NCBI RefSeq assembly: GCF_013342145.1
Contig: NZ_JABUQZ010000001.1
Coordinates: 4,092,001 to 4,156,000 of the forward strand
Reading direction: 5' to 3'
Length of the DNA stretch: 64,000 nt
Source: Haloterrigena gelatinilytica
GTDB taxonomy: Archaea > Halobacteriota > Halobacteria > Halobacteriales > Natrialbaceae
Part shown: positions 1 to 64,000 of the stretch, piece by piece
Layout: every line of letters starts with the position of its first letter
How positions within the stretch are numbered: position 1 is the stretch's first letter
Translations under genes and position numbers: made by a program
Notes under the pieces: model-generated
Told to the model about the DNA's origin: nothing
The model's input: the letters and a program-made list of their open reading frames with translations, nothing else
Databases searched by the model: none

Positions 1-340
1 CCGTGATGCGGGTCTCGTAGGTCTCGACGTCGATGTCCGGGTTCAACGCCGCGACGTAGTCGGCCGCGCTCTCGACCTTCGGGCGGCCGACGTCGGCGTC
101 GCCGTGGACGATCTGGCGCTGCAGGTTCGACCGCTCGACGACGTCGTCGTCGACGATCCCCAGGCGGCCGACCCCCGCCGCCGCGAGGTACTGGATCGCC
201 GGCGAGCCCAGACCGCCCGCCCCGACGACGAGGACGCTGGCCTCGAGCAGCCGTTGTTGGCCCTCGGGCCCGATCTCGTCCATGATGACGTGTCTCGAGT
301 AGCGATCGAGTTGGGTCGCATCGAGGCGCAGGTCGCTCAT
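1..340 (-). CDS. ubaA: UbaA/MoeB-type E1-like activating enzyme (N-terminal part, runs off window)
   Basis: The first 113 residues of a ThiF/HesA/MoeB family protein read leftward and leave the window. Visible motifs are the entry segment DRYSRHVIMDEIG (residues 12-24), the nucleotide-binding loop GAGGLGS (40-46) and the DxVERSNLQRQ segment (66-76) that carries the adenylation Arg. Members of this family adenylate the C-terminal glycine of ubiquitin-like or sulfur-carrier proteins; in haloarchaea the single enzyme UbaA serves both SAMP protein modification and sulfur transfer to molybdopterin and tRNA. The catalytic Cys and zinc Cys pairs lie outside the window. Family assignment is clear; the UbaA name rests on its being the usual haloarchaeal member. 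Confidence 0.88.
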   Translation of the reverse strand, partial: MSDLRLDATQLDRYSRHVIMDEIGPEGQQRLLEASVLVVGAGGLGSPAIQYLAAAGVGRLGIVDDDVVERSNLQRQIVHGDADVGRPKVESAADYVAALNPDIDVETYETRIT

Positions 341-484
341 GGGGGCTAGTTGGGCCGAGACCGAGAAAAGTCCGCGGGTCGTGCCGGTGGGGCTGGAACG
401 CCGGCGAGCCGATCGGAGCGGTCCCCGTCGTCGGGTCACCGATGGTGTTCGGCGTTCGAGGCAGATGTGGGGGCCAACCCAATC

Positions 485-491
485 GTTTAAT
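485..491 (+). promoter_or_regulatory. TATA box of the 516 zinc-finger gene
   Basis: TTTAATA is centred 28 bases before the ATG at 516, the spacing expected for an archaeal leaderless transcript. Confidence 0.55.
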
Positions 492-515
492 ACTGTGGCA
501 GCCATTGACACACTT

Positions 516-701
516 ATGGCAACCTCACCCAATGACGGCGGTGACGACGTCATCGACCAATTCCTCTCGGACCGCGGTCACACCGTAGAACGAGTCGGGT
601 GGGAGCAGGAGTATAACAAGAAGCAGTGCCCCGAGTGTGGCGGCCTGCACGACACGTCCGCTACGACCTGTACCGTCTGTGGGTGGGAACCGACGCCGTA
701 A
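516..701 (+). CDS. HVO_0416-family small zinc-finger protein
   Basis: A 61-residue acidic protein with two CxxC knuckles, Cys38/Cys41 (CPEC) and Cys52/Cys55 (CTVC), which should bind one zinc ion. The segment GHTVERVGWEQEYNKKQCPE is the recognisable core of a short haloarchaeal family named after HVO_0416 (recalled from memory). No function is known; such micro-proteins may bind nucleic acid or partner proteins. The start is fixed by a TATA box 28 bases upstream, giving a leaderless message, and a T-run follows the stop. An upstream in-frame ATG would give a longer protein but lies before the promoter. Confidence 0.85.
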   Translation: MATSPNDGGDDVIDQFLSDRGHTVERVGWEQEYNKKQCPECGGLHDTSATTCTVCGWEPTP

Positions 702-720
702 CGCGACTCCGCGTCGCTCG

Positions 721-726
721 TTTTTT
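721..726 (+). terminator. T6 terminator after the zinc-finger gene
   Basis: Six consecutive T bases lie 20 bases after the stop codon in otherwise GC-rich DNA, as in archaeal oligo-T termination. Confidence 0.4.
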
Positions 727-805
727 CGCGTCCGTCGAACCGAACGGAGCAGCGTTCGTCGGCCCAAAGACGGAGAGTTAGGCATCCGTCTGGCCGTAAT
801 TTCAA

Positions 806-850
806 CGCATAATATGCGATACAACTATAACGTATGGTTACCCTATAGTT
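806..850 (+). promoter_or_regulatory. Promoter with nested palindromes upstream of the 862 gene
   Basis: An AT-rich block contains a perfect 13-base palindrome CGCATAATATGCG (806-818) and an inverted repeat AACTATA (823-829) / TATAGTT (844-850). The second repeat overlaps the best TATA candidate (CTATAA), so a repressor bound here would occlude the promoter. The repeats are seen; regulator binding is inference. Confidence 0.45.
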
Positions 851-861
851 CGCTGAGAACA

Positions 862-1020
862 ATGCCGGAATGCCAGAACTGCGGCGCGTTCGTAACGGAT
901 GCCTACGCACGCGTGTTCACGCCGCGCGACGTCGACGATCCGCGGGTCTGTCCCGACTGTCAGGACAAGATCCGCGACGGAGCCGACGTGCGAACCGCCC
1001 GCTCCCCGCGGAACCCCTAA
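862..1020 (+). CDS. DUF7563-like small zinc-ribbon protein
   Basis: A 52-residue protein beginning MPECQNCGAFVTDAYARVF, with Cys4/Cys7 and Cys30/Cys33 forming two CxxC knuckles. Its length and sequence fit a short haloarchaeal family that I recall as DUF7563 (number not verified). It probably binds one zinc; no activity is known. It stands alone, with its own palindrome-rich promoter upstream and a T5 run (1062-1066) after the stop. It has the same paired-knuckle design as the neighbouring 61-residue protein but no other similarity to it. Confidence 0.8.
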   Translation: MPECQNCGAFVTDAYARVFTPRDVDDPRVCPDCQDKIRDGADVRTARSPRNP

Positions 1021-1083
1021 CCGTCGGTACCGATCCGTTTCCGTCGTCGAACGGCCGTCGATTTTTGCCGACGAAAACCCACG

Positions 1084-1114
1084 TGACTTATGGGTATTGC
1101 GACCCTGAACAGGG
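1084..1114 (+). promoter_or_regulatory. Promoter of the UvrD-like helicase with palindrome at the start site
   Basis: CTTATGG (from about 1086) is a TATA candidate about 28 bases before the ATG at 1118. A perfect 12-base palindrome CCCTGAACAGGG (1103-1114) covers the expected transcription start, a position suited to a repressor. Confidence 0.4.
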
Positions 1115-1117
1115 ATA

Positions 1118-2992
1118 ATGGCTACCACGGAGACGAAGGTGACCCGGTTGTTCGGTGGTCCGGGCAGCGGGAAGACTACTGCCCTGCTCGACCACGTCGA
1201 AGAGATCCTCGAGGAGGAGGGTGTAACCTTCCGGGATATCCTCGTCGTCTCGTACACGCGAGCGGCAGCACAGGAGGTTCGCGAGCGGCTGGCCGAGCGA
1301 CTCGGCGAGAGTCCCCGCGCACTGCAGGGCAACGTCTGTACGATGCACGCGAAGGCCTACGAGCTGCTGGACCTCTCCCGAAGCGACGTCATCGGCGAGT
1401 CCGACAAGGAGGAGTTCTGCGAGGAGTACGGCATCGAGTACGAGGACGAGTACTCGGGCGCCGGTCGCCGAACCGCCCGATCGACGACGATCGGGAACAA
1501 GGTCATCGCGACCAGCCAGTGGCTCCAGCGGACCCGCCGGGACGTCACCGACTGGTACGACGTCCCCTTCCAGTGGAACGACGAAGAAGTGCGACTGCCG
1601 CCCGAAATCGACCCGAACGCCCAGGAGGGCAACAAGTACACCCCGACCTGGCCCAGCGACGACGATCGAATCGACGTTCCCGAGGCGATCCGCGCCTGGC
1701 GCTCCTACAAGGGCGAGGAGGGCAAGATCGGCTTCGCGGACATGCTCGAGCGGGTCGCACAGCGCTCCCTGCTGCCGAACGTCGACTTCCTGGTGATCGA
1801 CGAGTTCCAGGACATCACCACGCTGCAGTACGACGTCTACGAGGAGTGGAAACCCCACATGCGGCAGGTGCTGATCGCCGGCGACGACGACCAGGTCGTC
1901 TACTCCTGGCAGGGCGCCGACCCCGCGCTCTTGCTCGACGAGCAGGTCGACGAGGACGTCATTCTCCCTAACTCCTACCGACTCCCCTCGAACGTCCTCA
2001 ACGCGGTCAACAAGGAGATCCGTCACATCGAGACCCGACAGGACAAGGACCTCAAGCCCCGCAAGGAGGGCGGCGCCGTCGAGGCGCGAGCGAACGCGTC
2101 GATGCTCGACGTCGTCCGGAACGTCCGGCGGACGCTCGATCAGACCGACGGCACCGTCATGATCCTGTTCCGGGCGCGCTACCAGATGTTCCAGTTCATC
2201 GACGAGTTCATCACCGAGGGCGTGCCGTTCACGTCGCTGACCGACCAGCGGATGTGGACCGACCGGCTCACCCAGTACGTCCGCGCCGTCGAAGCCATCG
2301 ACGAAGGCAGGGACGTCACCGGTCTGCAGGCTCGGCGGCTCGCCGACATGCTCCAGGAGTCGGCGTTCGGGACCAACGAGCGCGACGACCTCTTCGACAC
2401 CATCGACGACCGCCAGGAGGAGGCCGGCATCGACGACTTAGCGGAGCTCATGATCCCCGCCGACGTCGTCGCGGACCACGTGCCGTTCATGCCCGGCCCC
2501 GCGTCGGCGGCTGACATGGTCCGGAAGGTGACTAACTTCCAGAAGAAGAGCGTCCGCTCGTACTTCGCGATCGGCGAGTACCTCGGGATGGAGACCGACC
2601 GCGTCCGCGTCGGCACCATCCACTCCGCGAAGGGTCGCGAGGCCGACCACGTCATCGTCGGCACCGACCTCACCGAGAAGGTCGTCGAGCAGATGGTCGC
2701 GACCGTCGACGACCCCGAGGACGTCCCCGGCTGCGAGGAGTTCACCAAGAACACGTCGCCGGTCCCCGTCCTGACCGACAACGAACGCCGCGTCTTCTAC
2801 GTCGGCATGTCCCGGGCCCGGGAACGGCTCGTCCTCCTCGAGAACTTAGTCGACGGCGCGCCGACGCTGCCGATCGACGTCCTGCTCAACAACCGGCTGA
2901 CCGATATGCCCCTCGAGGACCTGATCGAGCAGGCCCAGCAGCCCCAGGACGCCGAGTCCGACGACAACGAGGTCGAAGCCGAAGCGCCGTGA
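1118..2992 (+). CDS. UvrD/Rep-family SF1 ATP-dependent DNA helicase
   Basis: A 624-residue superfamily 1A helicase with every hallmark motif: Walker A GGPGSGKTT (13-21), motif Ia VSYTRAAAQEVRERL, motif II VIDEFQDIT, motif III GDDDQVVYSWQGADP, motif IV LPNSYRLPSNVL, motif V GTIHSAKGREADHVIV and motif VI VFYVGMSRARERL. It should be a 3'-5' ATP-driven DNA translocase acting in repair or restart. There is no nuclease domain; the last 30 residues are acidic. The gene overlaps the next one by GTGA, so the two are translationally coupled. It differs from the longer helicase at 58003, which has a C-terminal nuclease. Confidence 0.95.
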   Translation: MATTETKVTRLFGGPGSGKTTALLDHVEEILEEEGVTFRDILVVSYTRAAAQEVRERLAERLGESPRALQGNVCTMHAKAYELLDLSRSDVIGESDKEEFCEEYGIEYEDEYSGAGRRTARSTTIGNKVIATSQWLQRTRRDVTDWYDVPFQWNDEEVRLPPEIDPNAQEGNKYTPTWPSDDDRIDVPEAIRAWRSYKGEEGKIGFADMLERVAQRSLLPNVDFLVIDEFQDITTLQYDVYEEWKPHMRQVLIAGDDDQVVYSWQGADPALLLDEQVDEDVILPNSYRLPSNVLNAVNKEIRHIETRQDKDLKPRKEGGAVEARANASMLDVVRNVRRTLDQTDGTVMILFRARYQMFQFIDEFITEGVPFTSLTDQRMWTDRLTQYVRAVEAIDEGRDVTGLQARRLADMLQESAFGTNERDDLFDTIDDRQEEAGIDDLAELMIPADVVADHVPFMPGPASAADMVRKVTNFQKKSVRSYFAIGEYLGMETDRVRVGTIHSAKGREADHVIVGTDLTEKVVEQMVATVDDPEDVPGCEEFTKNTSPVPVLTDNERRVFYVGMSRARERLVLLENLVDGAPTLPIDVLLNNRLTDMPLEDLIEQAQQPQDAESDDNEVEAEAP

Positions 2993-4206
2993 CCGACGCC
3001 GACTCGACCGCGAACGACGCGGTCGACACTGCCGCACCCGTCGACAGCGTCGCCGAACGCCTCGAGTCGCGTCTCGCCGACGCCCTCGAGCGCCGCGACG
3101 CCGTCGCGTTCGTTCACGTCGGGTTTCCGCGCGATCCGGGGCTCCGGTACTGTCAGGTGGCGCTCGAGGAGCTCGAAAAAATCGAAGACCAGCCGCCGGC
3201 TGAGCGGAATCAACTGCTCTCGGCCGTCGCGTTCGAGGGTGACGCCCGCGAGTGGCACGCGGCCACGGCCGCCGACGCGTCGACCCATCCCGCTCGAGCG
3301 CTCGCCTCGCAACTGGCCGATCGCGTCACTGGCGGGACGGTTCTGACGCCGGCGCGGCTCCCCCACGACGCCGCGCTCTACCTCGAGGAAGCCGGCTTCG
3401 AACCGGCCTCGACGGACGTCCTCGAACGCGCTCGCGCGGCGAAGACGCCGGCCGAACGCGAGCGGATCGCCGCCGCCCAGACCGCCGCGGGCGCCGGCAT
3501 CCGTCGAGGGGCCGCACTGCTCGCGGACGCGACGATCGAGGACGGCCACCTCGTGGCCGACGGCGACGCCGTGACTCCGTCCCGGCTCCGGACGGCGATC
3601 GACGAGGGCGTCGTGGCAGCGGGTGCGTTTCCCGCGAGCAACACCGTCGTCAATCCCGATCCCGGGCACGCGCCCTCGAGTCGCGACGCGACCGTCGCCG
3701 CTGGCGGCGCCGACGCGGCCGACGAACCGCTCCGCCCCGCCGAGCCGATCGTCCTCGAGACGGCGCCCCGCGGTCCGGGCGGCTATCACGGGGGGCTCGT
3801 CCGCACGCTCGTCGTCGACGGCGACGGCGGTCGGGAGCGGCGGGCCCACGTCGGCGCGACCCAGTCGTTTCGCTCCGCGGCGGCGATGCTGACCGCCGAC
3901 GCCGAATCGGTCACCGCCGTCGAGGCCGATCTCGAGGCCGAGGTCCGCGCGTTCGGCTTCGAGGACCCAGACGCCGTCGCGACGCGGGTCGGCGGCATCG
4001 GGCTCGAGCCTCGCGAGCGACCGCTCGCGGGCGGGGACGAGATCGAGCCCGGGAGCGTCGTGCGACTCGAGTCGGCGGTGCGGGTCGAGGGGGACCAATG
4101 GCTGCGGATCGCCGACCTCCTCGCGAAAGGCGACCCCGGGGAGCGAGCGACCTATCTGACGGCGCCATCCCGCTCGCTCGAGCCGCGGGCGTTGCTCGAG
4201 GAGTAG
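2989..4206 (+). CDS. M24-family (Xaa-Pro aminopeptidase-like) protein with degenerate metal site
   Basis: A 405-residue protein with a pita-bread fold C-terminal half (about residues 150-380). The diagnostic segment normally reading GHGIGLxxHE is here VGGIGLEPRER, so both histidines are missing, and the segment that should carry two metal Asp ligands reads ETAPRGPGGYHGGLVRT, with no Asp. Only a late Glu (VRLESAVRVEG) remains. The fold assignment is therefore good but aminopeptidase activity is doubtful; it may bind peptides or act structurally. Start is a GTG overlapping the helicase stop (GTGA), so it is made together with that helicase. No frameshift is seen. Confidence 0.75.
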   Translation: MTDADSTANDAVDTAAPVDSVAERLESRLADALERRDAVAFVHVGFPRDPGLRYCQVALEELEKIEDQPPAERNQLLSAVAFEGDAREWHAATAADASTHPARALASQLADRVTGGTVLTPARLPHDAALYLEEAGFEPASTDVLERARAAKTPAERERIAAAQTAAGAGIRRGAALLADATIEDGHLVADGDAVTPSRLRTAIDEGVVAAGAFPASNTVVNPDPGHAPSSRDATVAAGGADAADEPLRPAEPIVLETAPRGPGGYHGGLVRTLVVDGDGGRERRAHVGATQSFRSAAAMLTADAESVTAVEADLEAEVRAFGFEDPDAVATRVGGIGLEPRERPLAGGDEIEPGSVVRLESAVRVEGDQWLRIADLLAKGDPGERATYLTAPSRSLEPRALLEE

Positions 4207-4221
4207 CGGCCACCGGCGCGC

Positions 4222-4374
4222 TCAGTGGGTATCGTTGGAGTCGGTTATCGAGCGCTCGTCGGTCGCGTCGCCGTCTGCGTCCGCTTCGGAACTAGTTACT
4301 CGAGCGTAAACGCTCAGGACGCCCTCGACTACGAAGTTGACGGCGTGAATAAGTCCGAGAACGAGGTCCGACAT
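4222..4374 (-). CDS. Small hypothetical protein (50 aa)
   Basis: A 50-residue ORF starting MSDLVLGLIHAVNFVVEGVL, with a hydrophobic first 25 residues and an acidic, Ser/Thr-rich tail. It fits exactly between its neighbours, has haloarchaeal composition and a normal ATG start. I do not recognise the family. It could be a peripheral or single-span membrane micro-protein. It lies downstream of the 94-residue membrane protein on the same strand, 49 bases away, so the two may be cotranscribed. Confidence 0.5.
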   Translation of the reverse strand: MSDLVLGLIHAVNFVVEGVLSVYARVTSSEADADGDATDERSITDSNDTH

Positions 4375-4423
4375 CTATCGGTCCGATAGTCGCTCCAGCG
4401 GAATAACTGTTGATATATGAACA

Positions 4424-4708
4424 CTACTTCCGTTCGTCCTCGGGAGTCACGTCCACGATATCGCGGTCCTCGTCCTCGGATTCCGGTTCGCTGACGACCG
4501 ATCCGACGACTCGTTTGGCGGCCAGTTCGGGGAGGTCCGACGGCGTCGTCATGTGATGCTGGATGACGACGAGCAACACCGCGAGGGTGACCAGGATCGC
4601 GCCGACGAGCGTGTTCCCGTCGATCAGGAACTGGATTCCGGCCATGGCGGCGGGAAGCGCGAAGACGAGCGTCCCCGCGAGTTTGATCGTGTCGATGATA
4701 CCGGCCAT
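4424..4708 (-). CDS. Small membrane protein, DUF7533-like (94 aa)
   Basis: A 94-residue protein with two N-terminal membrane segments (about 7-28 and 33-52), then the cytoplasmic-looking motif HHMTTPSDLPELAAKRVVG and an acidic tail. The arrangement matches a short haloarchaeal family that I recall as DUF7533 (name unverified). Function unknown. It is divergent from riboflavin synthase and followed by the 50-residue ORF. Confidence 0.65.
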   Translation of the reverse strand: MAGIIDTIKLAGTLVFALPAAMAGIQFLIDGNTLVGAILVTLAVLLVVIQHHMTTPSDLPELAAKRVVGSVVSEPESEDEDRDIVDVTPEDERK

Positions 4709-4842
4709 TACCCCGGCGTACGCGCGATGCGGTCAAAAGCGCGGCGACTCCGTCACCGCCGTCGGCGACCCTCGAGTCGCCACAGAACTGGAACGAGTTC
4801 CGAGTTCGGAACGGCTTTACCCGTCGACTCGGACCTTCGAGT

Positions 4843-5496
4843 ATGTTCACGGGAATCGTCGAGGAGACCGGCGAGATCGTCGCCCGCGAGCGGACCGACG
4901 ACGGCCTCCGGCTCCGCATCGGCGCCGACGCGGTCGCGACGGGCCTCGAGCACGGCCAGAGCATCAGCGTCAGCGGCGTCTGCCTGACGGTCGAACGCTT
5001 CGAGACGGGCGCGTGGTTCGAGGTCTTCCTTGCGACCGAGACGGTCGAGCGGACCTATCTGGGGACTCTCGAGGAGGGAGATATCGTCAACCTCGAGCGA
5101 GCGATGCCGGCCGACGGCCGGTTCGACGGCCACGTCGTCCAGGGCCACGTCGACGCGGTCGCGACGGTGACGGAAATCGAGTCCGTGGAAGAGGACTGGT
5201 TCTTCGAGTTCGAACTGCCCGAGGGGTACGCGAAGTACGTCGTCGAGAAGGGATCGATCACGCTCGACGGGATCAGTCTCACCGTCGCCGATCTAGACGA
5301 AGGCGTTGCGTCTTCGACGCAACGAGACCGAGGCGGTGAAACCGCCGAGGCCGCGGGACGGGTGACCGTCGCCATCATCCCGACGACCTACGACCTCACG
5401 ACGCTCTCCGAGAAGTCGGTCGGCGATCGGGTCCACCTCGAGGTCGACGTCCTCGCGAAGTACGTCGAACGGCTGCTCGAGGCCCGGTTCGAGTAA
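4843..5496 (+). CDS. ribE: Riboflavin synthase alpha-type
   Basis: A 217-residue enzyme of two lumazine-binding domains that dismutates two 6,7-dimethyl-8-ribityllumazine molecules into riboflavin and a pyrimidinedione. The N-terminus MFTGIVEETGEI and the repeated lumazine-binding signatures (SVSGVCLTV in domain 1, SITLDGISLTV in domain 2) are diagnostic. The start ATG is the family start. Odd feature: after SLTVADLDEG about 18-20 extra residues (ASSTQRDRGGETAE region) precede the conserved VTVAIIPTTY; the DNA of this insert is made of two perfect hairpins (5304-5346). The frame is kept, so the enzyme is presumably active with a longer loop. Confidence 0.95.
   Translation: MFTGIVEETGEIVARERTDDGLRLRIGADAVATGLEHGQSISVSGVCLTVERFETGAWFEVFLATETVERTYLGTLEEGDIVNLERAMPADGRFDGHVVQGHVDAVATVTEIESVEEDWFFEFELPEGYAKYVVEKGSITLDGISLTVADLDEGVASSTQRDRGGETAEAAGRVTVAIIPTTYDLTTLSEKSVGDRVHLEVDVLAKYVERLLEARFE
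5304..5346. repeat. Palindromic in-frame insertion inside riboflavin synthase
   Basis: Two hairpins lie back to back: CGTTGCGTC / GACGCAACG with a TTC loop (9-base-pair stem, 5304-5324) and GGCGGT / ACCGCC with a GAA loop (5332-5346). They coincide with extra residues absent from typical riboflavin synthases. This looks like a small mobile palindromic repeat inserted without breaking the frame. Confidence 0.6.
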
Positions 5497-5605
5497 CGAA
5501 TTCGGCGACGGCTCTCATCGCAAGGAGCCCCCACAATTCCTCGTATCCAGCGTCGATCTACTGATCGAGTTCTGTTCGGAACCGGTCGAACGAAGCTCCG
5601 AGCGA

Positions 5606-6391
5606 TTAGCTCCGCAACAGCCCGCCGTCGATCGGCACCGAAGCGCCGTTGACGAAACTCCCGCGGGGACTCGAGAGCAGCGCCACGACGTCGCCCAGTT
5701 CGCGGGGCTCGCCGAGGCGGTCCATCGGGATGTCGCTCGACATGTCCGCCAGCCCCTCCTCGTAGTCCTCGTAGACGCCGCGCTCGATGTTCGCCTCGAT
5801 GAGTTCCTCGATGCGGGGCGTCTCGATCGTTCCCGGGAGGACCGCGTTCGCACGGATCTCGGGCGCGAACTCCCGCGAGACGGTCTTGACGAGGCCGATC
5901 ACGCCGCGGCGAACGGAGTTCGACAGCAGGAGCCCGTCGGACACCTCGCGGACCGTCCGGGACGTGATGCAGGTGATCGTGCCGTAGTCGGACTCGAGGA
6001 GGTGCTCGTGGGCGTTCTCGATCGTCCAGACGACGCTCATCACCAGCAGATCGTAGGCCTGGTACCAGTCCTGTTCGTCGGTCTCGAGGAAGGTGGTGCT
6101 CGGCGGACCGCCCGAGGAGGTGACGAGGTGGTCGATCCCGCCGAAGGCGTCGGCCGTCTCGCTGACGAGGTGGGAGACCTCGTCGGGATCCGTGAGGTCG
6201 GTCGGCGTCGCCCGGACCTCGCCGTCGCCCACCTCGGCGAGTTCCTCGCGGGCTTCCTCGAGTCGCTCCTCGTCGCGGCCGCAGATCATCACGTTCGCGC
6301 CCTCCTCGGCGAGGGCCTCGGCGCTCGCGAAGCCGAGCCCGCTCGAGGAGGCCGTCACCAGTGCGCTGTTCCCGTCGAGTTCGAGGTCCAT
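5606..6391 (-). CDS. Short-chain dehydrogenase/reductase-family protein, atypical active site
   Basis: A 261-residue Rossmann-fold protein. The cofactor loop reads TASSSGLGFA (normally TGxxxGxG) and CGRDEERLEEA suggests NADP(H) use. Where classical members have YxxxK, this one has LSNSVRRGVIGLVKTVSREF, so the Tyr and Lys are absent; the downstream NAVLPGTIETPR segment is normal. It belongs to a recognisable SDR subgroup with an LSN.(V/L)R segment, whose activity is uncertain. I chose the ATG at 6391 (MDLELDGNSALVTASS) because the Rossmann strand begins there; an upstream ATG adds nine non-conserved residues. No substrate can be assigned from context. Confidence 0.8.
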   Translation of the reverse strand: MDLELDGNSALVTASSSGLGFASAEALAEEGANVMICGRDEERLEEAREELAEVGDGEVRATPTDLTDPDEVSHLVSETADAFGGIDHLVTSSGGPPSTTFLETDEQDWYQAYDLLVMSVVWTIENAHEHLLESDYGTITCITSRTVREVSDGLLLSNSVRRGVIGLVKTVSREFAPEIRANAVLPGTIETPRIEELIEANIERGVYEDYEEGLADMSSDIPMDRLGEPRELGDVVALLSSPRGSFVNGASVPIDGGLLRS

Positions 6392-6485
6392 GCGCGTGTC
6401 AACGGCCACGGGGTACAAAATCCCGGTGTCAGTGGCAAGGGAGCCACGAGAAGTCAGTCGTGGCGCGACGGGGTCGGCCGGCCGT

Positions 6486-7814
6486 TCAGTCCGCGCCCAG
6501 CCGCTCGAAGTAGATCGCCCGTCGCTCGTCGGCCGCGGGCGTCGTGACCAGCGAGACGGCGACGGTGACGAGCAGCCCGACGCCCATGCCGACGATGCCG
6601 GCCGTCCAGCCCATGTACGTGCCCCGGAGCACCAGCGTGAGGAGGCCGATCAGGAGCGGGATCAGCTCGCCGAGTATCGGGACGATCGTCATGAACTCGA
6701 GGGCGGCGACGATCGGCTCGAGGAAGAGGTTGCCGAGGTAGAACGCCTGGCTGAGCAGGATTCCGGCGGTGATGCCGGTCCGCGTCGTCCGACGCCAGTA
6801 GAGGGCCACGAGCACGGGCAGGGCGAGTTGCGCGAAGCCGCTGAAGGCCGCGTCGCCGAGTTCGAACAGCGTCCCGGGCGTGACCAGACTCGCGACGAAC
6901 GCGGTGCTGGCGAAGATCACGACGCCGGAACGCGCGAGGAAGTCTTCGCGGCGCTCCGAGATAGAGCGGTCGACGAACGGACGGTAGAGGTCTCGCGTGA
7001 AGTACGACGACCCCGACAGCAGCATCGAGTCCGAAGAGGACATCATCGCGGCCATCGCGCCGGCGATGACCAGCGCGGCGAACCAGGTCGGCGTGTACGC
7101 CGCGAGGACGGCCGGGAGGACGTTTTCGCCCTCGGGGACCGCCACCTCGAGGCCGGCGGCCCACGCGCCGAGCATGAACGAGGGGACGAACAGCAGGACG
7201 CAGAGGATCGGCCACAGCGCGAAGGAGCGCTTGAGCACCGTCTTCGAGCCGGCGGCGAAGAACCGCTGGTTGACCTGCGGGAACATCGCGACCCCGAAGC
7301 CGATCGTGATCGCCGTCGAGAGCATCCACTGTGGCGTGTAGTAGTCGCTGCCCAGCGAGAGGAAGTCGGCGGTCGCTGCCGTCGAGGCGACGGCCTCGGT
7401 CGCGGCGCCGGGACCGCCGACGGCGGATAGCACCCAGATCGTCGCGACCCAGGTGGTAACGAGCATGAACGCGCCCTGCAAGGTGTCGGTCCAGGCGATC
7501 CCGCGCATTCCGGCGACGACGACGTAGAGGATCATGAACGCGGTGATCAGTCCCGCGCCGGCGGCGTAGGGGATCGCGCCTTCGGTCAGCGACTGCAACG
7601 CGGTCCCGGCGCCGACCTGCTGGAGCATCACGTACGGGAAGAGGTACAACAAACTGATGCCGGCGATCAGCCCGCGGAGTCGCTTCGAGCCGAATCGATC
7701 GCCGAGCATCTCGCCAGATGAAGTCCGGTCGGTCATGCGGTAGGCGACCAGCCCGACGGCCAGCGCCAGTAGCAGGTAGCCGACGATGATCCCCAACTGT
7801 AAGGCGACGCTCAC
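6486..7814 (-). CDS. Sodium:solute symporter family permease
   Basis: A 442-residue integral membrane protein with about 12-13 hydrophobic helices and SSS-family features (LRGLIAGISLLYLFPYVMLQ, GMRGIAWTDTLQGAFM, MMSSSDSMLLSGSSYFTRDLY). Members use the sodium gradient to import organic solutes. The GTG start overlaps the stop of the upstream DUF3311 gene (GTGA), the common arrangement for this transporter class, where the small protein appears to be an accessory subunit. The substrate is not deducible; relatives carry carboxylates, pantothenate or amino acids. Confidence 0.9.
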   Translation of the reverse strand: MSVALQLGIIVGYLLLALAVGLVAYRMTDRTSSGEMLGDRFGSKRLRGLIAGISLLYLFPYVMLQQVGAGTALQSLTEGAIPYAAGAGLITAFMILYVVVAGMRGIAWTDTLQGAFMLVTTWVATIWVLSAVGGPGAATEAVASTAATADFLSLGSDYYTPQWMLSTAITIGFGVAMFPQVNQRFFAAGSKTVLKRSFALWPILCVLLFVPSFMLGAWAAGLEVAVPEGENVLPAVLAAYTPTWFAALVIAGAMAAMMSSSDSMLLSGSSYFTRDLYRPFVDRSISERREDFLARSGVVIFASTAFVASLVTPGTLFELGDAAFSGFAQLALPVLVALYWRRTTRTGITAGILLSQAFYLGNLFLEPIVAALEFMTIVPILGELIPLLIGLLTLVLRGTYMGWTAGIVGMGVGLLVTVAVSLVTTPAADERRAIYFERLGAD

Positions 7815-8113
7815 GGCCGGTCACCTCCCGTTGCCGGTCGCGACGACCGATCTCCGTGCTCGAGGCCCGAGGTCTCCGACCCGTTCGCGTCGCTCGAGTC
7901 GCCCTCGCGTCCGGGTTCGATGCCGATGCCCCACGCTCGCTGGGCGAATAGCCAGAAGACGACGGACGCGAGTCCCATCCAGCCGACGTGCCACCAGAGC
8001 CACAGCGGCAGGCCGGCGACGACCGTCGAATCGCCCCAGAGGAACCACGGGACCGCCAGCGCACAGAGGACGGTCCCGACCGCCGTCCACCCCAGGAGTT
8101 GCAGTCGACGCAT
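7811..8113 (-). CDS. DUF3311 small membrane protein, partner of the symporter
   Basis: A 100-residue protein starting MRRLQLLGWTAVGTVL with two membrane segments (about 7-25 and 36-60, the second containing GLPLWLWWHVGWMGL) and a hydrophilic acidic tail. The length and the WxxxxxG(W/L)..L pattern match DUF3311 proteins, which are regularly encoded just before an SSS symporter. The stop overlaps the symporter GTG, so production is coupled. The longer in-frame upstream extension is rejected because it is not hydrophobic and runs through the likely promoter. Confidence 0.85.
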   Translation of the reverse strand: MRRLQLLGWTAVGTVLCALAVPWFLWGDSTVVAGLPLWLWWHVGWMGLASVVFWLFAQRAWGIGIEPGREGDSSDANGSETSGLEHGDRSSRPATGGDRP

Positions 8114-8149
8114 ACCCGAGTGTTCGGCCCGACGTTGGTAACAGTTTCC

Positions 8150-8277
8150 CTTCAACCATTGCGATTGAAGACGTTTTGTTATCGACGCCTCGAGAGGGCT
8201 CTCCGCCGGCCGTTTCGCACTCAAATCGCTCTTTGACAGCACAAGTCACCGGTTATCCGAAGGTAAAATCGCTCTTT
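8150..8277. promoter_or_regulatory. Divergent regulatory gap with inverted and direct repeats
   Basis: The gap between the DUF3311/symporter unit and the HTH membrane protein holds an inverted repeat CTTCAA (8150-8155) / TTGAAG (8165-8170) and a 12-base direct repeat AAATCGCTCTTT at 8223-8234 and 8266-8277. The rightward TATA candidate GTATAGTA lies at about 8293-8300. These look like operators; the bound factor is unknown. Confidence 0.4.
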
Positions 8278-8328
8278 CAGACAGGACAAAACGTATAGTA
8301 ATCGCCGCGCGAGTACGAAGCGAACCAC

Positions 8329-9162
8329 ATGGCCCGGCTGTTCCCGTTTCGCTCCGAGCCCGCCGAAACCGAGGGCCAGCCGCGGATCGTCGGCCTCGAG
8401 GGCGAGGACGCAGACGCGGTGTTCAGCGCGCTCTCCTCGACGACGGCCCGCCGGATCTACGCGCGCCTCGACGAGGAGCCCGCGACGCCCAGCGACGTCG
8501 CTGAGGCCATCGACTCCTCGATACAGAACGTCCGCTACCACCTCGAGAACTTGGAGGAGGCGGGGCTCGTCGAGGTCGTCGACACCTGGTACTCCTCGCG
8601 GGGCAACGAGATGAGCGTCTACGCGACGACCGACGGGCCGCTGATCGTCACGAACGACGAGTCGACGGCCAGCCGGCTTCGCGAGGCTCTCTCGCGGTTC
8701 GTCGGCGGGGTCGCGCTGCTCGCCGCCGGCGGCCTGTTCGTCCAGTACTCCCTCACGCGGTGGGCCGAGTCGGTGACGGAGTCCGCGCCCGCCGAGACGG
8801 CGCCGACGGGCGCTGCCGGGGACGAGGGCGACGGACCGAACGGCGGCGAAACGAGCGGCGACCGAACGGACGCGGACGGAGACGGTGGCGGAACGGGAGC
8901 CGCCGAGGAGCAGTCGGACGACCTCGGAATCGCCAGCAACGAGACCGGCGGCGACAGCGCGCCGAGTCTCGACGGCAACGGGTCGAGCGAGAACGCGACT
9001 GACAACGAGACCGTCGACGCGGCGGCCGACGGCGCCGCGGACGTGGCCGACGCGATCTTCGACGTCGCGCCGCCCGGACTGCTCTTCTTCCTCGGCGGCC
9101 TGCTCGTCTTGCTCGCCGTCACGGCCTACTGGTACTGGTACTGGTATCGCCCGGCGTACTGA
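8329..9162 (+). CDS. Membrane-anchored winged-helix (ArsR-like) regulator
   Basis: A 277-residue protein. Residues about 25-100 form a winged helix (DAVFSALSSTTARRIYARL, SSIQNVRYHLENLEEAGLVEVV) of the ArsR-like type common in haloarchaea. A hydrophobic helix follows (GGVALLAAGGLFVQYSL, about 125-142), then about 95 residues of Asp/Glu/Gly/Ser/Thr-rich linker, then a second helix (GLLFFLGGLLVLLAVTAY) ending in an aromatic WYWYWY tail. It is probably a DNA-binding protein tethered to the membrane, with the acidic loop outside. Signal and targets are unknown; divergence from the symporter makes that operon a candidate target. Confidence 0.8.
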   Translation: MARLFPFRSEPAETEGQPRIVGLEGEDADAVFSALSSTTARRIYARLDEEPATPSDVAEAIDSSIQNVRYHLENLEEAGLVEVVDTWYSSRGNEMSVYATTDGPLIVTNDESTASRLREALSRFVGGVALLAAGGLFVQYSLTRWAESVTESAPAETAPTGAAGDEGDGPNGGETSGDRTDADGDGGGTGAAEEQSDDLGIASNETGGDSAPSLDGNGSSENATDNETVDAAADGAADVADAIFDVAPPGLLFFLGGLLVLLAVTAYWYWYWYRPAY

Positions 9163-9336
9163 GTCCCGCTCGAGGCGACTCGAGGACGTTCCGATCGCCG
9201 GCCAGTCGACCTCTGCCGGCGGCCGATTCGATCCTCGGCGTTCTGCAAGGTCAACAGCTATTTCCCCGTCACGATCCAAAACCTACATAAATCGATCGCG
9301 ATCCCGACCGCGGGACCGCGCAGCGAGGACAGATCT

Positions 9337-11001
9337 ATGGAAGACACGTCGAAATATCTCATCCACGCCGATGTTACGGCCGAGGGCGTCGTCGAGCGGA
9401 GCGACGTCGTCGGCGCGATCTTCGGTCAGACCGAAGGCCTGCTCGGCGACGAACTCGATCTCCGCGACCTCCGCCAATCGCAGAAAGTCGGACGCATCGA
9501 CGTCAGAAATCGTCAGCACGGGCGGCCAGTCTCAGGTCACCTCACCATCGCGACCAGCCTCGACAAGGTCAGAAACCGCGACGCTCGCCGCCGCCCTCAG
9601 ACACGTCGAAATATCTCATCCACGCCGATGTTACGGCCGAGGCGTCGTCAGCGGAGCGACGTCGTCGGCGCGATCTTCGGTCAGACCGAAGGCCTGCTCG
9701 GCGACGAACTCGATCTCCGCGACCTCCGCCAATCGCAGAAAGTCGGACGCATCGACGTCGAAATCGTCAGCACGGGCGGCCAGTCTCGGGGTCACCTCAC
9801 CATCGCGACCAGCCTCGACAAGGTCGAAACCGCGACGCTCGCCGCCGCCCTCGAGACGATCGATCGGGTCGGCCCCTGCCGGGCCGACCTCGAGGTAACC
9901 GAAATCGAGGACGTCCGCGCGGCCAAGCGAAAGGCGGTCGTCGACCGCGCGAAGGAACTGCTCCAGACGGGGTTCGACGACAGCGTGATGTCCTCCGAGG
10001 AGATCCTCGCGGAGGTCCGCCAGCACGTCCGCGTCGAGGACATCACCGAGTACGAAGGCCTCCCCGCCGGCCCCCGCGTGACCGACAGCGACGCGATCAT
10101 CGTCGTCGAGGGCCGTGCCGACGTCCTCACCCTCCTCAAGTACGGCGTCAAGAACGCCATCGCGGTCGAGGGAACCAACGTCCCCGACGCGGTGGCCGAA
10201 CTGACCCACCACCGCACGGTCACTGCCTTCCTCGACGGGGACCGGGGCGGCGACCTCATCCTCGAGGAACTCTCCCAGGTCGGCGACGTCGACTACGTCG
10301 CGTTCGCGCCGGCCGGCGAGTCCGTCGAGGATCTCGACCACCACCAGCTGTTCACCGCCCTGCGGAACAAGGTCCCCTACGAGACCGTCTCGGGGATGAA
10401 CGAGCCCCGCGAGGCCGTCGCCGCGACCGACGGCAGTTCGACCCCGGCCCCGGCGCCGACCGAGTCGGCGACCGACCGCGACGCCGACGACTCGTCGCAG
10501 GCGATCGACGGTCCCGCGACGTCGCCGCCCGAGACGGCGAGTCCATCGGCGCCGACGGGCGACGCGGACGGCGAGGATGAGACCGTCGACGACGGTGCCG
10601 TCCGCGACGTCTCAGACGCGTCGGCCTCGGTCGAGACCGGTTCCGACGCGGCCGCTGGGGACGATACCAGTGGCGCCGACGCCGAACCCGAGACCGTCTA
10701 CGGTCACGCGACGGCGATCGTCCGGCGGAACACCGGCCGCGTCCGCTTTCTCGACGCCGACGGCGACGCCGTCGACGAGGCCGACGCGAGCGAAGCCTAC
10801 GACACCCTCGAGGGACTCGAAACGGCGCCGGCAACGATCGTCCTCGACGAGATCCTCGACCAGCGACTGCTCGACCTCGCGGCGGACCGCGGCGTCGAGC
10901 GGATCGTCGCGCGCTCGCTGGGGCAGTTCACCAAGCGACCGACCGGCGTTCAGATCCACGCGATCGACGAGATCGCGGACGAACCGCCGAACACGGAGTA
11001 G
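9337..11001 (+). CDS. dnaG: Archaeal DnaG primase (Toprim), N-terminus duplicated
   Basis: Archaeal DnaG has a central Toprim domain (DAIIVVEGRADVLTLLKYG, EGTNVP, FLDGDRGGDLILEEL) and associates with the exosome and has primase activity in vitro. Here the reading frame is 554 residues because a 257-base segment at its 5' end is repeated in tandem. Copy one (9342-9598) carries four one-base indels relative to a normal sequence, copy two (9599-9853) two deletions. Residues roughly 54-106 are partly out of the native frame. Removing one copy and restoring the two bases gives exactly 470 codons (469 residues), a normal size. The C-terminal half after an acidic linker is intact. Either an assembly fault or a real, decaying duplication. 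Confidence 0.9.
   Translation: MEDTSKYLIHADVTAEGVVERSDVVGAIFGQTEGLLGDELDLRDLRQSQKVGRIDVRNRQHGRPVSGHLTIATSLDKVRNRDARRRPQTRRNISSTPMLRPRRRQRSDVVGAIFGQTEGLLGDELDLRDLRQSQKVGRIDVEIVSTGGQSRGHLTIATSLDKVETATLAAALETIDRVGPCRADLEVTEIEDVRAAKRKAVVDRAKELLQTGFDDSVMSSEEILAEVRQHVRVEDITEYEGLPAGPRVTDSDAIIVVEGRADVLTLLKYGVKNAIAVEGTNVPDAVAELTHHRTVTAFLDGDRGGDLILEELSQVGDVDYVAFAPAGESVEDLDHHQLFTALRNKVPYETVSGMNEPREAVAATDGSSTPAPAPTESATDRDADDSSQAIDGPATSPPETASPSAPTGDADGEDETVDDGAVRDVSDASASVETGSDAAAGDDTSGADAEPETVYGHATAIVRRNTGRVRFLDADGDAVDEADASEAYDTLEGLETAPATIVLDEILDQRLLDLAADRGVERIVARSLGQFTKRPTGVQIHAIDEIADEPPNTE
9342..9598 (+). repeat. Tandem duplication copy 1 within dnaG
   Basis: This 257-base unit begins at AGACACGTC and ends where the second copy begins at the same AGAC. 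Relative to copy 2 it has GTCAGAAA for GTCGAAA twice, CTCAGG for CTCGGGG, and CTCAG for CTCGAG at the junction. The 4-base AGAC identity marks the duplication joint. Confidence 0.9.
9599..9853 (+). repeat. Tandem duplication copy 2 within dnaG
   Basis: This is the second copy of the 5' dnaG segment. It lacks one G in the GAGGGC run and one G in GTCGAGCGG relative to copy 1; these two losses turn a frame-breaking 257-base repeat into a net 255-base, frame-preserving one. Confidence 0.9.
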
Positions 11002-11114
11002 CGGCCGCCGTCGGGTCGCCCCGGTCGGCCTCGAGACGCGGTCCGACCCCGATTCTCGAGTCGCCCGTCTCGTCCCCAAGACTGAAGGTGTTACTGAATG
11101 ACAATTCGGAGAAG

Positions 11115-11354
11115 ATGGAGACAGCAGCGCTCGAGTCGGTCTCTGCACTCTGGATCGGGAAGTTCCTCGCGGCCGTCGTCGTCGGGCTCGGTATCGGCAC
11201 GCTCGTACCGCCGGAGCCCGTCGCGGTTCCGGCCGTCGGCACCGTCTCCGGACTGCTGGTCGGGAGTGGCGCCGTCGTCGTCGGGAGCGGCCTCTACCTG
11301 TGGATTCGACGGTCGACTGGCGACCGTGGCTGCGGCGACTCCTGTGGCCGTTAA
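11115..11354 (+). CDS. Small membrane protein (79 aa)
   Basis: A 79-residue protein with two hydrophobic helices (about 14-33, ending in GIGTLVPPEP, and 39-63), followed by a short basic/Cys tail containing CGDSC. The ATG at 11115 is preferred over an in-frame ATG nine codons upstream, whose extra residues are charged. I do not recognise the family. The C-terminal Cys pair could bind metal or form a disulfide. Confidence 0.6.
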   Translation: METAALESVSALWIGKFLAAVVVGLGIGTLVPPEPVAVPAVGTVSGLLVGSGAVVVGSGLYLWIRRSTGDRGCGDSCGR

Positions 11355-11430
11355 CGCGGCCCGTGCGAGTCTCCCAGCGAACGGGACTCAGGCGAGTAAT
11401 TGATATGCCGATAGCGCCGAGCGGTCGGTA

Positions 11431-11631
11431 ATGGCACCGCCGGTAACAGCTGCGCTCGCGTTGCTCGGCGTCTGGATGCTCACGATCTTCTGGGCGACCG
11501 CTGCCAGCGCCACCGGGCAGGCGCGCGCCGACGACCGACTCGACCGCATCGTTCCCGACAGTCGGCTCGACGACCTCGAGGCGTCGACCGAGAGAACCGC
11601 CGAGCGCTCGTTCCGTACCGCCGACGACTGA
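11431..11631 (+). CDS. Small single-span membrane protein (66 aa)
   Basis: A 66-residue protein with one N-terminal membrane helix (about 5-27, ALALLGVWMLTIFWATAA) and a charged, probably helical cytoplasmic tail (RADDRLDRIVPDSRLDDLE). ATG start with no overlap to neighbours. The family is unrecognised; the gene lies 76 bases after another small membrane protein on the same strand, so the two may form a small transcription unit. Confidence 0.55.
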   Translation: MAPPVTAALALLGVWMLTIFWATAASATGQARADDRLDRIVPDSRLDDLEASTERTAERSFRTADD

Positions 11632-11699
11632 GGCCAGTCAGTCGCGGTCGAGCGGATGGACCGTCTCGTTTTCGCGCTTCTCGTCGCTCGTTGTTCTCC

Positions 11700-13049
11700 T
11701 CAGCCGAGCACGGCAAACGACAGGACCAACAGTGCACAGACCAGCGCGCCCGAGAGCGTCGCGAGGAAGTTGACGCTCTGGTTGCCGAGCACCCGTCCCT
11801 CGAGGGTCGCGCCCAGCAGGCTGTCGACGGTCATGCCGACGACGCCGGCGGCGACGATGATCGCCGCGCCGACGGTCGTGACCGCGTCGAAGAGGCCGTA
11901 GGAGATGCCGGCGACGACAGCGGCGCCCGCGACGCCGGCGATCTCTCCCTGCCAGGTGACGCCGCCGTCGGTGCCGGGTTCGACGGGCTCTAAGGTGGTG
12001 ATCAGCCGCGGCGTCTCGAAGACGCTGCCGATCTCGCTCGAGAGGGTGTCGCTCATCGCCGTGGCGACGGAGCCGGCGAAGGCGAACAGAAACAGGCTCG
12101 GTTCCGGATCGCCGGGCAACAGCGTCGCCGAACTGGCCGCGTAGCCCAGGACGGCCCCGAGCGCGACGGCGGCGTTACCGAGGACGTTCCCGCTGCCACG
12201 GGCGCCGTTGTTGTCCTCGGCGACGCCGCGTTCGGCCTTCTCCTCGTAGCGGTACTTCGAGGAGAGGCCGCCGATGGCGAAAAAGGAGATGAGGACGGCG
12301 AACCAGCCGTAGCCGCCGAGGACGATCGTCAACAGCCCCAGTAGGATCCCGGTGAGCATCCCCGCGATCGAGGCCGTCTCGAGGGCGTAGGAGACGTAGC
12401 CGAAGGCGACGGTGATCGCGAGCGCGGCGACGATCTCGCTCCCGGTGAGGGCCAGCGCCGGCTCGAGCTCCGCGAGCAGCCAGCCGAGGAGGCCGACGGT
12501 GAGCATGACGACGGGATCGTCGTTCGCGAACAGGATGTCCCGGAGCAGCGACGCCAGCAACGCGCCGCTGGCTCCGAGGAAGAGCATCGTCGGCAGCGCC
12601 GGCGACAGCGACTCGAAGGCGGCGCCGTCGGCGATCGAGCGCGCCGCCGACTGGCCGACGACGGCGGCGACGGTCGCGACGACGCAGAAGGCCGCCGTGT
12701 GGACGACGTCGCGGTCGGTCCACTGGTGGGCGAGTTGCTCGGCGAGGTTCCCGTACCCGACCAGCAGAACGGTCCCGACGAAGACCGCGATCGACATCGA
12801 CGTCGTGACCGCGATGAGGCCGAGCGTGGTCCCCGCGAGCACGAGCGTGACGATGCCGTAGAGGCGCCCCGCCTCGTAGTCGCTCGGATAGGCCAGCAGT
12901 TCGAAGAGCGGCCCGTCGGTCACGGCGAGCGCCCCGAGGACCGCGACGGCGGCGATCGCGGCCCCGACCCGCGGGTTGCCGAGCGGAACGGCGAGTGCGA
13001 GCGTACAGAGGGCAGCAAACACGCCTGCTCGCCGAACAGGTGCTGTCAC
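11700..13049 (-). CDS. DUF92 family polytopic membrane protein
   Basis: A 449-residue membrane protein with roughly 12 helices. The C-terminal half has the DUF92/TIGR00297 pattern: GLSSKYRYEEKAERGVAEDN..GARG, GNVLGNAAVALG, AFAGSVATAMSDTLSSEIG, and GVVGMTVDSLLGATLE. This family includes the plant phytyl-phosphate kinase VTE6 and is distantly related to polyprenol kinases, so a role on an isoprenoid alcohol phosphate is plausible but unproven. Its location beside two cis-prenyltransferase homologues, which make polyprenyl carriers, supports this. The start is GTG at 13049; an inverted repeat GTTCAC/GTGAAC (13072-13093) lies upstream. Confidence 0.85.
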   Translation of the reverse strand: MTAPVRRAGVFAALCTLALAVPLGNPRVGAAIAAVAVLGALAVTDGPLFELLAYPSDYEAGRLYGIVTLVLAGTTLGLIAVTTSMSIAVFVGTVLLVGYGNLAEQLAHQWTDRDVVHTAAFCVVATVAAVVGQSAARSIADGAAFESLSPALPTMLFLGASGALLASLLRDILFANDDPVVMLTVGLLGWLLAELEPALALTGSEIVAALAITVAFGYVSYALETASIAGMLTGILLGLLTIVLGGYGWFAVLISFFAIGGLSSKYRYEEKAERGVAEDNNGARGSGNVLGNAAVALGAVLGYAASSATLLPGDPEPSLFLFAFAGSVATAMSDTLSSEIGSVFETPRLITTLEPVEPGTDGGVTWQGEIAGVAGAAVVAGISYGLFDAVTTVGAAIIVAAGVVGMTVDSLLGATLEGRVLGNQSVNFLATLSGALVCALLVLSFAVLG

Positions 13050-13232
13050 GATATCGAGTCCTTTCTGTGGCGTTCACTTGAACCTTCGTGAACTTCGCTG
13101 TGGCCGTTCTGCCCCGCCTCACCGGGTTGTTACGTCGGAACCTCTCCGTTCGGACGACCGACCGGTCGGCTACAGGCGGGTCGATCGCCGGCCGGGGCGA
13201 GGAATCGCTACCCGCGAAAACCCGAAACCGGT

Positions 13233-13865
13233 ATGGGGTCGGACGGGAAACTCACTGCCGTGGGTCTGTACGAACAGTATCTCAGCCTCCGCATCCGTCG
13301 CCACGACGGCGAGCTCCCCGACCACATCGCGCTCGTCATCACCGAGCGCGACCTCCTCGAGCGGGACGCTTACGGGACGCTGACGGACTTCTTCGCGTGG
13401 GCCTTCGAGTACGCCACCCAGCTGACCGTCTACGTCAGCGTCCTCGACGCCGCGGCGGTGCCGGCCCTGCGACGCGAGCTCGAGACCCTCGAGGCGCCCC
13501 GCGAAGTGGCCGTCCGCGGTCCCGACGATCGAACGCCGGCGGAAGCGCCCATTCGCATCGGAATCGGTCTGGGCGGGAAACACGAGTTCACCAGCGCGGT
13601 CCGGACGCTCGCGGAACACGTCGAGGACGGGCAACTGGCGCCCAAGGAGATCGACGACGAGCGGGTCGAGAATCACCTCGTTTTCCCCTCCGAGCCCGAC
13701 CTCGTGATCAAGACCGGCGCCGAGCGGCTCTCGGATTTCATGATCTGGCAGTCGGTCTACTCGGAGCTGTACTTCACGGACGTCAACTGGCGGGACTTCC
13801 GCAAGCGGGACTTCCTGCGGGCCGTCCGGGAATATTGTAACCGCTCGCGTCGGTTCGGCCGTTAA
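13233..13865 (+). CDS. Non-catalytic cis-prenyltransferase (UPP synthase family) subunit
   Basis: A 210-residue UPP-synthase fold protein. Where catalytic members have xxMDGNxRW, this has HIALVITERDLL (31-42), with no catalytic Asp and no GNxRW. The C-terminal substrate segment is well kept (DLVIKTGAERLSDFMIWQ, VYSELYFTDVNWRDF) and the chain ends in NRSRRFGR, giving the RxG motif (Arg207-Phe208-Gly209) that in dimeric cis-prenyltransferases completes the partner's active site. This is the pattern of a NgBR-like accessory subunit. The catalytic partner is probably the UppS at 14318-15274, which lacks RxG. Its stop overlaps that of the convergent regulator. Confidence 0.8.
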   Translation: MGSDGKLTAVGLYEQYLSLRIRRHDGELPDHIALVITERDLLERDAYGTLTDFFAWAFEYATQLTVYVSVLDAAAVPALRRELETLEAPREVAVRGPDDRTPAEAPIRIGIGLGGKHEFTSAVRTLAEHVEDGQLAPKEIDDERVENHLVFPSEPDLVIKTGAERLSDFMIWQSVYSELYFTDVNWRDFRKRDFLRAVREYCNRSRRFGR

Positions 13866-14221
13866 CGGCGCCGGTCGTCGCCGTCCGGCAGCGTTCCCAG
13901 CGGCTCCTCGAGCGCGACGACGGGGCCCGACAGATGGACGGTCTCGGACCGGATATCGTACTCGAGCAGCCCGTAGTCCTCGAGTTTCGGCAGCGTCGCG
14001 TGAACGAGCGTGATGCGGACCGCCGCCCGGGTTCGCTCGTCGTCGACCGCGGCGACGTCGGCCGCCAGTCGATCGAGCGAGACCGGCGGGTCACACCGCG
14101 ACAGCACCCGAAGCGCGATCCGCGTCCGCGAACTCCCGAGCAGGGTTGCAGCCGCCTCTATCGAGCAATTCGTCACTTGCGCGAGCCGCTCGATGTCGAC
14201 GACGCTGCCAGCTACTACCAT
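13862..14221 (-). CDS. DUF7344-type winged-helix protein
   Basis: A 119-residue protein of the haloarchaeal DUF7344 pattern: SRTRIALRVLSRCDPPVSLDRLA, VRITLVHATLPKLEDYGLLEYD and a terminal strand ETVHLSG. These are compact winged helices thought to be transcription regulators. The start at 14221 (MVVAGSVVDIE) is chosen because a TATA-like AATTTTA lies about 28 bases upstream; an ATG at 14242 would leave too little room. The gene sits between two cis-prenyltransferase homologues, converging on one and following the other, so it may regulate them. Confidence 0.7.
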   Translation of the reverse strand: MVVAGSVVDIERLAQVTNCSIEAAATLLGSSRTRIALRVLSRCDPPVSLDRLAADVAAVDDERTRAAVRITLVHATLPKLEDYGLLEYDIRSETVHLSGPVVALEEPLGTLPDGDDRRR

Positions 14222-14245
14222 GGTTATTATTTTTCCACACATATC

Positions 14246-14254
14246 GGTAAAATT
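14246..14254 (-). promoter_or_regulatory. TATA box for the 14221 regulator gene
   Basis: Read on the minus strand, AATTTTACC is centred about 28 bases before the ATG at 14221, which fits a leaderless transcript. Confidence 0.45.
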
Positions 14255-14317
14255 TTTGGGGTCGCGGCGGCTCCCTATTGCGACCGCGAGTGCGAGTGCG
14301 TCGGCGGTCGCAGCCGA

Positions 14318-15274
14318 TCAGTCGGCGGCCCGACTGCTCGAGTCGATGCCGTCGCCTTGTTCGTTTTGGATCGCGTCTAACTCCTCCGGATCGGGCTGTT
14401 CTGACGTGGGCAGCGAGTCGCGGAACCGCTCGACGACCGACTTCGCCTCCGCGAGTTCGGCGTCGCTGACGGCGCCCAGCAGGGCCAGCGCCCGCCGAGC
14501 GCGGTTCCGCCGCCAGGACTCGGCGCGGTGCTCGTAGGTCCGGATCCCCCGCAGGAAGTCCGTCTTGGAGAACTCCGGCCAGTAGGGCGTACAGAAGAAG
14601 ACGGCCGCTTCGTTGCCGTTGGCGTGCCACGGCAGGAAGTTCGAGGTCCGCTCCTCGCCGGCGGGTCGGATGATGAGGTCGACATCCCGGATCGGGCGGT
14701 CGTAAAGTCGACGTTCGATGTCCTCGACGTCGATTTCCGCCGGGTCGAGGTCGCCCCGCTCGACGTCCTCGGCGACCCCGCGGGCGGCCTCGAGCAGCCG
14801 CGACCGACCGCCGTACGCGAGCGCGATGTTGAGCACGAACCGGTCGTACTCCTGTGTGCGGCGTTCGGCGTATTCGATGGCGTGTTGCACCCGGTCGGGG
14901 AGCAGTTCCGTCTTCCCGATAGCGCGAATACAGACCTCGTTCTCGTGAACGCGATCGGCGTCCGCGAACTCGTGGAGTTTCTCGCAGATCAGGTCGAACA
15001 GCGCCTCGTTTTGCTCGTCGGGCCGATTGAAGTTCTCGGTCGAGAACGTGTACAGCGTCAGTTCCTCGACGCCGATGTCCTGACACCACTCGAGGACCCG
15101 TTCGGTCGTCTTCGCACCTTCGCGGTGGCCGTCGGGAGCGTCGTCGCCGTTACTGCGGGCGTACCGTCGGTTCCCGTCTTGAATCACCGCGACGTGGGTC
15201 GGTGCGCCGGAAATCTCTCGCGAGAGCAACCGCTCGTAGGCAGCGTCGACGCGTTCACGGAGCCACCGCTTCAT
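14318..15274 (-). CDS. uppS: Polyprenyl (undecaprenyl-type) diphosphate synthase, catalytic subunit
   Basis: A 318-residue cis-prenyltransferase that condenses isopentenyl diphosphate units onto an allylic primer to make the dolichol-type lipid carrier. It has the catalytic motif HVAVIQDGNRRYA (Asp33), the TLYTFSTENFNRP segment, NIALAYGGR, and the diphosphate-binding RPAGEERTSNF followed by NEAAVFF and PYWPEF. After IRTYEHRAESWRRN there is no RxG motif; instead an acidic tail of about 70 residues follows. Because dimeric enzymes need that RxG from one subunit, it likely pairs with the RxG-bearing, Asp-less homologue at 13233. Start ATG at 15274. Confidence 0.9.
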   Translation of the reverse strand: MKRWLRERVDAAYERLLSREISGAPTHVAVIQDGNRRYARSNGDDAPDGHREGAKTTERVLEWCQDIGVEELTLYTFSTENFNRPDEQNEALFDLICEKLHEFADADRVHENEVCIRAIGKTELLPDRVQHAIEYAERRTQEYDRFVLNIALAYGGRSRLLEAARGVAEDVERGDLDPAEIDVEDIERRLYDRPIRDVDLIIRPAGEERTSNFLPWHANGNEAAVFFCTPYWPEFSKTDFLRGIRTYEHRAESWRRNRARRALALLGAVSDAELAEAKSVVERFRDSLPTSEQPDPEELDAIQNEQGDGIDSSSRAAD

Positions 15275-15391
15275 TGCCGGAGTAAAGGTCTTCTATCCCT
15301 ATGTGTCTTGTGTGGCATCTATCAGCATGAGAACGCAGGCTCCTCGAGAAAATCGTGACCGCTATCCGTTCGGCCCCGCTCGGTTCTGACA

Positions 15392-15796
15392 ATGGCAGAC
15401 GCGATCGACGACGACCTCTACCAGCGGACCAAGGCACTGCTCGAGCCCGGCGAGATCGATCTCAACGGGGCGATCGTCCACACCGACTACGACGGCCAGG
15501 AGGACGTCCAGATGATGCAGGCGACCCTCGACGTCGGCGACGTCATCGCCGAGCGTTCGGGGTACGATCCCGAGGACTGCTACGTCTACTCGGGCAACGA
15601 CGACCCCGACTTCTCCTCGAACCAGCACCAGGGGCTGACGCTGGACGACGAGGAGTTCGTCTGGGAGTGCCAGCAACTGCTGCGCGAGGGCAGCTTCGAC
15701 ATCGTCGTCTACTACCGGGCGACGGCGGACCACGAGGGGATCCTCGAGGACATCCGCGAGCTCGGTCACGAGGTCACCGGCGTTCGGGGCGACTGA
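15392..15796 (+). CDS. DUF5778 family protein
   Basis: A 134-residue soluble acidic protein. The body (DLYQRTKALLEPGEIDLNG, VQMMQATLDVGDVIAE, SGNDDPDFSSNQHQGLTLDD, EFVWECQQLLREGSFDIVVYY) matches a conserved haloarchaeal family that I recall as DUF5778. No signal peptide or membrane segment. Function unknown; it precedes the tetrapyrrole genes by 90 bases and could be cotranscribed, but a separate TATA-like CTTATG near 15857 suggests otherwise. Confidence 0.75.
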   Translation: MADAIDDDLYQRTKALLEPGEIDLNGAIVHTDYDGQEDVQMMQATLDVGDVIAERSGYDPEDCYVYSGNDDPDFSSNQHQGLTLDDEEFVWECQQLLREGSFDIVVYYRATADHEGILEDIRELGHEVTGVRGD

Positions 15797-15886
15797 CCGC
15801 GATCGGGGTTCGCTCGGAGCGCGAACGGTCGCTTCGAGCGGACCGTCCCGGTTCCCTTATGCCACGTGACTCCCGAGGATCCAGAT

Positions 15887-16969
15887 ATGACCACTGACGT
15901 CGACCTCACGGAGCGCGAGCGGGCGGTCGTCAACGCCTTTCAGGGCGGGTTCCCGGTCACCGAACGGCCCTTCGAGCCGGCCGCGGCCGCGATGCGCGAC
16001 CGCGGGGTCGACATCACGGCGGACGAGTTGCTCGAGACGATCCACGACCTGGACGAGCGCGGCGTGCTCTCCCGGTTCGGCCCGCTCGTCAACGCCCAGG
16101 AGATCGGCGGCGCGGCGACGCTGGTGGCCATGCACGCCCCCGAGGACCGGTTCGACGAGATCGTCGAGCAGGTCAATGCCCACCGCGAGGTCGCACACAA
16201 CTACGAGCGCGAGCACCCCCACCTGAACGTCTGGTTCGTCGTGAGCGTCGCCGACGAGGATCGCGTCGACGAAGTCCTCGCGGAGATCGAAGACGAAACC
16301 GGGCAGGAAACGTACAACTTGCCGAAACAGCGGGAGTTCCGCGTCGAGGCGAAGTTCTACGTCGACGGTCCGCTGGACGGCGACGGGGACGTCGAGCGCG
16401 CCGGCGTCGACTGCACCGATCTCGGCCCCGACGTGGCGACGGCCGACAGCGAGACGCTTTCACCGGCCGAGCGAGACCTGCTCCTCGAGGTCCAGGACGG
16501 CCTTCCCCTCACCGAGACGCCCTACGCCGACGTCGCCGACGCCGTCGGTCAGGAGACCGAGTGGGTCCTCGAGACGATCAACCGGTTCGAACGGGAGGGG
16601 AAGATCCGGCGGATCGGCGTCGTGCCGAACCACTACGCGCTGGGGTACACGGAAAACGGGATGACGGTCTGGAACGTGCCCGACGACCGGGTCGAGGAGG
16701 TCGGTCCCGAGATCGCCGCCTTACCCTTCGTCACCCACTGTTACGAGCGTCCGCGCCACGAGGGCGTCTGGCCATACAACTTCTTCGCGATGACCCACGG
16801 TCGCAGCGAGGCCGAGAGCCGGCGGCGAATCGAACAGGTTCGGGAACGGATGGACGACTACTGGGACGTAACTGCCGACGACTGGGATACCTTGCACTCC
16901 ACACAGATATTGAAGAAAACCGGTATTCGTTTGGACGAGCGCGCCGATGCGAACACGGAGGCCGAGTAA
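15887..16969 (+). CDS. ahbAB: Fused siroheme decarboxylase (AhbA-AhbB-like)
   Basis: A 360-residue protein made of two AsnC/Lrp-like units: residues about 1-165 (NAFQGGFPVTERPFEPAAAAM, HPHLNVWFVVSV) and about 185-360 (LLEVQDGLPLTETPYADVA, IRRIGVVPNHYALGY, HEGVWPYNFFAMTHG). This is the siroheme decarboxylase architecture, with both subunits on one chain. The enzyme removes two acetate carboxyls from siroheme to give didecarboxysiroheme in the archaeal route to heme b. It is followed 29 bases later by precorrin-2 dehydrogenase and glutamyl-tRNA reductase, which supply the pathway. The start ATG at 15887 sits about 28 bases after a TTAT box. Confidence 0.88.
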   Translation: MTTDVDLTERERAVVNAFQGGFPVTERPFEPAAAAMRDRGVDITADELLETIHDLDERGVLSRFGPLVNAQEIGGAATLVAMHAPEDRFDEIVEQVNAHREVAHNYEREHPHLNVWFVVSVADEDRVDEVLAEIEDETGQETYNLPKQREFRVEAKFYVDGPLDGDGDVERAGVDCTDLGPDVATADSETLSPAERDLLLEVQDGLPLTETPYADVADAVGQETEWVLETINRFEREGKIRRIGVVPNHYALGYTENGMTVWNVPDDRVEEVGPEIAALPFVTHCYERPRHEGVWPYNFFAMTHGRSEAESRRRIEQVRERMDDYWDVTADDWDTLHSTQILKKTGIRLDERADANTEAE

Positions 16970-16998
16970 CGGATGACAGACGAACGTTCGATACCAGA

Positions 16999-17655
16999 AT
17001 GATCCCGCTCCTGCACGATTTCACGGGCACCACGGTACTCGTCTTCGGCGGCGGGCGGGTCGGCGCCCGGAAGGCCCGCCGGTTCGCCCGCGAGGCCGAC
17101 GTGATCGTCGTCAGCCCCGACTTCGCCGATCGGGAGTTCGGCGGCGCCGAACTGGTTCGCGCCGCGCCCGATCCGGCCGCCGTCGACGACTGGCTCGAGC
17201 GAACCGATCCCGCGCTGGTCGTCGCCGCGACCGACGACGCGGCGCTCAACGAGGCCGTCGCGGAGGCGACTCGAGCGCGCGGCGCGCTGGTCAACCGCGC
17301 CGATCGATCGGGCGAGCGCGACGTCGGCAGCGTCGTCGTCCCGGCGACCGTGCGCGAGGATCCCGTCGTCGTCTCGATCTCGACCGGCGGCACCGCGCCC
17401 GCGTTGAGCAAGCACCTCCGGCAGGACCTCGAGGAGACGCTCGCCGGCGCGGGGGAGATGGCGCGGGTCTGTGCCGAGTTGCGGACGGAACTGAAATCGC
17501 GGGACGTCCCGCCCGAGCGACGGCGGGAGGTCGTCACCGACGTCGTCAATTCTCCGGACCTTTGGACAGCTTTACGTACCGGTACTTCCAACTATCGTCA
17601 AGTGATTGAGGACGTGCTGGGCGAGGAACTAGCTACGGGGGGTGATCGACCGTGA
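16999..17655 (+). CDS. Precorrin-2 dehydrogenase / sirohydrochlorin ferrochelatase
   Basis: A 218-residue NAD-dependent enzyme with an N-terminal Rossmann fold (LVFGGGRVGARKARRFAREAD, near residues 12-33) and the family motif DPVVVSISTGGTAPALSKHLR. It oxidises precorrin-2 to sirohydrochlorin, and some members also insert iron to give siroheme, the substrate of the upstream decarboxylase. The stop overlaps the GTG start of hemA (GTGA), coupling the two. CysG-type methyltransferase sequence is absent, so this is the stand-alone form. Confidence 0.92.
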   Translation: MIPLLHDFTGTTVLVFGGGRVGARKARRFAREADVIVVSPDFADREFGGAELVRAAPDPAAVDDWLERTDPALVVAATDDAALNEAVAEATRARGALVNRADRSGERDVGSVVVPATVREDPVVVSISTGGTAPALSKHLRQDLEETLAGAGEMARVCAELRTELKSRDVPPERRREVVTDVVNSPDLWTALRTGTSNYRQVIEDVLGEELATGGDRP

Positions 17656-18986
17656 TCTCGGCCGGAGTCGTCACGGCTGCGCGCGTAACACACGAGAGCG
17701 GCAGCGTCGACGACCTCGCGGACGCGAGTCCCGAGAGCCAACGCGACGCCGTCGCCGACCTGCTCTCGGTACCGGAGATCGAGGAGGCGTACGTGCTCTC
17801 GACGTGCAACCGCGTCGAGGCCTACGTCGTCGGCACCGACGCCGCCGTCGGGCGGGCCGCACTCGAGGAGTTCTTCGCGGCGGTCGACGACGACGCGGTC
17901 GTCGTCAGCGACCACGACGAGAGCTTACACCACCTGCTGTCGGTCGCGGCCGGCCTCGAGTCGGTCGTCCTCGGCGAGGATCAGATCCTCGGGCAGGTCC
18001 GGACCGCCTACGAGGACGCCCGGACCACCGGCGGCATCGGCGAGATGCTCGAGACCGCCGTGACGAAGGCGATCCACGTCGGCGAACGGGCGCGCACCGA
18101 GACCGAGATCAACGAGGGGGTCGTCTCGCTGGGGTCGGCGGCGACGAAACTCGCCGACCGGGAGCTCTCCCTCGACGGGACGACCGCGCTCGTCGTCGGC
18201 GCCGGCGAGATGGGCCGTCTCGCGGCCCGCAGCCTCGCCGACGCCGGCGTCGAGGACATCGTCGTCGCGAACCGAACGGTCGCCCACGCCGAACACCTCG
18301 CGACCGAACTCGACGCCGAGGCGGTCCCGCTGGAGGCGCTTTCCACCGTCGCCGGCGGCGCCGACGTCGTCGTCACCGCGACCGGCAGCGAGGAGCCGAT
18401 CCTCGAGCCGGATCACCTCGCGACCGACGGCGGCGCCGACGCCGACGCCGACGCCGCGACGAACCGCGTCGTCGTCGACCTCGGACAGCCCCGCGACGTC
18501 GAGCCGGCCGCCGGCGACCTCTCGACCGTCGCCGTCTACGATCTGGACGACCTCGAGTCGATCACCCAGGAGACCCGCGAACAGCGCGCGGACGCGGCAA
18601 GCGAGGTCGAATCGATGGTCGACCGCGAGTTCGACCTGCTCTGTGACCAGTACAAGCGCGCCCGCGCCGACGAGGTGATCGCCGCGATGTACGAATCCGC
18701 CGAGCGCATGAAGGAACGCGAACTCGAGACGGCGCTGTCGCGACTCGAGGACGAGGAGTTCACCGCGGAACAGCGGGAGGTCGTCGAGTCGATGGCCGAC
18801 GCGCTGGTCAACCAGTTGCTCGCGCCGCCCACCAAGAGCCTCCGCGAGGCGGCGGCCGAAGACGACTGGAGCACGATCAACACCGCCCTTCAGCTGTTCG
18901 ATCCCGATTTCGCCGGCGACGACGGCCCGGTCGCCCCACCGGTCACCGGCACCGCCTCGCCGCTCGAGGCGACCGACGACGACTGA
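17652..18986 (+). CDS. hemA: Glutamyl-tRNA reductase
   Basis: A 444-residue NADPH-dependent enzyme converting Glu-tRNA to glutamate-1-semialdehyde, the first committed step of tetrapyrrole synthesis. The catalytic Cys52 lies in LSTCNRVEAYV; the signature GEDQILGQVR, the NADPH loop VVGAGEMGRLAA, and the C-terminal dimerisation helices are present. A small GADADADA repeat (coded by GCCGAC triplets near 18432) extends a loop before VVVDLGQPRDVEP. The gene starts with GTG inside the stop of the preceding gene. Confidence 0.95.
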   Translation: MISAGVVTAARVTHESGSVDDLADASPESQRDAVADLLSVPEIEEAYVLSTCNRVEAYVVGTDAAVGRAALEEFFAAVDDDAVVVSDHDESLHHLLSVAAGLESVVLGEDQILGQVRTAYEDARTTGGIGEMLETAVTKAIHVGERARTETEINEGVVSLGSAATKLADRELSLDGTTALVVGAGEMGRLAARSLADAGVEDIVVANRTVAHAEHLATELDAEAVPLEALSTVAGGADVVVTATGSEEPILEPDHLATDGGADADADAATNRVVVDLGQPRDVEPAAGDLSTVAVYDLDDLESITQETREQRADAASEVESMVDREFDLLCDQYKRARADEVIAAMYESAERMKERELETALSRLEDEEFTAEQREVVESMADALVNQLLAPPTKSLREAAAEDDWSTINTALQLFDPDFAGDDGPVAPPVTGTASPLEATDDD

Positions 18987-18989
18987 CGG

Positions 18990-19169
18990 TTAGTGCCAGA
19001 GCTTCGTCGCGTCGACGATATCGAGCGCATCGTCGGCTTCGACTTCCCAGATTCTGAGGACGAGGTGTGCCTTGCAGTAGTACTCGGTCGTCTCGATCCC
19101 GGTGTGTTCGTTTTTGAGAACGAGTTGGCACGTCTCGTCGTTCGCGCAGTCGCCTGACCGGTCACACAT
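18990..19169 (-). CDS. Small Cys-rich protein (59 aa)
   Basis: A 59-residue ORF starting MCDRSGDCAND, with Cys2, Cys8, Cys14 and Cys32 followed by His35 in TEYYCKAHLVLRIWEVE. The spacing suggests a single zinc site, and KNEHTG...YYCKAH resembles other haloarchaeal zinc micro-proteins. ATG start, ends four bases after the convergent hemA stop. It is shorter than usual gene-calling cut-offs. Family not recognised; I rate it as real from its residue pattern and tight fit. Confidence 0.6.
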   Translation of the reverse strand: MCDRSGDCANDETCQLVLKNEHTGIETTEYYCKAHLVLRIWEVEADDALDIVDATKLWH

Positions 19170-19400
19170 TACACTGCCAGCACGTACTCCGCTCGTGGAT
19201 AAGTCCTTGTCGGCGCCGCGGCCGTCCGCGACCTCGGTTCCGGCTATCGATTCGGTCGCGACGCGCGTTATCGTCTGTCGCGAGTGTTGTCGTCACGGTC
19301 GTCGAATCCCGATTCGATCCGCTCGCGGGGGTCTCGAGACCCGTCGCGGCCAATACGCCGTGGCACAATCATTATCTGATTGGCTTCCGTTCGAGCGACT

Positions 19401-19682
19401 ATGGCCGACCTACTGTCCGACGACGAGATCGACGCGCAACTGCCCGACGAGTGGACCCACGAGGGCGACGAGATCGTTCGCGCCTACGAGTTCGACGATT
19501 ACCTCCGCGGGGTCAACTTCGCCCAGATGGTCGGCGAGATAGCCGAAGCGCAGTTCCACCACCCCGAGATCGTCATCCGCTACGAGGAAGTCGAGATCCG
19601 ACTGACCTCCCACGAGGAGGGCGGCGTCACGGAGCAGGACATCGAGATGGCCGAGCTGATCGAGTCCGAGCGCGACGCCTGA
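19401..19682 (+). CDS. 4a-hydroxytetrahydrobiopterin dehydratase (PCD/DCoH)
   Basis: A 93-residue pterin-4a-carbinolamine dehydratase, which dehydrates the 4a-hydroxy pterin formed by aromatic amino acid hydroxylases or acts in molybdopterin-related metabolism. The segment FAQMVGEIAEAQFHHPEIVIRY contains the catalytic HHPE histidines; VEIRLTSHEEGGVTEQD completes the site. A TATA-like CATTATC lies about 28 bases before the ATG at 19401. The next gene starts two bases after its stop. Confidence 0.93.
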   Translation: MADLLSDDEIDAQLPDEWTHEGDEIVRAYEFDDYLRGVNFAQMVGEIAEAQFHHPEIVIRYEEVEIRLTSHEEGGVTEQDIEMAELIESERDA

Positions 19683-19684
19683 GG

Positions 19685-20071
19685 ATGGACGCCCGGTACG
19701 TCTTCCGCGCCGAGCTCCGCCTCGAGGCCGACGAGCCCGAGGTCCGACTCGAGCCGTCGACGACCGAGACGACCGTCACCGTCTTCCGCGAGGCCCCGGA
19801 GCCGGGCGAGGAGGGCTGGCTCTTCTTCCGGGATACGCTGTGGCGCGGCGAGGTGGGCGACGCCGACTACGGCCGCCGACTCGCCGAGGAGTGGCTCGGC
19901 GAGCCGGTCGAGTCCGTCTCGTTTCGCGAGCTACAGGTCGACGAGGAGTACTTCGCGGCGCTGAAGGACGCGATCGCCGACGACCTCGAACTCTTTAACG
20001 CCGACAACGTGTCGGAGGTGCTCTCGAAGTATCTCGGCTCGAGCATCCGAGTGACGGATACCGACGACTAG
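19685..20071 (+). CDS. LWR-salt protein
   Basis: A 128-residue acidic protein carrying the family-naming motif in GWLFFRDTLWRGEVGD, followed by WLGEPVESVSFRELQ and SEVLSKYLGSSIRV. Known only from halophilic archaea; function unknown. It starts two bases after the dehydratase stop, so the two are probably cotranscribed and translated in sequence. No membrane segment or signal peptide. Confidence 0.88.
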   Translation: MDARYVFRAELRLEADEPEVRLEPSTTETTVTVFREAPEPGEEGWLFFRDTLWRGEVGDADYGRRLAEEWLGEPVESVSFRELQVDEEYFAALKDAIADDLELFNADNVSEVLSKYLGSSIRVTDTDD

Positions 20072-20118
20072 CCCGGAACCGCACCGGTTTCGATCGCGGG
20101 CGTCGCCGACGACTCGGC

Positions 20119-20556
20119 TCAGTCGGAATCGTTCGACGTCTCTTCGGGCGTCCGTCCTTCGTCCGAGCCGATACCGTCGATCGTCGCACACGCGTCGAGC
20201 ACCGTTTCGAGCGATTCCGGGAGGTGCTCGAGAGACAGCGTTTCGGTTCGCCGATCGTACGAGACGATGCCCGCGGCCGCCAGCGCCGGGACGTCGGCGT
20301 GGACGAGCATCGTTTCGACCTCTTTCCGGCGCGTCTCGTCGACGGCGTCGGGAGTCGCCCCGGCCAGTTCCGCGGCGATCCGTCTCGCGAGGACGGATAG
20401 TTCCTCGACGTTCCGTTCGCGCATCACGTACAGCGCGTAGCGCCGCCGCCGTTCGCCCAGCAACCGCAGGAATTCGTCGAGATCGGATCCGCCGCCGTCG
20501 ACCGCGTCCGTCGGAGTCGCTGTCTCGTTTCGACTACTATCGTCGTTCTTCGTCAT
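20119..20556 (-). CDS. DUF7344-type winged-helix regulator
   Basis: A 145-residue protein with a Ser/Asp-rich N-terminal tail (about 35 residues) and a DUF7344-like domain: LLGERRRRYALYVMRERN, VEELSVLARRIAAEL, KEVETMLVHADVPALAAAGIVSYD, ETLSLEHLP. Probably a transcription regulator. The start at 20556 is supported by ATATATAAT about 30 bases upstream on the minus strand. The gene diverges from the HAD hydrolase at 20742 across a gap with an inverted repeat, and may control it or itself. Confidence 0.75.
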   Translation of the reverse strand: MTKNDDSSRNETATPTDAVDGGGSDLDEFLRLLGERRRRYALYVMRERNVEELSVLARRIAAELAGATPDAVDETRRKEVETMLVHADVPALAAAGIVSYDRRTETLSLEHLPESLETVLDACATIDGIGSDEGRTPEETSNDSD

Positions 20557-20580
20557 GGTATAATTGACTGGTACCACTCG

Positions 20581-20662
20581 ATTATATATTGTGGATAGTA
20601 CCTATCCCGACGACCGTGCGATTTACCGCTACTGAGTGTGATATTTGTGCCCGGGTCACACT
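20581..20662. promoter_or_regulatory. Divergent promoter with AGTGTGA/TCACACT inverted repeat
   Basis: ATTATATATT (20581-20590) is the TATA box of the leftward regulator. AGTGTGA (20635-20641) and TCACACT (20656-20662) form a perfect 7-base inverted repeat with 14-base spacing, a plausible operator for the divergent pair. Confidence 0.4.
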
Positions 20663-20741
20663 ACCGGTCGCGACGGGCCGCCGTGCTCGGGTGCGAACAG
20701 GCGATACATCTTTACTCGAGACGCTCGTACCACAGTGTCCG

Positions 20742-21371
20742 ATGGACGGCGAGTACGACTTCTGGCTGCTCGATCTCGACGGCACGCTCGTCGACGTCGA
20801 GTGGTCCTACACCCGGGACGTGTTCGACCGGGTCGGCGAGCGACTCGAGTACGAGTTTACCGACCGGGAAGCCGACATTCTCTGGAGCGGGTTGACCGGC
20901 TCCCGGGACCGACAGCTCCGGCAGTGGGGCATCGATCCCGACGAGTTCTGGACCGCCTTCCACGACGAGGAGGATCCGCTGGTGCGGGCCGAGCAGACGT
21001 ATCTCCACGACGACGCCGCGTTCGTCGCCGACCTCGAGGAGCCCGTGGGGCTGGTGACCCACTGCCAGGAGTTCCTCTGCGAGCCGGTGCTCGACCACCT
21101 CGGCATCCGCGACTGGTTCGACGCCCGCCTCTGTTGTACCCCCGAAACCGGGTGGAAACCCGACCCGAACCCGGTCTATCGCGTGATGGACGAGCTCGGC
21201 GTCGGCGAGAACGGACACGAGGGCGTCCTCGCGGGCGACGGCGCCAGCGACGTCGGCGCGGCCTGGAACGCGGGCCTCGACGCGATTCACGTCGAACGCG
21301 TCGGTCACGAGCGCCGGGGCCGGTGCGTCCGCGGCGATTACCGCGTCGAATCGTTCGACGAACTGTTCTGA
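20742..21371 (+). CDS. HAD-superfamily hydrolase (phosphatase-like)
   Basis: A 209-residue haloacid-dehalogenase hydrolase: motif I LLDLDGTLVD, motif II near GLVTHCQ, motif III GWKPDPNPVY, motif IV AGDGASDVGAAWNAG. These proteins usually remove phosphate from small metabolites through an aspartyl-phosphate intermediate. The cap sequence resembles phosphoglycolate phosphatase-type members, but the substrate cannot be named. ATG at 20742 gives the family N-terminus directly. Confidence 0.9.
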   Translation: MDGEYDFWLLDLDGTLVDVEWSYTRDVFDRVGERLEYEFTDREADILWSGLTGSRDRQLRQWGIDPDEFWTAFHDEEDPLVRAEQTYLHDDAAFVADLEEPVGLVTHCQEFLCEPVLDHLGIRDWFDARLCCTPETGWKPDPNPVYRVMDELGVGENGHEGVLAGDGASDVGAAWNAGLDAIHVERVGHERRGRCVRGDYRVESFDELF

Positions 21372-21431
21372 TCCCCCGGTCGGACACCGAAAAGGCTTCA
21401 GGACCGTGGTCGCAGCTAGCGATAGCAACGG

Positions 21432-21629
21432 ATGAAGTACTGTCTGCACTGCGACTGGCACACGAGCGCGACCGACGAACCGTCCGCCCGAACTCGATCG
21501 CGTGCGGCGATCGACCACCACGTCGAGACCGGCCACACCATCGACTCGAGCGACGGCGTCGTCCCCCCGCGGCTGCCCGACGTACCCACCGAAATCTTCG
21601 TCGACGATCTGATTCCCTCGAGCGACTGA
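21432..21629 (+). CDS. Small zinc-finger-like protein (65 aa)
   Basis: A 65-residue protein beginning MKYCLHCDWHTSA, with Cys4/Cys7 and later His residues (AIDHHVETGHTIDSSD) in a CxxC...HxxxxxH layout resembling a C2H2-like finger. Followed by PPRLPDVPTEIFVDDL. Typical haloarchaeal single-zinc micro-protein of unknown function; 60 bases downstream of the HAD gene. Confidence 0.65.
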   Translation: MKYCLHCDWHTSATDEPSARTRSRAAIDHHVETGHTIDSSDGVVPPRLPDVPTEIFVDDLIPSSD

Positions 21630-21720
21630 GTTTCGACCCTATCGGAGTCGCGTACCGGAGGTGTTTTATGACGATAGGCGAAAGGGAGGGTAGACGGCAC
21701 GGTCAGCAGTCACCTTTCAG

Positions 21721-21741
21721 CCCGCGTGGTTTCCACGCGGG
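21721..21741. repeat. Perfect hairpin CCCGCGTGG-TTT-CCACGCGGG
   Basis: A 9-base-pair stem with a three-base loop sits in a 262-base gap without a convincing gene (21630-21891). The context ACCTTTCAG before it and TTCACC after it resembles terminal hairpins of haloarchaeal IS200/IS605-type elements, but no transposase remains nearby. It could be a relic or a transcription terminator. Confidence 0.35.
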
Positions 21742-21891
21742 TTCACCTGCCTTGACCTACCCCGTCGCTTCAACACTCGAGAGCGGCTGCTATCGTAGTT
21801 TCTGAAAGCTGTCGACTACCGACCGTCAGCTGCGCGTACGTCGTGATTCGCTACTAGTGCGCTCGAGCGACCGACAGCGACGCGACGACCG

Positions 21892-22155
21892 TCACTCGTA
21901 GTGCGTCTCGAGGTAGTCGACGATCTCGTCGCTCTCGTAGCGCGTCTCGCCGCGGTCGGTGTCGACGAGAAACGGGATCGCGTCCTCGCCGCCAATGGCT
22001 TCCATCGCCTGCAGCGTTTGTTCGTTGAGCGTGTCGCCGCCCTCGTCACCCGGCCGCCGGGGATTGTGGATCACGTACGAGACGCCGAGATCGGTGAGCG
22101 TCTCCCGGACCTCGGCGCTGTGGGGACAGCCCTCCGCCTGGTAGAGTTCGAGCAT
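21892..22155 (-). CDS. Glutaredoxin / GST N-terminal domain protein
   Basis: An 87-residue thioredoxin-fold protein starting MLELYQAEGCPHSAEVRETL, with a monothiol CPHS motif (Cys10), the cis-Pro segment GGEDAIPFLVDTD and the C-terminal ESDEIVDYLETHY typical of GST N-domains and glutaredoxins. Likely a soluble thiol-disulfide or metal-handling protein. The length equals a single domain with no GST C-terminal helices. Confidence 0.85.
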   Translation of the reverse strand: MLELYQAEGCPHSAEVRETLTDLGVSYVIHNPRRPGDEGGDTLNEQTLQAMEAIGGEDAIPFLVDTDRGETRYESDEIVDYLETHYE

Positions 22156-22254
22156 GTACGGCCATCGTCACCGCTCGAGGGCGTAACCCTTTGCCATGCA
22201 TTCGTCGCCGGGCGCGACCGCGGGTAGCGGGCGGGGCGATCGAGACCGCTCGCG

Positions 22255-22908
22255 TCACTCGAGGTCCGATCGGCTACTCGCCGGCTGGAGTTCGTCGTCG
22301 ACCAGCGTCTCGTAGGCTCGCCGGAACCGCTCGGACAGCGCCTGATGGGAGATCCCCAGTTCGTCGGCCAGTTCCTCCATCGAGATGCCGCGGGGAATCT
22401 CGAAGTAGCCGTGCTCGAGGGCGGCCTCGAGGGCCTCCTGCTGTTGAGGGGTGAGCTGCGTCTCGTCGTCCGTGACGCCGGTGACGTCGCTGACCCGGCG
22501 CAGGTCGGCGGAGATGCCGACCTCCTCGAGGCGGTCGTAGGCGTCGACGAGGGCGTCGCGGTCGCGAAACCGGACCCGTACCTGCCACCAGCCGTCGGTC
22601 CCCCACATCTCCAGCAGGGAACCGCCCTCGGCGAGCAGTTCGTCGCTGAGCCGCACCGTCTCGTCCACGAAGTTCACGTCGTACAACAGCCGGGACTCGG
22701 TTTCGACGAGGAGTTCGTACCCCGCGACCGACGGGTCCGCCTCGAAGGCGGCCTCGGCCCGCTCGCGGTCGACGTCGGAGAGCCACAGGGACGGTCGCGT
22801 CTTCGACACCGAGGACTCGAGTTCGAACGTGGCGTTCGGGACGTGCTCGAGGGCGACCCCCAGTGTCGTCTCCGCAGCCGGAAGGCGGAACTCGGCGATC
22901 GTGGACAT
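22255..22908 (-). CDS. Bat-type (HTH-10) transcription regulator
   Basis: A 217-residue protein. Residues about 1-150 form the bacterio-opsin-activator-like sensor domain (FRLPAAETTLGVALEHVPNA, LLEMWGTDGWWQVRVRF). The C-terminus has the HTH-10 domain: LTPQQQEALEAALEHGYFEI, PRGISMEELADELGISHQAL, SERFRRAYETLVDDEL. Haloarchaea carry many of these and they regulate varied pathways, so the target is unknown. An ATG two codons upstream is equally possible. Confidence 0.9.
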   Translation of the reverse strand: MSTIAEFRLPAAETTLGVALEHVPNATFELESSVSKTRPSLWLSDVDRERAEAAFEADPSVAGYELLVETESRLLYDVNFVDETVRLSDELLAEGGSLLEMWGTDGWWQVRVRFRDRDALVDAYDRLEEVGISADLRRVSDVTGVTDDETQLTPQQQEALEAALEHGYFEIPRGISMEELADELGISHQALSERFRRAYETLVDDELQPASSRSDLE

Positions 22909-23041
22909 TACCACTCGTACACGCTACTGGAACAAAAAGCGCTGTTCAGACGGAGATGACTGTTGCTCTCGTTGATACCGTCGGGGTACGATCAACGATC
23001 GCGGCTCGTCCGCAGTCGGCGAATCCGGGATCGGGACCCCG

Positions 23042-24961
23042 TCAGTCGTCGGCTTCGGTCCCGAACTCAGCCTCGAGGGCGGCGGCGAGTTCCCGCACGC
23101 TCTCCTTGCTCGTCCGATCGGGGTTCGCGAGGGCGCGGACCGGCTGCTCGTCGACGGGGACGAAGCCCAGATCGAGTCGATCGGCGGTCTCGCGCAGTCC
23201 GAGGGCGACGTCGGCCTCGCCCGCGATGACCTTTCGGGCGGGGCTCTCGTGGGCCCGCAGGCCCAGGTCGAAGCCGTCGATCGACTCGCGGAGGTCGCGG
23301 GCGCTCGCGTCGCGGTCGGCTGCGACGCTCTCGAGGGCCGACTCGAGGCTCGAGCGCAGTCCGGAGTCGCTCGTCCGGTTGACGAATCGCAGGTCGCGCT
23401 CGATCAGGTCGGCCAGTCCCTCCACCTCGCGGGGGTTGCCGGCCCGGGTTATCAGCCCCCACTCGTGGTCCCAGCGACCGAGTTCCTCGGCGTCGATCGC
23501 GCGCCCGCTGGCGCGCTCCGATTCGGCGGCTGTCGCCGCCCTGATCTCCCGGTCGAGCGGCCCCGCCGCGATCGCGACGTCCGGCACGCCCTCGCGGAGC
23601 CGTCGCAGCCCGGGCCGGGTGCCGACCGAGAGGTAGCGGGGGTTCTCGAGGCCGTCGAGCAACCGATTCAGCGTCGGGTCGTCCTCGCCGACGCCAAGCA
23701 GCGTGGGCGGCCGGACGTCCGGCGAGAACAGGCGGACGGTGACGGACTCGCCCTCCTCGAGGTAGTCGGTCTCGGGGCCGACCTCGACGACGCCGTCGGC
23801 CTCGGCGAGGCTGGTCGTCGCGCCGCTGCCCTTGTCGACGGGGTAGACGAGCGTCTCGCCGTTCGAATCCTCGATCAGGCCGACCGGCATCAGCCGCATC
23901 CGACCCTCCTCGTAGCGCTCCTCTCGGGCCATCGTCCCGGCGACGGTCGCGGCCCGCGGCTCCGGCACGCCGGCGGCCTCGCGGATCGCGGGCGCGACGA
24001 AGGTTCGAAAGACCATCATCGCGGAGACGGGGTAGCCGGGCAGACCGACGTACGCGGAGTTCTGGAGGCGGCCGACGAGCATCGGCTTCCCGGGTTTGAC
24101 GCTGACGCCGTGGAGGAGCAGTTCGCCCTGCTCCTCGATCACCCGGTAGATGACGTCGACCGCGCTCGCGCTGGTCGACCCCGAGGAGAGCACGAGGTCG
24201 CACTCCTCGGCGGCCTCCCGCAGAATGCGTTCCATCTCGTCCTGTTCGTCGCCCGCGTGAGGGTAGAGCACGGCCTCGCCGCCGGCGTCCTCGACGCCCG
24301 CCGCGATCGTGTAGCTGTTGACGTCGTAGATCTCGCCGCGGTCGCTGTGGAGGTCCTCGCCGGGCCGGACGAGTTCGTCGCCCGTCGAGACGATGCCGAC
24401 CGTCGGGGGTGCGCGGACGGGAATCTCGTCGATCCCGAGCGCCGAGAGCAGGCCGATGTCGCGGGGAGTGACCTGCGTCCCCGGGCCGAGCGCCCGTTCG
24501 CCCGCCGCGACGTCGGCGCCGGCGAACATCACGTTATCGCCGGGCGCGACCGACGTGCGCACGAGCACCTCGCTTCCGTCGGCATCCGTATCCGTTCGTT
24601 CCACGGGCACCATCGCGTCCGCGCCGTCGGGCATCACCGCGCCGGTCGAAATCTCGACCGCCTGCCCCTCTTCGACCGCGACATCCGGTTCCTCGCCGGC
24701 GTGGACCTCGCCGACCACCTCGAGTCGCGCCGGGTCGGCCTCGTCGGCGCCGAACGTGTCCCGGGCCCGGAGCGCGTAGCCGTCCAGACTCGCCCGGTCG
24801 AACCCCGGTACGTCGAGTTCGGCGTCGAGTCGCGCCGCCAGCACCCGGCCGCGAGCGTCCTCGAGCGAGACGCGCTCGAGTCCGCCCTCGAGCGACAGCG
24901 AGTCGATCGCCGCCCGCGCCTCTGCGGGGGTCGCGAGATCGCGAAACTCCTTGCGTTCCAT
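23042..24961 (-). CDS. moeA: Molybdopterin molybdotransferase MoeA fused to a PBP-like domain
   Basis: A 639-residue two-part protein. Residues about 1-410 are MoeA, which inserts molybdate or tungstate into adenylated molybdopterin: FDRASLDGYALRARDT, ADAMVPVERT, VGIVSTGDELV, SSGSTSASAVDVIYRV, LPGYPVSAMMVF. Residues about 430-639 form a periplasmic-binding-protein-like domain (VRELAAALEAEFG at the end; VAIAAGPLD, ARKVIAGEADVALGLR), probably a substrate-sensing or ligand-delivery module inside the cytoplasm. This fusion is frequent in archaea. Start ATG at 24961. Confidence 0.93.
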   Translation of the reverse strand: MERKEFRDLATPAEARAAIDSLSLEGGLERVSLEDARGRVLAARLDAELDVPGFDRASLDGYALRARDTFGADEADPARLEVVGEVHAGEEPDVAVEEGQAVEISTGAVMPDGADAMVPVERTDTDADGSEVLVRTSVAPGDNVMFAGADVAAGERALGPGTQVTPRDIGLLSALGIDEIPVRAPPTVGIVSTGDELVRPGEDLHSDRGEIYDVNSYTIAAGVEDAGGEAVLYPHAGDEQDEMERILREAAEECDLVLSSGSTSASAVDVIYRVIEEQGELLLHGVSVKPGKPMLVGRLQNSAYVGLPGYPVSAMMVFRTFVAPAIREAAGVPEPRAATVAGTMAREERYEEGRMRLMPVGLIEDSNGETLVYPVDKGSGATTSLAEADGVVEVGPETDYLEEGESVTVRLFSPDVRPPTLLGVGEDDPTLNRLLDGLENPRYLSVGTRPGLRRLREGVPDVAIAAGPLDREIRAATAAESERASGRAIDAEELGRWDHEWGLITRAGNPREVEGLADLIERDLRFVNRTSDSGLRSSLESALESVAADRDASARDLRESIDGFDLGLRAHESPARKVIAGEADVALGLRETADRLDLGFVPVDEQPVRALANPDRTSKESVRELAAALEAEFGTEADD

Positions 24962-25201
24962 ACCCGCAGTTGGCGGCCCGGCGGTAAAAACGTCGGTCGA
25001 ACGCGGCGACGACTCGAGCGGTCCGCGTCGGCGCGATCGGAAACCGTCGCCCCGTCGGTCACCGTTTTCGGGCTCCGGATGTCAAAACCGAGAGGTATGG
25101 ATAATGAACGATGATGGTGTACTACTTGCTGAATGTGTGATATCCTCCCTAGACATCTCAACATATGAAGTCATTTAGTGCTCGGTCACGAACGGATCGC
25201 T

Positions 25202-26686
25202 GTGAGTTCTCGTTTGCGTACCGTCCCGAATCCCCTCCGCTGGCTGCTGCTCTCGGTGGGCTATCTGCTCGCGCGACTGGGCGTGATCGACTCCCGGCGC
25301 GTCGAGCGGACGACCGACCTCGCGTGGCCGCGGATCGTCACGGGGCTCGCCCGGATGTCGAAGTCCGCGGCGGACGTCGCGATGGTCGGGATCGCCCTCG
25401 GGCCGGCGGCGATCGCGGGCGTCGGCCTCGCGACCCCCTACTGGGGGCTGGCCTTCGGGATCAGCGGCGGCATCGCCGGCGCCACGATCAGTCTGGTCTC
25501 CCAGCGCTACACCGGGGGGAGCGTCCGCGACCTCTCGCTCGCGGTGACGACCTGCGCGCTCGTCACCGCCGCGATCATGCTGCCGCTCGGGGTCCTCTAC
25601 GGGACGGTCCCCGAGTGGTTGATCGGACTCGTCGGCAACGACGCCGCCTCGATCGCCTACGGTACCGACTACCTCCGCGTTCTCGCTCTCGGCGTCCCGT
25701 TCGCCGGGCTGAACCTCATCGGGAGCCGAACCCTCGTCGGCGCCGACGACGCGTGGACGCCGATGATGCTCCGGGCCGGCGGCGCCGTCGTCAACGTCGC
25801 GATCAACGCCGTGTTGATCTTCGTCCTGGAGATGGGCGTCGTCGGCGCGGCGATCGGAACGGTCGTCGCGAACGTCCTCGTGTTGACCGCCTTCGTCGTC
25901 GGCTTCACGACCGGCCGTCTCCCGGTTATCGGCGAATTCCCCGTCACGCTCGACCTCGAGTGGCCCCCCGTAACGCGGGCCGACGTCCGCGACGTGCTCT
26001 CGATCGGCACGCCGCTGGTCTTTACGAACGGCGCCCGCCGGGCCGCCCAGTTCCCGATGCTCGCGATCGTCGCGCTGTTCGGTCCGAACGTCCTCGCGGC
26101 CTACGTCGTCGCCCGCCGCGTCCGCGACCTGATGGACACCCCCGGCTGGGGCTTCTCGCTGGCCTCGAGCAGCCTCGTCGGACAGGAACTGGGCACCGGC
26201 GACGAGCGCTCCGCTGACACCTACGGCCGCGAGGTGCTCTGGTTCGGCACCGGCGTCTATCTCATCAGCGCGACGATCGTCTTCGTCTTCGCCGAGCAGG
26301 TCGGCCGCGTCTTCGTCGACGATCCGTCGATCCTCCCGCTGGTGACGACGTTCATCGCCGTCGCCTGCGTCAGCGTCATCTTCCGCGGGATCAGCGGCGG
26401 CGCGACCGGCCCGCTGCGAGCCAGCGGCGACACCAACTGGCCGTTCTACGGGCAGGCGCTGGGGCTGTACGTCTTCGCGATCCCCGTCGCCTACCTCGGC
26501 GCCGCCGCCGTTCCGGTGCCGGGTCTCGAGGCCGCGACGCCGCTGGGCATCGGCGCGCTCTACGCCGCCCTGGTCCTCGAGACGCTCGTTCCGGCCGTCG
26601 TCACCTACTACCGGTTCGAGACCGGCTCCTGGAAGGTCATCAGCCGGAGCTACCGTCCCGAGTCGGGCTCCTCGCCCGGCGACTAA
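25202..26686 (+). CDS. MATE family efflux transporter
   Basis: A 494-residue membrane protein with about 12 helices in two repeats, of the multidrug and toxin extrusion family (TDLAWPRIVTGLARMSKSAAD, GGIAGATISLVSQRYTGG, GWGFSLASSSLVGQELGTGD, RVRDLMDTPGWGF). It would expel cationic or hydrophobic compounds with a sodium or proton gradient. I start at GTG 25202 (MSSRLRTVPNPLRWLLLSVG); a GTG eight codons upstream at 25178 is possible and overlaps the stop of a 24-residue AT-rich ORF. A hairpin and T5 run follow the stop. Confidence 0.9.
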   Translation: MSSRLRTVPNPLRWLLLSVGYLLARLGVIDSRRVERTTDLAWPRIVTGLARMSKSAADVAMVGIALGPAAIAGVGLATPYWGLAFGISGGIAGATISLVSQRYTGGSVRDLSLAVTTCALVTAAIMLPLGVLYGTVPEWLIGLVGNDAASIAYGTDYLRVLALGVPFAGLNLIGSRTLVGADDAWTPMMLRAGGAVVNVAINAVLIFVLEMGVVGAAIGTVVANVLVLTAFVVGFTTGRLPVIGEFPVTLDLEWPPVTRADVRDVLSIGTPLVFTNGARRAAQFPMLAIVALFGPNVLAAYVVARRVRDLMDTPGWGFSLASSSLVGQELGTGDERSADTYGREVLWFGTGVYLISATIVFVFAEQVGRVFVDDPSILPLVTTFIAVACVSVIFRGISGGATGPLRASGDTNWPFYGQALGLYVFAIPVAYLGAAAVPVPGLEAATPLGIGALYAALVLETLVPAVVTYYRFETGSWKVISRSYRPESGSSPGD

Positions 26687-26689
26687 CCG

Positions 26690-26724
26690 AGCGCGGCGGT
26701 CCGCCGGCCTTGCGATTCGTTTTT
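26690..26724 (+). terminator. GC hairpin plus T5 after the MATE gene
   Basis: CGGCGG and CCGCCG arms a few bases after the stop are followed by TTTTT at 26720-26724, consistent with a terminator. Confidence 0.4.
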
Positions 26725-26790
26725 GCGGCGATTCACCGTCGGTCGCTCGAGATCGTACTCGTCGTTCCGGTTTCGTCCCCGTTCGAGTCG

Positions 26791-26823
26791 GAACGCCGAC
26801 CATGGTCGGCGTTCTTTTATAAG
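26791..26823 (+). promoter_or_regulatory. 24-base perfect palindrome abutting a TATA box
   Basis: GAACGCCGACCA is followed directly by its reverse complement (26791-26814), then by TTTTATAAG (26815-26823), a strong TATA box for the gene at 26872. It could be an operator over the BRE element or, read as RNA, a hairpin with a T-run. Confidence 0.6.
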
Positions 26824-26871
26824 TGAGCTCGGATGAATGTCTTTTTCCGCTCGAGTGTCGAATCGCGTGGT

Positions 26872-27201
26872 ATGGCTACCCATGGCTTTCAGGACGGGTC
26901 CGGCACGGGCGTCTCCCTGCCCGACGCGGTGCCGTTCGATCTGCCGCACTTATCGCGACTGAGTTGGGAACTCGGATCGCGCGTTGTCGACGGCGAGGAC
27001 GTCGTTCGACACAGCGAGTGGGCCCGGGCGGGCCGCTCGTGGCTGCTGACGATCTTTCGGGTGACGAGCAACACCGTCGTCATGCGAGTCGAGACGCCCG
27101 TCGGCCGGGAACGGTTCTACGGCGCCGCCGAACAGGACCTCGAGTCGGCGCTGCCGCAACTGGAGTCGGCGCCCCGCTGGGATCGCCTCGAACTCGAGTG
27201 A
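26872..27201 (+). CDS. Conserved-looking hypothetical protein (109 aa)
   Basis: A 109-residue soluble protein. A strand-rich middle (WARAGRSWLLTIFRVTSNTV, VMRVETPVGRERFYGAAE) is followed by a helix DLESALPQLESAP. No cysteines, signal peptide or membrane helix; I do not recognise the family. The start at 26872 (MATHGFQDGSG) is preferred over an ATG at 26833, which lies only 15 bases after the TATA box and would precede the expected transcription start. The promoter has an unusual 24-base palindrome. Confidence 0.65.
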   Translation: MATHGFQDGSGTGVSLPDAVPFDLPHLSRLSWELGSRVVDGEDVVRHSEWARAGRSWLLTIFRVTSNTVVMRVETPVGRERFYGAAEQDLESALPQLESAPRWDRLELE

Positions 27202-27320
27202 GTCGGTCGTCGTGACCGCCGCTCGCGGCCGTGGGCGACTCGAGCGGTGCGAAACGCCGTCGCGTATCGGTTCGTTTCGGTGAGCTAATAGTTATGTGTC
27301 GGCATAGAGTATCGTAGCGT

Positions 27321-27539
27321 ATGGCTGCCAGTACCACCGATACCGATCGGTTCGTCGCCTCGATACACCGCGCGATACTCGGGGTCCTGCTCGCTCTTGC
27401 CGCCGTGTTCGGTCTCGGATTGCTCCGTACGGGCGTCTCCGACGGCAACGTCCCGTTCGGGATCGCCGGACTGGCGATCGCCGCGATCACGATCGGCTGG
27501 ATCGTCGCGCTCTTTCGCGAGGGGCTCCGCGAGCGCTAG
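27321..27539 (+). CDS. Small membrane protein (72 aa)
   Basis: A 72-residue protein with two hydrophobic helices (about 16-36, ILGVLLALAAVFGLGLL, and 43-65, GIAGLAIAAITIGWIVALF) and a basic C-terminus REGLRER. The start ATG has AT-rich DNA (CTAATAGTTATG) upstream as a possible promoter. Unrecognised; similar two-helix micro-proteins occur at 4424 and 45549. Confidence 0.6.
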   Translation: MAASTTDTDRFVASIHRAILGVLLALAAVFGLGLLRTGVSDGNVPFGIAGLAIAAITIGWIVALFREGLRER

Positions 27540-27673
27540 AGGCCCCGCGGACACGGACGTTGCGTCCGCACGTACGGCGTGGCCGCACAGCGCTGTGTAC
27601 CGGAGCCGGCATCCTCGTCTCGTGTCGCCTCGAAACCACTATCGCTAAGACCGCTCGCTCGGAGGCATCGACC

Positions 27674-28711
27674 GTGAGCGACCTCGGCAAGATCGATCGG
27701 CAGTTCTTCGACCGTCGCGTCGCGCCGAACCTCGGCGCGGACCGCGACGACGTCGCCGTCGGCCCCCAGCACGGCGTCGACTTCGGCGTCCTCGAGATCG
27801 GCGGGCAGGCGCTGGTGACCGCGACCGACCCCGTCTCGATCATGCCCCAGTTGGGACTCGAGCGCGCGGCCCGGTTCGCGCTGGACCTCGTGCTCGCGGA
27901 CGTCGCCGTCAGCGGGATCCCGCCGTCGCATCTCTCGATCTGTTTCACCCTCCCCGAGACGATGACCGACGCGGAGTTCGCGACCGTCTGGGAGACCATC
28001 CACGAGGAGTGCGCCGACCTCGGCGTGGCCGTCGTGACGGGCCACACCGCTCGTTATTCGGATCCCTCCCACCCGTGGGTCGGCGCCGCGACCGCGATGG
28101 CCGTCGGCGACCCCGACGCTATCGTCCGGCCCGACGGCGCCCGCCCGGGCGATCGGCTGCTCCTGACGACCGGGCCCGCCGTGGAGTCCGTGGGGCTTTT
28201 GAGTACGTTGTTCGGCGACAGACTCGAGGCGGAACTGTCTCCCAACGTGATCGACGACGCGCGGGAGCGACTCGCGGAGGTCTACTGCGTTCGGGACGCC
28301 CTCGCGGCGGCCGCCGCGGGGCCGGTGACGGCGATGCACGACGTCACCGAGGGCGGCCTCGCGGGCGCGTTGAACGAGATGGCCGACGGCGCCGGCGCTC
28401 GGTTTTCGGTCGATCGGGACGCCGTTCCGATGCGCCCCGGCGTCCGGGAGGTGTGCGAACACCTCGAGATCGATCCCTGGGCCGCGACCAGCAGCGGGTC
28501 GCTGTTGCTCGCGGTCGATCCCGAGGGTGTAGACGACGTGGTGGCGACGCTCGAGGACCGGGACACCGTCGTCGCCGAAATCGGCCGAGTAGAATCCAGC
28601 AGTGCCAGTGACGACGGCGAAGTGCTCGTCGACGGCGACCGCCTCGCGCACCCGACCGTCGATCCCTCGTGGCGCGCGTACGCCGAACTGGCTGCTTCGG
28701 CGACCGAGTAG
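27674..28711 (+). CDS. AIR synthase-related protein (HypE/PurM-like fold)
   Basis: A 345-residue ATP-binding protein of the PurM/ThiL/HypE/SelD superfamily: an N-terminal domain with GQALVTATDPVSIMP and ALDLVLADVAVSGIPP, the central GHTARYSDP, and the C-terminal HDVTEGGLAGALNEMADGAG. It ends LAASATE and lacks the C-terminal PRxC cysteine of HypE, so hydrogenase maturation is not supported. Archaeal members of this group have no settled function. GTG start with a GGAGG ribosome-binding site about 10 bases before it. Confidence 0.85.
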   Translation: MSDLGKIDRQFFDRRVAPNLGADRDDVAVGPQHGVDFGVLEIGGQALVTATDPVSIMPQLGLERAARFALDLVLADVAVSGIPPSHLSICFTLPETMTDAEFATVWETIHEECADLGVAVVTGHTARYSDPSHPWVGAATAMAVGDPDAIVRPDGARPGDRLLLTTGPAVESVGLLSTLFGDRLEAELSPNVIDDARERLAEVYCVRDALAAAAAGPVTAMHDVTEGGLAGALNEMADGAGARFSVDRDAVPMRPGVREVCEHLEIDPWAATSSGSLLLAVDPEGVDDVVATLEDRDTVVAEIGRVESSSASDDGEVLVDGDRLAHPTVDPSWRAYAELAASATE

Positions 28712-29227
28712 GGACGTTGCTCCGTTCCGTAGTCCCGCGGCCGACGCTCGAGTCGCCTCGCGGATCTCGTTCTGCGGTGGCGCGTGCGGCATCGCGGTGA
28801 GCGAAACGCGAACCGCGAGGCGATCCCACGCGAGGGATGAGCGAGTAGTGCGGGACCGGAGGTCCCGCATACCATGCGAACGGGCCGAAGCGCCCGTGAG
28901 CAGATGAAACGAGCGAATCGGCTGGGGAGGGGAAGGCGATTCACCGTTGCCAGTACGAGCAGGACGCTTGTTTGGAGCAAATGCGATACAATAGATCTCC
29001 TGCTATCGTGGCAACGGGGATTTCCACACCCTCCCCACCCGATTCGCTCACTCGTAAACTCGTTCGCTCATCCCTCGCGTGGTTCGAGCCGCAGTGAGTG
29101 ATGCACGAACTGCGGCTCCGCACGCGCCACCGCCGTCGCCTGCCTATCGAGCTGGTATGGAGAGAAAGTCGACTCTCACGATCGTCGACCATGACCGCTT
29201 TGTACAACCGGAAAATACGAGCCACGT
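28712..29227. other. 516-base gap without a gene, packed with palindromes
   Basis: No supported ORF on either strand. The DNA holds an outer hairpin on each side and a long imperfect palindrome between them; see the repeat entry. The promoter of thiD must lie near its right edge. Confidence 0.6.
28792..29118. repeat. Large composite palindrome (MITE-like or structured RNA)
   Basis: Left hairpin TCGCGGT/ACCGCGA (28792-28818). Long palindrome: 28826-28844 pairs with 29064-29082 (19 base pairs, arm starts CCACGCGAGGG); 28911-28931 pairs with 29029-29049 (20 of 21); CCGTTGCCA (28944-28952) pairs with TGGCAACGG (29009-29017); AGCAGGA (28958-28964) pairs with TCCTGCT (28998-29004). Inner hairpin GCGGGACC-GGA-GGTCCCGC (28850-28868). 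Right hairpin GAGCCGCAGT/ACTGCGGCTC (29086-29118). The symmetry suggests a non-autonomous mobile element or a branched RNA. Confidence 0.6.
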
Positions 29228-30585
<1,358 letters not shown>

Positions 30586-30589
<4 letters not shown>

Positions 30590-31578
30590 GCGACGACGGC
30601 GCCGGCGACGCGACCGATCTCGACGTCGGACTCGTCCTCCCGCAGTACGGCACCGCGACGGAAACGGTCCGGGACGTCGCCCTCGAGGCCGAGTCGCTGG
30701 GCTACGACGCGGTCTGGCTCGAGGACCACTTCCAGTCGTGGATCGGCGACCCGCGGCGGGGAGTCCACGAGTGCTGGACGACGCTCAGCGCCCTCGCGGA
30801 AGCCACCGACGAGATCCGGCTGGGAACGCTCGTGACGAGTCAGGACTACCGTCATCCCGCGCTGCTGGCGAAGATGGCCGCGCAGGTCGACCGAATCAGC
30901 GACGGCCGCCTCGAACTGGGCCTCGGCGGGGGCTGGTACGCCGACGAGTACGACCGCTTCGGCTACGAGTTCCGGGACCCGCCCGCGGAGCGGCTCCGCC
31001 GGCTCGCCGAGACGGTCGAGATCCTGCAGGGGCTGTGGACGAACGAAACGTACAGCCACGAGGGCGAGCACCTCGAGGTCGACCTCGAGGACGCCTTCTG
31101 CGAACCGCGGCCGGTACAGGACCCGCATCCGCCGATCTGGATCGGCGGCGGGGGCGAGGAGTTCACGCTGCGGTACGCCGCCGAACTCGCCGACGGCTGG
31201 AACTTCGGCACGCTCGAGCCCGAGGGCTTCGCCGACAAACTCGACGTGCTGCGCGAGCACTGCGAGAGCGAGGAACGCTACGACGAGATCCGCAAGTCGG
31301 CCGAACTGTTCGTCTTCGTCGGCGAGACGACCGACGACGCCGAGGCGAAACGCGAGCGATTCGCCGACGACTTCCTCCCCGACGAACCGTCCGAGCCCCG
31401 CGAGTTCTTCCTCTCGGGGTACGTCGAGACGGCGCCGACGGGGACGCCCGCGGCGGTCCGCGACCGCCTCGCGGCGTACGCGGACGCGGACATCGAGGAG
31501 GTCATGCTCGTGGTTCCCGACGCGGCCGACGACGGGGACGAGAGCCTCGAGCTGCTGGCCGGAGAGCTGCTCGAATAG
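30586..31578 (+). CDS. LLM class (probably F420-dependent) oxidoreductase
   Basis: A 330-residue bacterial-luciferase-like TIM barrel. It shows LVLPQYG at the first strand, LGYDAVWLEDHFQSW, the LGTLVTSQDYRHPALLAKMA segment, RLELGLGGGWYADEYDRFGY, and PPIWIGGGGEEFTLR, as in archaeal/actinobacterial F420-dependent members. It would transfer hydride between coenzyme F420 (or FMN) and an unknown substrate. Its ATG overlaps the thiD stop, so the two are translated together, but a thiamine link is not evident. Confidence 0.88.
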
Positions 31579-31644
31579 GGGGTCGGCGCCTCGAGCCGTC
31601 CGCTCTCGGCCCGACGAGTTCGTGTTTTCATCCCAACAACAGCG

Positions 31645-31650
31645 TTATAA
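31645..31650 (+). promoter_or_regulatory. TATA box of the 31674 gene
   Basis: TTATAA is centred 27 bases before the ATG at 31674, indicating a leaderless transcript. Confidence 0.55.
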
Positions 31651-31673
31651 TAGATACCGGCGTACGGACACGT

Positions 31674-32096
31674 ATGATCGACTCGAGAACGTGGCTTCCA
31701 GCGATAGCGCTCGGACTCGCGACCCCGGGAGGCGTCTACTGGCTCGCCGGTGTGCCGTTGCTCGCCGCGTACGTCGGCGCGTTCTGGACGATCGGGGTCG
31801 GGCTGACGGCCTATCACGCGGACGCGATCCCGGGACTGTTACGGGGTAACTCGGAGTGGGGGACGACGGCCCGCCTCTGGTCCGGCGCGTTCGGCGGACT
31901 GCTGGCGCTCGCGACGACCGCCGTGATGGGCCCGCAACTGCCGGTGTCCTCGGAAACGGGTTTCGCGCTGGGGCTGCTCGTCATCGGCGTCGCGGTAACG
32001 ATGGCGAACGTCGGTATCGGCCTCGCGCTCTCGCTCGCCGGGGACGGTGCCGGAACGGTCGAAACGCGAGTCGAAGCTCCCGGCAACGATAGCTGA
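31674..32096 (+). CDS. Hypothetical four-helix membrane protein (140 aa)
   Basis: A 140-residue membrane protein with about four hydrophobic segments (WLPAIALGLATPGGVYWLAG, PLLAAYVGAFWTIGVGLTAY, GAFGGLLALATTAVMGP, GLLVIGVAVTMANVGIGLAL) and a short acidic tail. A well-placed TATA box fixes the ATG. Family not recognised; nothing in context suggests a role. Confidence 0.65.
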   Translation: MIDSRTWLPAIALGLATPGGVYWLAGVPLLAAYVGAFWTIGVGLTAYHADAIPGLLRGNSEWGTTARLWSGAFGGLLALATTAVMGPQLPVSSETGFALGLLVIGVAVTMANVGIGLALSLAGDGAGTVETRVEAPGNDS

Positions 32097-32193
32097 GCGC
32101 GGTCGACCCCGAACCCGGAACCGGCTGTCACGACGAGCACACGCCGGTTCCGGGAACCGAACGCTCATTCTCGAGGATCGAGTACCGCGCCGC

Positions 32194-32523
32194 ATGGTCG
32201 AGAGTCCGTTCGACGTCGACATTCGCGTCGGCGAGGTACTCGCGGCGGAATCGTTTCCCGAGGCGAACAAGCCGGAGATGACCAAGCTGTGGATCGACCT
32301 CGGCGGGGAACACGGCGAGGTCCAGTCGGCCGCGCAGTTGGATCACCACTACGACCCCGAGGAACTCGAGGGCCGGCAGGTGCTGTGCGCGACGAACCTC
32401 GGCGCGGTCCGGATCGCGGGCTTCAACTCCGAGGCGTTGACCGTCGGCGTCCCCAGCGACGAGGGGTATCCGATCCTGGTGTCGCCGGACGAGGGAGTCC
32501 CGACGGGCGGGCAACTGTACTGA
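32194..32523 (+). CDS. tRNA-binding OB-fold protein (CsaA-like)
   Basis: A 109-residue single tRNA-binding domain as found in CsaA and the C-termini of some tRNA synthetases: FDVDIRVGEVLAAESFPEAN, KLWIDLGGEHGEVQSAAQL, GRQVLCATNLGAVRIAGFNS, and a final DEGVPTGGQLY. It should bind the elbow of tRNA; CsaA homologues also have chaperone-like activity. No partner domain. Start ATG at 32194. Confidence 0.9.
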   Translation: MVESPFDVDIRVGEVLAAESFPEANKPEMTKLWIDLGGEHGEVQSAAQLDHHYDPEELEGRQVLCATNLGAVRIAGFNSEALTVGVPSDEGYPILVSPDEGVPTGGQLY

Positions 32524-32771
32524 TCGGCCGGCCCGCCCGTCCGATCGCGGTCGACGGTCGCCAGTCGAAAGCGCGTTCTCACCCGACCGATCGACGCGAT
32601 TACGGATCTCGGATAAATACTTGATGGCTGATAATATATCGAACTCCTCTCACATCCACGTTGATTTTTGGCCGGTAGACGGGATATACCAAGTCATTCA
32701 CGACGATTGTTCGAGGTAACGGTAATTGTCCGGCAAGAACACTTATGGCGGTCAGGGGCCCTGATGTATCC

Positions 32772-34271
32772 ATGTCACAACACAGTGGGCCCTCGAACTC
32801 ACAGCTGCCCGACCGGAACGCAGGCGAAGCGGCGTCGTTCACCGTCGACCGAGCGACCGTCGAGCAGGTGAAATCGTTCGTCGGGATGGGCCCCCGGGAC
32901 GAGGAGATTCTCGAGTCGATGTCCGAGATCTTCGAGCGGGTCAGCGACGACCTCCCCCAGGAGTACTACAACAACGTCCAGGCCCAGCCGGAGGTCCTCG
33001 AGGCGTTCGGAAACGAGGGCGTGACGGCGGATCAGGTCGAACGCGAACAGCGAACGTATCTCCGCGAGTTCGGCCAGGGCGAGTACGACCACTCCTTCTT
33101 CGAGCGGCGCATGCAGACCGGCTATATCGACCCGTTCCTCGAGGCGGGGCTCGACAAGTACGTCGGCTCGTTCGGGCTCGTCTACGAGCGGATGCTCAAC
33201 GAGATCGCCGCCGACGTCAAAGCCGAGTTCGAGACGGCCGACGACGAGTCGGACGCTGAGCCCGCGGTCGAAGACGCGGTCGACGCCACCGTCGAACGAT
33301 CGCTCGCGTTCCTCCGGACGGCGGTCATCGACCAGCAGCTCGCGATCGAGGCGCGCGTCGACGTCTACCTGGCCGAACTCGAGGAACAGGAACGCCGCCG
33401 GGAGCAAGTCCACGAGGAGCTCCAGGGGATCCTCGGCGACTTCGAGGAGCTGGCCGACGAGATCAACGACGGCATCAACAACATCGACGGCTACACCGAG
33501 GAGCAGTCGGAGTCGATCTCGGAGATCGCCAGCGAGATGTCGACGCTCAGCGCGACCGTCGAGGAGATCGCCTCGAACACGGAGGAGGTCAGCGCGACCA
33601 CCGAACACGCCGAGGAGATCGCCGTCGACACCGCCGAGACCGCCGAGGACGCGATCACCAAGATGGAGCGGGTGAAAAACGCCTCCGACGAGGTCACCGA
33701 CGACGTCGAGAACCTCCGCGAGGGCGTCCAGCGGATCGACGAGATCGTCGAAGTGATCAACGACATCGCCGACCAGACCAACCTGCTCGCGCTGAACGCC
33801 TCGATCGAGGCCGCGACGGCCGGCGAGGCCGGCGACGGCTTCGCCGTCGTCGCCAACGAGGTCAAGTCCCTCGCCGAGGAGTCCCAGGAGGAGGCGACCA
33901 ACATCGAGCGGATGATCGCCGAGATCCAGGAGGACACCCACGACACGGTCGAGAGCCTCGAGACGGCCAACAACGAGATCGAGGACGGGGTCGAACTCGT
34001 CGAGGAGACGGTCGACAACTTAGAAGAGATCGAGAACGCGGTCAAGGAGTCCTCCTCGGGTATCCGGGAGGTCGCGACCGCGACCGACGATCAGGCCGCC
34101 AGCACCGAGGAAGTCGCGGGAATGACCGACACCGTCATGGAGACGGCGACCAAGGTCGCCTCCGAGACCGACGACCTCGCGCAGGCGAACGCGGAGGCCA
34201 ACCCGCTGGTCACGGAGATCGTCGACCTGGTCGAACAGTTGACCGAGGTCGAAGAAGAGCACGAGGTCTAG
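32772..34271 (+). CDS. HemAT-like soluble methyl-accepting transducer, globin His replaced
   Basis: A 499-residue cytoplasmic transducer. Residues about 25-190 match the globin-coupled sensor domain of HemAT, including [10 protein letters not shown] (distal Tyr region) and [20 protein letters not shown]. The proximal heme His normally in (I/V)H of this helix is Asp120 here, so heme binding is doubtful. Residues about 235-499 are a methyl-accepting signalling coiled coil with the conserved tip [20 protein letters not shown] and [20 protein letters not shown]. No membrane helix. A CTTATG box about 28 bases upstream fits a leaderless start. It likely signals through CheA/CheW; no che genes are in the window. 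Confidence 0.88.
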
Positions 34272-34368
34272 GCGGTCGGACGAGCGGTCCCGCCGTCCGC
34301 CGGGCACTCGAGTCGACGCCCGCGGCGGAACCCGCATGGTTTTAGCGGTGGCGGCACAGTCACCGCGT

Positions 34369-37035
34369 ATGACCGAGGCGACGGGTATCGTCGGGGAGTT
34401 CTTCTCGCTCAAGGAGGACACCGACGCCGATCTGCTGACGATGCAGTGTGGCGATTTCTACGAGTTCTTCGGCGAGGACGCCGAGATCGTCAGCGAGGAA
34501 CTCGATCTCAAAGTCTCCCAGAAGTCCTCGCACGGCTCGTCGTATCCGATGGCCGGCGTGCCGATCGACGATCTGACGCCCTACCTGAAAGCGCTGGTCG
34601 AGCGCGGCTACCGGGTCGCCGTCGCCGACCAGTACGAGACCGACTCCGGCCACGCCCGCGAGGTCGTCCGCGTCGTCACCCCGGGGACGCTGCTCGAGAC
34701 GACCGACGCCGACGCGCAGTATCTGGCGGCGGTGGTCGACGGCACCGACTCCCCGGGCGACGGCGGCTACGACCTCGCCTTCGCCGACGTGACGACGGGA
34801 CGCTTCCTCGTGGCCGACGCCGAGGACGCCGACGACGCGCTGACGGAACTGTACCGATTCGATCCCGTCGAGGTGCTGCCGGGGCCCGACGTGCGAACCG
34901 ACGACCTGCTGGGCCTCGTGCGAGAGCGGATCGACGCCGCCCTGACGCTCCACGAGACGGAGGCCTTCGCGCCCAAGCGAGCCGCCCACGCCGTTCGGGA
35001 GCAGTTCGGCGAGGAGACGGTCGACCGGCTCGCCGTCGGCGACTCGACCCTCGCGGCCGCCGGCGCGGTGCTCGACTACGTCGAAGAGACCGGCACCGGC
35101 GTGCTCGCCTCGATGACCCGCATTCAGGCCCACCACGGCGACGACCACGTCACGCTGGACGCGACCACCCAGCGCAACCTCGAGCTGACCGAAACCATGC
35201 AGGGCGAGCGCGAGGGCTCCCTGTTCGCGACGATCGACCACACCGAGACCAGCGCGGGCGGCCGCCTGTTGAAGGAGTGGCTCCAGCGACCGCGACGGTC
35301 GCTCGAGACCCTCGAGCGCCGCCAGGAGAGCGTCGCCGCGCTGTCCTCGGCGGCGCTGGCCCGCGACGAGTTACGGGACCGGCTGGACGAGGCCTACGAC
35401 CTGGCGCGGCTGGCCTCGAAGGCGAGCCACGGCAGCGCCGACGCGCGTGATCTGCTCTCGGTACGGCAGACGCTCGCGGTGCTGCCCGCGCTCGCGGAGA
35501 CCATCGAGTCGAACCCCGACCTCGCGGCGTCGCCGCTGTCGGACATCGTCGACCGGCCCGACCGCGACGCCGCGAGTGAGCTTCGGGAGGCCCTCGAGGA
35601 GGCCATCGCGGACGAGCCGCCGTCGACGGTGACGCAGGGCGGGCTCTTCCAGCGGGGCTACGACGACGAGTTGGACGAGGTGATCGACCGCCACGAGGAG
35701 GTCAAGCGGTGGCTCGATACGCTCGCAGAACGCGAGAAGAAGCAGTACGGCCTGAGCCACGTGACCGTCGACCGGAACAAGACCGACGGCTACTACGTTC
35801 AGGTCGGCAAGTCCGCGGCCGACGGCGTCCCCGACCACTACGAGGAGATCAAGACGCTCAAGAACTCCAAACGCTTTACGACCGACGAATTAGAGGAGAA
35901 GGAACGCGAGATCCTCCGACTCGAGGAACAGCGGGGCGACCTCGAGTACGAACTGTTCGAGGAGTTACGCGAGGCGGTCGCCGACCGGGCCGAACTGCTC
36001 CAGGACGTCGGGCGGGCGCTGGCGACCGTCGACGCGCTGGCGAGTCTGGCGACCCACGCCGCGGAGAACCGCTGGATCCAGCCCGAGTTACACCGGGGCG
36101 ACCGCCTCGACATCGAGCAGGGACGGCACCCGGTCGTCGAGCAGACGACGGAGTTCGTCCCTAACGACGTCCGGCTGGACGAGGAACGCGGATTCCTCGT
36201 CGTGACGGGACCCAACATGTCCGGCAAGTCGACCTACATGCGACAGGTCGCCGGGATCGTCCTGCTGGCCCAGATCGGCAGCTTCGTCCCCGCCGAGTCG
36301 GCCGAGATCGGGCTGGTCGACGGCATCTTCACTCGCGTCGGCGCGCTCGACGAACTCGCTCAGGGCCGGTCGACGTTCATGGTCGAGATGAGCGAACTCT
36401 CGAACATCCTCCACACCGCCACCGAGGAGTCGCTGGTCATCTTAGACGAGGTCGGTCGGGGAACGGCGACCTACGACGGGATCTCCATCGCGTGGGCCGC
36501 CACGGAGTATCTGCACAACGAGGTGCAGGCGAAGACGCTCTTCGCCACCCACTACCACGAGCTGACCGGGCTCGCCGAGAAGCTGCCCCGCGTCGCCAAC
36601 GTCCACGTCGCGGCCGACGAGCGCGACGGCGACGTGACCTTCCTCCGGACGGTTCGTGACGGGCCCACGGATCGCTCCTACGGGATCCACGTCGCCGACC
36701 TCGCGGGGGTTCCCGATCCCGTCGTCGAGCGCTCGAGAGACGTCCTCGAGCGCCTGCGCGAGGAGAAGGCGATCGAAGCGAAGGGAGGCACCTCGAGCGA
36801 GCCCGTCCAGACCGTCTTCGATCTCGGGGACGGCGAGTTCCGCGGGCCGGCGAACGCTGACGGCGGTGAGCCGGCGGAGCGGAACGAAACGGACCAACAG
36901 GGCGAGACGGTCGACCCCGAGGCGAAGGCGGTCCTCGAGGAGTTCGCGGAGATCGACGTGAACACGACGCCGCCGATCGAACTGGTCACGGAGGTCCAGG
37001 AGCTCCAGGAGCGCCTCGAGGAAACGGAGCGCTGA
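34369..37035 (+). CDS. mutS: DNA mismatch repair protein MutS
   Basis: An 888-residue MutS1-type protein that finds mismatches and recruits MutL. The mismatch-contacting motif is in MQCGDFYEFFGEDA (Phe-x-Glu), followed by connector, lever and clamp domains, then the ATPase: Walker A GPNMSGKSTYMRQVAG, STFMVEMSELSNIL, Walker B LVILDEVGRGTATYDG, and FATHYHELTGLAEKL. An acidic linker near 850 precedes the dimerisation helix ELVTEVQELQERLEE. The start ATG at 34369 follows a TTTTA box at about 34340; an ATG 11 codons earlier lies at the box. mutL is 6 kb downstream. Confidence 0.96.
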   Translation: MTEATGIVGEFFSLKEDTDADLLTMQCGDFYEFFGEDAEIVSEELDLKVSQKSSHGSSYPMAGVPIDDLTPYLKALVERGYRVAVADQYETDSGHAREVVRVVTPGTLLETTDADAQYLAAVVDGTDSPGDGGYDLAFADVTTGRFLVADAEDADDALTELYRFDPVEVLPGPDVRTDDLLGLVRERIDAALTLHETEAFAPKRAAHAVREQFGEETVDRLAVGDSTLAAAGAVLDYVEETGTGVLASMTRIQAHHGDDHVTLDATTQRNLELTETMQGEREGSLFATIDHTETSAGGRLLKEWLQRPRRSLETLERRQESVAALSSAALARDELRDRLDEAYDLARLASKASHGSADARDLLSVRQTLAVLPALAETIESNPDLAASPLSDIVDRPDRDAASELREALEEAIADEPPSTVTQGGLFQRGYDDELDEVIDRHEEVKRWLDTLAEREKKQYGLSHVTVDRNKTDGYYVQVGKSAADGVPDHYEEIKTLKNSKRFTTDELEEKEREILRLEEQRGDLEYELFEELREAVADRAELLQDVGRALATVDALASLATHAAENRWIQPELHRGDRLDIEQGRHPVVEQTTEFVPNDVRLDEERGFLVVTGPNMSGKSTYMRQVAGIVLLAQIGSFVPAESAEIGLVDGIFTRVGALDELAQGRSTFMVEMSELSNILHTATEESLVILDEVGRGTATYDGISIAWAATEYLHNEVQAKTLFATHYHELTGLAEKLPRVANVHVAADERDGDVTFLRTVRDGPTDRSYGIHVADLAGVPDPVVERSRDVLERLREEKAIEAKGGTSSEPVQTVFDLGDGEFRGPANADGGEPAERNETDQQGETVDPEAKAVLEEFAEIDVNTTPPIELVTEVQELQERLEETER

Positions 37036-37115
37036 CCGGCCGTGGCGGGCAGTCCCGAATCGGCCGAACGGGCCCAAAGCTTCATTCTGTCCGTCACGCA
37101 ACAGCACGTATCTCG

Positions 37116-39074
37116 ATGACCGACGAGTCCGACGCGCGGCGACGGGGCTCCCGCCGACGCTATCAGGAGGCGGTCCTCGAGCTCACGACCGACGCGGACG
37201 TGGTCGACGGACGGTTCGAGGCGGCCGCGCGCACGATCACCGAAACGGCCGCCGAGATCGTCGGAACGACCCGCGTCGGCATCTGGCTCTTCGACGAGGA
37301 CGGCGAGCGCATCCGCTGCGTCGACCGCTACGACCGTCGAACGGACGCCCACAGCGACGGCGCGGAACTCGCCGCGGCGGCCTCTCCCGCCTATTTCGAG
37401 GCGCTGCGGACCCACCGGACGATCAGCGCCGATGACGCTCGCGCGGATCCGCGAACCCGCGAACTGACAGCGAACTACCTCGAGCCGGAGGCGATCGACT
37501 CGCTGCTCGACGCGACCCTCCGATCGGCGGGCGAGGTGATCGGCGTCGTCTGTCACGAACAGATCGGCCGGACGCGCGAGTGGACCGACGCCGAAATACG
37601 GTTCGCGGGCGACGTCGCGGACGTCGTCCACCGCGCCCTGCGCAACCACCGCAGCGCCGAGCGGCGACGCGAACTCGCTTTCCGTCGCTCGCTCCTCGAG
37701 GCCCAGCAGGAGGCGATGCCCGACGGCGTCCTCGTCGTCGGCGAAGACGGCTCGCTTCGCTCCTGGAACTCCCGGTTTCGGGAACTGTGGGACGTGTCGG
37801 CCGAGGAGCTGGAGCCGCCGCGAGGCGACGCCGTCCTCGCGGAGATCAGCCGCCAGCTGGCGGATCCGACGGCGTTCCACCGTCGCGTCGAACACTTGAC
37901 CGAGCAGCCGTCGGCAACGAGCCGCGAGGAGGTCGCCCTCGAGGACGGACGGGCGTTCGAGCTGTACTCGACGCCGGTCCGCGACGACGACGGCCGACAG
38001 TACGGCCGCCTCTGGCTCGTCCGTGACGTCACCGAGCGCAAGGCGCGACAGGAGGAACTCGAGTTGAAAAAGCGGGCGATAGACGAGGCGCCGATCGGGA
38101 TCACGCTCTGTGACGCCACGCGGCCGGACAATCCGCTCGTCTACGCCAACGACCAGTTCGAGCGGATCACCGGCTACTCCCGCGAAGAGATCCTCGGTCG
38201 GAACTGTCGGTTCCTCCAGGGCGAGCGAACCGAGGCCGAGCCGGTCGACGAGTTGCGCGCGGCGATCGACGCCGAGCGATCGACCACGGTCGAACTCCGC
38301 AACTACCGGACCGACGGGAGCGAGTTCTGGAACAGAGTCACGGTCGCCCCGGTGGCCGACGAGCGCGGAACCGTGGCGAACTACGTCGGCTTCCAGCAGG
38401 ACGTCACCGAGCGCAAGGAGGCGACGCGACAGCTCCGCGTGCTCCACCGCGTCCTGCGACACAACCTCGCCAACCAGATGAGCATCATCCGGGGGACCGC
38501 CGAACAGCTCGCCGAGCGGTCCGGCGGCGAGACCGCGGCCGCCGCGGAGACGATCGTCGAGGAGGCCGACCAGCTGCTCGGCCTGACCGACAAGCACCGC
38601 TCGATCGTCCGCCTGTTGAGCGAGCGGCCGACGCCGGAGCCGATCGCGCTCGAGCCGCTCTGTCGTCGCCCGTGTCGGAGCGTCCGGACCGACTACCCCG
38701 ACGCCGACGTCTCGCTCGCGGGCGACCTGGACGCCACCGTCGTCGGGATTCCGGCCCTCGAGACGGCGATCCACGAACTTCTCGCGAACGGCGTCGCCCA
38801 CGGCGACCGGGAATCGCCGTCGGTCGAACTCCGCGTCGAGCGGCGACCCGAGACGGTCCGCCTCCGGATCGCCGACGACGGCCCCGGCCTTCCCGACGAG
38901 GAGCGGCGGATCATCACCGGCGACGGGGCGGTCGAACCCCTCTACCACGGCCTCGGGATGGGGCTCTGGCTCGTTCACTGGATCGTCTCCCTCTCCCGCG
39001 GGACGATCGACATCGAGGAGACGGGCCCGGACGGAACGACGATCCGGATCGAACTGCCCCGCGCGGACGACTGA
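37116..39074 (+). CDS. GAF-PAS-LOV histidine kinase
   Basis: A 652-residue soluble sensor kinase. Domains in order: GAF (about 20-180, FEAAARTITETAAEIVGTTR), PAS (about 195-310), PAS/LOV (about 318-440), and the kinase core (about 445-650) with H-box HRVLRHNLANQM, N-box HELLANGVAHG and G-boxes DDGPGLPDEE / GLGMGLWLVHW. The second PAS has GRNCRFLQ, the flavin-adduct motif of LOV photosensors (Cys364), so blue-light sensing through FMN is plausible. It lacks membrane helices and a receiver domain, and no response-regulator gene is adjacent. Confidence 0.9.
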   Translation: MTDESDARRRGSRRRYQEAVLELTTDADVVDGRFEAAARTITETAAEIVGTTRVGIWLFDEDGERIRCVDRYDRRTDAHSDGAELAAAASPAYFEALRTHRTISADDARADPRTRELTANYLEPEAIDSLLDATLRSAGEVIGVVCHEQIGRTREWTDAEIRFAGDVADVVHRALRNHRSAERRRELAFRRSLLEAQQEAMPDGVLVVGEDGSLRSWNSRFRELWDVSAEELEPPRGDAVLAEISRQLADPTAFHRRVEHLTEQPSATSREEVALEDGRAFELYSTPVRDDDGRQYGRLWLVRDVTERKARQEELELKKRAIDEAPIGITLCDATRPDNPLVYANDQFERITGYSREEILGRNCRFLQGERTEAEPVDELRAAIDAERSTTVELRNYRTDGSEFWNRVTVAPVADERGTVANYVGFQQDVTERKEATRQLRVLHRVLRHNLANQMSIIRGTAEQLAERSGGETAAAAETIVEEADQLLGLTDKHRSIVRLLSERPTPEPIALEPLCRRPCRSVRTDYPDADVSLAGDLDATVVGIPALETAIHELLANGVAHGDRESPSVELRVERRPETVRLRIADDGPGLPDEERRIITGDGAVEPLYHGLGMGLWLVHWIVSLSRGTIDIEETGPDGTTIRIELPRADD

Positions 39075-39159
39075 CGATCGGCGGGGAAACGACCGGCGAA
39101 CGGACGGTGGCAGCGACCGCAGCGGGGTGGTTTTTCCGAACGGCCGTTGGGGGACCGAT

Positions 39160-40194
39160 ATGAGCTACGACGAACTCGCCGAGCGACTCGCGGCCGACGA
39201 CCGCGAGCGGCGGGTGGCGGCGTTTCCGGACGGTAGCGTCGACGACTACTACGCCGCCTTCGACGCGGCGGGCGAGCGGATCGCTGAGCGCGAGGCGTTC
39301 GGCGACCGGATCGCCAGCGGGGACTCGGACGCGGTTCCGATCGAGCGCGAGGCCCGCGAACCGGGCGGGCAGGCGGTGAACGCGGCCCGGCAGGTCCACG
39401 CCCTGGGCGACGACCCGACGCTCTACGGCCACCTCGAGGATCCCGTCTTCGAGGCCCTGCCGTTCGAGGCGACGTCGATGGGCGACCCGTCCCGCGTCTC
39501 GGTGTTCCCGTTCGACGACGACGCCCTCCTGTTCGCGGAGCGGTCGTCGGACGTCGCGAACTGGTCGCTGGGCGACCTCGAGGCCGCGGCGCCGAGCGGC
39601 GACGCCGTCGAGGCGCTGGCGGCCGACGCCGTCTGCTGTGGTAACTGGGCGTCGATCGACGGACTGACCGACGCGCTCGAGACGCTCGCCGCGGGTTCGC
39701 TCGCGGCCGGGACGTTCGTCCTCGATCCGGGACCGGTGCGCACGCGATCTCATGGAGCGGTGACCGACCTCCTCGAGGCGCTCGGCGACCTCGACGAGAC
39801 GGCCGCCGTCGTCTACAGCGTGAACCGGTCGGAACTCGAGTACACGGCGGCCGCGATCGGGGCCGACTCGGATGCGTCCGGCGTCGACGCCGACCTCGAG
39901 CGCCTCGAGAGTGTTCGGGAGATGGCGGGGATCACGGCTGCCGTTCTCCACGAGACCGAGCACGCGGCGGTCGCGACGCGGGCGGAGACGACGGTCGTCG
40001 AGAACGTCTCGGTCGACGACCCCCGACGGCGGACGGGCGCCGGTGACCGGTTCGGTGCGGGCCTCGCCGTCGCCCGCGCACGGAACTGGGACTGGGAGAC
40101 GGCGCTCGCGCTCGGAAACTGCGCGGCGTCCTACTACGTCGCGACGGGCGAGACCGGCACGCGAGACGAGCTCCGGTCGTTTCTGGACGACTGA
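39160..40194 (+). CDS. PfkB-like carbohydrate kinase homologue
   Basis: A 344-residue ribokinase-fold protein. The anion-hole signature reads RRTGAGDRFGAGLAVARARN near residue 290 and the N-terminal substrate region EPGGQAVNAARQVHALGDD resembles PfkB members. The first 60 residues (MSYDELAERL, FPDGSVDDYYAAFDAAG) are not typical, and the sugar is unknown. The GAGD aspartate is kept, so phosphotransfer is possible. Start ATG at 39160, 85 bases after the kinase stop. Confidence 0.8.
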   Translation: MSYDELAERLAADDRERRVAAFPDGSVDDYYAAFDAAGERIAEREAFGDRIASGDSDAVPIEREAREPGGQAVNAARQVHALGDDPTLYGHLEDPVFEALPFEATSMGDPSRVSVFPFDDDALLFAERSSDVANWSLGDLEAAAPSGDAVEALAADAVCCGNWASIDGLTDALETLAAGSLAAGTFVLDPGPVRTRSHGAVTDLLEALGDLDETAAVVYSVNRSELEYTAAAIGADSDASGVDADLERLESVREMAGITAAVLHETEHAAVATRAETTVVENVSVDDPRRRTGAGDRFGAGLAVARARNWDWETALALGNCAASYYVATGETGTRDELRSFLDD

Positions 40195-40226
40195 ACGCGA
40201 GCGAACGGCGATCGACCGACGTCGAC

Positions 40227-41063
40227 TCACGCACCGACCGTCTCCTGCGCGCTCTCGCCGTCGGCGTCGCGGTCGTCCTCGCGATCGACCGCGTGGTGGC
40301 CCCCGATCACGACGTTGACCGCCGCGCCGACCAGCAGAATTAACGCGTTGCCGTAGAGCCAGATCAGCAGCAGGATGACCGCGCCGAACGTCTCGAACGT
40401 CCCGACGGTGTTTACCAGCCCCACGTAGATCCCGAAGACCGTCTCGAGGATGACCCAGCCCCCCGCGGCGATAAACGTTCCCGGGAGGGCGTCGCGAACA
40501 GAGACGTCCGGATCCGGGAAAACGTAGTACATCGGGAAGAACGCGACCGACAGGGCGACGAACAGGCCGATCGGCGTCGCCGCCTGAACGACGGGGTGGT
40601 CGATCGCGGCCAGCGTCGTCGTCCCGAAACCGGCGCCGACGGTGGCGATCAGGATGACCGCGAAGACGACGGCGCCGTTGACGACCTTCTCCGGAAACGA
40701 GTTCTCGCCGTCCGCGTAGAGTTCGTCGAAGGCCGTCGTGACGCCGCGAAAGATCCGCAACATCCCCCACAGCAGCGAGACGAGTCCGATCAGCGACGCG
40801 CCGCCGCGCTCGGAGGCGTGAGTCAGCGCCTCGTAGACCAGCCCCTGGCCGGCGGGACTCAGGTGGTCGCGAGCCATCGCGACGAGCTGTTCGGTCAGGT
40901 ACTCGTTGCCGACCGCGCCAGCGACGAGAAACAGCAGGAGTAGGAGGGGCAATAGGGAGAGAAAGGCGGCGTGGGCGATGCTACCCGCCATGAACGTCAC
41001 GTTGTGCTCGTCGATGACCGCGACGATCTCCCGGGCGACGGCGTAGCTCCGTCGCGCGTCCAT
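40227..41063 (-). CDS. YihY/BrkB family membrane protein
   Basis: A 278-residue membrane protein with about six helices, typical of the YihY/virulence factor BrkB family: FMAGSIAHAAFLSLLPLLLL at helix 1, LRIFRGVTTAFDELY after helix 2-3, and GAVILLLIWLYGNALILLVGAAVN near the end. The activity of the family is unsettled (a transporter is likely). The ATG at 41063 (MDARRSYAVAREIV) is chosen over one 17 codons upstream because the added residues are not conserved in type. Convergent with the PfkB-like gene. Confidence 0.88.
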   Translation of the reverse strand: MDARRSYAVAREIVAVIDEHNVTFMAGSIAHAAFLSLLPLLLLLFLVAGAVGNEYLTEQLVAMARDHLSPAGQGLVYEALTHASERGGASLIGLVSLLWGMLRIFRGVTTAFDELYADGENSFPEKVVNGAVVFAVILIATVGAGFGTTTLAAIDHPVVQAATPIGLFVALSVAFFPMYYVFPDPDVSVRDALPGTFIAAGGWVILETVFGIYVGLVNTVGTFETFGAVILLLIWLYGNALILLVGAAVNVVIGGHHAVDREDDRDADGESAQETVGA

Positions 41064-41249
41064 ACCCGACTCGAGGCGAGCGGCGCCGAAAAGACCGCCG
41101 CTGGCGTGTGCCACCGTGTCACAAACCGGGCGGTCGACACTCGAGACCCGCCACTCAACGGGCGGAATCGAGCGATTGCTAGCCTGTCGACGGATTGGCG
41201 AAGTGTCGGATCGGTACGACTATGACTCGAGGCGACGCGAGTGAGTACG

Positions 41250-42047
41250 ATGCACGAACCGGAGTTCGGCGTCGCGGGGAAGACCGCGATCGTCACCGGC
41301 GCGAGTCAGGGTATCGGGGAATCGATCGCGAAGACGCTCGCGGCCGGCGGCGCGAACGTCGCGATCTGTTCGCGCTCGATGGACCGCGTGGGACCGGTCG
41401 CGGAGGAGATCAACGAGAGCGAGGCTGACGGTGAGGCGCTGGCCGTCGAGTGCAACGTCCGCGAGCGCGAGCAGGTACAGAATCTGGTCGACGAAACCGT
41501 CGACGAGTTCGGCGACGTCGACATCCTCGTGAACAACGCCGGCGGCGAGTTCGTCGCCCCCTTCGAGGAGATCTCCGAGAACGGCTGGCAGACGATCGTC
41601 GACCTCAACCTGAACAGCACCGTCCACTGCACGCAACTGGCCGGCGAGGTCATGCGCGAGGGGTCCGGCGGCGTCATCGTCAACCTCTCGTCGGTCAACG
41701 GCCAGCACGCCGCGCCCGGCGAGAGCCACTACGGCGCCTCGAAGGCGGCGATCATCCGGCTGACCGAGACGCTGGCCGTCGAGTGGGCCGAACACGACAT
41801 CCGCGTCAACTGCGTCGCGCCGGGGCTCGTTCAAACGCCGGGCGTCGCCGAGACGCTCGGCATCGACAGCGAGGACATGCCGCCTCGAGAGAAAGCCGAA
41901 CGTCGCATCGGCCACCCCGAGGAGATCGCCGACGTCGTTCAGTTCCTCGCCAGCCCCGCCGCCTCGTTCATGAACGGCGAGACCGTGACCGCGAAGGGCG
42001 TTCCTCGGGCCGGGAATTCGATGTCGCAGGATCTGGGGCTCGAGTAA
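41250..42047 (+). CDS. Classical short-chain dehydrogenase/reductase
   Basis: A 265-residue SDR with all classical features: IVTGASQGIGESIA cofactor loop, CSRSMDRV (NADP preference), DILVNNAGGEF, NLSSVNGQH catalytic Ser, HYGASKAAI (YxxxK) and VNCVAPGLVQTPG. Resembles 3-oxoacyl-ACP reductase/glucose dehydrogenase-like proteins; substrate unknown. ATG at 41250 chosen; an in-frame GTG three codons earlier is also possible. It precedes a DapA-type aldolase on the same strand, though a T-run (42152-42156) intervenes. Confidence 0.9.
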   Translation: MHEPEFGVAGKTAIVTGASQGIGESIAKTLAAGGANVAICSRSMDRVGPVAEEINESEADGEALAVECNVREREQVQNLVDETVDEFGDVDILVNNAGGEFVAPFEEISENGWQTIVDLNLNSTVHCTQLAGEVMREGSGGVIVNLSSVNGQHAAPGESHYGASKAAIIRLTETLAVEWAEHDIRVNCVAPGLVQTPGVAETLGIDSEDMPPREKAERRIGHPEEIADVVQFLASPAASFMNGETVTAKGVPRAGNSMSQDLGLE

Positions 42048-42179
42048 CACGTAGCGCTCCGAGACGCAGCGCGGTCGAACCGCATCGCACTCGAGCGCGT
42101 TCCCGAGACCGGCTCGAGCACTCCACCTCGGAGACCGAGAGAGGAGTACGTTTTTGCACCCCACGGGAAACACCCACGT

Positions 42180-43073
42180 ATGGAACTCCAGCAGGCACTC
42201 CGCGGAATCACGACCCCGCTCGTCACCCCGTTCGACGACGCGAGCGATATCGACGAGGCCGCGCTCCGCGACCTCATAGCGCACCTCCTCGAGAACGACA
42301 TCGACGCCGTCTTCCCCTGTGGCACCACGGGCGAGTTCGCCAGCCTCACGCCCGAGGAACGGAACCGCGTCCACGAGATCACGGTCGACGCGGTCGACGG
42401 CGAGGTGCCGGTCCTCGCGGGCGCCGCGGCCACGAGCGTCGCCGAGGCGGTCGACTACGCCGAGGACGCGGCCGCGATCGGCGCCGACGCGGCGGTCGTC
42501 ACGCCACCGTACTTCCACACGGCGAACGCGCCCGAGGGGAACCAGCGGTTCCTCGAGCGGATCGCCGATCGATCCCCGCTGCCGCTCCTGCTGTACAACA
42601 TCCCGGCCTGTACCGGTCAGCGACTGGAACCGGAGACCGTCGCGGCCGTCGCCGCCCACGACGACGTTCTCGGTCTGAAGGACTCGAGCGGCGACCTCGA
42701 GTACTTCCTGTCGGTCGTGCGCCGGACGCCCGACGACTTCCTAATGCTGCAGGGGTACGACGCCTTACTCGTCCCCGCGCTGCGCATGGGTGCCGACGGG
42801 GGCGTGAACGCGCTCTCGAACGCCGTGCCCGAGCAGTTGACCGAACTGTACGAGGCGTCCGCCGACGAGCGCGGCGACGAACTGCAGGACGCCGTCAGCG
42901 AACTGTTCGGTGCCTGCGCCACCTACGGGTTCGCGCCGGCGGCGAAGACGGCCCTCGAGTACCGCGGCGTGATCCCCTCGGACGCCGTCCGTCCGCCGCT
43001 GGTCGAGGTCCACGAGGACGGCCGCGAGACGATCGGAAACGCCGTCGACGGGCTGCTCGAAACGAGCGAGTAG
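42180..43073 (+). CDS. DapA/NAL-family aldolase (possible 2-keto-3-deoxygluconate-type aldolase)
   Basis: A 297-residue TIM-barrel Schiff-base aldolase/lyase. It has the PCGTTGEFASLT substrate loop (Thr49-Thr50), the catalytic Tyr139 in LLYNIPACTG and the Schiff-base Lys167 in LGLKDSSGD. The family includes dihydrodipicolinate synthase, N-acetylneuraminate lyase and KD(P)G aldolases. Absence of nearby lysine genes and the presence of a KDG kinase at 47280 favour a sugar-acid aldolase, but the residues do not settle it. Leaderless-looking start. Confidence 0.85.
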   Translation: MELQQALRGITTPLVTPFDDASDIDEAALRDLIAHLLENDIDAVFPCGTTGEFASLTPEERNRVHEITVDAVDGEVPVLAGAAATSVAEAVDYAEDAAAIGADAAVVTPPYFHTANAPEGNQRFLERIADRSPLPLLLYNIPACTGQRLEPETVAAVAAHDDVLGLKDSSGDLEYFLSVVRRTPDDFLMLQGYDALLVPALRMGADGGVNALSNAVPEQLTELYEASADERGDELQDAVSELFGACATYGFAPAAKTALEYRGVIPSDAVRPPLVEVHEDGRETIGNAVDGLLETSE

Positions 43074-43136
43074 GTCCCTCTACGGCGCCGATATCGTCTA
43101 CCGAGACGCTCCGACGACCCGGACAGTCACTAATCC

Positions 43137-43147
43137 ACAGATTAACC
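43137..43147 (+). promoter_or_regulatory. TATA box upstream of the mutL leader ORF
   Basis: CAGATTAACCT is centred about 28 bases before the ATG at 43171 and about 126 bases before the mutL ATG, so the transcript probably starts at the leader ORF. Confidence 0.4.
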
Positions 43148-43170
43148 TCGCTCGAGCGAGAGCGACCGCC

Positions 43171-43272
43171 ATGAACCGAGCGAACGGACTCGGCCTGACT
43201 CGAGCAGGGCTCCGCAGTTCCACACCGCTCCTCGAGTCACCCGACCGTTCGCACGCGGGGACCGAGCCATGA
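43171..43272 (+). CDS. Short leader ORF (33 aa) overlapping the mutL start
   Basis: The ORF begins MNRANGLGLTRAGLRS and stops with TGA in ATGA, sharing bases with the mutL ATG at 43269. A TATA-like GATTAAC sits 28 bases before its ATG, so it could be the leaderless first cistron whose translation delivers ribosomes to mutL. The peptide has no recognisable family; it is rich in Arg and Ser, unlike acidic haloarchaeal proteins, which argues for a role through translation rather than as a product. May be only a chance ORF in the 5' leader. Confidence 0.4.
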   Translation: MNRANGLGLTRAGLRSSTPLLESPDRSHAGTEP

Positions 43273-45506
43273 CCGACGAGCCACCACAGGAGACCGAGAT
43301 CCGCCAGCTAGACGAGGACACCGTCGCCCGCATCGCCGCCGGCGAGGTCGTCGAACGCCCCGCCAGCGCGGTGAAGGAACTCGTCGAGAACAGCCTCGAC
43401 GCGGACGCCGACAGCGTCGACGTCACCGTCGAGGAGGGCGGCACCGAACTGATACGGGTCGCCGACGACGGCCGCGGGATGGGCGAGGCCGACGTCCGCG
43501 CGGCCGTCCGCGAGCACACGACGAGCAAGATCGAGGGGTTAGAGGACCTAGAGTCGGGCGTCGCCACGCTGGGATTCCGCGGCGAAGCCCTACACACCAT
43601 CGGCTCCGTCTCGCGGGTAACCATCGAGTCGCGCCCACGCGATGCGGACGAGACCGGTGCGGGGACGAAACTGACCTACGAGGGCGGCGAGGTGACCGGC
43701 GTCGAACCCACGGGTTGTCCCGAGGGAACGATCGTCGAGGTCGAGGACCTCTTCTACAACACGCCCGCCCGTCGGAAGTTCCTCAAGACGACGGCGACGG
43801 AGTTCGCCCACGTCAACCGCGTCGTCACGCGCTACGCGCTGGCCAATCCCGACGTGGCGGTCTCGCTGACCCACGACGATCGCGAGGTGTTCGCGACGAC
43901 GGGACAGGGCGACCTCCAGGCCGCCGTCATGGCGGTCTACGGCCGCGAGGTCGCCTCGGCGATGATCCCCGTCGAGGCCGACGGCGACGATCTCCCCCCG
44001 GGGCCGCTCGAGTCGGTCTCCGGGCTGGTCTCCCACCCCGAGACCAACCGCTCGAGCCCGGAGTACCTCGCGACCTACGTCAACGGCCGGGCGGTCACCG
44101 CCGACGCCGTCCGCGAGGGGATCATGGGCGCCTACGGCGCCCAACTGGGCGGCGATCGCTACCCCTTCGTGACGCTCTTCCTCGAGGTGCCCGGCGAGGC
44201 CGTCGACGTCAACGTCCACCCCCGAAAGCGGGAGGTCCGGTTCGACGACGACGATTCCGTCCGCCGGCAGGTCGACGCCGCAGTCGAATCGGCGCTGCTC
44301 GAGCACGGCCTGCTGCGCTCGCGTGCGCCCCGCGGCCGGTCGGCGCCCGGCGAGGCCAGCGTCGTTCCCGGCGACGCCGCTCGCGGGACGAGCGACAAGG
44401 AGCCGACGGCCGAGGACCTCCCGGCCGCGCTCGAGGGCGACGGCGAGTCGGAATCGGGAGCCGATTCGTCGTCCGAGCCGACGGCCGACGATACCGCAGC
44501 GGCATCGTCGCGGTCGCCGTCGACGGTCGACGCCGACTCCGCCGACGGCGGTTCGACGACTGGTTCGGCCGGATCACCGCCGGCCGGCGGCGCCTCGAGC
44601 GGCCCGTCGGGAACCGCTTCGAGCGGTCCGCCCGGCAGCGACTCGAGCGGGACGTCTGGAACTCCGGCGGGAACCGTCTCGAGCGGGTCAGCGAACCGAA
44701 CCTCGAGCGAGCCGACAGATAGCGACTCGAGTGGCGCTTCGGCGACCGAGTCGACGACGTCTCGAGCGGACTCGAGCGTCGATCGCGGGGGTGACGATTC
44801 CGATCGGACCGGCCGCGAGCCGGAGCGCAAGTTCGCCGCGGCCACCGAACAGCGGACCCTCGACGGCGAGCCCGCGACCGGCGACGAGACCGCGTTCGAC
44901 TCGCTGCCCGCCTTACGCGTGCTCGGACAGCTCGACGACACCTACCTCGTCTGCGAGACCGACGACGGCCTCGTGTTGATCGACCAGCACGCCGCCGACG
45001 AGCGGGTCAACTACGAGCGTCTGCAGCGGGCGTTCGCCGACGACCCCGCCGCGCAGGCGCTTGCGGAGCCCGTGGAACTCGAGTTGACCGCCGCCGAGGC
45101 CGAGGCCTTCGAGGGCTACCGCGAGGCGCTCTCGCGGCTGGGGTTCTACGCCGACCGGACCGACGACCGGACGGTGGCCGTGACGACCGTTCCCGCCGTC
45201 TTCGACGAGACGCTCGAGCCCGAGCGCCTGCGGGACGTCCTCGCGTCGTTCGTCGAGGGCGACCGCGAGGCGGGCGCGGAGACGGTCGACGCGCTGGCCG
45301 ACGAGTTCCTCGGCGATCTGGCCTGTTACCCGTCGATCACGGGGAACACGTCGCTGACCGAGGGATCGGTGGTCGATCTCCTCGAGGCCTTGGACGACTG
45401 CGAGAATCCGTACGCCTGTCCGCACGGGAGGCCGGTGATCGTTCGGTTCGACGAGCGCGAGATCGAGGATCGGTTCGAGCGGGATTACCCGGGCCATCAG
45501 GGCTGA
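43269..45506 (+). CDS. mutL: DNA mismatch repair protein MutL, endonuclease type
   Basis: A 745-residue GHKL ATPase that couples MutS recognition to strand processing. The N-terminus has AAGEVVERPASAVKELVENSL, VADDGRGM, TLGFRGEALHTIG and LFYNTPARRKFLK. A Ser/Gly/Thr-rich linker of about 180 residues (about 370-545) is unusually long. The C-terminal domain has LIDQHAADERVNYE, matching the DQHA(x)2E(x)4E metal motif of nicking MutL proteins, and ENPYACPHGRPVIV with the ACPHGRP motif. It should therefore nick DNA itself, fitting the absence of MutH in archaea. The start overlaps a 33-residue leader ORF. Confidence 0.95.
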   Translation: MTDEPPQETEIRQLDEDTVARIAAGEVVERPASAVKELVENSLDADADSVDVTVEEGGTELIRVADDGRGMGEADVRAAVREHTTSKIEGLEDLESGVATLGFRGEALHTIGSVSRVTIESRPRDADETGAGTKLTYEGGEVTGVEPTGCPEGTIVEVEDLFYNTPARRKFLKTTATEFAHVNRVVTRYALANPDVAVSLTHDDREVFATTGQGDLQAAVMAVYGREVASAMIPVEADGDDLPPGPLESVSGLVSHPETNRSSPEYLATYVNGRAVTADAVREGIMGAYGAQLGGDRYPFVTLFLEVPGEAVDVNVHPRKREVRFDDDDSVRRQVDAAVESALLEHGLLRSRAPRGRSAPGEASVVPGDAARGTSDKEPTAEDLPAALEGDGESESGADSSSEPTADDTAAASSRSPSTVDADSADGGSTTGSAGSPPAGGASSGPSGTASSGPPGSDSSGTSGTPAGTVSSGSANRTSSEPTDSDSSGASATESTTSRADSSVDRGGDDSDRTGREPERKFAAATEQRTLDGEPATGDETAFDSLPALRVLGQLDDTYLVCETDDGLVLIDQHAADERVNYERLQRAFADDPAAQALAEPVELELTAAEAEAFEGYREALSRLGFYADRTDDRTVAVTTVPAVFDETLEPERLRDVLASFVEGDREAGAETVDALADEFLGDLACYPSITGNTSLTEGSVVDLLEALDDCENPYACPHGRPVIVRFDEREIEDRFERDYPGHQG

Positions 45507-45548
45507 GCCGACCGAGTTCGGACCGACGCTCCGGGCTCGAGCCCGGAC

Positions 45549-45752
45549 TCAGTCCGGCCGGCTGTTGATCCGGTCGAACCCTTTCCAGATCCCGACTACG
45601 ATGAGGCCGGCCAGCAGCGCTAGCCCGACGAACAGAGCGAGTTCGGACGACGCTTCCGCTTCGACCAGCCCCCCCGCCCAGCCGAGGGCGAACACGAGCA
45701 CGCCCGTCACCGCGATGACGAGGATGACGAGTCGATCGCCGAGTTCAGTCAT
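45549..45752 (-). CDS. Small membrane protein (67 aa)
   Basis: A 67-residue protein with two hydrophobic helices (about 7-27, RLVILVIAVTGVLVFALGW, and 36-58, SELALFVGLALLAGLIVVGIW), ending in RINSRPD. Converges on mutL with a 42-base gap. Family not recognised; a two-helix hairpin topology is likely. The divergent gap to rtcA (45753-45974) carries an inverted repeat GCCGTTG/CAACGGC. Confidence 0.65.
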   Translation of the reverse strand: MTELGDRLVILVIAVTGVLVFALGWAGGLVEAEASSELALFVGLALLAGLIVVGIWKGFDRINSRPD

Positions 45753-45974
45753 GGGCGACGCTTGGCGAGCGGCCGTTGTAACGGGACGGCCTGCAACGGC
45801 GCCGTTAGATCGTGTATCCCCGTATCAGTAGGTAACGCGCCCGGTATCGGACGCCCCGATCGTCCGTCGTTCCGTCGCGGTCGCCGTAACCGACGCCGCT
45901 CGAGCGCGGCGAGTCGCTCGAGCGCCGGCACCGGCATCGGCAACGGTACGGGGATCGACGCCGAACGGCCGCGC

Positions 45975-47144
45975 ATGACGATCGATCTCGACGGCGCGGA
46001 CGCGGGCGGCCAGTTCGTCCGGACCGCGCTCACGCTGTCGGTCCTCGAGAACGAACCGGTCCGCATCGAGAACGTTCGCGGGAACCGATCCACGCCGGGG
46101 CTGCGCCACCAGCACCTGGCGGTCCTCGAGACGATGGCCGCCGTCTGCGACGCCGACGTGTCGGGCGCGGAACTGGGCGCCGAGACGATCGACTTCGAGC
46201 CCGACCTCGAGTCGACCGCGGACGCCAGCGGCTGGGGCGGCGCCGGACGCGGCCGGCTCGCGGGCGGCAGCTACGAGGTCGACATCGGCACCGCGGGGAG
46301 CGCGACGCTGCTGTTCGACGCGCTCCTGCCGCTCGCGTCGGTGCTCGAGTCGCAGCTGTCGGTGACGGTCACCGGCGGCACCGACGTCCAGTGGTCGCCG
46401 CCGGTGGACTACGCGCGACGCGTGAAACTGCCGCTGCTCCGCCGATTCGGTCTCACCGCCGCCGTCGAGGTCGATCGTCGCGGGTTCTACCCCGACGGCG
46501 GCGGGCGAGCCACGCTGCAGCTCGCGCCCTCGACGCTCGAGCCCATCGAACTCGCGGAGCGCGGTCCGCTCGAGGGCGTTCGACTCTACTCGACCGAGTC
46601 CGCGTCGCTGGCCGATCGAGACGTGGCTCACCGGCAGGCCGAGGGCGCCCTCGAGCGGCTGGCGCTCGCGGAGACCGACCTCGAGGTCGTCGACCGCTGC
46701 GAACGGACGGTCGAGAGCCCCTCGCCCGGTTCGTCGATCGTGCTCCGAATCGATCACGGGACGGGAATCGCAGGGTTCACCGCGCTGGGCGAGCGCGGCA
46801 CGCCGGCCGAGCGCGTCGGCGAGGACGCCGCCGACGCCGCGAACCGCTTCCTGAGACGCGATGTCGAGAACGGAGGCGGGAACGGGGGCGTGCCGGCGCC
46901 ACCGGTCGACCGCCACATGGCCGATCAGTTACTCGTTTTCCTCGCGCTCGCGGGCGGTCGCGTCCGGATCCCCGCCGTCACCGACCACGTAGCGACGAGT
47001 CGCGAATTACTCGAGGCTTTCGGCGCCGATATCGCGCTCGACCTCGAGCGCGACGTGACGAGCAGCGCCGACGGCGAGACCGCTCCTGCGGACGATGCCG
47101 CTCGACCGGCGCTAGTGACGGTCGACTCGACCGTCGATTCCTGA
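45975..47144 (+). CDS. rtcA: RNA 3'-terminal phosphate cyclase
   Basis: A 389-residue RtcA that uses ATP to convert RNA 3'-phosphates to 2',3'-cyclic phosphates. Signs are GGQFVRTALTLSVL, GNRSTPGLRHQHL, DIGTAGSATLLFDALLPL, GFYPDGGGRATLQL and the catalytic His in VDRHMADQLLVFLALA. A Gly/Asn-rich insert (GGGNGG) precedes the catalytic His segment. The ATG at 45975 gives the family N-terminus MTIDLDGADAGGQ; the long upstream open frame is low-complexity Arg-rich and rejected. No rtcB gene is adjacent. Confidence 0.93.
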   Translation: MTIDLDGADAGGQFVRTALTLSVLENEPVRIENVRGNRSTPGLRHQHLAVLETMAAVCDADVSGAELGAETIDFEPDLESTADASGWGGAGRGRLAGGSYEVDIGTAGSATLLFDALLPLASVLESQLSVTVTGGTDVQWSPPVDYARRVKLPLLRRFGLTAAVEVDRRGFYPDGGGRATLQLAPSTLEPIELAERGPLEGVRLYSTESASLADRDVAHRQAEGALERLALAETDLEVVDRCERTVESPSPGSSIVLRIDHGTGIAGFTALGERGTPAERVGEDAADAANRFLRRDVENGGGNGGVPAPPVDRHMADQLLVFLALAGGRVRIPAVTDHVATSRELLEAFGADIALDLERDVTSSADGETAPADDAARPALVTVDSTVDS

Positions 47145-47203
47145 CTCGAGGCCTGGAACCGCGGTCAGCGGCTCTTACGCATCGGTTAACTTATCGCCAT
47201 AAC

Positions 47204-47208
47204 TTATA
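47204..47208 (+). promoter_or_regulatory. TATA box of the kdgK leader/kdgK transcript
   Basis: TTATA is centred 27 bases before the ATG at 47233, placing the transcription start at the 16-codon leader ORF rather than at kdgK. Confidence 0.55.
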
Positions 47209-47232
47209 CCACAGCCGTCCGTTGATCCGGGT

Positions 47233-47283
47233 ATGACCGACGCAGACAGTACCGGCGACTCGGTCCGGGGGGCCGATCGGTGA
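47233..47283 (+). CDS. 16-residue leader ORF overlapping the kdgK start
   Basis: MTDADSTGDSVRGADR ends at a TGA that overlaps the kdgK GTG (GTGA). A TATA box 27 bases upstream makes its ATG the likely first base of the mRNA. It could be a coupled leader peptide. Alternatively a one-base error in the G6 run (near 47266-47272) has split a longer kdgK N-terminus; the acidic residue content fits a haloarchaeal N-terminal tail. Confidence 0.45.
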   Translation: MTDADSTGDSVRGADR

Positions 47284-48233
47284 GCGATATCGTCACGTTC
47301 GGGGAGACGATGCTCCGGCTGTCGCCGCCCCGGAACGAGCGCCTCGAGGACGTCGACGAGTTCGAGGTCCGAGCGGCGGGGGCCGAAAGCAACGTCGCGA
47401 TCGCGGCGAGTCGGCTGGGCGCGACGGCGACGTGGATTTCGAAGGTGCCGGAGACGCCGCTGGGGAAGCGCGTCGTCGGCGAACTCCGCCAGCACGGGAT
47501 CGACACCGACGTCGTCTGGAGCCACCGCGGGCGTCAGGGCACGTACTACCTCGAGCGGGCGGGCAAGCCCCGCGGGACGAACGTGATCTACGATCGGGAG
47601 AACACCGCCGTTTCGACGGCGAAGGCTCGCGAATTCGACATCGATCGGATTCAGGACGCGCGCGTCTTCTTCACGACCGGAATCACGCCCGCGCTCTCGT
47701 CGACGCTCCGGGAGACGACGGCGAACATGCTCAAGGCGGCCCGACAGGGCGGAACGACGACCGCCTTCGACTTCAACTACCGGAACAAGCTCTGGTCACC
47801 CGACGAGGCCCGCGAGACCCTGACGCAGCTGTTCCCGGGGATCGACGTGCTCGTCATCGCCGCCCGCGACGCCCGGACGGTCCTCGGCATCGAGGGCGAT
47901 CCGCGCCAACTGGCCCACCGGCTGGGCTCGCAGTACGACTTCACGACCGTCGTCGTCACCCGCGGCGCGGAGGGCGCGATCGGCTGGCACGACAGCGTCG
48001 TCCACGAACAGGCGGCCTACGAGACCGACACCGTCTCGTCGATCGGCACCGGCGACGCCTTCACCGGCGCGTTCATCGCTCGTCGCCTCCACGGCGACGA
48101 CGTCCCGACCGCCCTCGAGTACGCCGCGGCGACGGCGGCGATCAAGCGGACGATTCCGGGCGACGTCGCGCTCGTCTCCAAGGAGGAGGTCGACGCGGTC
48201 GTCAAATCGGGCGGGACCGACCTCTCCCGGTAG
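47280..48233 (+). CDS. kdgK: 2-keto-3-deoxygluconate kinase (PfkB family)
   Basis: A 317-residue PfkB kinase. N-terminus SDIVTFGETMLRLSPPRNER, substrate signature GAESNVAIAASRLGATATW, and ATP site DTVSSIGTGDAFTGAF. The GETMLRLSPP...GGAESN pattern is that of KDG kinases, which phosphorylate 2-keto-3-deoxygluconate in the semi-phosphorylative Entner-Doudoroff pathway used by haloarchaea. The product would be split by a KDPG aldolase; a DapA-type aldolase lies 4 kb upstream. GTG start, coupled to a 16-codon ORF. Confidence 0.88.
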   Translation: MSDIVTFGETMLRLSPPRNERLEDVDEFEVRAAGAESNVAIAASRLGATATWISKVPETPLGKRVVGELRQHGIDTDVVWSHRGRQGTYYLERAGKPRGTNVIYDRENTAVSTAKAREFDIDRIQDARVFFTTGITPALSSTLRETTANMLKAARQGGTTTAFDFNYRNKLWSPDEARETLTQLFPGIDVLVIAARDARTVLGIEGDPRQLAHRLGSQYDFTTVVVTRGAEGAIGWHDSVVHEQAAYETDTVSSIGTGDAFTGAFIARRLHGDDVPTALEYAAATAAIKRTIPGDVALVSKEEVDAVVKSGGTDLSR

Positions 48234-48340
48234 ATTCGAAGCGTCTCCGAAGCCGGCCCCGAGGGGGCTCTCGTGGCGCTCCACGTGCCGGTCCCCGTCT
48301 CTTCGCGGCGTTCGTTTTGACGGGTTTGCCAGAAGCTATG

Positions 48341-48346
48341 TTATAT
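48341..48346 (+). promoter_or_regulatory. TATA box of the 48370 surface protein gene
   Basis: TTATAT is centred 27 bases before the ATG at 48370, indicating a leaderless transcript. Confidence 0.55.
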
Positions 48347-48369
48347 CCCGGTCGGAAGCTGCGACCGTC

Positions 48370-49728
48370 ATGAATCGTGGACTCGCAGTGATCGTGGCGC
48401 TGCTCCTGGCGACGAGCGCCGTCGGCGCGGCGTTCGGAGCCGGCGCGGGCGCGTCGACCGGCGCGGAATCGAGTACGACCACCGACGGCGAAACCGAGAC
48501 GGCGAGCGCGGCGACGGCCGGCGGCGAGGCCTACGCCGGCACCCACGTCGCGTTCGACGTCGAGGGCGACGCAGTCATCGACTACCGGATCGGCGGCGAC
48601 GAGACGTTCTCCTCGGTGGCCGTCCAGTCGACCAGCGACGCCGGAGCCGGTGCCGATCTCGGCGCCGAGGTCGACCTCGAGACGCTGACGACCCTCGAGG
48701 GCGCCGGCCTCTCGCTGGCCGCCCAGTCCGAGACGAGCGCCCAGGTGCAGGCCGAGAGCGGCGCGACGCTGTCGGCCCACGACACCGAACGCGGCACGCT
48801 CGTGGTCGAGAGCGGCTCGGAGGGTCAGTACGTTCGGGCCGAACTCGCCGCCGACGCGACGGCCAGCGACGAGGGCGACCGCGTTCGCGTCGAGACCGGC
48901 GACCACGAGGGCACCGTCCTCGTCGTCGGCGACGGCGAGGTGACGGTCACCGACGACGGCAACGTCACGGCCGAACTCGCCGAGAACGCGACGCTGGCGT
49001 TCCGGTCGTACGAGGACGGCGAGCGCGACGAGACCGACGAGTACGAGGAATCGCTGATCGCCGACGGGAACGCCGCCGTCGAGGTCCACGTCGAGGACCG
49101 GAACAGCGAGGCGGTCGGCGAGGCCGTCACGTACGGCCAGGAGACCAGCGCCGAGGTCGAAACCGAGGCGCGCGATCGGGTCGACGTCACCATCGACCGC
49201 GCCACCCACGAGGGGACGGTCGTGCTGACCACCGTCTCCGAAGAGGCCGTCGGCAGCCTCGAGGACCTCGAGGTCCGGATCGACGGCGAGGCCGCCACGG
49301 AGGTCTCCTCGAAGAGCGAGCTCGAGGGCGCGATCGGGAGCGACGAGTCCCGGTACATGGTCGCCCAGCAGTCGGAGGCGTCGGCCGAGGCGACGGTCTA
49401 CATCGCCGTCAACCACTTCTCCGAGCGAACGGCGACGATCGACGGCGCCGACGGTGACGACTCGGACGGCGGAGCCGACGGGACGGACGATAGCGACGAG
49501 ACGGACGGGACCGACGGCGACGATAGCGGGACGGACGACGAGACGGACGCGACTGCAGAGGACGGGACGACCGACGGGAGCGAAAGCGATGCGGACGGCA
49601 GCGACGCCGACGACGGTGAGGAAAGCGACGCCGGTGCGGACGGCGGCGACGGGATGCCCGGCTTCGGCGTCGGCGTCGCCGTCGTCGCGATCGCCGTCGC
49701 CGGCCTGTTCGCCCGACTGCAGGACTGA
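48370..49728 (+). CDS. PGF-CTERM surface protein, paralogue A
   Basis: A 452-residue exported protein. Residues 1-24 form a Sec signal peptide (RGLAVIVALLLATSAVGAAF). The body is strand-rich and shares blocks with the next gene: GEAYAGTHVAFD, LSAHDTERG, TASDEGDRV, FRSYEDGERDE, NHFSER. An Asp/Gly/Thr-rich stalk of about 65 residues precedes DGMPGFGVGVAVVAIAVAGL and an Arg, the PGF-CTERM signal that archaeosortase A cuts for lipid anchoring. Family not recognised; a cell-surface or S-layer-associated role is inferred. Larger than its paralogue because of the stalk. Confidence 0.8.
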   Translation: MNRGLAVIVALLLATSAVGAAFGAGAGASTGAESSTTTDGETETASAATAGGEAYAGTHVAFDVEGDAVIDYRIGGDETFSSVAVQSTSDAGAGADLGAEVDLETLTTLEGAGLSLAAQSETSAQVQAESGATLSAHDTERGTLVVESGSEGQYVRAELAADATASDEGDRVRVETGDHEGTVLVVGDGEVTVTDDGNVTAELAENATLAFRSYEDGERDETDEYEESLIADGNAAVEVHVEDRNSEAVGEAVTYGQETSAEVETEARDRVDVTIDRATHEGTVVLTTVSEEAVGSLEDLEVRIDGEAATEVSSKSELEGAIGSDESRYMVAQQSEASAEATVYIAVNHFSERTATIDGADGDDSDGGADGTDDSDETDGTDGDDSGTDDETDATAEDGTTDGSESDADGSDADDGEESDAGADGGDGMPGFGVGVAVVAIAVAGLFARLQD

Positions 49729-49922
49729 GTGACGCCCGTCGGTGCGAGCCGAGCCGATGAGCGCGCGAATCGATCCGTTCGAGTTCGGATCTCTTTTCCA
49801 AATATTATTTGCCGAGAATGACTTGTACAGCTAGATGAGTACACAACCGTGCGGTCGTATCCCACAGTTGGACGACTTTGTCAAAAGGACCTTTACACCC
49901 CGGTGTCTCCCGGCGGAGTGCA

Positions 49923-51095
49923 ATGTCCCGAATCGCAGCCGTTGCACTCGCAGCCCTCGTGACGATGGCGACCCTGTCGGTCGCCGTCGTCGGCGCTGCG
50001 GGCGCAGCACAGCCCTCCGAATCGCACGCGATGACCGCCCAGGACGCGACGGCCGACGGCGAGGCGTACGCCGGCACCCACGTCGCGTTCGAGACCTCGA
50101 GTAACGCGATCGTCGACTACCGCGTCGACGACGAGACGGTCTTCGAGAACGTGACCGTCGCCAGCCAGAGCGACCACCAGAGCCGGACCGAGGCCGGCGC
50201 CGACGCCCGGCTCTCGGCCGTGGTCGATCTCTCCGGTCTGGGACTCTCCCTCGACGCACAGAGCGAGACGCGCGCCGACGTCGCGACCGACGGCTCGGCG
50301 TCGCTGTCCGCTCACGACACCGAACGCGGCATCCTCACCGTCGACGCGGGCGAGGACGCCCAGTACGTCGAGCTGACCCTCTCCGAGGAGAGCAACGCGA
50401 CGGCCAGCGACGAGGGCGACCGGGTCCTCGTCGAAACGGAGAACCGAACCGGCGCGCTCGTCGTCGCCGGCGACGGCGAGGTCGCGGTCAACGACAACGG
50501 CGACGTGACCGCCGACCTCGGCAGCGAGTCGACGCTGGTCTTCCGCTCGTACGAGGACGGCGAGCGCGACGAGAACGCCGAAGAGCAGGAACGGCTGATC
50601 GCCGAGGGGACGGCGACCGCCGAGGTCTACGCCGACGCGGTCGACGGCGAGCGCGTCGTCGACGTCGCGACCTACGGTCAGGACACGGCCGTCGAGACCG
50701 GCGCCGAGGCCGAAGAGCGCCTCGAGATGACCGTCGAACGCGCCGAGAGCGAGGGGAAGGTCGTGATCGTCTCCGTCTCCGAGGCCGCCCTCGAGGCCGT
50801 CGGGAGCGCCGAGGACCTCGCGGTGACCGTCGACGGCGAGGCCGCCGCCGAGGCCTCCTCGTACGGCGAACTCGAGGGCGGGATCGGCGAAGAGCCCCGC
50901 TACATGGTGACCTCCTCGGGCGACGCCGAGGCGGCCGCCGACGTGCTCGTCGCGATCGACCACTTCTCGGAGCGAGACGTGGCGATCCAGAACGCGGACG
51001 ACGTCGAGAGCGGCGACGACAGCCTCCCCGGCTTCGGCGCCGTCGCGGCGCTGGTCGCCGCGCTGATCGGCGTCGGCGCTCGCGTCCACAGCTAA
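49923..51095 (+). CDS. PGF-CTERM surface protein, paralogue B
   Basis: A 390-residue tandem paralogue of the preceding protein. Signal peptide at 1-29 (SRIAAVALAALVTMATLSVA), then the same core blocks GEAYAGTHVAFE, LSAHDTERG, TASDEGDRV, FRSYEDGERDE, DHFSER, and a very short stalk before SLPGFGAVAALVAALIGVGA. The PGF triad and Arg are present, so the same archaeosortase anchoring is expected, but without a glycosylatable stalk. The ATG at 49923 is about 27 bases after CTTTACA. Function unknown; the pair arose by local duplication and then diverged. Confidence 0.8.
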   Translation: MSRIAAVALAALVTMATLSVAVVGAAGAAQPSESHAMTAQDATADGEAYAGTHVAFETSSNAIVDYRVDDETVFENVTVASQSDHQSRTEAGADARLSAVVDLSGLGLSLDAQSETRADVATDGSASLSAHDTERGILTVDAGEDAQYVELTLSEESNATASDEGDRVLVETENRTGALVVAGDGEVAVNDNGDVTADLGSESTLVFRSYEDGERDENAEEQERLIAEGTATAEVYADAVDGERVVDVATYGQDTAVETGAEAEERLEMTVERAESEGKVVIVSVSEAALEAVGSAEDLAVTVDGEAAAEASSYGELEGGIGEEPRYMVTSSGDAEAAADVLVAIDHFSERDVAIQNADDVESGDDSLPGFGAVAALVAALIGVGARVHS

Positions 51096-51198
51096 CGTCT
51101 CCGCCGTCCGCCCCGCACCGCGTTTTCAGTGTATCGAACGCTTTCGCTCACCTACCTCCTGAGGAACGCCTTTTTGTCGCGCCGGCGTACAGCGGGTT

Positions 51199-52677
51199 AT
51201 GGTACACGTCGCGATCGTCGGCGCGTACGGCAGTGCGGGGGTCGCCGTCGCCGACGAACTCCTCGAGCGCCGCGGGGAGCTCTCCGACCTCGAACTGACG
51301 CTGATCGACGACGGCGACCCCGGCGGCGGCCTCTGCATTCTGCGGGGCTGCATGCCGAGCAAGGACGTCCTCTCGGCCGGCCAGCACCGCTACCAGGCGC
51401 GCCACGACGACCGGCTCGAGGGCGTCCCCGACGTCGATCCGGAGGCGGTCGTCGCCCGGAAGGACGACCACGTTTCGGGATTCGCCGAACACCGCCGCGA
51501 TCACGTCCGCGACCTGGCCGAGCGCGAGGGCGTCGAGTTGCTCCGCGAGACGGCGCGGTTCGTCGACGACCGCGTCCTCGCGGTCGGCGACCGCCGGATC
51601 GAACCCGACTACGTCGTGGTCGCGACGGGCTCCGTACCGAACATCCCCGATCTGCCCGGCATCGACGACGTCCCGGTGCGGACGAGCGCGGACGTCCTCG
51701 ACGCGACCGAATTTCCGGACTCCGGGGTCGTGCTGGGCAACGGCTACATCAGCCTCGAGCTCGGCCCCTACCTGAGCGAGGTCGGCGACGTCGACCTCAC
51801 CGTGATCGAGCACGACGAACGGCCGCTCGACGCGTTTCCGGACGCCTACGGCGACGCCCTCCTCGAGATCTATCGCGACCAGTTCGGGATCGAGGTGGTG
51901 ACGACCGCGGACGAGCGGCGCCTCGAGCCGACCGACGACGGCGGCGTCCGGCTGTTCGCCGAGCGGGCTGGCGAGAGCGGGCGGGGAGACAGTGGCGAGG
52001 AACTGACCGTCGAGGCCGACGAACTCTACTGTTTCACCGGTCGCAACCCGAACCTCGAGGGACTTGGCCTCGAGGACACGCGACTCGAGCCCGGCGACGG
52101 CTGGGTCGGGTCGACGATGCAGGCGACCGACGACGAGCGCGTCTTCGTCGTCGGCGACGCGAACGGTCGCGAGCCGATCCTCCACGTCGCCAAGGAGCAG
52201 GGCTTCGCGGCCGCGGCGAACGTCGTCCACCACGCTCGCGGCGACGACCTCGAGCCCTACGCGAACGTTCCCCACCACGTGATCTTCTCGGGGCTGGGCG
52301 TCTACCCCGTCGCCAGGGTCGGCCACACGCCCGCGACGGCAGCCGAATCGGGAATGGACACGTTCGTCGTCACCCGCGAGGCGTCGTCCGACGGCGTATT
52401 TGAGACGAAGAATCACCCGGAGGGGCGGGCGACGCTGGTGATCGACGCCAGTAGCGGGGCCGTCCTCGGCTATCAGGGCATTCACCTGCACGCCGACGTG
52501 ATGGCGAAGACGATGCAGGTCGTCGTCGAGATGGGGCTGGACGTCCGCGAGGTCCCCAACCGGGCCTACCACCCTACCACGCCCGAGATCCTCGACGGAC
52601 TCTTCCGCGAGGCCTGCGCCGAACTCGAGGAGCGCCAGCAGTGCGTCGGCCCCGATTCGCGCGATCCCGCGCTGTAG
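51199..52677 (+). CDS. Class I pyridine nucleotide-disulfide oxidoreductase (lipoamide dehydrogenase/mercuric reductase-like)
   Basis: A 492-residue flavoprotein. FAD-binding N-terminus VHVAIVGAYGSAGVAVAD is slightly unusual (GAYGSAG for GxGxxG). The redox-active disulfide is in GGGLCILRGCMPSKD, spaced CxxxxC as in lipoamide dehydrogenase. The NAD domain (VVLGNGYISLELG) and the C-terminal interface with the acid/base pair YHPTTPEI (HPTxxE) are present. No partner 2-oxoacid dehydrogenase genes are near, so the disulfide substrate is open (thiols such as gamma-glutamylcysteine are possible in haloarchaea). Confidence 0.88.
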   Translation: MVHVAIVGAYGSAGVAVADELLERRGELSDLELTLIDDGDPGGGLCILRGCMPSKDVLSAGQHRYQARHDDRLEGVPDVDPEAVVARKDDHVSGFAEHRRDHVRDLAEREGVELLRETARFVDDRVLAVGDRRIEPDYVVVATGSVPNIPDLPGIDDVPVRTSADVLDATEFPDSGVVLGNGYISLELGPYLSEVGDVDLTVIEHDERPLDAFPDAYGDALLEIYRDQFGIEVVTTADERRLEPTDDGGVRLFAERAGESGRGDSGEELTVEADELYCFTGRNPNLEGLGLEDTRLEPGDGWVGSTMQATDDERVFVVGDANGREPILHVAKEQGFAAAANVVHHARGDDLEPYANVPHHVIFSGLGVYPVARVGHTPATAAESGMDTFVVTREASSDGVFETKNHPEGRATLVIDASSGAVLGYQGIHLHADVMAKTMQVVVEMGLDVREVPNRAYHPTTPEILDGLFREACAELEERQQCVGPDSRDPAL

Positions 52678-52690
52678 ACGCGTGCTATCA

Positions 52691-52724
52691 CGTGTCCAGT
52701 AATCCTTATTATTAATCGTGTCCA
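52691..52724 (+). promoter_or_regulatory. Hsp20 promoter with flanking direct repeats
   Basis: TTATTATTAAT (52706-52716) is an AT-rich TATA region about 32 bases before the ATG at 52743. The octamer CGTGTCCA occurs on both sides, at 52691-52698 and 52717-52724, 26 bases apart. It could be a heat-shock regulator site bracketing the promoter. Confidence 0.5.
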
Positions 52725-52742
52725 ATAGAACGTCGATTATCG

Positions 52743-53324
52743 ATGACATCCTTCGACGAAATGAACCGCATGTTTCGCGAGATGGACCGCGCGTTCGACC
52801 AGCTCCGCACGACCTGGATGCGCGAGTTCGCGTCGCCCGGCTTCGGCGGGACCCTCGAGTCCGGCCACGCCGGGTTCGAGTCGGATCGATACGCGCCTGA
52901 AACCGACCGCCGGACTCTCGGATCCGACGGCTCGTCCCTCGAGTCCGGACGCCCCGTATCCGGCTCGCAGTGGCCCGTCTTCGGCGGCTTCGGATCGCAG
53001 ACCGGCGCCGCGATGGGCGACGCGGCGACCCTCGAGGACGAGGGCGACGCCTACGTCTTCGTGATGGACCTGCCGGGCTTCGAGAAGACGGACATCGACC
53101 TCGGCTACGCAGACGGTCGTCTGACGATCGACGCGCGGACCGACGTCGAGTCGGGCACCGACACCGCCCAATCCGTCCGATCCCGCCGGGTCGGCCGCCA
53201 CGTTCCCGTCCCGAAAGAAATCGTCGCCGACGAGATCACGGCGACCTACCACAACGGCGTCCTCGAGGTCCGCCTGCCGATCGCCGAGGACGGCGACGAC
53301 GGCCACCGGATCGAACTCGAGTGA
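52743..53324 (+). CDS. Hsp20/alpha-crystallin small heat-shock protein
   Basis: A 193-residue chaperone. The N-terminal helix FDEMNRMFREMDRAFDQLRT is followed by a Ser/Gly-rich linker of about 65 residues and then the alpha-crystallin domain (about 100-185): DAYVFVMDLPGFEKTDIDLGYADG, a divergent middle, RHVPVPKEIVADEITATYHNGVLEVRLP. The chain ends RIELE, a minimal form of the C-terminal I-x-(I/L/V) anchor. It would hold unfolding proteins under stress. The promoter has an AT-rich TATA region between two octamer repeats. Confidence 0.92.
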   Translation: MTSFDEMNRMFREMDRAFDQLRTTWMREFASPGFGGTLESGHAGFESDRYAPETDRRTLGSDGSSLESGRPVSGSQWPVFGGFGSQTGAAMGDAATLEDEGDAYVFVMDLPGFEKTDIDLGYADGRLTIDARTDVESGTDTAQSVRSRRVGRHVPVPKEIVADEITATYHNGVLEVRLPIAEDGDDGHRIELE

Positions 53325-53481
53325 GAGTCACCGCGACGACGGCCGTCGCCCGTTCCGAGCGGACGCGAGTGCAGGACACGCTGAACACACCGCAGTTCGA
53401 CGTCCCGTCTTCTCCGCCGTCGGTTCTCGAACGATGGAGTCCGGGCGTACACCCAAGGCGGATGCGATCCAACGATCACCC

Positions 53482-53841
53482 ATGGGTGAGGACACCACTC
53501 ACGACGGAGCCGACGAGCGGGAACCGGAGCCGATCGAGGAGGATCCGACGGACGCGATCGATCTGGAACTCACCGAGCGCGTCCGCGTGGGCGTCACCCG
53601 CGGCGAGACCGACCTCGAGATCGGGCCGCCGCGGGACTATCCGGACCGGGCCGACGTCTCCGTCCGACCGGAGTCGGACGAGGGGGACCGGATCGTCGTG
53701 AGCATCGACGCGATGGCGGGCGATCACGGCACGGGCCACGCCGACGTCGAACTGACGCCGGCGGAGGCTCGACGGCTCCGGGATCGCCTCGACGAGACGA
53801 TCCGCTGGATGCCGGACGGCGATGGCGACCCGGAGCGCTGA
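53482..53841 (+). CDS. Hypothetical acidic protein (119 aa)
   Basis: A 119-residue very acidic protein. After a disordered-looking first 28 residues (GEDTTHDGADEREPEPIEED), strands are predicted in IDLELTERVRVGVTRGETDLE and RIVVSIDAMAGDHGTGHADV, then a helix ELTPAEARRLRDRLDETIRW. I do not recognise the family. The ATG at 53482 is chosen; a further ATG at 53434 adds 16 basic residues. It lies 157 bases after Hsp20 on the same strand. Confidence 0.6.
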   Translation: MGEDTTHDGADEREPEPIEEDPTDAIDLELTERVRVGVTRGETDLEIGPPRDYPDRADVSVRPESDEGDRIVVSIDAMAGDHGTGHADVELTPAEARRLRDRLDETIRWMPDGDGDPER

Positions 53842-54014
53842 CGCCACGCCACTCCCGGTGATGCCGCGCTATCGATCGGATCCCGACGAACGGGAACGGG
53901 AACTCGTCATCGCTCATTGTCGTCGTGACGGCCTCGAGAGCGACCGCCACACGAATCGGGTAGCCGAGGCCGCTACGGGACACCGTGACCGAAGCCGACC
54001 GGCGGCGAAAAGAA

Positions 54015-54419
54015 CTACTCGGGGCTCGGCGTCTCCTCGCGGGAGAGATACGACGTCAGATCGGACGTCGTGACCATCCCGATCACGCCCACCTCGTCGT
54101 CGACGACGGGGAGGTGGTGGAACCCGTGCTCGACCATGACGTCCGCGGCGTCGCGGATGCTGTCCTGGGCCGAGACTGTAGTGATGTCCTCGGTCATGTA
54201 CTTCGAGACCGGCGTCTGATCCTTCGGCTTCTGCTCGGCGACGATGCGGACGAAGTCCGTCGTCGTCAGGATCCCCTCCAGTCGGTTATCGTCGTCGGTG
54301 ACGACGACCGAGCCGATCTCGTTCTCCAGCATCAGTTGTGCGGCTTCCTCGACGAGCGTCTCCCGCGTCACCGTGTGAAGCGACGAGGACATGACCCGTC
54401 CGACGAAAATATCCTCCAT
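54015..54419 (-). CDS. Two-CBS-domain protein
   Basis: A 134-residue protein consisting of a CBS pair: first repeat FVGRVMSSSLHTVTRETLVE ... IGSVVVTDDDNRLEGILTTTD, second VSKYMTEDITTVSAQDSIRD ... FHHLPVVDDEVGVIGMVTTSD. Such stand-alone pairs bind adenine nucleotides and regulate partners. The start at 54419 (MEDIFVG) sits about 26 bases after CTTATAG on the minus strand; an ATG two codons upstream is also possible. No partner is obvious. Confidence 0.9.
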   Translation of the reverse strand: MEDIFVGRVMSSSLHTVTRETLVEEAAQLMLENEIGSVVVTDDDNRLEGILTTTDFVRIVAEQKPKDQTPVSKYMTEDITTVSAQDSIRDAADVMVEHGFHHLPVVDDEVGVIGMVTTSDLTSYLSREETPSPE

Positions 54420-54440
54420 ACACATCTGTATTCTTTATAC

Positions 54441-54447
54441 ACTATAA
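54441..54447 (-). promoter_or_regulatory. TATA box of the CBS-domain gene
   Basis: On the minus strand CTTATAG is centred about 26 bases before the ATG at 54419. Confidence 0.45.
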
Positions 54448-54610
54448 GAATTGTCGAAGTCGAGTCGTTCGCCGATGGTCGACGGCTCGATCGGGACGCG
54501 CGCGACCGTCGATCGGTCAACATATCGACACGCCGACCCGCGAAAACCACGTTCAGTCCGCGGCGCAGGTTTAAGTACGAACTCGGCTATACTGGGTGAC
54601 AGACCGATCG

Positions 54611-56905
54611 ATGGCTCCGTCACCGGCCTCCCTCCAGGGGACCTGCAAACTCCGCGCCGAACCGGCACCCAGCGACGAGCTTTTCGACTGGATCGCCGGC
54701 GAGTACGCCGCCCTCGCGGCCGAGTACGGCCCGCGGAACGTGCTGGTGTTGAAACGCCATCCCGCCGGCCTCGAGCGCCTCGCGGACGCGCTGGCCGACG
54801 CCGGAACGACGGAGGGCACGCCTCAATCCCCGCGCGTCGAGTCGCTGCCCGAGCACGCCTCGAAGGTCCTCGAGGCGCTGGACCCGACGCTCGACCGACT
54901 CGAGTACGAGGAGCGCATCGAGCTAATCTCGCTGGTGATCGACGGTGCCAGCCGCGAGGTGCCGCCGTACCTCGAGCGCGCCGCCGACCACGAGAGCTTC
55001 GCCCGCGACGTCGGGCAACTGCTGCTCGAGGCGACCCGCCAGCGGCTGCGCCTCGCGGACGTCGAGGGCGAGGACCCCCACGACTGTCTGGCCTTTCTGT
55101 ACGCGATGAACGACCGGTTCCACGCCGAACTCGAGGACCGGGGCTACGTCGAACGGGCGGACGTGATCCCCCGAACCGTCGACGCGCTCGAGGCGAACAC
55201 CGAGGACCTGCGGACGCGGATCGGCGAGTCGATCGACGCCGTCCTCGCCGTCGAGTTCGAGGAGTACCGACGGCTCGACCGGCGCTACCTCGCGGCGCTG
55301 ACCGCCGACGCGGACCTCGTCTGTCTCGGCGAGCGCCACGCCAGCGTCGAACGCACCCGCATCGAGTCCGGCTCGATCGAGGATCACGTCGGCGACGGGC
55401 TGGAAATCGAGATCCTCGAATCGGACGAGAACGGAAGCGAGACCGCGGCGTCACCGCACCGCTCCGTAACGCGATTGTTGGCGACGGGCGAAACGCCGCG
55501 AACGGCCGGCGGTGCACTGCGGACGACCGGCGGGGCGCCCCGGGCGATCGATGGGCCATCGACGATCGGAGGATCGACCGCCGGGTACGCCCGCCGAATC
55601 CGCACCCGGACCGCCAGGGAACAGGTCCGGGCCGTCGCCACCGAGATCCAGGCGCTCCGGGATCGGAACGACTGGAGCTACGACGCCGTCGCCGTCGCCG
55701 TCCCCCGGATCGAGCGGGTTCCCGAAACCAGAACGCAACTCCGCGAGGCCGGGATCCCGACGGCGACGATCGGCACGCCGTCGCTGGCCGAGGATCCGGC
55801 CGTCAACGAACTCTACGCGTTCGTGACGCTGCAGTGCGCACGCGATCGCGACGGCGACGACCGGATCGACGCCGCGCTCGCCGGCGACCGCGGCTCTCCG
55901 GACCGCGACCCTGACGACCCGGAGACGGTCGCCCTCGAGCGGCTTCGGGCCCGCGTCGACGACTTCTCGCCGGACCTGCTGGCCGACTGCGCCGGCGCGA
56001 GCGTCTCGCGGTCGCTCGAGCGGTGGCTCCGACGGACGGATCTGAAGGGGCGGATCGCCCGCGAGGAGGACTGGATCGACGCCCGCGAGGGGTACGCGGG
56101 GGTTCGTCGGGTCCTCGAGATCGCCCGGTTCGTCGAGGAGACCGACCTCGTGGGCCCGGACTGGGGCGGGTTGCGCCGGATGCTCCGGCGGACGATCCAG
56201 TACGACGCGCCGTACGTCCACGCGGTCGAGACCCAGCCGCCGACCGGCGGCGTGACGGTCTGCGCCGTCGACGATCTCAAGTACGACTCGCGGGAGGCCG
56301 TCTTCCTGCTGGACCTGATCGACGACACTTATCCAGGTGAACAGTTCCTCACGCAACTGTTCCCGACGGCGTGGCTCCGCGAGATGGACAGCTACCCGGC
56401 CGTCACGGACCCAAGCGTCGAGGACGTGACGGCGACGTTCGCTACCGTCGACGGCGACGGCGTCGGCGATCCGTTCGAGACCTATCACGCCCAGCGCTCC
56501 CGTCGGTGCCTCGCGCTCGGGGCCCGCGCCGCGCGGAGCCGCCTCTACTGCTGTTCGTACGAACGCGGCGCCGGCGGCCTGCGGCGGACCTACGACGAGT
56601 CGCGCTACCTGCAGGAACTCGAGGCGACGCCCGGGCTCGAACTCCGGGCCGTCGACGCCGACACGGACGCGGCGATCCACGGCGAGTCCAACGCCCTCGA
56701 GGCGCTGCTCGCCCAGCCCCGCGGGGAACTCGAGCGCATCCTCCGGGAGGCCAGCACCGGCGGCGAGGCCGACCTCGGCGCGACCGAGGAACTGTTCGAG
56801 GAGATCGCGGTCGTGCTCGCCGAGGGCGACGTCGACGACGAACTCGCCGAGGCGGTCCGCTCGCAGTTCGAGTTCGCCGCGGGCGAGGTGATCCGCGATG
56901 ACTGA
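54611..56905 (+). CDS. AddB-like inactive SF1 helicase subunit
   Basis: A 764-residue protein first in a three-gene overlapped operon. No Walker A motif is present (the N-terminus reads GTCKLRAEPAPSDELFDW), yet later blocks follow the SF1/AddB plan: NVLVLKRHPAGLERLADAL (Ia-like), SYDAVAVAVPRIERVPETRT and GIPTATIGTPSLAEDPAVNE (IV region), GGVTVCAVDDLKYDSREAVF and DLIDDTYPGEQF (V-like), CLALGARAARSRLYCCSYE (VI-like). This resembles the helicase-dead half of AddB. It probably scaffolds or reads single-stranded DNA. The ATG at 54611 is preferred; a GTG at 54596 lies at the likely transcript start (TTTAAGTA at about 54570). Its stop overlaps the next gene by 8 bases. Confidence 0.75.
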   Translation: MAPSPASLQGTCKLRAEPAPSDELFDWIAGEYAALAAEYGPRNVLVLKRHPAGLERLADALADAGTTEGTPQSPRVESLPEHASKVLEALDPTLDRLEYEERIELISLVIDGASREVPPYLERAADHESFARDVGQLLLEATRQRLRLADVEGEDPHDCLAFLYAMNDRFHAELEDRGYVERADVIPRTVDALEANTEDLRTRIGESIDAVLAVEFEEYRRLDRRYLAALTADADLVCLGERHASVERTRIESGSIEDHVGDGLEIEILESDENGSETAASPHRSVTRLLATGETPRTAGGALRTTGGAPRAIDGPSTIGGSTAGYARRIRTRTAREQVRAVATEIQALRDRNDWSYDAVAVAVPRIERVPETRTQLREAGIPTATIGTPSLAEDPAVNELYAFVTLQCARDRDGDDRIDAALAGDRGSPDRDPDDPETVALERLRARVDDFSPDLLADCAGASVSRSLERWLRRTDLKGRIAREEDWIDAREGYAGVRRVLEIARFVEETDLVGPDWGGLRRMLRRTIQYDAPYVHAVETQPPTGGVTVCAVDDLKYDSREAVFLLDLIDDTYPGEQFLTQLFPTAWLREMDSYPAVTDPSVEDVTATFATVDGDGVGDPFETYHAQRSRRCLALGARAARSRLYCCSYERGAGGLRRTYDESRYLQELEATPGLELRAVDADTDAAIHGESNALEALLAQPRGELERILREASTGGEADLGATEELFEEIAVVLAEGDVDDELAEAVRSQFEFAAGEVIRDD

Positions 56906-58010
56906 CGGCGCTCGGCCGAACGCGGACCCGGGCTCGGAATCGGATCCGAATCCCGTTCCCGACGCGCTCTCCACCGACGCCGTCGCGACCGCCCTCCACT
57001 GTCCTCGCCGGTACGAGTTCGCCCACGCGTACGATCTCGAGGGCGACGGCGACGAGTCGTCGATCGACGACCGCGTCGACCTCCTGCGGACCGCGATCTG
57101 CGACGCGCTGCGACGCGGCGAGGCCGATCGAGAGTCCCTCCTCGAGGCCGCCCGCAACCGACTCGAGGCGCTCTGGGACGACCACGACGAGCGGTTCCAC
57201 TCGCTGGCTCAGCGCCGACACGAACGGCGGGTACTCGAGGCGACCCTCGAGGCCTACGTCGAGGCGGTCGGCACCGAGCACGCCGCCGGCATCGAGGCGC
57301 TCGCGGCCGACGCGGCGGGCGGCGAGCTGATCGGTCCGAACCTGCCGCTCTCGAGTACGATATCGCTGCCCGAGCGAGACGGGGACGACGACGGGACCGC
57401 CGATACGGGGGCGATCCCCGACAGCGTCGCGATCGACGCGACCGTCGACTACGTCTACGCGGACGGCTCGTCGGTCGTCGGCGTTCGCTTCGTCCCGACG
57501 CTGGCGCCGCTGGGACTGCTGCGCTACCGCTCCGAGTGGGCGGGCGATATCGCCGGCCAGTTCACGGACCACTTCGACCCCGACGCGGACGCCTTCGAGC
57601 CGTCGTTCGTCGCCGCGCTCTTCGAAACGGCGACGGTCCTCGACGGCCTCCGGAACCGCTGTGCCCGGCTCGGCCTCGAGGACCGGACCTGCCGGTACGT
57701 CCAGATCCCGCTGGCGGACCGGTCGACGACTGCCGTCAATTGGGTCCGCGAGACCGTCGAGACGAGCCTCGAGACGATGGATCTGACCGACCGCTACATC
57801 GATCACCACACCTACGGCATGACCCACGAACACCGCAATCGGACGGTCGACGATCGCCTCGCACGCGTCGTCGCCGACCTCGTCGCCGGCGCGTTCGATC
57901 CGACCGACACCGGCCGCTGGGACGAGATCTCGAGCGAGGCCTGTCCCGACTGCGACTACACGGTCTGCTGTCAGGACTACATCGCCGCGGAGGTGCGGTT
58001 CGATGGCTGA
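56898..58010 (+). CDS. Fe-S PD-(D/E)XK nuclease-like subunit, degenerate active site
   Basis: A 370-residue protein with an N-terminal ATALHCPRRYEFAHAYD (Cys near residue 35) and a C-terminal CPDCDYTVCCQDY (near 348-357), giving C...CxxCxxxxxC, the four-Cys iron-sulfur staple of AddB, Cas4 and related nucleases. Between them, the strand expected to read D...(D/E)xK is VDYVYADGSSVVGVRFVP, so one Asp remains but the acidic residue and Lys of DxK are lost. It is therefore probably a non-cleaving DNA-binding module. It overlaps both neighbours by 8 bases (ATGACTGA and ATGGCTGA), so fixed co-production is expected. Confidence 0.75.
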   Translation: MTDGARPNADPGSESDPNPVPDALSTDAVATALHCPRRYEFAHAYDLEGDGDESSIDDRVDLLRTAICDALRRGEADRESLLEAARNRLEALWDDHDERFHSLAQRRHERRVLEATLEAYVEAVGTEHAAGIEALAADAAGGELIGPNLPLSSTISLPERDGDDDGTADTGAIPDSVAIDATVDYVYADGSSVVGVRFVPTLAPLGLLRYRSEWAGDIAGQFTDHFDPDADAFEPSFVAALFETATVLDGLRNRCARLGLEDRTCRYVQIPLADRSTTAVNWVRETVETSLETMDLTDRYIDHHTYGMTHEHRNRTVDDRLARVVADLVAGAFDPTDTGRWDEISSEACPDCDYTVCCQDYIAAEVRFDG

Positions 58011-61000
58011 GGACGAGGACGCGCGCGGACCGCGTTCGGACGCCGAGGAGACCGCGGGTTCGAGCGTCGCCGATGCTCTGGGCGCCCTCGAGCCGAAGGG
58101 GAATCAGCGAAAGGTCATCGAGAGCCGGGCGGACTGCACCTCCGTCGACGCCGGCGCCGGCACCGGGAAGACGACGACGATGCTCATGCGGATCGAGCGG
58201 GCGATCGAGCGCGGCGAGGTCGATCCCGACGACGTGCTGGTGTTGACCTTCGCCAACGAGGCCGCCGGGAGCATCCGCGAGGCGGTCGCCGAGCGCCTCG
58301 ATCCCGCGGCCGCGGCGGCGATCGACGTCTACACCTACCACTCCTTCTGTTACCGACTGGTCCGGGAGTACGCCTACTACCTGGGCTACTCGCCGGAGTT
58401 CGACGTCGTCACCGAGCGCAAGCGACGCCGGATCGTCGGCCGACTGCTCGCGACCAACGACTACGGCTTCGCGACCGCGACGCGGGGCGACGGCTCGCCC
58501 GACGACCTCACCGCCGCCGTCGACGACTTCATCCAGTCGATGAGCCAGGAGGACGTCACGCCCGACGAACTCCGGGAGCGGCTCCCCGAGGTCCGCACCC
58601 TCGAGCTCTGCAACGAGTTCGTCCTCTGGCTCGAGCGGACCGCCGGCCAGGAACTCTCCTTCGACAACGAGGCGCTTCGCTACTTCAACGCCGACGACCA
58701 CCTCGAGGAGTCCCGCTCGTCGCTGGTCGAGTACGGCAAGCTGCTGGAGTACTGCCGCGAGAAGATCGCCGAGGCGCCGGAACCGTTCCGCGAGGACGCC
58801 GTCGTTCGCGACATCGATCGCTACCTTCGGGTCGTGCAGAACACCGTGACGAACACGATCGAAGCGCTCTCGCTCGAGGATCGGACGACCAAACAGCTGC
58901 CGCGGGCGCTGTTCGGCAACGAGATCTGGCGGACCGCGACCGAGCGCGTCGAGCAGAGCCCGTTCGGCCGGCTGAAACACTACGTCGAATTCCTGCGGCT
59001 GGCCCGCCACTACGCCGAGGTCTACGCAGACTACCACGACGCCCTCGCTGCGGAGGGCGCGCTGGACTTCGACGAACTGGTCCGGACGGCCACCGGACTG
59101 CTGGACGATCCGGCGATCGCCGACGAGATCACCGGCGAGTGGACGCAGGTCTACTGCGACGAGTTCCAGGACACCGACGAGACTCAGTTCGGGCTCATCA
59201 CCGAACTCACGGACGGACCTGACCGACCCGACCTGCTCGCGATCGGCGACAAGGACCAGGCGATCTACGGCTGGCGCGGCACCGACCGGGAGGGGCTCGA
59301 CCGGCTCGCCGACGCCTACGACGACCACCGTGGGATCGAACTCGAGCTCAACTTCCGGTCGCGCCAGGAGATCCTCGATCTCACCAACCACTGCGACTAC
59401 GGGCCCCAGTCCTCGAAACGGCTCCGCGAGGTCGGGCGGGCCCCCGGTGAGTACCGAACGGAGGGCGACGCGACGGCAGGTCACGAAACCGGTAGTAAAC
59501 CCGGCGAAGACCGCCCGGATCGCGTCGTCAAGATCGAAAGCGGCGAGCTCGGCCCGTCGCCGGCGGATCAGGTCGCGACCACCGTCTCGCGGCTGCTGAA
59601 CGGCGAAGCCGAAAACGTTCCCCGGCGCTCGCTCGCGGACATCGCGGTCATCGTCCGGACGAATCGCCACGCACAGGCCGTCGCCGACGAGCTCCGGGAG
59701 CGACGGATCCCCTACGAGCTCTCCGGCTCGCCGCGCGGCGAGATCGACCCCGGGATCCGGACGCTCGTCTCGTATTTCCGGGTCCTCGTCGATCCCGACG
59801 CCGACGCGCACCTCCGGCGCGTGCTGCTCTACCGGTACCGGCTCTCCGAGGCCGACCTCGCGACGCTGCAGCGCGCGGACGGCTCGCTGTACGACGCCGT
59901 GATGGGAATCGATTCGACCGAGAAAGTCGAGTCCGCGGCGCTCGAGGATCCCGATCGCGTCCGGCGAGCGCGCGACCACCTCGCGGAACTCGAGGACGTG
60001 CGGGACGTCTACCCGCTGTCGGGGTTCGTCCAGCGGTTCCGCGAGGTGACTCACCTCGAGTGGTTCCTCACCGGCGACGAGCGCGAGGAACTCGAGCGCA
60101 TCGAGCGGTTCGTCGACGCCTACACCGGCGACTCGGTGATCGGGACGCTGACGCCGTCGTTCGTCGACGCGCTCGAACGAACCCTCCAGGGCGGGAGCGG
60201 TGAGCGAACGCGTGGCACCCAGTCCTCGGACTCGGTCGACGTGATGACCGTCCACCAGGCGAAGGGCCTCGAGTTCGACACCGTCCTCGTCCCGTACCTC
60301 TCCGACGAGGAGTGGTGCGTCGAGCGCGACTACGCGCAACGCGCGCGGTACCGGCTGCTCGCGGCGACGCTCGACGACGAGGTCGAGTCGCCGCTGCTGG
60401 CCGACCTCGCGACCGAGACCGTCGGCGAGGAGTGGCGCGTGCTCCACGTCGCGCTCACCCGGGCCGAGAACCACCTGTTCGTCTTCGGGAGCGAGTACGA
60501 CTACGACGGCGACGAGGACGAACTCGGCTGTGCGACCGCCGACGCCTGCCTCTCCGACGACATCGAGTGGTCGGTCGCCGGCGAGCGGATGGAGCTGTGG
60601 TCGTCGCTCCGCGCGAGCTTCGAGCGGGTGCGTGAGACCTATCCCGAGACCGTCGTCGACCGAACCGACGAACTCGCGGCCGCGGCCAGCGTCGATCCGG
60701 GGACGATCACCTACTACGCCGGCTACGACGACCGGTACGTCGAACCCCTCGAGACGCGGGACGCGATTCGGACGGTCCACCGACTGGGGCGGCTGCTCCG
60801 CGGGGAAACGCTGTTGGCGGCCGCCGACGCGGCGAGTCACGGACTCGAGACCGCCGGGAGCGATTGGTGTGACGGAAACAGTGCGGCCGGCCAGACCGGT
60901 GCGAACGGCGAGGCGGATCCGGGTCGGCAGGTCCCGACCGGTCGCCGGCTCTCCGCGCTGACGACCGACACCGTTCGGTTCCCCGTCGAAACGCTCGCGA

Positions 61001-61854
61001 ACGCGACGACGCTGCCGGTCGCGCTCCGCCACAGCTACACCGCGCTCGAGACCCACGACACCTGTCCGCGAAAGCACTACCTCGATCACGTCGTGCGGGC
61101 GTTCGACGATCCGACGGCGGGCGTCGACGGAACGACGACTCGGCCGGAGACGCACACGTCGACGACGGACGCGGCGGAGACGGACGCAGCGACGGCGGAT
61201 CACCCGCTCGAGTCCGGCTCCCGGCTCGTCGGCACCGTCTTCCACGACGTCGCGGAGGAGGCGTTCTACCGCGAGTACCGGACCCGCGAGGCGTGGCGCG
61301 AGGCCGCCGTCCGCCAGCTCACCGCGCGGGACTTACTCGAGTACCGCGAGGGCGTCCTGGACTGTATCGATCGCTTCTTCGAGGCCGCCGCGGCCGACTA
61401 CGACGCGCCGGTCGCCGACTGGGAGCCGGTGGCCGCGGAGTTGCCCTTCTCGCTCGAGGCGGTCACCGACGTGACCGGCGACGTCGTGGGCTATATCGAC
61501 TCGATTCGGCGGACGCCCGACGGCGAGCTGGCGGTGCTCGACTACAAGGCGACGGCCGAGCGGATCGCACCGGCCGACGCCACGCAGCTGGCGCTGTACG
61601 CCCGCGCCTGCGAACAGCGGTTCGACGAGCCGGTGTCGGCGGTCGGCTACGTCTACGTGAGCGAGGCCGCCGGGCCGCGCGTCGACCTGCTCGACGCGGA
61701 CGAGCTTCCCCCGTGGCCGGCCGTTCGCGAGCGGCTCGCGGCGGTCGACGATCCCTCCTTCGAGGAGACGACGCCGGGCGACCACTGCCGGCACTGTCCC
61801 CACCGATCGCTCGGCTGCGGGCCCGACGACCTCGAGACCTCGAGCGACGACTGA
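58003..61854 (+). CDS. AddA-like UvrD helicase fused to Fe-S PD-(D/E)XK nuclease
   Basis: A 1283-residue motor-nuclease. Helicase motifs: Walker A VDAGAGTGKTTTMLMR, Ia VLTFANEAAGSIREAV, Ib-like VYTYHSFCYRLV, II VYCDEFQDTDETQ, III AIGDKDQAIYGWRGTD, IV ELNFRSRQEILDLT, V VMTVHQAKGLEFDTVLVPY, VI VLHVALTRAENHLFVF. The C-terminus (about 1015-1275) is a PD-(D/E)XK nuclease: HDTCPRKHYLDH, HDVAEEAFY, GYIDSIRRTPDGELAVLDYK, ATQLALYARACE, and GDHCRHCPHRSLGCG, so one Cys plus a three-Cys tail form an Fe-S cluster. It should unwind and degrade double-strand ends. It is the active engine of the three-gene operon. Confidence 0.9.
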   Translation: MAEDEDARGPRSDAEETAGSSVADALGALEPKGNQRKVIESRADCTSVDAGAGTGKTTTMLMRIERAIERGEVDPDDVLVLTFANEAAGSIREAVAERLDPAAAAAIDVYTYHSFCYRLVREYAYYLGYSPEFDVVTERKRRRIVGRLLATNDYGFATATRGDGSPDDLTAAVDDFIQSMSQEDVTPDELRERLPEVRTLELCNEFVLWLERTAGQELSFDNEALRYFNADDHLEESRSSLVEYGKLLEYCREKIAEAPEPFREDAVVRDIDRYLRVVQNTVTNTIEALSLEDRTTKQLPRALFGNEIWRTATERVEQSPFGRLKHYVEFLRLARHYAEVYADYHDALAAEGALDFDELVRTATGLLDDPAIADEITGEWTQVYCDEFQDTDETQFGLITELTDGPDRPDLLAIGDKDQAIYGWRGTDREGLDRLADAYDDHRGIELELNFRSRQEILDLTNHCDYGPQSSKRLREVGRAPGEYRTEGDATAGHETGSKPGEDRPDRVVKIESGELGPSPADQVATTVSRLLNGEAENVPRRSLADIAVIVRTNRHAQAVADELRERRIPYELSGSPRGEIDPGIRTLVSYFRVLVDPDADAHLRRVLLYRYRLSEADLATLQRADGSLYDAVMGIDSTEKVESAALEDPDRVRRARDHLAELEDVRDVYPLSGFVQRFREVTHLEWFLTGDEREELERIERFVDAYTGDSVIGTLTPSFVDALERTLQGGSGERTRGTQSSDSVDVMTVHQAKGLEFDTVLVPYLSDEEWCVERDYAQRARYRLLAATLDDEVESPLLADLATETVGEEWRVLHVALTRAENHLFVFGSEYDYDGDEDELGCATADACLSDDIEWSVAGERMELWSSLRASFERVRETYPETVVDRTDELAAAASVDPGTITYYAGYDDRYVEPLETRDAIRTVHRLGRLLRGETLLAAADAASHGLETAGSDWCDGNSAAGQTGANGEADPGRQVPTGRRLSALTTDTVRFPVETLANATTLPVALRHSYTALETHDTCPRKHYLDHVVRAFDDPTAGVDGTTTRPETHTSTTDAAETDAATADHPLESGSRLVGTVFHDVAEEAFYREYRTREAWREAAVRQLTARDLLEYREGVLDCIDRFFEAAAADYDAPVADWEPVAAELPFSLEAVTDVTGDVVGYIDSIRRTPDGELAVLDYKATAERIAPADATQLALYARACEQRFDEPVSAVGYVYVSEAAGPRVDLLDADELPPWPAVRERLAAVDDPSFEETTPGDHCRHCPHRSLGCGPDDLETSSDD

Positions 61855-61953
61855 CTGCGGAGGGCGATCGACTCTATTGGGATTCTCTGATTCGGCGGCG
61901 ATCGACTCGAACTGAGCGACGGGATTGGTAGCCGGCGCCGACCCGCGACGCGG

Positions 61954-62373
61954 TCACAGCGACATGAGGACGACCGCGAGCACGGCGAAGGCGATCCCCA
62001 GCCCCTTCCTGACCGTCAGAGACTCCTCGAGGACGACGATCCCGATGACGGAACTGATCGCGATGAACAGGCCGTAGATCGGAACGACGACGCTCACCGG
62101 ACCGAGCGCGAGCGCCCGGTAGTAGGCCAGCAGGCCGACGGCGAGGAACGCGCCCCAGACCGCGATGTAGGGCGCTTTCGGGTGTGAGAGGTACCGCCAC
62201 GGCGACGTTCCCCGGTAGGCCATCAGCGCGCCGATCAGCACGGTCATGAGTCCGTTCGACAGGAAGACCGCGGTCGTGCTCGGGATCGACTCCATCGCGA
62301 TCTTCAGCAGGGGCGCGACCAGACTGTACGTCGCGAACGCCAGCAGGGACAGGACGAGGTAGTTGCGCTTCAC
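61954..62373 (-). CDS. EamA/DMT half-size transporter, second of pair
   Basis: A 139-residue membrane protein with about five helices, a single EamA repeat (LSLLAFATYSLVAPLLKIAM, GPVSVVVPIYGLFIAISSVI, VVLEESLTVRKGLGIAFAVL). EamA transporters normally have two such repeats, so this must pair, most likely with the upstream paralogue. Starts with GTG overlapping the paralogue's stop (GTGA). The substrate is unknown. Confidence 0.85.
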   Translation of the reverse strand: MKRNYLVLSLLAFATYSLVAPLLKIAMESIPSTTAVFLSNGLMTVLIGALMAYRGTSPWRYLSHPKAPYIAVWGAFLAVGLLAYYRALALGPVSVVVPIYGLFIAISSVIGIVVLEESLTVRKGLGIAFAVLAVVLMSL

Positions 62374-62792
62374 TGCTCACCACCCGCGCTACAGACGATC
62401 GCGAGGACCGCGCAGCCGATGCCGGCCGCTCGAGTCAGCGTCAGCGTCTCGTCGAGAAACAGGATGCCGATGACCGAACTGCCGACGATAAAGAGTCCGT
62501 AAATCGGAACGACGACGCTCACCGGGCCGGCCTCGAGCGCGGCCGTGTACGCCAGGATGCCGACCGTCAGGAAGACGCCGCCGGCGTAGACGTAGCCCGC
62601 GCCGGCCGAGGTCGCGAGGGACGGATCGGCGGTGCCCGTGGCGACCATCACGACGGTCGCGATCGCGAGGAAGACGAGCGTCGCGAGAAACAGCCCCGGC
62701 GCCGCCGGGACGTCCTCCGTGACGTAACTCGTCAGCGGCGCGACCGCGGAGTACGCCAGGAGCGCGACGAGAACCCACACCAGATACTCCAT
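62370..62792 (-). CDS. EamA/DMT half-size transporter, first of pair
   Basis: A 140-residue membrane protein with about five helices, paralogous to the next gene: LVALLAYSAVAPLTSYV at the start, the near-identical GPVSVVVPIYGLFIVGSSVI in the middle, and FLDETLTLTRAAGIGCAVLA at the end. The pair probably makes a heterodimer equal to one 10-helix DMT transporter, like paired SMR or half-EamA proteins. Starts ATG at 62792; its stop overlaps the GTG of its partner. Confidence 0.85.
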   Translation of the reverse strand: MEYLVWVLVALLAYSAVAPLTSYVTEDVPAAPGLFLATLVFLAIATVVMVATGTADPSLATSAGAGYVYAGGVFLTVGILAYTAALEAGPVSVVVPIYGLFIVGSSVIGILFLDETLTLTRAAGIGCAVLAIVCSAGGEQ

Positions 62793-62944
62793 ACGGATGC
62801 TCGGGGGGAGACACCTTAACGGCTGTCGAAGGCGGCGAGGATTCCCGGGAAGATGACAACGGATGAATGCGATCGCGTGGCATAGTACGCGTCCGCCAAC
62901 GGGCGGAGCATCGGACGGCGGGCCCGTTCGCTCGAGTGCGGGCG

Positions 62945-62950
62945 CTTTAT
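62945..62950 (+). promoter_or_regulatory. TATA box of the Nudix gene
   Basis: CTTTAT is centred about 27 bases before the ATG at 62975, consistent with a leaderless transcript. Confidence 0.5.
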
Positions 62951-62974
62951 CCCGACCGGGTCGAACGATGCCGT

Positions 62975-63529
62975 ATGACCGAGACGACGCTGTGTTTTCC
63001 GCTGCGGAGCCGCGACGTCGACGGCGGTGCGGCGGGCGACGGCGAACCGACCGGGACCGACGAGGTGCTCCTGATCGAGAAACGCCGGGGGCTCGGCGCG
63101 GGCTGGTACAACGGCCCCGGCGGCAAACTCGAGGCCGGCGAGACGCCCCGCGAGTGTGCGGTCCGCGAGACCCGCGAGGAAGTCGGCCTCGAGGTCGATC
63201 CCGCGGCCCTCGAGAAGGCGGGCGAACTCGAGTTCGTGCTCGACGGGACGGAACACACGTTCTGTCACGTCTATCGGACGCGATCGTTCGCCGGCGAGCC
63301 GACCGCCAGCGAGGAGGCCCGGCCGGAGTGGATCCCCGTCGGCGAGGTGCCCTACGACCGGATGTGGGACGACGACTACCTCTGGCTGCCGGGCGTCCTC
63401 GAGGGGCGGACGGTCGCCGGCGAGTTCCGGTTCGAGGGTGGCACGCCGCTCGACGAAGCCGACTTCGTCGATCACGACCTCGAGTGGGACGTCGACCTCG
63501 AGGCGAATTCCGACGACCGAAACCCGTGA
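62975..63529 (+). CDS. Nudix hydrolase, MTH1/8-oxo-dGTPase-like
   Basis: A 184-residue Nudix protein with a perfect box GKLEAGETPRECAVRETREE followed by VGLEV (about 50-74). The preceding GAGWYNGPGG and following FCHVYRTRSF, PEWIPVGEVPYDRMWDDDYLWLP resemble MTH1-type 8-oxo-dGTP diphosphatases, which cleanse the nucleotide pool of oxidised purines. A haloarchaeal acidic insert (about residues 13-28, SRDVDGGAAGDGEPTGTDE) sits in the first loop. The real substrate is not proven. Confidence 0.9.
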   Translation: MTETTLCFPLRSRDVDGGAAGDGEPTGTDEVLLIEKRRGLGAGWYNGPGGKLEAGETPRECAVRETREEVGLEVDPAALEKAGELEFVLDGTEHTFCHVYRTRSFAGEPTASEEARPEWIPVGEVPYDRMWDDDYLWLPGVLEGRTVAGEFRFEGGTPLDEADFVDHDLEWDVDLEANSDDRNP

Positions 63530-63725
63530 CTCGACGGCCGGCGTCCGTGGCCGGTCGATCGTCGCTCCGACCGGATTCTCCCCTCGAAATGATATCGAAC
63601 CAGTCTTTCTCGGAAAACTGTACTTCTACCAGAGGTGGGCTGTAATCACTACGGACGATACGGACCCCGACTTGAGTACCGCCTGATTACTCTTCTATCC
63701 GCTCGTGGACGGTCGACCCGAGAAT

Positions 63726-64000
63726 ATGACCGAGACGACGCCTCGGCGGACGTTCGTCGCAGCGGTTGTCGGCACCGTGGGCGCGCTCGCGGGCTGTCTG
63801 GGCGAGACCCACGAGGACAGCGAGGAGAGCACCGAGAACGGAATCTTCCGAGACACCGACTCGAGCCAGTCCGCTGACGGAAGCGACGCGAACGAGGCGA
63901 CGGACGACGGGGACGATGATGGCTCCGACGAGAGCGATGACGGCGAGGACGGGAGCGATGACGGCGGAGAGACGGACGGCGCGGACGGGGACGACGGCCC
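63726..64000 (+). CDS. Tat-type lipoprotein (5' part, runs off window)
   Basis: The visible 91 residues start MTETTPRRTFVAAVVGTVGA and continue LAGCLGE: a twin-arginine signal with a lipobox whose Cys24 would be lipidated, as usual for haloarchaeal lipoproteins. The rest seen is a highly acidic Asp/Glu/Ser/Gly linker with repeated DDGSDESDDGEDGSDDGGE. The functional domain lies outside the window, so no activity can be given. Confidence 0.85.
   Translation, partial: MTETTPRRTFVAAVVGTVGALAGCLGETHEDSEESTENGIFRDTDSSQSADGSDANEATDDGDDDGSDESDDGEDGSDDGGETDGADGDDG

Follow-up and report, generated by a model that had tools for sequence, protein, structure and literature searches.

We identified two neighbouring genes in Haloterrigena gelatinilytica that very probably encode the two subunits of one heteromeric cis-prenyltransferase (cis-PT), based on their motifs, co-occurrence, phylogeny, gene order, and predicted folds. 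Both genes lie in the window, by which we mean the whole 64,000-nucleotide stretch of DNA that was analysed (Table 1); the small protein is referred to here as S, and the larger, UppS-type protein as U. U covers nearly the whole PF01255 profile (profile positions 1-216, E = 2.9e-66), and S matches its C-terminal half only (116-219, E = 2.2e-26). A profile search of the window genome found exactly two PF01255 genes, S and U, and they are its sole recognisable cis-PT. A preliminary description of this sequence had credited the UppS with the catalytic Asp33 and no C-terminal RxG motif, and its 210-residue homologue with an RxG-bearing RRFGR end and neither the catalytic Asp nor GNxRW; both proteins are indeed as described: a motif scan found no RxG in the C-terminal region of the window U, and no GNxR in the window S, whose C-terminus is RRFGR. 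The heteromeric enzyme proposed there gains support from the complementary loss of motifs, from the grouping of each subunit in a single clade, and from the tail-to-tail linkage of the genes.

Table 1. Coordinates of the S and U genes, their motifs, and neighbouring genes in the window.
Feature	Position	Strand	Remarks
S, predicted non-catalytic small cis-PT subunit, NgBR-like in role	13233..13865	+	210 aa, PF01255
U (UppS), predicted catalytic cis-PT subunit, DHDDS-like	14318..15274	-	318 aa, PF01255
Catalytic P-loop of U, D33-G-N-R-R37	15164..15178	-	no variation among 61 haloarchaeal U or among 45 U phylum-wide
RxG motif of S, R207-F208-G209	13851..13859	+	predicted to reach the U active site in trans
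Conserved C-terminal cis-PT core of S, residues 160-186, KTGAERLSDFMIWQSVYSELYFTDVNW	13710..13790	+	
Predicted isopentenyl diphosphate site of U, residues 203-213, RPAGEERTSNF (R203, R209, S211)	14636..14668	-	
C-terminal extension of U replacing the RxG tail, residues 251-318	14321..14524	-	
DUF7344 HTH-type protein between S and U	13862..14242	-	PF24035, E = 2e-12
DUF92 membrane protein (arCOG02245), next to S and divergent from it	11700..13049	-	PF01940, E = 3.3e-58

DGNR is present in 61 of 61 haloarchaeal U and an RxG at the canonical place in none of them (0/61), and the haloarchaeal S all end in RR[FY]G plus one residue (40/40); since the pattern is common to these 61 U and 40 S, that seen in the window is not due to chance. 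Across the phylum, all intact U contain DGNRR and have no in-register RxG, and all intact S lack DGN and have an R-x-G end (K-x-G in two); a DGN P-loop and an in-register RxG were never found in one chain, be it U or S. In one species (L098), U has a stray, out-of-register RFG near its end, which is absent from the sister species. Among 57 S of the phylum, residues W172, Q173, Y176, E178, R204, R206, and G209 are invariant, and R207 is conserved in at least 90%; residues 160-186 are largely invariant in 33 haloarchaeal S. Among 45 U of the phylum, D33-R37, R203, R209, S211, N212, and F213 are invariant, and the equivalents of R203, R209, and S211 in human DHDDS are R205, R211, and S213 (PMC7573591). 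Across the phylum, the number of residues that follow position 250 of U varies between 4 and 68, so the RxG is missing with or without a tail extension. In genus g30 (L124, L125, and L128), the S match is interrupted near query residues 94-101, giving two separate pieces, which suggests an insertion within S. In family f11 (L187, L189, and L192), S is very divergent (a tree branch of 1.76 for two of them) and has kept its RxG end.

Our Halobacteria sample comprised 391 genomes from 86 genera, searched with PF01255 and then with S itself; assemblies with a completeness of 90% or more and a contamination of 5% or less were counted as good (n = 377). At least two PF01255 matches were found in 388/391 genomes, and the search with S found a clear orthologue in nearly all Halobacteria, weak cases being inspected one by one. 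Genomes with just one of the partners had been named beforehand as a finding that would refute the heteromeric reading; except for a few drafts, the pair is kept together, both S and U being present in 388/391 Halobacteria and in 376/377 good assemblies. The sole good assembly without one partner (G072, in 120 contigs) has a single PF01255 match, of the S type; a draft that is 88% complete (G381) has a single match, of the U type, and an 82% complete assembly (G389) has none. In G236, S is interrupted by contig ends; in G218, G286, G382, and G021, S is divergent, and is still DGN-less and RxG-ended. Outside the Halobacteria, in the same phylum, at least two PF01255 genes are found in 113/114 genomes, and S was identified in 41/41 genomes searched for it; one draft (G494) has S only. 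Some genomes contain surplus copies, usually an extra U without an extra S. In G195 the second copy is a complete S and U pair, arranged in tandem on one strand of a separate contig (L084, 4785-6902); the duplication there thus kept the pair together.

S is short, its catalytic residues are missing, and it has frame breaks in a few genomes (the drafts G184 and G385), as would be expected of a decaying paralogue, a pseudogene in progress. We consider this reading extremely improbable: the invariant residues of the 57 S cluster in the core and at the very C-terminal end, S forms one ancient clade that is present in the sampled families, and the broken copies are confined to drafts. In a maximum-likelihood tree (quick method), 48 S form one clade with a support of 98, 45 U form another with a support of 95, and the third copies found in some genomes, which resemble MM_0014 of Methanosarcina mazei, form a clade of their own with a support of 100.

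A heteromeric cis-PT made of distantly homologous subunits, both required for activity, has reportedly been described from Archaeoglobus fulgidus (Af1219/Af0707). In M. mazei, MM_0618 and MM_1083 form a heteromeric cis-PT with C45-50 products (Emi et al., 2019, as cited in PMC8131916), and MM_0014 is a separate, RxG-less cis-PT with a TLGG end, a functional homodimer that was crystallised as a dimer (PMC8131916). A Methanosarcina-type genome (G480) contains three PF01255 genes, namely one U, one S, and one orthologue of MM_0014 (E = 2.7e-126); since the third gene is MM_0014, elimination leaves MM_0618 and MM_1083 as the equivalents of U and S. U and S are thus the apparent counterparts of the M. 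mazei pair, an assignment made from the tree and by elimination rather than from the M. mazei sequences themselves. As far as the cited account of MM_0618/MM_1083 goes, the likeness is close: the two pairs belong to the same phylum, and each has one catalytic-type and one RxG-type subunit. The gene arrangement differs, the U and S genes being unlinked in Methanosarcina-type genomes and tail-to-tail neighbours in the window.

MM_0014 also shows that the absence of RxG alone is no proof of heteromery, since it is RxG-less yet a homodimer (PMC8131916). Like U, MM_0014-type cis-PTs are archaeal, RxG-less members of PF01255, and U could be an ordinary homodimeric cis-PT that tolerates the loss of RxG in the same way, with S as a modulator or in an unrelated role; U has kept all the other catalytic residues, and some genomes have an extra U without an extra S. 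But the MM_0014-like proteins group in a separate clade and have a specific TLGG end, whereas U is placed elsewhere in the tree and lacks TLGG, its ends being variable and without a replacement motif. Moreover, S is kept practically everywhere and always with the RxG end, and work cited in PMC8131916 reported the Methanosarcina counterparts as heteromeric. A homodimeric U therefore seems improbable to us, and we strongly prefer the heteromeric enzyme.

The predicted structures agree with a division of labour between the two proteins. The U model (pLDDT 88.4) has human DHDDS, in its heterotetramer with NgBR, as its best PDB match (6z1n_A, E = 1.9e-23), with an alignment of about 300 columns that includes C-terminal helices; the C-terminal extension of the U model has helices at residues 237-285 and 296-307. 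The S model (pLDDT 86.8) has a cis-PT fold, with TM scores of about 0.6-0.68 to solved enzymes; from the secondary structure lists, its P-loop helix is missing and its tunnel-forming helices are shortened. The IPP-site-like motif of S (K160, R165, and S167) is invariant in haloarchaea, and S might accordingly be a separate enzyme or binding protein whose cis-PT core acts on another diphosphate substrate, independently of U. This is very unlikely, as the P-loop and the substrate-tunnel helices are gone from S, and S co-occurs with U in practically all genomes.

Similar to U and S, the human DHDDS/NgBR (NUS1) heterotetramer combines an RxG-less catalytic chain with an inactive chain that carries a C-terminal RxG; in the human complex, the tail of NgBR reaches across the interface, where its RxG contributes to the DHDDS active site, and DHDDS without NgBR keeps a certain activity as a homodimer (PMC7573591). 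The heteromeric enzyme proposed in the preliminary description is further supported by the DHDDS-like U model and by the apparent orthology to the M. mazei heteromer, as reported in the cited account. NgBR has an N-terminal membrane anchor, whereas S has none: no hydrophobic or transmembrane segment was found in 57 S (N-terminal KD19 maximum of 1.39). A profile comparison of S gave E = 2.8e-36 for bacterial UPPS vs. 3.3e-13 for NUS1, the latter aligned over nearly its whole length; a common origin of S and NgBR is not supported, given the far better score of bacterial UPPS and the missing membrane anchor. The bacterial homodimeric UPPS (TIGR00055) has the fold and catalytic residues of U and the RRFG end of S; the bacterial enzyme thus has both halves of the active site in one chain, whereas in the haloarchaeal pair they are split over two.

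In the mechanism that we propose, U would provide the working active site, with Asp33 and the P-loop arginines binding Mg2+ and the allylic diphosphate, and R203, R209, and S211 binding isopentenyl diphosphate. S, of the same fold and having lost the P-loop and the substrate-tunnel helices, would pair with U via the canonical cis-PT interface, and its RRFGR tail would cross this interface and complete the RxG-less active site of U; the human structure is the source for this role of the tail (PMC7573591). We infer that the two proteins form a complex and that activity depends on S. The insertion of the S tail in trans is likewise predicted, and the product is probably a polyprenyl diphosphate, which would serve as the precursor of dolichyl phosphate, the glycan carrier in N-glycosylation. 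Our literature search found no assay of a haloarchaeal S/U pair.

Among 60 haloarchaeal loci, S and U are linked in 40, where they are no more than about 5 kb apart (median gap, 470 bases), and in 39 of these 40 they are tail-to-tail; in about a third of the haloarchaeal loci they are unlinked. The tail-to-tail arrangement also occurs in distant families (e.g., G392, G402, G405, G425, G431, G440, G446, and G461). An operon-type organisation was rejected, since S and U are convergent. The genes had been described as close and arranged around a small regulator: the closeness holds, but the HTH gene is not part of the system, as homologues of it occur in just 5 of the 60 haloarchaeal loci. The DUF92 gene is divergent from S in all linked haloarchaeal loci (36/36). 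The neighbourhood of uppS has been reported before, with a kinase-type step of isoprenoid synthesis suggested (PMC5898192; the UppS of Haloferax volcanii is HVO_2318 there), and the DUF92 protein is plausibly a kinase step in the same lipid pathway as S and U.

Two further features of the window were noted. A DUF5778 gene (15392-15796) adjoins UppS and points away from it, and many haloarchaeal loci have it next to UppS. In addition, there is a tandem duplication of ~255 bases at 9342-9825, inside the ORF at 9337-11001, in the early part of a DnaG-like gene; its copies are 97-100% identical piecewise, with small indels, and five congeneric genomes match the second copy only, so the duplication is recent or an assembly artefact.

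Dolichyl phosphate is the glycan carrier of haloarchaeal N-glycosylation, and our literature search on haloarchaea and cis-prenyltransferase found no paper that assigns the haloarchaeal dolichyl phosphate cis-prenyltransferase as a two-subunit enzyme. The S/U pair names both genes, and it leads us to expect that UppS, having no RxG, would seem incomplete when expressed by itself. A split cis-PT is a known kind of enzyme (M. mazei and human), here extended to haloarchaea and found to be very widespread in the phylum. On balance we favour, with some reservation, a single origin of the split enzyme, independent of DHDDS/NgBR and older than the radiation of the phylum (haloarchaea, Methanosarcina, and related methanogens), after which essentially all descendants retained it as their main or only cis-PT; in the same proposal, S may also have a part in setting product length or in coupling synthesis to the DUF92 kinase-like protein. 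The pair shows the split architecture to be the rule across the whole phylum, and its anchor-free subunits could serve as convenient models of the medically relevant DHDDS/NgBR.
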